The position numbers were made by a program, and so were the translations under genes. The notes below the pieces were generated by a model, which ran no database searches, was not told the DNA's origin, and saw only the letters and a list, made by a program, of their open reading frames with translations. From the NCBI GenBank assembly GCA_018817545.1, contig JAHITL010000049.1, positions 1-16,464 on the forward strand: 16,464 nucleotides of DNA, read 5' to 3'. Below, piece by piece: positions 1-16,464 of this stretch. Source of the DNA: Patescibacteria group bacterium (GTDB taxonomy: Bacteria > Patescibacteriota > Patescibacteriia > Patescibacteriales > GWC2-42-12). Position 1 is the stretch's first letter; every line of letters begins with the position of its first letter.

Positions 1-203
1 CAGGAGGCGTAATTTATATGGCAAAGGTGCCTTTTAGTCCAACGCCAGTGGATTCTGGTTGTGGTGCTGCTACTAGTACTGATTATGCATATACTCGAGA
101 TGATGACAATGGCACTACTTATACTATTAATTATTGTTTAGGTGCTGCAGTTGGTGAAATACCGAAAGGTCCCAATAAGGCTACTCCAGCAGGTATTAAA
201 TAA
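1..203 (+). CDS. Type IV pilin / pseudopilin-like protein, C-terminal fragment
   Basis: The reading frame is open from the window edge (first full codon at 3) to a TAA at 201-203, so this is the 3' end of a longer gene. The visible residues begin GGVIYMAKVPFSPTP and end in a Cys-containing CLGAAVGEIPKG segment and ATPAGIK. The Y-x-x-K-V-P-x-x-P pattern followed by a Tyr/Thr-rich strand and a YTINYCLG end is what I associate with the C-terminal globular domain of type II secretion/type IV pilin-like proteins in CPR bacteria; this is recall, not a search. Such proteins are processed by a prepilin peptidase and assembled in an envelope pseudopilus. The N-terminal methylation helix lies outside the window. 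An ATG at 18 has AGGAGG upstream (2-7), but those bases are codons of the same frame and the homology-like pattern begins before it, so I treat the ATG as internal. Confidence 0.7.
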   Translation, partial: GGVIYMAKVPFSPTPVDSGCGAATSTDYAYTRDDDNGTTYTINYCLGAAVGEIPKGPNKATPAGIK

Positions 204-210
204 TGAACGA

Positions 211-234
211 TTTTTAAAAGGATCCTTTTAAAAA
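211..234. repeat. Perfect 24-bp palindrome
   Basis: Twelve bases (TTTTTAAAAGGA) are followed directly by their exact reverse complement, starting 8 bases after the pilin-like stop codon. There is no spacer, so a transcript could only fold it with a small loop opened at the centre. It may be a terminator accessory, an operator or a processing site; the sequence does not decide. The true terminator seems to be the next hairpin. Confidence 0.75.
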
Positions 235-250
235 TTTGGTTTATATTATT

Positions 251-292
251 AAACAATCCGATTCCTTAATTATGGATCGGATTGTTTTTTTT
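251..292 (+). terminator. Rho-independent terminator after the pilin-like gene
   Basis: The stem AAACAATCCGAT (251-262) pairs with ATCGGATTGTTT (276-287), with extra inner pairing CC/GG (264-265 with 274-275), and runs into eight T (285-292). It ends the upstream pilin-like transcript and insulates it from the rpsB promoter 25 bases downstream. Confidence 0.85.
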
Positions 293-316
293 ACTGTCAA
301 GATGATTTAATAATAC

Positions 317-345
317 TTGACAAGACTTTTCTTATCCTTAATAAT
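317..345 (+). promoter_or_regulatory. Sigma70-type promoter for rpsB-tsf
   Basis: A consensus -35 box TTGACA (317-322) is followed after exactly 17 bases by AATAAT (340-345), a 5/6 match to TATAAT. It lies after the terminator and about 165 bases before the rpsB start. Transcription would start near 352, leaving a long (~160 nt) untranslated leader that contains the hairpins at 418-494. Confidence 0.7.
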
Positions 346-417
346 TCATATTAAGTGTTAAATATTTTATGTTTTATGTTTTTATGTTTTTTACTAATTT
401 AATTTAATTTAATTAAT

Positions 418-494
418 CTCTCATACTGCTTTAAATATTTTCTTGTCCTGAGTATTCAGGATTATAGCAGTAGAGGATTGCCCATATTGGGTAA
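418..494 (+). promoter_or_regulatory. Structured 5' leader of rpsB (candidate autoregulatory element)
   Basis: Two RNA structures can be read directly. Structure 1 is nested: TACTGCT (424-430) pairs with AGCAGTA (466-472), extended by CTC/GAG (418-420 with 473-475) across a small bulge, and encloses a second hairpin TCCTGA (446-451)/TCAGGA (456-461) with a GTAT loop. Structure 2 is TTGCCC (478-483)/GGGTAA (489-494) with loop ATATT. The last hairpin ends 17 bases before the rpsB ATG. In gammaproteobacteria the rpsB leader (t44 RNA in Rfam) is a known S2-controlled element; that this one does the same is inference from position only. The surroundings (361-417) are plain AT-rich sequence. Confidence 0.5.
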
Positions 495-511
495 TAATAA
501 AGAAAAAAATT

Positions 512-1207
512 ATGAAGATTCCTACGATTGAAGAAATGTTAAAAGCTGGAATGCATTTTGGGCATCACACAGCTAGATGGTATCCTAAGATGAAGCCTTT
601 TATTTTTACTGCTAGAAAAGGCGTACACATTATTGATTTAATGAAGACACAAAAAATGTTAGGCGAAGCTTTGGAGTATCTTAAAAAGTCTGCTAGTGAA
701 GGTAAAACTATTTTATTAGTTGGTACTAAAATTCAAGTTAAAAAAACTTTAAAGAAAGTTGCTGAAGAAGCAGGCGTGTCTTATGTTGCTGAACATTGGT
801 TAGGAGGCTTTTTAACTAATTTTTCTGTTATTCGTAATTTAATAAGAAAATATAAAGATTTGATAGAAAAAAGAGCTACTGGTAAATTAGATAAATATAC
901 TAAAAAAGAACGTTTGGATTTTGATCGTGAAATTGCTAAATTGGAAACCAATGTTGGTGGTTTAGCAAGTTTAACAAATGTACCTGATGTGATTTTTATT
1001 TGGGATATTAAGCATGAAAAAACAGCTTTGACTGAAGCTATAAAAAAGAATATTCCAGTAGTCGCTGTTTGCGATACTAATTCTAACCCAACTGGAGTAA
1101 AATATATTGTTCCTTCTAACGATGATGCCACTAAGGCAGTTAAATTGATAATGGAGCTTATTAAAGAAGCTATTTTAGAAGGAAAGGAATTAGGAATTAG
1201 GGCTTAG
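512..1207 (+). CDS. rpsB: 30S ribosomal protein S2
   Basis: A 231-residue S2 protein, a component of the small subunit near the mRNA exit region and S1 site. S2-typical segments are visible: the N-terminal AGMHFGHHTARWYPKMKPF (12-30), RKGVHIIDL (35-43), the LVGTK loop (69-73), HWLGGFLTNF (95-104, where WLGGxLTN is diagnostic), the coiled-coil insertion around 110-148, and PSNDDA (201-206, usually PGNDDA). Length is at the short end of the family, without a C-terminal extension. The start is the first ATG in frame; there is no Shine-Dalgarno sequence (AAAGAAAAAAATT precedes it). It is followed 39 bases later by tsf, the usual rpsB-tsf operon. The last codons (KELGIRA) and the TAG stop lie inside a GGAATTAG repeat, so the C-terminus appears shaped by that repeat. 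Confidence 0.97.
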   Translation: MKIPTIEEMLKAGMHFGHHTARWYPKMKPFIFTARKGVHIIDLMKTQKMLGEALEYLKKSASEGKTILLVGTKIQVKKTLKKVAEEAGVSYVAEHWLGGFLTNFSVIRNLIRKYKDLIEKRATGKLDKYTKKERLDFDREIAKLETNVGGLASLTNVPDVIFIWDIKHEKTALTEAIKKNIPVVAVCDTNSNPTGVKYIVPSNDDATKAVKLIMELIKEAILEGKELGIRA

Positions 1208-1216
1208 GAATTAGGG
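1186..1216 (+). repeat. GGAATTAG-type repeat spanning the rpsB stop codon
   Basis: Three copies of GGAATTAG are visible (two adjacent, then one after GGCTTA), covering the last codons of rpsB, its TAG stop and the start of the rpsB-tsf spacer. A degenerate version occurs inside ileS (8695-8726), so this is a dispersed family rather than a local accident. It is followed by a second small duplication, ACTTTAAATTATA/ACTTTAAATTATT, before tsf. Confidence 0.7.
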
Positions 1217-1246
1217 ACTTTAAATTATAAACTTTAAATTATTTTT

Positions 1247-2044
1247 ATGGAAAAATTAAAAAGTTTACGTGAAAAAACAGGGGCAGGCATGGTTGATTGT
1301 AAAAATGCTTTAACAGAGGCTGGTGGTGATATTGATAAAGCTGTTGATATTTTAAGAAAAAAAGGAATTGCTAAAGCTAATAAAAGAGGTGATAGAGAAA
1401 CTAGTGAAGGCATTATTAAAATAGCAGTTGATGAACAATCTAAAAATGGATATATAATGGAAATTAATGCTGAAACTGATTTTGTTGTTTTAAGTGAGAA
1501 ATTTCAAGAATTTGCTAATAAAGTTTTAAAATTAATAATAGATAAAAAACCTCAAGAAAAAGAACAATTAATGTCTTTATCTCTTGACAATTTAACTATT
1601 CAAGAAACTATTGATAATTTGAGTGGAGTAATTGGTGAAAAATTAGATATAAAAAGATTTTCTATTTTGTCTTCTAATGGCACAGTGGCAGGATATACGC
1701 ATTTAGGTGGAAAAATCGGAGTTTTGGTTGCTGTAGATAAAATTATAGATAAGGAATTGTTAGTTGATTTAGCTATGCAGATTGCGGCAACAGATCCTAG
1801 ATATATAACATCTGATCAAGTGCCTACTGATGAATTAGACAAAGAAAGAGAAATTTATACTGAGCAATTAAAAAAAGAAGGAAAGCCAGAAAGTATAATT
1901 GCTAAAATTCTTGAAGGCAAAATAAATAAATATTATGGAGAAGTTTGTTTAGTTGATCAGGAATATATAAAAGATGATAGTAAAAAAATAAAAGATCTTT
2001 TAGGTGATGTAAAAATTGAGAGTTTTGTTAGGTATTCGTTGTAA
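1247..2044 (+). CDS. tsf: Translation elongation factor Ts
   Basis: A 265-residue EF-Ts, the nucleotide exchange factor that recycles EF-Tu from GDP to GTP in the cytoplasm. The N-terminal UBA-like module is clear: LREKTGAGMVDCKNALTEAGGDIDKAVDILRKKG (7-40). The core contact motif NAETDFV (74-80; TDFV is the signature that reaches EF-Tu) follows. A GYTHLGGKIGVLVA segment marks the second core subdomain, and the protein ends with the usual DVKIESFVRYSL. Length is near typical, perhaps slightly compact. The start is the only plausible ATG and has no Shine-Dalgarno sequence. It is co-directional with rpsB and probably in the same transcript; the repeat block at 2061-2240 follows the stop. Confidence 0.97.
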   Translation: MEKLKSLREKTGAGMVDCKNALTEAGGDIDKAVDILRKKGIAKANKRGDRETSEGIIKIAVDEQSKNGYIMEINAETDFVVLSEKFQEFANKVLKLIIDKKPQEKEQLMSLSLDNLTIQETIDNLSGVIGEKLDIKRFSILSSNGTVAGYTHLGGKIGVLVAVDKIIDKELLVDLAMQIAATDPRYITSDQVPTDELDKEREIYTEQLKKEGKPESIIAKILEGKINKYYGEVCLVDQEYIKDDSKKIKDLLGDVKIESFVRYSL

Positions 2045-2060
2045 ATAACGCGAAATTAAT

Positions 2061-2240
2061 AATGCGAAACTACGAAAGAAATGCGAAACTACGAAAATGC
2101 GAAAATAATGCGAAAATGTGAAAAAAAACTTTTTTTGTAGTTTCGCATTTTCGTAGTTTCGTATTAATTTTTTTCGCATTATTAATTTTTTTTCGTAGTT
2201 TCGCATTTTCGTAGTTTCGTATTAATTTTTTTCGCATTAT
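2061..2240. repeat. Direct and inverted repeat block between tsf and the PSP1 gene
   Basis: The whole 200-base spacer is built from TTTCGCATT/AATGCGAAA words. A 46-bp segment beginning GTAGTTTCGCATTTTCG occurs twice without mismatch (2137-2182 and 2195-2240; period 58). A perfect 21-bp inverted repeat (left arm 2084-2104, beginning CGAAACTACGAAAATG; right arm 2141-2161, with a second right copy at 2199-2219) could fold the transcript into a long hairpin whose tip contains A8-C-T7 (2121-2136). Further GCGAAA words fill 2050-2120. The last copy ends 4 bases before the PSP1 start codon. It may end or attenuate tsf transcription; no open frame or transposase is present. Confidence 0.9.
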
Positions 2241-2244
2241 CTAT

Positions 2245-3054
2245 ATGAAAATAGTTCAAGTACAATTTGCGCCGTGGGATAAGGTATATGATTTTGATCA
2301 AGTTGGATTTAATTTAGTAATTGGCAATAAAGTTATTGTTAAAACTGAAATGGGCGTTGAATTAGGAAAAGTAGTCGGCTTTAAAGATGATAATAAAACT
2401 AATGTAGATAAAAATTTAGAAATAAAGCTTGTTAATAGAAAGGCTACTGACACTGATTTAGAAAAAATACCTGATGAAAAACAGAAAAATGAAGATCTTA
2501 AATATTGTAAAAAAATTACATTAAAATATGGATTGCCGATGAAGTTGATTGATATTCATTATTCTTTTGATGGTTCTAGACTTACAGTTGCTTTTGTTGC
2601 TGATAGTCGCGTGGATTTTCGTGAATTAGTTAAAGAATTAACTCGTCATTTTAATCGTACTATTAGATTGCAACAAATTGGTATTAGAGATGAAGCAAAA
2701 ATTATTGGTGATTTTGGGCATTGTGGTAGACAATTGTGTTGTAGAAAGTTTTTGAATGAAATTACTTCTGTAACTTCTGAAATGGCTGACATACAGCAAT
2801 GTGCTCATCGAGGTTCAGAGAGAATTTCTGGTATATGTGGTAGATTAATGTGTTGTTTAGCTTATGAAGCAGAGGGTTATAAAAAACTTTGTAATTGCTT
2901 ACCCCAGATAGATAGTGAAGTAAAAATTGGTAATAAAAAAGGGCGAGTTGTCAGACATTATGTATTAAAACAGACAGTTGGAGTTTTGTTGGAAGGTAAT
3001 AAAGGAGAAGGCGGCGGTATGGTTGAAATAGAAGCGGGGAAGTTAAAAACCTAA
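2245..3054 (+). CDS. ricT: PSP1-domain protein, RicT (YaaT) family
   Basis: A 269-residue soluble protein of the PSP1/RicT family. Visible hallmarks: GLPMKLIDIHYSFDGSRLTVAFVADSRVDFRELVKEL (96-132), QIGIRDEAKIIGDFGHCGRQLCC (144-166) and ISGICGRLMCCLAYE (194-208). The Cys set (C160, C165, C166, C198, C203, C204) matches the conserved cysteines of RicT, which in Bacillus subtilis joins RicA and RicF in an Fe-S Y-complex acting with RNase Y in mRNA maturation. Extra Cys at 186, 216 and 218 are also present. Normal family length. Its partners are not in the window, so the RNA-processing role is extrapolated. There is no Shine-Dalgarno site; the start abuts the repeat block. It converges with murB, the two 3' ends overlapping by 12 bp. 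Confidence 0.9.
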   Translation: MKIVQVQFAPWDKVYDFDQVGFNLVIGNKVIVKTEMGVELGKVVGFKDDNKTNVDKNLEIKLVNRKATDTDLEKIPDEKQKNEDLKYCKKITLKYGLPMKLIDIHYSFDGSRLTVAFVADSRVDFRELVKELTRHFNRTIRLQQIGIRDEAKIIGDFGHCGRQLCCRKFLNEITSVTSEMADIQQCAHRGSERISGICGRLMCCLAYEAEGYKKLCNCLPQIDSEVKIGNKKGRVVRHYVLKQTVGVLLEGNKGEGGGMVEIEAGKLKT

Positions 3055-3975
3055 ATAACGAATTTCTTCTTCAAGATTAATATTATATTTTGTTTTTGCT
3101 TCTTGTTTAATAAAATTAATTAAATTAATTACATCTTTGGCTTTAGCTTGGTTTATATTTAAAATAAATCCAGCATGTTTTTCACTAATTTTAGCGCCTC
3201 CTATTTGTTTGTTTTTTAATCCTAATTTATCAATAATCCAACTTGCTGCTATTTTATTGTCTCTAATTATATTATTTTTTTCAGCCTGAAAAGCTAAGTC
3301 TGGATTAACTGATTTAACATAATCTAAAGTTAGATTTTTAAAAGTGCTACCAGCGCTATAACCCTTTGGTTGTGTAGTATTTCTATAATCAAGATATTTA
3401 TTTATTAATTTTTTTATTGTTATTTGACTTCCTTTTTTTAAAATTAATTTTACTTTAACAATAATTAAATTATTTGTTTGTTTAAAAATAGAATCACGAT
3501 AATCAAAATAACACTGTTTATTTGAAAGAGTTAAAAATTTATTTTCTTTAATATTATAAACAGTTACATTTTTTACAATTTTTGCTATATCATTATTAAA
3601 AGCGCCTATGTTTCCATAAACTCCTCCGCCAATTGTTCCTGGAATGCCAATTATCCATTCTAGTCCTGTTAAATTGTGTTTAATTGTCGTTGTAAGTATT
3701 TGCGTTAAACTAAGTCCAGCGTCACAGTCGAGCTCATTGTTATTAATAGATAAATTAGTGTATGATAATTTAATTACTAAACCATTTATATTTTTATCGT
3801 TAATTAAAACATTGCTTCCTCCTGAAAAAAAAATAATTTTTTCCTTTTTTTCCTTTGCCCAATTAATAATATCTTTTAATTCTTCAATGTTTTTTGTTTC
3901 TATAAAAAATTTAGCTTTGCCTCCAATTTTTAAAGTAGTCATTGGAGCTAATGTTTTATTTTTCTCTATTTTCAT
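3043..3975 (-). CDS. murB: UDP-N-acetylenolpyruvoylglucosamine reductase
   Basis: A 310-residue FAD enzyme that reduces UDP-GlcNAc-enolpyruvate to UDP-MurNAc with NADPH, the second committed step of peptidoglycan precursor synthesis (cytoplasm). The N-terminal TTLKIGGKA (13-21), the FAD-binding SGGSNVLI (51-58) and GIPGTIGGGVYGNIGAF (110-126), YRDS (159-162), SAGSTFKN (207-214; the Ser of the GS-x-FKN motif is the expected proton donor) and the C-terminal Glu run EEE (302-304) are all present, so the enzyme looks active. The form is type II (GS-x-FKN). About 20 residues (215-240) separate SAGSTFKN from the substrate-binding helix ASWIIDKLGL, longer than in classical type IIb enzymes. It starts 10 bases after the mreC stop, so it is very likely co-transcribed with mreC. 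A short alternative frame on the opposite strand is a shadow. Confidence 0.95.
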   Translation of the reverse strand: MKIEKNKTLAPMTTLKIGGKAKFFIETKNIEELKDIINWAKEKKEKIIFFSGGSNVLINDKNINGLVIKLSYTNLSINNNELDCDAGLSLTQILTTTIKHNLTGLEWIIGIPGTIGGGVYGNIGAFNNDIAKIVKNVTVYNIKENKFLTLSNKQCYFDYRDSIFKQTNNLIIVKVKLILKKGSQITIKKLINKYLDYRNTTQPKGYSAGSTFKNLTLDYVKSVNPDLAFQAEKNNIIRDNKIAASWIIDKLGLKNKQIGGAKISEKHAGFILNINQAKAKDVINLINFIKQEAKTKYNINLEEEIRYLGF

Positions 3976-3985
3976 AAAAAAGGAA

Positions 3986-4825
3986 TTAATTCTTATTTCC
4001 TGTTAAAACTGAAACAATTGTTAAGTCATCGAAGTTAATTAATGGTTCGATAGTTGCGTTTTGCCATAATTCGTTATTGTCTTGCACTACTTTTGCTATT
4101 TTGCCTATAACTAAGCCTTGTGGGATATTTTGTTCTAATCCAGATGTGATAACTATATCATCTTTATTAATTTTTTCTATTTGTGAAATAAATTCCATTT
4201 TTATTGTTAATTCTAATTCGCCATGAATAATTCCACTTGTTTTTGTTTGACCTAATATAGAGCCAGCTAATTTACAATTTTGGTTATTAAGTAAGCAAAT
4301 TTCTGCTGAATTATTTTTTGTCGCAATAACCTTGCCAATAATTAATCCTTGGTTTTCGAGGCCATAAATATTAGGACTGATAACAGGAAATCCTGGCGAT
4401 AATCCGTCAGCTGATCCTTTATTGATAATAATTGTTTGATTTCCCTTGGCTAAATCAGCTGATTCGCCACGAGAAATTATATTTGCTATTTTATAATTAT
4501 ATTGATTTTTAGTAAAAAATTTTAAATTTTGGCGTAAAATTTGATTTTCTTCTTCTAAAATTTTTAATTTTACATTTTCTATAATAAGTTTATTTGATTG
4601 ATCTTCTAATTGTTTTATTTTGTCTGTTAAAATTTGTTTATTTGTTTGTTCATTGTATGTTGAACGTAAATTAGAGCTTAAAGAATAGAGATTTTTTGAT
4701 ACAGGATTAAGCCAATAGCTAATATATGATTCTATTGGAGATAAAATCTTCAAAAAATGAAAAAAAATAAGTAGTCCAGCTACTATTATAAAAATAATAT
4801 ATTTTTTAAAACTAAATTTCAGCAT
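3986..4825 (-). CDS. mreC: Rod shape-determining protein MreC
   Basis: A 279-residue bitopic protein of the elongasome that links cytoplasmic MreB to the periplasmic wall-synthesis enzymes. Order of parts: short cytoplasmic N-terminus, one membrane segment (about 8-24, YIIFIIVAGLLIFFHFL), a coiled coil (about 62-103, rich in Lys/Glu/Leu/Gln) and two beta domains with the MreC-typical TIIINKGSADGLSPGFPVI (131-149), GLIIGKVI (160-167) and DIVITSGLEQNIPQGLVIGKI (223-243). Length is normal. It lies downstream of mreB on the minus strand, but 192 bases of repeat-bearing spacer separate them. The gene after it is murB rather than mreD, and no mreD or penicillin-binding protein gene follows here. 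No Shine-Dalgarno site at the ATG. Confidence 0.95.
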   Translation of the reverse strand: MLKFSFKKYIIFIIVAGLLIFFHFLKILSPIESYISYWLNPVSKNLYSLSSNLRSTYNEQTNKQILTDKIKQLEDQSNKLIIENVKLKILEEENQILRQNLKFFTKNQYNYKIANIISRGESADLAKGNQTIIINKGSADGLSPGFPVISPNIYGLENQGLIIGKVIATKNNSAEICLLNNQNCKLAGSILGQTKTSGIIHGELELTIKMEFISQIEKINKDDIVITSGLEQNIPQGLVIGKIAKVVQDNNELWQNATIEPLINFDDLTIVSVLTGNKN

Positions 4826-4954
4826 ATATAAAAAAATTTTTAATTTTATAATTTTTAATTTTTTCCCGCATATTGCGGGATAATATCCAAATATTTATTT
4901 ATTTTTATAATTTAATTGTTTTTTTGAAATTTATATTAAAAATTTAAATATTAG

Positions 4955-5000
4955 AATATTATTTAAAAATTACCTGTCCCGCTTTTGCGGTGAAAAATTA
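4955..5000. repeat. 46-bp dispersed repeat with small GC hairpin, copy 1
   Basis: This 46-bp segment, centred on TTACCTGTCCCGCTTTTGCG, is identical base for base to 15032-15077, ten kilobases away. It carries a 4-bp stem CCGC-TTTT-GCGG in otherwise AT-only surroundings. Both copies are followed by AT words of the AATTAAAAATTTT type. The rest of the mreB-mreC spacer (4826-5017) is AT-rich and holds another small palindrome, CCCGCA-TAT-TGCGGG at 4865-4879. There is no open frame; it is probably a mobile or recombining intergenic repeat. Confidence 0.85.
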
Positions 5001-5017
5001 TAAAATTAAAAATTTTG

Positions 5018-6061
5018 TTAATATTTTTCATTATCAGGTGATAGAATTTTTTTAAGTAACTCTTGATCAGTTAATAGAATTCCTGTTCCTCTGGCTACGC
5101 AAGTAAGAGGATCGTCAGCAATTCTTACTGGGATTTTGGTTGCTTGAGCGATTTCTTTATCTAAATTACGTAGAAGTGCTCCTCCGCCTGTTAAAACAAT
5201 TCCATGTTCATAAATATCAGCTACTAATTCAGGAGGAGTAGTTTCTAGGGTAATTTTTATATTTTCAATTATTTGATTAGTTATTTTAGACATTGCTTCT
5301 CTGATGTGAGTGTCTGTTATTATTACTTCTTTTGGTAAGCCATTGATTAAATCTCTGCCACGAAGCGCCATTGTTAAAGTTTCTTTTAGTGGAGCAACTG
5401 AGCCAATTCTTATTTTTACATTTTCTGCTACTTGTTCGCCAATTAAGATATTAAATTCTTCACGGACATATTGGATAATGTCATTATCAAGAGCATTGCC
5501 TGCTAGTCGTAAAGTTTTCCATGTGACTACTCCGCCTAATGAAATAACTGCGATCTCTGTTGTGCCACCGCCGATATCAACAATCATAGTGGCAGTAGGA
5601 TTAGTTACTTCAAAACGAGTGCCTACAGCAGCTGCCATAGATTGTTCAATGAGAAAAACTTCGCGAGCGCCAGCAGATTTAGCAGCATCTTCAACTGCTT
5701 TTTTTTCTACTTCAGTAATATCTAATGGAATTCCAATAACTACTCGTGGGCGAGGAATTAAAGTAAAATATTCTGAATGAACTTTATCAATAAAATATTT
5801 AAGCATTTTTTCGGTTACTTCAAAATCAGAAATTACCCCGTCAACTAAGGGCTTAATGACTTGTATGTGACTTGGAGTTTTGCCTAGCATTTTTTTAGCT
5901 TCAGTGCCTACAGCTAAAATTTCATCAGTTCTCATATTTATTGCTACTACTGATGGTTCATTGATAATAATGCCCTTTTCTGGTGTATAAACTAACGTAT
6001 TAGTTGTGCCTAAGTCTATTCCAAGATCTTTGCTAAATTTTCCAAAAAATTTATTAAACAT
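5018..6061 (-). CDS. mreB: Rod shape-determining protein MreB (bacterial actin)
   Basis: A 347-residue actin-fold ATPase that forms membrane-associated filaments directing lateral wall synthesis. Actin-fold signatures: phosphate-1 GIDLGTTNT (14-22), phosphate-2 VDIGGGTTEIAVISLGG (161-177) and adenosine loop GIVLTGGGALL (287-297). The N-terminal MFNKFFGKFSKDLG resembles the membrane-binding amphipathic stretch of other MreBs. Length is typical. The usual IEEPMAAA segment reads IEQSMAAAVG (138-147), putting Gln at residue 140 where most MreBs have the active-site Glu. It is first in the minus-strand cluster, divergent from ileS across a 219-base regulatory spacer. An opposite-strand frame at 5310-5780 is a shadow. 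The start choice is supported by the conserved N-terminus; there is no Shine-Dalgarno site (only T/A precedes the ATG). Confidence 0.97.
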   Translation of the reverse strand: MFNKFFGKFSKDLGIDLGTTNTLVYTPEKGIIINEPSVVAINMRTDEILAVGTEAKKMLGKTPSHIQVIKPLVDGVISDFEVTEKMLKYFIDKVHSEYFTLIPRPRVVIGIPLDITEVEKKAVEDAAKSAGAREVFLIEQSMAAAVGTRFEVTNPTATMIVDIGGGTTEIAVISLGGVVTWKTLRLAGNALDNDIIQYVREEFNILIGEQVAENVKIRIGSVAPLKETLTMALRGRDLINGLPKEVIITDTHIREAMSKITNQIIENIKITLETTPPELVADIYEHGIVLTGGGALLRNLDKEIAQATKIPVRIADDPLTCVARGTGILLTDQELLKKILSPDNEKY

Positions 6062-6101
6062 AAAAAAATCTATAAAGTTAAAAGTCTTTAAGGACTTCTT
6101 T

Positions 6102-6131
6102 AGCTTACCTTTAAAATTGGTTTTCTGTCAA
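6102..6131 (-). promoter_or_regulatory. Candidate mreB promoter
   Basis: On the minus strand a perfect -35 TTGACA (complement of 6126-6131) is followed, 18 bases on, by TAAGCT (complement of 6102-6107), a weak -10. It points at mreB, about 40 bases upstream of the start codon. The -35 is convincing; the -10 is not. Confidence 0.35.
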
Positions 6132-6173
6132 AAAAATGTATTAGTTGTTGTCGCGACACAATCATATAGATTT

Positions 6174-6202
6174 TTGACATCTTTTTTAATTAAAGCTAGT
6201 AT
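6174..6202 (+). promoter_or_regulatory. Candidate ileS promoter
   Basis: A perfect TTGACA (6174-6179) is followed after 17 bases by TAGTAT (6197-6202), or after 20 bases by TATAAA (6200-6205). Either gives a transcript start near 6210 and a leader of about 70 bases. The leader contains two copies of ATAATGTAATTAG (6205-6217 and 6255-6267). I see no T-box: no specifier/antiterminator layout fits in so short a leader. Confidence 0.5.
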
Positions 6203-6280
6203 AAATAATGTAATTAGGGGTTTGTCGCCGAATATGGTATCTGACGATATATCCATAATGTAATTAGTAATTTTTTTATT

Positions 6281-9223
6281 ATGGACAAAGAGAAATTAGA
6301 AAATAATCAATCTAGTAAAAATCCTTTTTCAGTTATAGAAGAGGATGTTTTGAATTTTTGGGATAAAAATGAAATTTTTAAAAAATCAATAGAAAAAGAG
6401 GCGCCAAAAGGAAATTATATTTTTAATGATGGGCCACCATTTATTACGGGTTTGCCTCATTATGCTACTTTGCTTCCAAGTATTGCAAAGGATGTAATCC
6501 CAAGATATTGGACTATGAAAGGATATAGAGTAGAACGTATTTGGGGTTGGGATTGTCATGGCTTGCCAGCTGAAAATAAAGTTGAAGAAGAGCTTGGATT
6601 GAAAAATAAAAAAGATATTGAAGAATTAGGGGTTGATAAATTTATTGACGCTTGCCGATCATATGTTAATAAAGGATCTGAACAATGGGAATGGTATATA
6701 AATAGAATTGGTCGTTGGGTTGATATGAAAAATGCTTATAGAACCATGGATTTAAAATTTATGGAAAGTGTTATTTGGTCTTTTAAAAAATTATATGATG
6801 AAGGTTTTATTTATGAGGGTTATCGCACTAGTTTGCATTGCCCACGTTGCGCTACTCCGTTATCAAAATTTGAAATTACGATGGATGCTGGTTCATATAA
6901 AGATGTTACAGACAAAACAGCGATAGTTAAATTTAAAATTATTGATAATAATAAAATAGAAAACAATACATACATATTGGCATGGACAACTACGCCATGG
7001 ACTTTGCCTGGAAATTTAGCTTTAGCAATCAATAAAAATATAAATTATATAAAACTACAAATTATAAACAATGAATTAGAAAAAAATAATTTTTATATTT
7101 TAGCGGAAGAAAGAATAACAGATGTTTTAAAAGATAAAAATTATAAAATAGTTGAAAAATTTAAAGGAGAAAAACTAATTAATTTACAATATGAACCAAT
7201 ATATAAAATTAATAATAATGAAATAATAAAATCAAAAAAAGTTTATAAAATTTATCATGGTGATTTTGTGACAACTGAAGATGGAACTGGCGTTGTTCAT
7301 ATTGCGCCAAATTTTGGTGAAGACGATTTTGAACTTGGAAAAAAAGTTGACTTGCCAATGATTGATTTAATGGATGAAAATGGAATTTATTCAGAAGCAA
7401 TGGAAAAATGGAATGGATATTATTTTAAAAAAGCCAATAGAGATGTCTTGCTTGATTTAGAAAAAGAAAATATTATTTTTTCAATTTCTGATTATACTCA
7501 TTCTTATCCTTTTTGTTATCGTTGTAATACGCCATTAATTTATAAAACTCAGAAGGCTTGGTATTTAAATATACAAAAAATTAAAGAAAAAATGCTGAAA
7601 ACAAATGAAGAAATAAACTGGGTGCCAGAATATTTTAAAGAAGGACGATTTAAAAATAATATTGAAAGTGCTCCAGATTGGTGTTTATCACGATCTCGCT
7701 ATTGGGGATCTCCTATTCCAGTATGGAGATGTTCTAATTGTAATAAAATAAAAGTTTTAGGATCAATTGAAGAAATTGAAAAATTGAGCGGAAAAAAGGT
7801 AAAAGATTTGCATCGACCGGACATAGACGAACATGAGTTGAAATGTGAATGTGGAAATACAATGGAAAGAGTTAAAGAAGTATTTGACTGCTGGTTTGAA
7901 TCTGGAGCTATGCCTTTTGCTCAATTTCATTATCCGTTTGAAAAACAAAATGATTTTAAAAATCTATTTCCGGCTGATTTTATTATAGAATATACAGGAC
8001 AACTGAGAGGTTGGTTTTATTATTTGCATGTCTTATCAAATGCTTTGTTTGATTCAATTTCTTTTAAAAATGTTATTGTAAGTGGAGTTTTAGCAGGTAC
8101 TGACGGACGGAAAATGAGTAAGTCATTCGGTAATTATCCAGATCCGCGCGCGACATTGGAAAAATATGGTAGCGATGCATTGCGTATGTATTTTATGAAT
8201 AGTCAAATTATGCTTGGTAACGATACGAGTTTATCTGAAATTGAAATTCAAGACGCGTTAAGAAAAAATGTAATTGTTTTTTGGAATGTTGTTAAATTTT
8301 ATGAATTATTCGCGCATAATTTAGAAGAAGAAACTTTATTAAACGATACAAAAAATATTCTTGATCAATGGATTTTAATTAAACTTAATCAATTAATTAA
8401 AAAAGTAACTGAAAATTTAGAAAAATATAATTTGCCAGAAGCCTCTCGTCCAATAAGTGAATTTATTGATGATTTATCAACTTGGTATTTGCGTCGTTCG
8501 CGCGATCGATTTAAGGGTGAAGATGAAAAAGACAAACAAGCAGCTTTAATTACAACTAATTATGTTTTAACACAATTGTCAAAAATAATGGCGCCTTTTA
8601 CACCATTTATTGCTGAACAAATTTGGCAAAAAGTTTCTGGATATAATTTTATTGATGAAAATAAAAGTGTTCATTTGGAAAGTTGGCCACAGGTGGAATC
8701 AGGAATTAGGAATCAAGAATTAGGGGTTTTAGAAGAAATGCTTGTTGTTAGAAAAATTGTTGAATTGGGATTAGCCAAGAGAGATGAGGCAGGAATTAAG
8801 ATAAGACAAACACTAGAAAAATTTTCAATTTTCAATTTTCAATTTTCAATTAATGAAGATTATTTAAAATTAATAAAGGATGAATTGAATGTTAAAAATA
8901 TTGTCTGTAAAAAAGGAGATGGCGATATGCTAGTTGAGCTTGATACAAATATTACGCCAGAATTAAAATTAGAGGGGTTAAAACGTGAGATAGTTAGGCA
9001 GGTGAATATGATGCGTAAGCAGGCCGGATTTACGATTGAAGATAAAATAATTTTAAGTTGGCAAAGTGAAAGCGATTTAATTAAGCAAGTTATAGAAAAG
9101 ATGGGCGATGAAATTAAAAAAGATACATTAAGCGAAAAAATAATTAATAATGATGTAGAAGAAAAAAAAGAAATAAATCTTAATGGCGAGAAAATTATGT
9201 TAGGAATGGTATGTCAAAAGTAA
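6281..9223 (+). CDS. ileS: Isoleucyl-tRNA synthetase (type 2-like)
   Basis: A 980-residue class I synthetase that charges tRNA-Ile. Parts in order: catalytic Rossmann fold with GPPFITGLPHYATLLPSIAKD (51-71), DCHGLPAE (91-98), zinc-knuckle-like CPRC (187-190); CP1 editing domain with WTTTPWTLPGN (235-245) and GTGVVHIAPNFGEDD (335-349); further Cys pairs at 412-415 and 484-487; VFDCWFESGAMPFAQ (534-548); KMSKS (611-615, intact); anticodon-binding domain (about 690-800) and a C-terminal extension. The VFDCWFESG stretch and overall pattern fit the eukaryote-like type 2 IleRS, the form generally linked to mupirocin resistance. Oddities: the HIGH signature reads HYAT (60-63), and two short DNA repeats are translated in the C-terminal region (residues about 806-815 and 847-857). 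No Shine-Dalgarno site. Its last 13 bases overlap the next gene, so the two are probably one operon. Confidence 0.96.
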   Translation: MDKEKLENNQSSKNPFSVIEEDVLNFWDKNEIFKKSIEKEAPKGNYIFNDGPPFITGLPHYATLLPSIAKDVIPRYWTMKGYRVERIWGWDCHGLPAENKVEEELGLKNKKDIEELGVDKFIDACRSYVNKGSEQWEWYINRIGRWVDMKNAYRTMDLKFMESVIWSFKKLYDEGFIYEGYRTSLHCPRCATPLSKFEITMDAGSYKDVTDKTAIVKFKIIDNNKIENNTYILAWTTTPWTLPGNLALAINKNINYIKLQIINNELEKNNFYILAEERITDVLKDKNYKIVEKFKGEKLINLQYEPIYKINNNEIIKSKKVYKIYHGDFVTTEDGTGVVHIAPNFGEDDFELGKKVDLPMIDLMDENGIYSEAMEKWNGYYFKKANRDVLLDLEKENIIFSISDYTHSYPFCYRCNTPLIYKTQKAWYLNIQKIKEKMLKTNEEINWVPEYFKEGRFKNNIESAPDWCLSRSRYWGSPIPVWRCSNCNKIKVLGSIEEIEKLSGKKVKDLHRPDIDEHELKCECGNTMERVKEVFDCWFESGAMPFAQFHYPFEKQNDFKNLFPADFIIEYTGQLRGWFYYLHVLSNALFDSISFKNVIVSGVLAGTDGRKMSKSFGNYPDPRATLEKYGSDALRMYFMNSQIMLGNDTSLSEIEIQDALRKNVIVFWNVVKFYELFAHNLEEETLLNDTKNILDQWILIKLNQLIKKVTENLEKYNLPEASRPISEFIDDLSTWYLRRSRDRFKGEDEKDKQAALITTNYVLTQLSKIMAPFTPFIAEQIWQKVSGYNFIDENKSVHLESWPQVESGIRNQELGVLEEMLVVRKIVELGLAKRDEAGIKIRQTLEKFSIFNFQFSINEDYLKLIKDELNVKNIVCKKGDGDMLVELDTNITPELKLEGLKREIVRQVNMMRKQAGFTIEDKIILSWQSESDLIKQVIEKMGDEIKKDTLSEKIINNDVEEKKEINLNGEKIMLGMVCQK
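8695..8726 (+). repeat. Dispersed GGAATTAG-type repeat inside ileS
   Basis: Degenerate tandem copies (GGAATC AGGAATTAGG AATCAAGAATTAGGGG) encode residues SGIRNQELGV. The same words occur at the rpsB-tsf junction (1186-1216), where they are partly intergenic. The site lies in a variable linker after the anticodon-binding domain, so it can be tolerated in frame. Confidence 0.65.
8822..8849 (+). repeat. Heptanucleotide tandem repeat (TTTTCAA x4) inside ileS
   Basis: Four exact copies of TTTTCAA are in tandem. Because the period is 7, the reading phase rotates, giving FSIFNFQFSIN (residues 848-858). The peptide sits between LEKxx and the family-like EDYLKLIKDELNVK stretch, so it looks like an in-frame expansion in a variable loop. 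Change in copy number would shift the frame. Confidence 0.8.
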
Positions 9224-10230
9224 AAGCTTTAGTGTTATTATCAGGAGGATTAGATTCAATGTTGGCTGCTAGAGTTTTGATGGGGCAGGGAATTGAAGTG
9301 GTTGGGGCGAGTTTTAAAAGTTGTTTTTTTAGTACAGAAAAAGCTAAAAGAACAGCTGAACAATTGGATATAAAATTAATAGAAGTTGATTTTTCTGAAG
9401 AACATTTAAAAATGGTAAAAAATCCAACGTATGGTTATGGGAAAAATGCAAATCCTTGTATTGATTGTCATGGAATGATGTTAAAAAAAGCTAGTGAGAT
9501 AATGAAAAAGGATGGATTTGATTTTATTGCAACAGGAGAGGTGCTAGGGCAGAGACCAATGTCTCAAAATAAAGATGCTTTAAAAATAGTAGAAAAAATT
9601 TCTGGATTAGAAGGAAAATTAATTAGACCATTGTCGGCTAAATTGTTAGATGAAACTGAAAATGAAAAACTTGGTAAAGTAAATAGAGAAAAATTATTAG
9701 ATATTAGTGGAAGATCGCGACAGATGCAGTTAGAATTAGTAAAAAAATATAATATAAAAGAATATGCAAGCCCTGGCGGAGGATGTTTGTTAACTGAACC
9801 TGATTTTGGTAAAAAGTTATTCAAAATGTTTGAATATTGGCAAAATTGTGATGGTAATGATATTGCATTATTAAAAAATGGAAGAGTTCTTTGGTTCAAT
9901 TTTAAAGATAATAAAAAAATTTTAGTGATTATAGGCAGAGATGAAAATGAAAATAAAAATTTATTAAATTTAAAACAAGCGGATGATATTATTATTGAAT
10001 TACTTGATTTAGCAGGGCCAATAAGTTTAATTAGAATTAAAGAGTATAAGTTGGAAATTAAAAATAAGATAAGCGAAGTTGATATTCCTATTAAAATTAA
10101 AACAAGCGATTTTAATATTGAAGAAGAAAAAAGTTTTATTGAAATATTAAATATTGTAAAATTATTAACTGGATATTATACTACTAAAGCAAGAGGACAA
10201 AAAAATATTAAAATAGCTGCTAGAAACTAA
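9211..10230 (+). CDS. PP-loop ATPase with C-terminal NFACT-R/DUF814-type region, predicted tRNA thiolation enzyme
   Basis: A 339-residue protein. N-terminal PP-loop pyrophosphatase SGGLDSMLAA (11-20) activates a substrate with ATP. NPCIDCHGMM (81-90, Cys83/Cys86), ATGEVLGQRPMSQN (107-120) and PGGGCLLTEPDF (188-199, Cys192) follow. The NPC-x-x-C plus a second distant Cys resembles the catalytic pair of MnmA/TrmU tRNA 2-thiouridylases, while database naming of such proteins often uses ThiI (4-thiouridine at position 8). The C-terminal half (about 200-339, with GRVLWFNF and a final ARGQKNIKIAARN) looks like the RNA-binding NFACT-R-type domain that Burroughs and Aravind linked to RNA modification. 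So a tRNA sulfur-transfer role is well supported, but the exact position is not. The ATG lies inside the last codons of ileS (13-base overlap), with AGGA six bases upstream, one of the few Shine-Dalgarno-like sites here. Confidence 0.8.
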   Translation: MSKVKALVLLSGGLDSMLAARVLMGQGIEVVGASFKSCFFSTEKAKRTAEQLDIKLIEVDFSEEHLKMVKNPTYGYGKNANPCIDCHGMMLKKASEIMKKDGFDFIATGEVLGQRPMSQNKDALKIVEKISGLEGKLIRPLSAKLLDETENEKLGKVNREKLLDISGRSRQMQLELVKKYNIKEYASPGGGCLLTEPDFGKKLFKMFEYWQNCDGNDIALLKNGRVLWFNFKDNKKILVIIGRDENENKNLLNLKQADDIIIELLDLAGPISLIRIKEYKLEIKNKISEVDIPIKIKTSDFNIEEEKSFIEILNIVKLLTGYYTTKARGQKNIKIAARN

Positions 10231-10458
10231 TTTTTAATTTTGTAATTTTTAAATTTTTAAATAAATCTAAATTTTTAATTTTTAAACTAATTAAATTAAA
10301 AATTAAATTATTAAAAATTATTTATAAAATTTAAAATTATAAAATTAAAAATTTCTAAAAGCTATAAACTCTAGTGTTCTCATTTCATACCGATCTTAAC
10401 CCTTAATATTTTAGAATTTAAATAAATTAACTAATTAATTAATTAATAAACAAAATTT
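10231..10458. repeat. AT-only intergenic repeat stretch
   Basis: From 10231 to about 10350 the spacer is nearly pure A/T built from AATTTTTAATTTTGTAATTT words on one side and their complements (AAATTATAAAATTAAAAATT) on the other, so it can fold on itself. The same words flank the 46-bp repeat at 4996-5016 and 15010-15085 and the mreC upstream region (4826-4862). From 10360 to 10458 there is a more mixed sequence that probably holds the lemA promoter, but I cannot name convincing boxes. Confidence 0.5.
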
Positions 10459-11025
10459 ATGAAAAAAACGTTAATTATTGTTTTAACTGCGATTGCAGTT
10501 GTGGTTGTAGCCATAGTTTTTTATGGTTGGGGTGTCTATAATAAAATTGTTACAGCTAATGAAGCAGTAAACGGTCAATGGGCGCAAGTTGAGACTCAAT
10601 TTCAGAGACGTTTTGATTTAATTCCTAATTTAGTTGAGACTGTTAAAGGCGCGATGCAACAAGAACAAAAAGTTTTTGGTGATTTAGCTGAAGCAAGAAC
10701 TCGTTATGCTGGAGCTAAAACAGCTGACGCTAAAGCTGAGGCTGTTGGTGGAGTAGAAAGCGCTTTTGCTAGATTGTTAGTAGTTATGGAAAATTATCCT
10801 CAACTTAAGTCTGTTGAAACAACACAAACATTAATGGCACAATTAGAAGGTACTGAAAATCGTGTAAGTGTTGAACGTAAAAGATTTAATGATTTAGCTA
10901 GAGACTTTAATGTGATGATTAAACGTTTTCCTGCTAAGTTATTTGCTTCTTCGTTTGGTTTTAGTGAGAAAAAATACATCCAGTCAGTTGCAGGCGCTGA
11001 AAATGCTCCAGCTGTGAAATTTTAA
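10459..11025 (+). CDS. lemA: LemA family membrane protein
   Basis: A 188-residue LemA protein. It has an N-terminal membrane anchor (about 4-23, Leu/Ile/Val rich) followed by the family-typical YNKIVTANEAVNGQWAQVETQFQRRFDLIPNLVETVKG (27-64), ENYPQLKS (111-118), the helical TENRVSVERKRFNDLARDFN (132-151) and FPAKLFASSFGF (157-168). The bulk is an all-helical soluble domain on one face of the membrane. Length is typical and the gene looks intact. The molecular role of LemA is poorly defined. In many bacteria lemA precedes a TPM-domain gene, and that is the arrangement here (79-base spacer). The start is the first ATG in frame, preceded by an AT-rich, Shine-Dalgarno-free region. Confidence 0.95.
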   Translation: MKKTLIIVLTAIAVVVVAIVFYGWGVYNKIVTANEAVNGQWAQVETQFQRRFDLIPNLVETVKGAMQQEQKVFGDLAEARTRYAGAKTADAKAEAVGGVESAFARLLVVMENYPQLKSVETTQTLMAQLEGTENRVSVERKRFNDLARDFNVMIKRFPAKLFASSFGFSEKKYIQSVAGAENAPAVKF

Positions 11026-11104
11026 ATCAAAAATATTTTTTTTGTTTAAAAACATATTCGGAGACAGACCCATTAAGCAATAAACTTTTTTAGATTTTTG
11101 ATTT

Positions 11105-11968
11105 ATGATTAAATTAATTAAACAAGTAAGTTGTATTTTTTTATTGTTATTAATTGCTTCGCCGTGTTTAGCTTATTATAATCCAGGTAAGCCAGCAGGC
11201 TTTGTTAATGATTTTGCTAATGTTTTAACTAATGAGCAGAAGCAAAATTTAGAAAATAAATTAAGTGAATTTACTAAAATTAGTAGTAATGAGATTTCAG
11301 TTGTTATTATTAAAAGTTTAAAAGATGATACTGTTGAAAATTTTGCTGTTCAATTATTTAAGGATTGGGGGATCGGTAAAAAAGGTAAAGATAATGGAGT
11401 TTTAATTTTAGTTGCGATTGATGATAGAAAAATGCGTATAGAAGTTGGTTATGGATTAGAAGGAGCTTTAACTGACGCGCAAAGTTCTTGGATTGGCAAT
11501 CAAATTATAAAACCTGCTTTTAAGTCTGGTGATTATTATCAAGGATTTAATGGCGCTGTTGATAAAATTATATTAGCAACAAAAGGTGAATATATTCCCG
11601 AAGATAAAGGAAATGAAACAAAACAATCAGGAGTTAATTTAGATGTTATTTTTTATATAGCTATTTTTGGTTTTATGTGGCTGTCTAGTATTTTGGGGAG
11701 AAGTAAGTCTTGGTGGCTTGGTGGAGCAATTGGTGGAGTTGTAGGAATAATTATTGGTTTATTCAAAGGTTTTTTATTTTTTGGTTTAATTTCTATTGCT
11801 GTTTTAGCGCCACTTGGGTTATTGTTTGATTTCTTTGTTTCTAAAAGTTATCAAAAAAGTAAGGCCTCTGGAATTTTTCCATGGTGGATTGGTGGTGGTC
11901 GTGGTGGAGGATTCGGTGGATTTGGTGGAGGAAGTTCAGGAGGAGGAGGTTTTAGCGGTGATTGGTAA
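11105..11968 (+). CDS. TPM-domain (YgcG-type) secreted/membrane protein
   Basis: A 287-residue protein. It has a signal peptide (1-23, hydrophobic core IFLLLLIASPCLA, likely cut before YYNPG) and then a TPM domain (about 30-155) with VNDFANVLT (34-42), NEISVVIIKSL (62-72), FKDWGIGKKGKDNGVLILVA (85-104), RKMRIEVGYGLEGALTDAQ (108-126). Two or three hydrophobic segments (about 178-197, 203-222, 226-245) and a glycine-rich tail (263-287) ending GGGGFSGDW follow. The layout of signal peptide, TPM, membrane region and Gly-rich end is the usual one for LemA-linked TPM proteins. The domain was once called a phosphatase in plants, but bacterial function is uncertain. A frame-shifted alternative at 11814-12125 is a shadow of the Gly-rich tail plus downstream repeat. 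Confidence 0.92.
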   Translation: MIKLIKQVSCIFLLLLIASPCLAYYNPGKPAGFVNDFANVLTNEQKQNLENKLSEFTKISSNEISVVIIKSLKDDTVENFAVQLFKDWGIGKKGKDNGVLILVAIDDRKMRIEVGYGLEGALTDAQSSWIGNQIIKPAFKSGDYYQGFNGAVDKIILATKGEYIPEDKGNETKQSGVNLDVIFYIAIFGFMWLSSILGRSKSWWLGGAIGGVVGIIIGLFKGFLFFGLISIAVLAPLGLLFDFFVSKSYQKSKASGIFPWWIGGGRGGGFGGFGGGSSGGGGFSGDW

Positions 11969-11987
11969 TGCGAAACAATGTTTTTTT

Positions 11988-12103
11988 GTTATTCCAGCAG
12001 AGCCCAAAAAGCGGGAACCCATGTTTTTTTTGTCATCCCCCCCCCGCAACTTGCGGGGGGAATCCATTTCATTATTAAATTTTAATACGGAGTTTTTGTT
12101 AAA
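11988..12103. repeat. Composite palindromic repeat element (two heads and one tail), copy A
   Basis: Two hairpin-bearing heads lie in tandem: GTTATTCCAGCAGAGCCC/AAAAAGCGGGAACCC (11988-12020) and GTCATCC with a nine-C run that pairs with GCGGGGGG (12037-12060). A tail follows (about 12061-12103: AATCCATTTCATT, AAATTTTAATAC, GAGTTTTT, TTAAA). The head and tail recur at 15701-15769. The type resembles the widespread GTCATTCCCGC/GCGGGAATCC palindromes of many bacterial genomes. The strong GC stem (CCCCCCGC/GCGGGGGG, loop AACTT) could also block or end transcription from the TPM gene, but no T-run follows it. Confidence 0.75.
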
Positions 12104-12141
12104 GGGTCTTTTAGTAAATTATTAAAAAAAATTTAAAACTT

Positions 12142-13569
12142 ATGAAAAAAATTGATTATCAAAAATTAGAAAAACAACTTAAACTTGAGAAAAAAAGTTG
12201 TTGGGAAATTTGGGACGGAAAAACCAAAAAAGAAGCTTTTGATTTTGCTGAGGGTTATAAAAAATTTATCAGTGAATCTAAAACAGAAAGTGAAGCTGTA
12301 GAAACTGGAATTAAATTAGCCAAAGAAAATGGTTTTATTGATATAAAAGAAGCAAAATTATTAAAAGCTGGCGATAAAATTTATACTGTTAATCGTGATA
12401 AAAGTTTATTTTTAGCTAGAATTGGCAAACAAGGATTAGACAAAGGAATGAAAATAATAATGTCGCATATTGATTCTCCTCATTTAGATTTTAAAATAAA
12501 TCCATTTTATGAAGATGAAAATTTAGCTTTTGCTAAAACTCATTATTATGGTGGAATTAAAAAATATCAATGGCCAACAATTTCTTTGGCTTTGCACGGA
12601 GTTGTTTATTTGGAAAATGGAAAAAAAATAAATATAAAAATTGGAGAACAAGATGACGAGCCAATTTTTATGATTACTGATTTATTGCCACATTTAGATC
12701 GGTCAATTGATTCTGGTGGTAAGGCTGAATATCATAAAATTAAGGGAGAGGAATTAAATTTATTATTAGGCTCTTTACCTGTTAATGATAAAAAAATTAA
12801 AGAGAAAGTCAAGTTGGCAATATTGGAATATCTTTTTAATAAATATGGCATTAAAGAAGATGATTTGGCTAGCGCTGAAATACAAGTCGTGCCGAGTGAA
12901 AAAGCTAGAGATTTAGGTTTTGACAGAAGTTTGATTTCTGCTTATGGTCAGGATGATAAGGCTTGCGCTTATTCATCGTTGATGAGTTTTTTAGACGCCA
13001 AAGTAGTTGATCAAACTCAAATTTGTGTTTGGACAGATAGAGAAGAAATAGGTTCAGACGGAAATACCAGCACCCAGTCATTATTTTTTGAAAGTTTTAT
13101 GCTTGATATTTTAAAGTTAAGTCAAAATAAAGGTGGCTTAGAAGAAGTCTATCATTCATATAATATTAGCCAAGCGATTTCAGCTGATGTAACGGTAGCT
13201 GTTGACCCTGATTATAAAGACGTTTATGATTTACGAAATGCTTGTAGAATGGGTTTTGGTTTGGCCATTGAAAAATATACTGGCCATGGCGGTAAATATG
13301 AAACTTCAGAAGCTTCGGCGCAATTTATATATGAATTAAAAAAAGTTTTTAATCAAGATAAAAATATAGTTTGTCAATTTGCTGGAGGAACAGGTGGTAA
13401 AGTTGATCAAGGCGGTGGAGGAACTATTGCTAAATATTTAGCTAATCGCAATATTGATGTTGTTGACGCTGGCATTGCTTTGTTTAATATGCACGCGCCT
13501 TTAGAAATTGCTTCCAAAGCTGATATTTATTGCGCTTATTTAGGATACAAAGCTTTTTATCAGGGATAA
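12142..13569 (+). CDS. M18-family metalloaminopeptidase
   Basis: A 475-residue cytosolic aminopeptidase of family M18 (aminopeptidase I), clipping N-terminal residues from peptides with two metal ions. Metal and active-site segments are visible: SHIDSPHLDFK (108-118, metal His109, Asp111), AYGQDDKACAY (267-277, bridging Asp271 or 272), DREEIGSDGNTS (299-310, catalytic and metal Glu301/302), ISADVTVAVDP (346-356, Asp349), NMHAPLEI (449-456, metal His451). The GGTGGKVDQGGGGTIA stretch (415-430) precedes the C-terminal His. Length fits the clostridial-type branch. It starts 38 bases after the repeat element and is not tightly linked to neighbours. It ends 82 bases before hrcA; that spacer holds the heat-shock promoter. 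Confidence 0.93.
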   Translation: MKKIDYQKLEKQLKLEKKSCWEIWDGKTKKEAFDFAEGYKKFISESKTESEAVETGIKLAKENGFIDIKEAKLLKAGDKIYTVNRDKSLFLARIGKQGLDKGMKIIMSHIDSPHLDFKINPFYEDENLAFAKTHYYGGIKKYQWPTISLALHGVVYLENGKKINIKIGEQDDEPIFMITDLLPHLDRSIDSGGKAEYHKIKGEELNLLLGSLPVNDKKIKEKVKLAILEYLFNKYGIKEDDLASAEIQVVPSEKARDLGFDRSLISAYGQDDKACAYSSLMSFLDAKVVDQTQICVWTDREEIGSDGNTSTQSLFFESFMLDILKLSQNKGGLEEVYHSYNISQAISADVTVAVDPDYKDVYDLRNACRMGFGLAIEKYTGHGGKYETSEASAQFIYELKKVFNQDKNIVCQFAGGTGGKVDQGGGGTIAKYLANRNIDVVDAGIALFNMHAPLEIASKADIYCAYLGYKAFYQG

Positions 13570-13594
13570 TGTATTAAGTTTTTAAGTATTACAT

Positions 13595-13621
13595 TTAGCA
13601 CTCTTGACAAGGGAGTGCTAA
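13595..13621. promoter_or_regulatory. CIRCE operator (HrcA binding site)
   Basis: TTAGCACTC (13595-13603), nine bases, then GAGTGCTAA (13613-13621): a perfect match to the CIRCE inverted repeat bound by HrcA. Its nine-base centre contains the -35 box TTGACA. The operator thus overlaps the promoter of hrcA itself, predicting autorepression that is relieved on heat shock. Confidence 0.97.
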
Positions 13622-13631
13622 ATAGTATATT
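13604..13631 (+). promoter_or_regulatory. Heat-shock operon promoter inside CIRCE
   Basis: The -35 TTGACA (13604-13609) is followed after 16 bases by TATATT (13626-13631), 5/6 to the -10 consensus. Transcription would begin near 13638, only about 14 bases before the hrcA ATG, so the message would be nearly leaderless. HrcA bound at CIRCE would cover the -35. Confidence 0.75.
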
Positions 13632-13651
13632 ATTAAAAATATAAAAATTTT

Positions 13652-14338
13652 ATGGACAAAAGGACGATTTTAATTCTTAATATTATTATTAAAGAACATA
13701 TAAAAACAGGCGCTTTGGTTGGGTCAGAAGTTCTAGTTGACAAATATAAATTAGATATTTCTCCGGCTACTGTTAGAAATGAAATGGCTGAATTAGAGAA
13801 GACTGGATATATTGCGCAACAATATACTTCATCTGGTCGTATTCCTACTGAAAAAGCATATAATTTTTATTTAGAAAATTTGGAAGAAAAAAAAATAGGA
13901 ATAACAGAAAGTAAAATTTTTTCTGAATTATTAAAAAATAAAGATGAATTAAGTTTTAAACAAGTTGCTAAAGAACTTGCTAAAGTCTCTAATAACGCTG
14001 TATTTTGGGCATTTCATCAGAATAATTTGTATTATACAGGTATTTCTAATTTATTATCTCAACCTGAATTTTGTCAGACTGAATTGATTTATGATATTTC
14101 TAAAATTATTGATCAGGTAGACGAAATAATAAATAATATTTTTAATAAAATTAAAGAAGAGCCGCAAATTTTTCTTGGGTCGACAAACCCTTTTGGAGAT
14201 TTTTGCGGAACAATTTTAGTTAAATATAAATTTAAAAATAATATTGGTTTATTTGGTATTCTTGGTCCAATGAGAATGGATTATGAAAAAAATTTAGCTT
14301 TAATAAAATTTATTAATAATAAAATCATTGAAAAATAA
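13652..14338 (+). CDS. hrcA: Heat-inducible transcription repressor HrcA (short form)
   Basis: A 228-residue HrcA, the repressor that binds CIRCE. The N-terminal winged helix is clear: SEVLVDKYKLDISPATVRNEMAELEKTGYIAQQYTSSGRIPTEKAY (25-70). The C-terminal part keeps the family end IFLGSTNPFGDF (173-184), LVKYKF and GILGPMRMDYEKNLALIKFI (202-221). Typical HrcA proteins are about 340 residues, so roughly 100 residues of the middle (GAF-like/insertion region) are missing or shrunken, while both conserved ends are present. That looks like a compact form rather than a broken gene. The perfect CIRCE just upstream supports function. A 4-base gap leads to grpE. Confidence 0.93.
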   Translation: MDKRTILILNIIIKEHIKTGALVGSEVLVDKYKLDISPATVRNEMAELEKTGYIAQQYTSSGRIPTEKAYNFYLENLEEKKIGITESKIFSELLKNKDELSFKQVAKELAKVSNNAVFWAFHQNNLYYTGISNLLSQPEFCQTELIYDISKIIDQVDEIINNIFNKIKEEPQIFLGSTNPFGDFCGTILVKYKFKNNIGLFGILGPMRMDYEKNLALIKFINNKIIEK

Positions 14339-14342
14339 CACT

Positions 14343-15011
14343 ATGTTTGATAAAAAAAAATCATCAGAAGAAAAAATAAAACAAGGAATTTATAAACATT
14401 ACAAAGGCGGAAAATATCGTGTTTTATATTCAGGACATAATAGTGAAAATAAAGAAGAAGTGGTCGTTTATCAATCAATTGCTGATGATAAAATTTGGGT
14501 TAGACTAAAAAAAATGTTTTTAAGTCAAGTTGAAAAAGATGAAAAAAAAATAAATAGATTTGAATATGTTAGTAATTTAGAAAATGATAGTTTTGAAGAA
14601 AAATATAAACGCGCTTTAGCTGATTATCAAAATTTATTAAAACAAAGCGCTAAAGAGAAAATGGAATTTGCTAGATTTGCTAATGAACGGTTGCTTTATG
14701 AGATTTTGCCAGTTTATGATAATTTAAAAACTTCAATCCAATATATTGACGAAGAGTCTAAAAAAAATGGATGGGTTGTTGGTATTGAATATATTATTAA
14801 ACAATTTAGCGATGTTTTAAAAAGTTTAGGAATTGAAGAAATAATAACTAATAAAGAAAAATTTAATCATGATTTAATGGATGCGATTGATAGTGAAGAA
14901 ACTGATAATAAAAAAGAAGATGGTTTAGTCGCTAAAGAAGTAAAGTCAGGTTATAAGTTAAATGGTAAAATAATTGTTCCAGCAAAAGTAGTTGTTTATA
15001 AGTTGAAATAA
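14343..15011 (+). CDS. grpE: GrpE nucleotide exchange factor fused to an N-terminal DUF1653 domain
   Basis: A 222-residue protein from the ATG at 14343. A TTG at 14328 would add 5 residues and overlap hrcA; I prefer ATG because every other gene uses it. The N-terminal part (about 13-75: GIYKHYKGGKYRVLYSGHNS, EEVVVYQS, IWVRLKKMFLSQV, INRFEYV) has the layout of DUF1653, a small domain normally found alone (YRHYKG...VVY...WVRP..MF). From about 84 it is a GrpE: long helix YKRALADYQNLLKQSAKEK (88-106), FANERLLYEILPVYDNLKTSI (112-132), FNHDLMDAI (174-182) and C-terminal beta wing VKSGYKLNGKIIVPAKVVVYK (200-220). GrpE drives ADP release from DnaK. The length fits a DUF1653 module (about 80) plus a short GrpE (about 140). 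What the DUF1653 part does is unknown. No dnaK or dnaJ follows. Confidence 0.9.
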   Translation: MFDKKKSSEEKIKQGIYKHYKGGKYRVLYSGHNSENKEEVVVYQSIADDKIWVRLKKMFLSQVEKDEKKINRFEYVSNLENDSFEEKYKRALADYQNLLKQSAKEKMEFARFANERLLYEILPVYDNLKTSIQYIDEESKKNGWVVGIEYIIKQFSDVLKSLGIEEIITNKEKFNHDLMDAIDSEETDNKKEDGLVAKEVKSGYKLNGKIIVPAKVVVYKLK

Positions 15012-15031
15012 TTTTTAATATTAAAAATTAA

Positions 15032-15077
15032 AATATTATTTAAAAATTACCTGTCCCGCTTTTGCGGTGAAAAATTA
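15032..15077. repeat. 46-bp dispersed repeat, copy 2
   Basis: Identical over 46 bases to 4955-5000, again with the CCGC-TTTT-GCGG hairpin. Here it sits between grpE and the hsp20 gene. It has no open frame. The remainder of the spacer (15012-15146) is AT-rich; I see no clear promoter for hsp20 and no second CIRCE. Confidence 0.85.
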
Positions 15078-15146
15078 AAAATTTTATTTCAATAATTAAT
15101 TATTAATTTTATTTCTCGTATTTTATACAAGAATGTAAAAACACTT

Positions 15147-15581
15147 ATGTCATCAATTATTAAATGGGCTCCATTTCTTGAATCTTTTGAAGATATGGAC
15201 AAAATGTTTGAAGGTTTTATTCCAACAAAAAGTGATTTTATTAATTATGTTCCAGCAGTAGATGTTTATCAAGATGAAAATAACGTTTATGTTGAAACTC
15301 AATTAGCAGGAATTGATCCTGAAAAAGTTGATATTTCTGTTGAAAATGATGTTTTAATTATTAAAGGTGAAAGTGAAAAGAAAAGCGAAGTTGAAGATAA
15401 AAATTATTATCGTAAAGAAATTAAACGTGGTAGTTTTTATCGTAGCGTGTCTTTGCCTTCTTGTGTCACTGCTGAAAAAGCTAGCGCAGAAGCAAAAAAC
15501 GGTATTTTAAAAATTATTATTCCAAAAGTTTTAGAAGCTAAGTCAAAAATGATAAAAATTAGTATAAATAAAAATAAATAA
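15147..15581 (+). CDS. Small heat-shock protein (Hsp20/alpha-crystallin family)
   Basis: A 144-residue ATP-independent holdase. The alpha-crystallin domain covers about residues 35-128: VPAVDVYQDENNVYVETQLAGIDPEKVDISVENDVLIIKGE (35-75), an acidic/basic loop with RKEIKRGSFYRSVSLP (89-104), and the diagnostic A-x-x-x-N-G-x-L (AEAKNGILKIIIPK, 114-127). The C-terminal tail carries a weak I-x-I-like motif (IKISI, 136-140), the contact used for oligomers. A single Cys106. Length is typical. It follows hrcA and grpE in the same direction, so it is probably part of the heat-shock response, but 135 bases and a repeat lie between. The start codon is preceded by CTT, no Shine-Dalgarno. Confidence 0.94.
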   Translation: MSSIIKWAPFLESFEDMDKMFEGFIPTKSDFINYVPAVDVYQDENNVYVETQLAGIDPEKVDISVENDVLIIKGESEKKSEVEDKNYYRKEIKRGSFYRSVSLPSCVTAEKASAEAKNGILKIIIPKVLEAKSKMIKISINKNK

Positions 15582-15690
15582 AATAAGAAAAATAAGAAAA
15601 GTAAGATAAATAAGAAAAATAAGAAAAGTAAGATAAATAAGAAAAGTAAGAAAAGTAAGAAAAGTAAGATAAATAAGAAAAGTAAGAAAA
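15582..15690 (+). repeat. C-free A/G/T tandem array, left arm
   Basis: About 109 bases built from AATAAGAAA, AGTAAGAAA and AGTAAGATA words (9-10 base period, with a higher-order 27-base unit seen twice early on). There is no C at all on this strand. It begins directly at the hsp20 stop codon. Stops occur frequently in the frames, so it is not coding. Confidence 0.85.
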
Positions 15691-15700
15691 ATTTCCTTTT

Positions 15701-15769
15701 GTCATTCCCGCAGAGCCCGGAAAGCGGGAATCCATTTCATTTAAATTTTAATACTGAGTTTTTATTAAA
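15701..15769. repeat. Palindromic repeat element, copy B, within the tandem array
   Basis: Head GTCATTCCCGCAGAGCCCGG with paired GCGGGAATCC (15701-15732), then the tail ATTTCATTTAAATTTTAATAC...GAGTTTTTATTAAA (15734-15769). The same head and tail occur at 11988-12103. Tandem-array words stand on both sides (15582-15690 and 15770-15836), so it looks inserted into the array. No clear target duplication is visible because the flanks are A-rich. Confidence 0.75.
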
Positions 15770-15836
15770 AAATAAGATAAATAAAAGAAATAAGAAAAGT
15801 AAGAAAGCAAGAAAGTAAGTAAGAAAGCAAGAAAAA
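15770..15836 (+). repeat. A/G/T tandem array, right arm
   Basis: Continues the GTAAGAAA/ATAAGATA words of the left arm but more degenerate, with GCAAGAAAGTAAG copies (two C present). The remaining bases to the next start (15837-15884) are AT-rich and contain TATAAT at 15856. Confidence 0.75.
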
Positions 15837-15855
15837 ACATTTAATATTTGATAAT

Positions 15856-15861
15856 TATAAT
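15856..15861 (+). promoter_or_regulatory. Possible -10 box for the secreted-protein gene
   Basis: A perfect TATAAT 23 bases before the start codon. At the expected -35 distance only A-rich array sequence is found, so the promoter call is weak. Confidence 0.3.
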
Positions 15862-15884
15862 TTACAAACCACAAGTTATTTTAT

Positions 15885-16464
15885 ATGTTTAAAAAAATAT
15901 TAAAAATTAGTATTATTATTTTTATATCATTAGTCGCAATTGTTGGTTTTTTACCTAAAGAAAATCAAGCTGCTGATCGTTCTCCTGATGTTATTGGTTT
16001 AAGGATTATTCCTAATCCAGACCATTTGTCAGCTTTAAGATGGTATCAAAATCAAAAATTTGTTGGCTCGCCTCAATCTTTATTGGTTGATGGTTATGAA
16101 GCTGTTCGTGATGGTAGAACTGTTTATATTAATGTTGCGAATATTGATAGTAGTGATAACCTTTATACTAATATTAATGTTATTTCATATAATCAAGAAG
16201 CAGAGAGTGCAACATTGGATATTTTTGGTCAAATTATTAAGCATTGGAAATTTAATACAAATATTACAGACGAACTGGTTAAACCAAAAATTATAAAAGA
16301 CACAGCAAGATTGGCTTATCTAGCTGATATTGAAAAAGCTTTAGGGGATTACAAAAAGAAAAATGGTTATTATCCTAAACTTTCTGCTGGTAGTTATTTA
16401 ACTAATAAAACTATTTCAACTTGGCCTAGCTGGCAAGGAACTTTGGGAAAAGAATTAGGAATAA
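15885..16464 (+). CDS. Secreted protein of unknown function, N-terminal part (CPR-type)
   Basis: The frame opens at ATG 15885 and runs off the window end without a stop: 193 residues visible. N-terminal signal peptide or anchor: Lys-rich start, hydrophobic 8-23, likely cleavage after QAA (28-30). The rest (PNPDHLSALRWYQNQKFVGSP, LLVDGYEAVRDGRTVYINVANI, LDIFGQIIKHWKFNTNI) is a conserved-looking extracytoplasmic region. LAYLADIEKALGDYKKKNGYYPKLSAGSYL (143-172) resembles the helix-plus-YP part of pseudopilin-like proteins. From memory, proteins with this DGYEAVRDGRTVY pattern recur in CPR genomes as large secreted proteins without assigned role. It is co-directional with hsp20 but separated by the repeat array. 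The 16060-16296 frame inside it is a shadow. Confidence 0.75.
   Translation, partial: MFKKILKISIIIFISLVAIVGFLPKENQAADRSPDVIGLRIIPNPDHLSALRWYQNQKFVGSPQSLLVDGYEAVRDGRTVYINVANIDSSDNLYTNINVISYNQEAESATLDIFGQIIKHWKFNTNITDELVKPKIIKDTARLAYLADIEKALGDYKKKNGYYPKLSAGSYLTNKTISTWPSWQGTLGKELGI

Follow-up and report, generated by a model that had tools for sequence, protein, structure and literature searches.

Why should the grpE gene of a patescibacterial heat-shock operon begin with a DUF1653 domain, and what could such a domain do at the front of a co-chaperone? The usual view of GrpE is of an invariable component of the DnaK cycle, with a disordered tail that helps clients leave. The window analyzed here (the whole stretch of DNA, 16,464 nucleotides) is contig JAHITL010000049.1 of the Patescibacteria group assembly GCA_018817545.1, and the features that matter for this question all lie on its forward strand:

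13595..13621, +, perfect CIRCE element (TTAGCACTC-N9-GAGTGCTAA, a 9-9-9 repeat), operator for HrcA, 30 bases upstream of hrcA
13652..14338, +, hrcA, short-form heat-shock repressor of 228 aa (PF01628, 3.4e-17)
14343..15011, +, DUF1653-GrpE fusion gene (222 aa; single open reading frame, Pfam, AlphaFold2 mean pLDDT 89.7)
14385..14567, +, DUF1653 module, residues 15 to 75, predicted Tudor/SH3-like beta barrel
14568..14609, +, junction from DUF1653 to the GrpE contact segment, residues 76 to 89
14592..15008, +, GrpE core: long helix 84 to 133, second helix 143 to 161, beta domain 164 to 221
14610..14645, +, conserved RALADYQNLLKQ segment, residues 90 to 101, aligned to the E. coli GrpE coiled coil that contacts the DnaK substrate-binding domain (residue 90 corresponds to E. 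coli 64)
15147..15581, +, hsp20, small heat-shock protein (PF00011, 2.3e-19)

The preliminary description of this DNA proposed that one frame joins DUF1653 (about residues 13 to 75) to a complete GrpE, and this proved correct. The frame runs for 222 codons from the ATG at 14343 with no internal stops, its stop codon ending at 15011; an in-frame TTG 15 bases upstream of the ATG is a possible alternative start. On the whole protein, Pfam places DUF1653 (PF07866) at residues 15 to 75 (E = 2e-21; 76.6 bits, cutoff 23.5) and GrpE (PF01025) at residues 63 to 220 (E = 5e-34; 117.9 bits, cutoff 25.8), with the full GrpE core present. When the halves are scanned separately, a check that the preliminary description had suggested, either one retains its own match, DUF1653 at 78.7 bits against the cutoff of 23.5. 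Matches to XisI, reverse-transcriptase connection and Prim-pol 4 all fell below their Pfam cutoffs and were set aside, and Pfam finds no NUDIX domain in this protein, that domain being present in relatives only. The predicted structure has the GrpE fold, with the coiled-coil helix of the AlphaFold2 model beginning at residue 84, and its DUF1653 module matches the fold of the solved family member 3be3. R90, A93, N97 and L98 are invariant in 44 sequences. The genome contains a single DUF1653 match and a single GrpE match, both in the fusion gene, and a relative of the same genus (G391) has the same two-domain frame, with a DUF1653 stretch that is 81% identical.

The heat-shock setting claimed for the gene was likewise borne out by the perfect CIRCE and hrcA upstream and hsp20 downstream. 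The inverted repeat at 13595 to 13621, which fits the CIRCE consensus, includes GCACTC-N9-GAGTGC at 13598 to 13618 with 0 mismatches (0.9 matches expected when up to 3 mismatches are allowed). Judged by this sequence, the fusion operon would belong to the HrcA/CIRCE regulon. A second exact CIRCE core lies elsewhere in the genome (L267; contig C74:4442-4462). HrcA proteins are usually longer than ∼230 residues, the length of most HrcA frames here and in the relatives that were fetched. In these relatives, the common gene order is hrcA-X-grpE-hsp20 whatever the GrpE module, usually followed by dnaK and dnaJ. Some have an extra gene between hsp20 and dnaK; these intervening genes are varied and follow no pattern by eye. 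One of them, in G389 (L148/L215), is a separate NUDIX gene in an operon whose GrpE bears DUF1653. The dnaK and dnaJ genes of the genome studied here lie on a separate contig of 3,648 bases (C46). Because that contig ends 334 bases before the start of the dnaK match and the fusion stretch is all of its own contig (C71; 16,464 bases), a contig break between hsp20 and dnaK is likely, rather than a moved dnaK. Directly after hsp20, purine-rich tandem repeats (periods 9, 18, 20, and 27) occupy 15570 to 15834, and the gene 3′ of them runs off the contig end.

To place the fusion among its relatives, we classified 103 grpE genes from 101 genomes of the Falkowbacteria-like order with our own DUF1653 and NUDIX models and frame length. 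The order comprises 111 genomes, with DUF1653 in 45 and GrpE in 106; fragments in G408, G430, G480, G481, and G482 were left unclassified, and the second GrpE copy of G413 was left out. The architecture that the preliminary description had proposed looking for in other genomes accounts for 27 of the 103 genes, own gene included. Another 22 are NUDIX-GrpE (18 clear, at E ≤3e-30; four weak, G436, G437, G438, and G451, at 8e-6 to 8e-3), 3 are DUF1653-NUDIX-GrpE, and 51 have neither module (50 if G452 is a degenerate NUDIX). Pfam scans of 12 of the 22 NUDIX-GrpE proteins put 9 above the NUDIX cutoff (G437 by 1.7 bits) and 3 below it (G436, G438, and G451); all three domains were present in the single triple fusion scanned. 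Pfam reported no NUDIX in G452. Because G452 is similar to its sister G451, we read it as a degenerate NUDIX and shifted it by eye from the plain class for the operon comparison and for the tail and junction length, motif, and CIRCE counts, and we kept it apart as a doubtful case on the GrpE tree. One 293-codon frame (L111) matched GrpE only and was counted as plain, and in those of the longer plain frames that were scanned, Pfam recognized no module besides DUF1653 or NUDIX. Close to the start of hrcA, an exact CIRCE core is present in 24 of 27 DUF1653-GrpE loci (25 including the own locus, scored separately), 19 of 23 NUDIX-GrpE loci, all 3 triple-fusion loci, and 32 of 48 plain loci.

Database searches extend this picture. 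Among the 120 matches listed of 718 for the fusion protein, 118 have both domains, and the remaining 2 (P0088 and P0101) have NUDIX in place of DUF1653; a search with the triple fusion returned more of all three kinds among the 120 matches listed of 627. As far as we found, the architecture has been recorded yet apparently not discussed, since databases list both Pfam domains under the name GrpE. Across a phylum sample of 379 genomes, DUF1653 occurs in 107 and GrpE in 360, and 95 of 108 DUF1653 matches lie in frames of ≤120 codons, in keeping with the earlier statement that DUF1653 is normally a small stand-alone protein. NUDIX-GrpE was seen in one genome outside the order but within the class (G238). 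A wide spread of the fusion across the phylum was not seen in the genes sampled: ten long-frame GrpE genes examined outside the order had no match to the DUF1653 or NUDIX model, and by eye they carry tail-like or upstream stretches only.

These counts bear on whether the fusion is an artefact in which two genes were joined by frameshift, misassembly, or binning error. The source genome, which is in 131 contigs and 89% complete, gives some room for that explanation, and the preliminary description had named a frameshift or misassembly as grounds for abandoning the fusion. We judged the matter by recurrence in other genomes, and the fusion stood. Both domains share one frame in the 27 grpE genes of the order and in the 118 database homologues, the junction length is nearly constant, and purifying selection acts on both parts in those pairs that could be computed. 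The dN/dS of the DUF1653 part is 0.06 to 0.34 in 7 of 8 pairs and that of the GrpE part of the same genes is 0.02 to 0.24 in 5 of 8, the remaining pairs having saturated synonymous sites; purifying selection thus acts on DUF1653 in the 7 pairs for which it could be computed. Because the two-domain frame recurs in the order and in database homologues, we regard an assembly artefact as ruled out, its probability being close to nil.

How the different front ends are related is best seen in pairs of close relatives. G405 (DUF1653-GrpE) and G407 (NUDIX-GrpE) belong to one genus and are 93% identical in HrcA, 91% in the GrpE core, and 96% in Hsp20. Their DNA aligns at ∼90%, drops to background just past hrcA, and recovers at the LADYQNLLK codons; between the hrcA end and those codons, the two DNAs are unrelated. 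The same pattern separates G472 (DUF1653-GrpE) from G469 (plain, with an acidic tail), at 89% identity in HrcA and 90% in GrpE. In addition, G386 and G385 both carry NUDIX modules, which come from two different starred NUDIX clades, with GrpE cores that fall within one starred clade. On the GrpE tree, each of the three labels (plain, DUF1653-GrpE, NUDIX-GrpE) needs 13 changes, at least 5 of them forced by starred branches; this is a quick tree of 140 columns in which half of the forks are open and the stars merit less trust. On the DUF1653 tree, fused and stand-alone members need 2 changes. A single clade for all fused DUF1653 (p-AU 0.41) or for fused NUDIX (p-AU 0.33) is neither rejected nor shown. 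Taken together, the exchange pairs, the GrpE tree, and the DUF1653 tree favor few fusion origins followed by replacement or loss in place.

In this order, the GrpE front end is an exchangeable slot that holds DUF1653, NUDIX, both, or a disordered tail. Because the slot has several fillings, DUF1653-GrpE is neither isolated nor DUF1653-specific; it is a real, recurrent fusion that forms one state of this front end. The preliminary description had suggested that DUF1653 may sense, bind or deliver something to the chaperone cycle, an idea that we keep as a conjecture about one of several fillings.

The junction between DUF1653 and GrpE is nearly fixed in length. From the DUF1653 end to the residue aligned to E. 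coli GrpE 64, the distance is 12 to 15 residues in 26 of 27 DUF1653-GrpE proteins. The one other junction, in G389, measures 81 residues, its linker having been lengthened by a tandem repeat of four to five ENPPTPLCQGGENS-like copies (L148; P0006 and P0007), which looks like an intergenic repeat now within coding sequence. At the same place, plain GrpE proteins have a charged stretch with a median of 36 residues (22 to 76, n = 48, with the second copy of G435 and G485 excluded and the first Met taken as the start), and in NUDIX-GrpE the NUDIX domain runs almost straight into the GrpE helix (0 to 11 residues). Only 14 residues precede DUF1653 in the fusion protein, which lacks a disordered tail with a hydrophobic motif of the GrpE kind; we do not count such a tail as required for membership in the GrpE family. 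An acid-flanked hydrophobic motif was found in the pieces flanking DUF1653 in 1 of 27 DUF1653-GrpE proteins (6.4 expected from shuffles). Plain tails have it in 5 of 7 members of family f3 (3.1 expected) and, outside that family, in 9 of 41 (9.2 expected), no excess over shuffles. On these counts, we do not assert that a proven release motif is what the slot swaps.

What the slot replaces has been studied in other bacteria. According to PMC12915176, the disordered tails of E. coli GrpE bind the DnaK substrate-binding site and aid client release, and residues L63-R75 of the coiled coil make contact with the substrate-binding domain of DnaK; a passage of PMC10803776 reports that tail removal in M. 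tuberculosis GrpE blocks substrate release. By alignment from E. coli residue 64 onward, RALADYQNLLKQ corresponds to this contact segment. We propose that the protein is a real GrpE behind CIRCE/HrcA control, in which a folded DUF1653 would have replaced the disordered N-terminal tail and the C-terminal part would still serve DnaK as a normal dimeric nucleotide exchange factor. With the contact stretch kept at residues 90 to 101 and a folded domain just before it, DUF1653 would sit beside the DnaK substrate-binding domain. The junction would set it about a dozen residues ahead of the helix segment that touches this domain, so that two barrels per dimer may flank the client cleft, the site at which the GrpE tails of E. 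coli and M. tuberculosis act; tail-driven client release would presumably be lost. That the protein is an ordinary exchange factor with its tail replaced by a folded, heat-induced binding module beside the DnaK substrate-binding domain is the reading we tentatively adopt, with confidence a little short of even.

A different account deserves serious thought, though we rather doubt it: GrpE might lend only heat-shock expression and a dimer scaffold, and DUF1653 or NUDIX would do its own housekeeping (damaged-nucleotide or nucleic-acid handling) with no physical business with DnaK. Modules that swap in place over a nearly unchanged core are what such passengers would look like, and in the three triple fusions a NUDIX domain of ∼145 residues parts DUF1653 from GrpE. 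Genomes with a fused DUF1653 also lack a separate second copy, as if the fused copy did the same job (0 of 30 versus 13 of 79 other genomes, p 0.018, kinship uncorrected, with G382 and G408 omitted as their DUF1653 lies at contig ends). Against this account, only two module types occur among the 103 classified genes, as judged by models for these two, frame length, and Pfam on the longer plain frames tested. The DUF1653 junction is nearly fixed in length, though common descent could account for that, and the tail region whose place it takes is directed at DnaK in other bacteria.

The NUDIX fillings bear on a more specific proposal. RExxEE residues are kept in 20 of 26 fused NUDIX or NUDIX-like domains; five of the six without them fall in two clades, where GrpE proteins with a degenerate NUDIX-like domain persist after loss of the catalytic motif (L135, L138, L161, L172, and L178). 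The slot could couple nucleotide signaling to DnaK. As GrpE opens the nucleotide cleft, NUDIX would hydrolyze a dinucleotide (Ap4A, for instance) that is bound to DnaK or made under stress, and DUF1653 would bind the same ligand class. Besides the retained RExxEE residues, this idea is encouraged by the degradation of Ap4A by NUDIX hydrolases and the cross-linking of E. coli DnaK by azido-Ap4A, both described in an excerpt of PMC10148737, and by a DUF1653 fused to NUDIX alone. However, when four proteins were scanned against curated NUDIX models, the nearest ones (MutT, NudI, and NAD diphosphatase) all matched far below their cutoffs and hence point to no substrate; the catalytic motif is wholly gone from five fused NUDIX-like domains; and nothing indicates nucleotide binding by DUF1653. 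We consider this coupling improbable.

Outside GrpE, DUF1653 also keeps company with NUDIX. A NUDIX gene lies near stand-alone DUF1653 at 11 of 42 loci; among control loci the count is 2 of 40 (Fisher p 0.0085, or p 0.016 when the single fused case is dropped). The 14 NUDIX matches are all on the DUF1653 strand, and with 11 members NUDIX is the commonest Pfam family in 139 scanned neighboring ORFs. In G396 (L066), a single stand-alone DUF1653 gene has three NUDIX genes around it, and all of them share one strand. From these data we infer a functional tie between DUF1653 and NUDIX. Eleven other long DUF1653 frames were also collected (ten fetched plus L031), six of which were scanned against Pfam. 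Three of these, all lacking GrpE, have a partner: L031 (G095) joins DUF1653 and NUDIX in one frame, and L312 (G224) joins DUF1653 (22.2 bits, just under the cutoff of 23.5) to GIY-YIG; L308 (G200) has DUF1653 and a phosphoribosyl-ATP pyrophosphohydrolase-like stretch that, at E 0.0066 and below cutoff, is too weak to use. The other three scanned frames showed no second Pfam family. DUF1653 proteins also appear in BFVD in many phages and some giant viruses.

Structure matches of DUF1653 beyond 3be3 indicated no function. In structure alignments, the predicted barrel is similar, at a low identity of 7 to 19%, to the Tudor-like domains by which CarD, UvrD/PcrA, and Mfd interact with RNA polymerase, and DUF1653 might thereby recruit DnaK/GrpE to RNA polymerase; we rate such a tether as highly improbable. 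Returning to the binding-module reading, DUF1653 would be a binding domain of Tudor/SH3-like fold, with a tendency elsewhere to lie close to NUDIX pyrophosphohydrolase genes; here it shares a slot with NUDIX, and the slot would most likely carry stress modules that gain from heat-shock induction, the GrpE dimer, and a place next to DnaK. A bolder form holds that the GrpE N terminus of this order is a domain-exchange site on the DnaK machine. Its fillings (disordered tails, DUF1653, and NUDIX modules of two or more lineages) would be swapped through recombination in the stretch that runs from the hrcA end to the first GrpE helix, and every one of them would reset how, or to what ligand, DnaK releases clients, for example by binding or destroying a stress nucleotide beside the substrate-binding domain. 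We regard this full form as unlikely.

The Candidate Phyla Radiation keeps DnaK, DnaJ, and GrpE, according to an excerpt of PMC12641178. What this order with small genomes adds is that folded domains, some with enzyme residues, were put in the tail's place and exchanged, the rest of the operon staying nearly the same. Natural exchange pairs such as G405 and G407 offer a direct way to learn what the GrpE tip does, and likewise the unexplained DUF1653 family, for which the tie to NUDIX is a functional lead. The preliminary description knew of no described role for such a fusion, and our library searches (subscription papers and preprints lie outside the library's coverage) agree: titles and the starts of abstracts described no GrpE fusion with DUF1653 or NUDIX, and DUF1653 appeared in one paper, in the protein table of a chromate study. 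The GrpE review PMC12987570 contained none of five fusion terms looked for.

Compared with known systems, the solved DUF1653 of Bordetella bronchiseptica (PDB 3be3) is a 91-residue chain alone, whereas in our protein it is joined to a co-chaperone, and the fused domain has drifted, with NSE replacing HSE in many fused members. The NUDIX-GrpE and DUF1653-NUDIX-GrpE proteins of the order share the operon, GrpE core, and junction site of the fusion described here; they differ in carrying NUDIX alone or NUDIX between DUF1653 and GrpE, a domain that this fusion protein is without. With the known GrpE proteins of E. coli, G. kaustophilus, and M. tuberculosis and human GrpEL1, the fusion has in common the coiled-coil helix, second helix, beta domain, conserved segments, and CIRCE/hrcA setting. 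Where E. coli GrpE has approximately its first 57 residues, comprising the disordered tail and distal coiled coil, the fusion has a folded DUF1653 instead.
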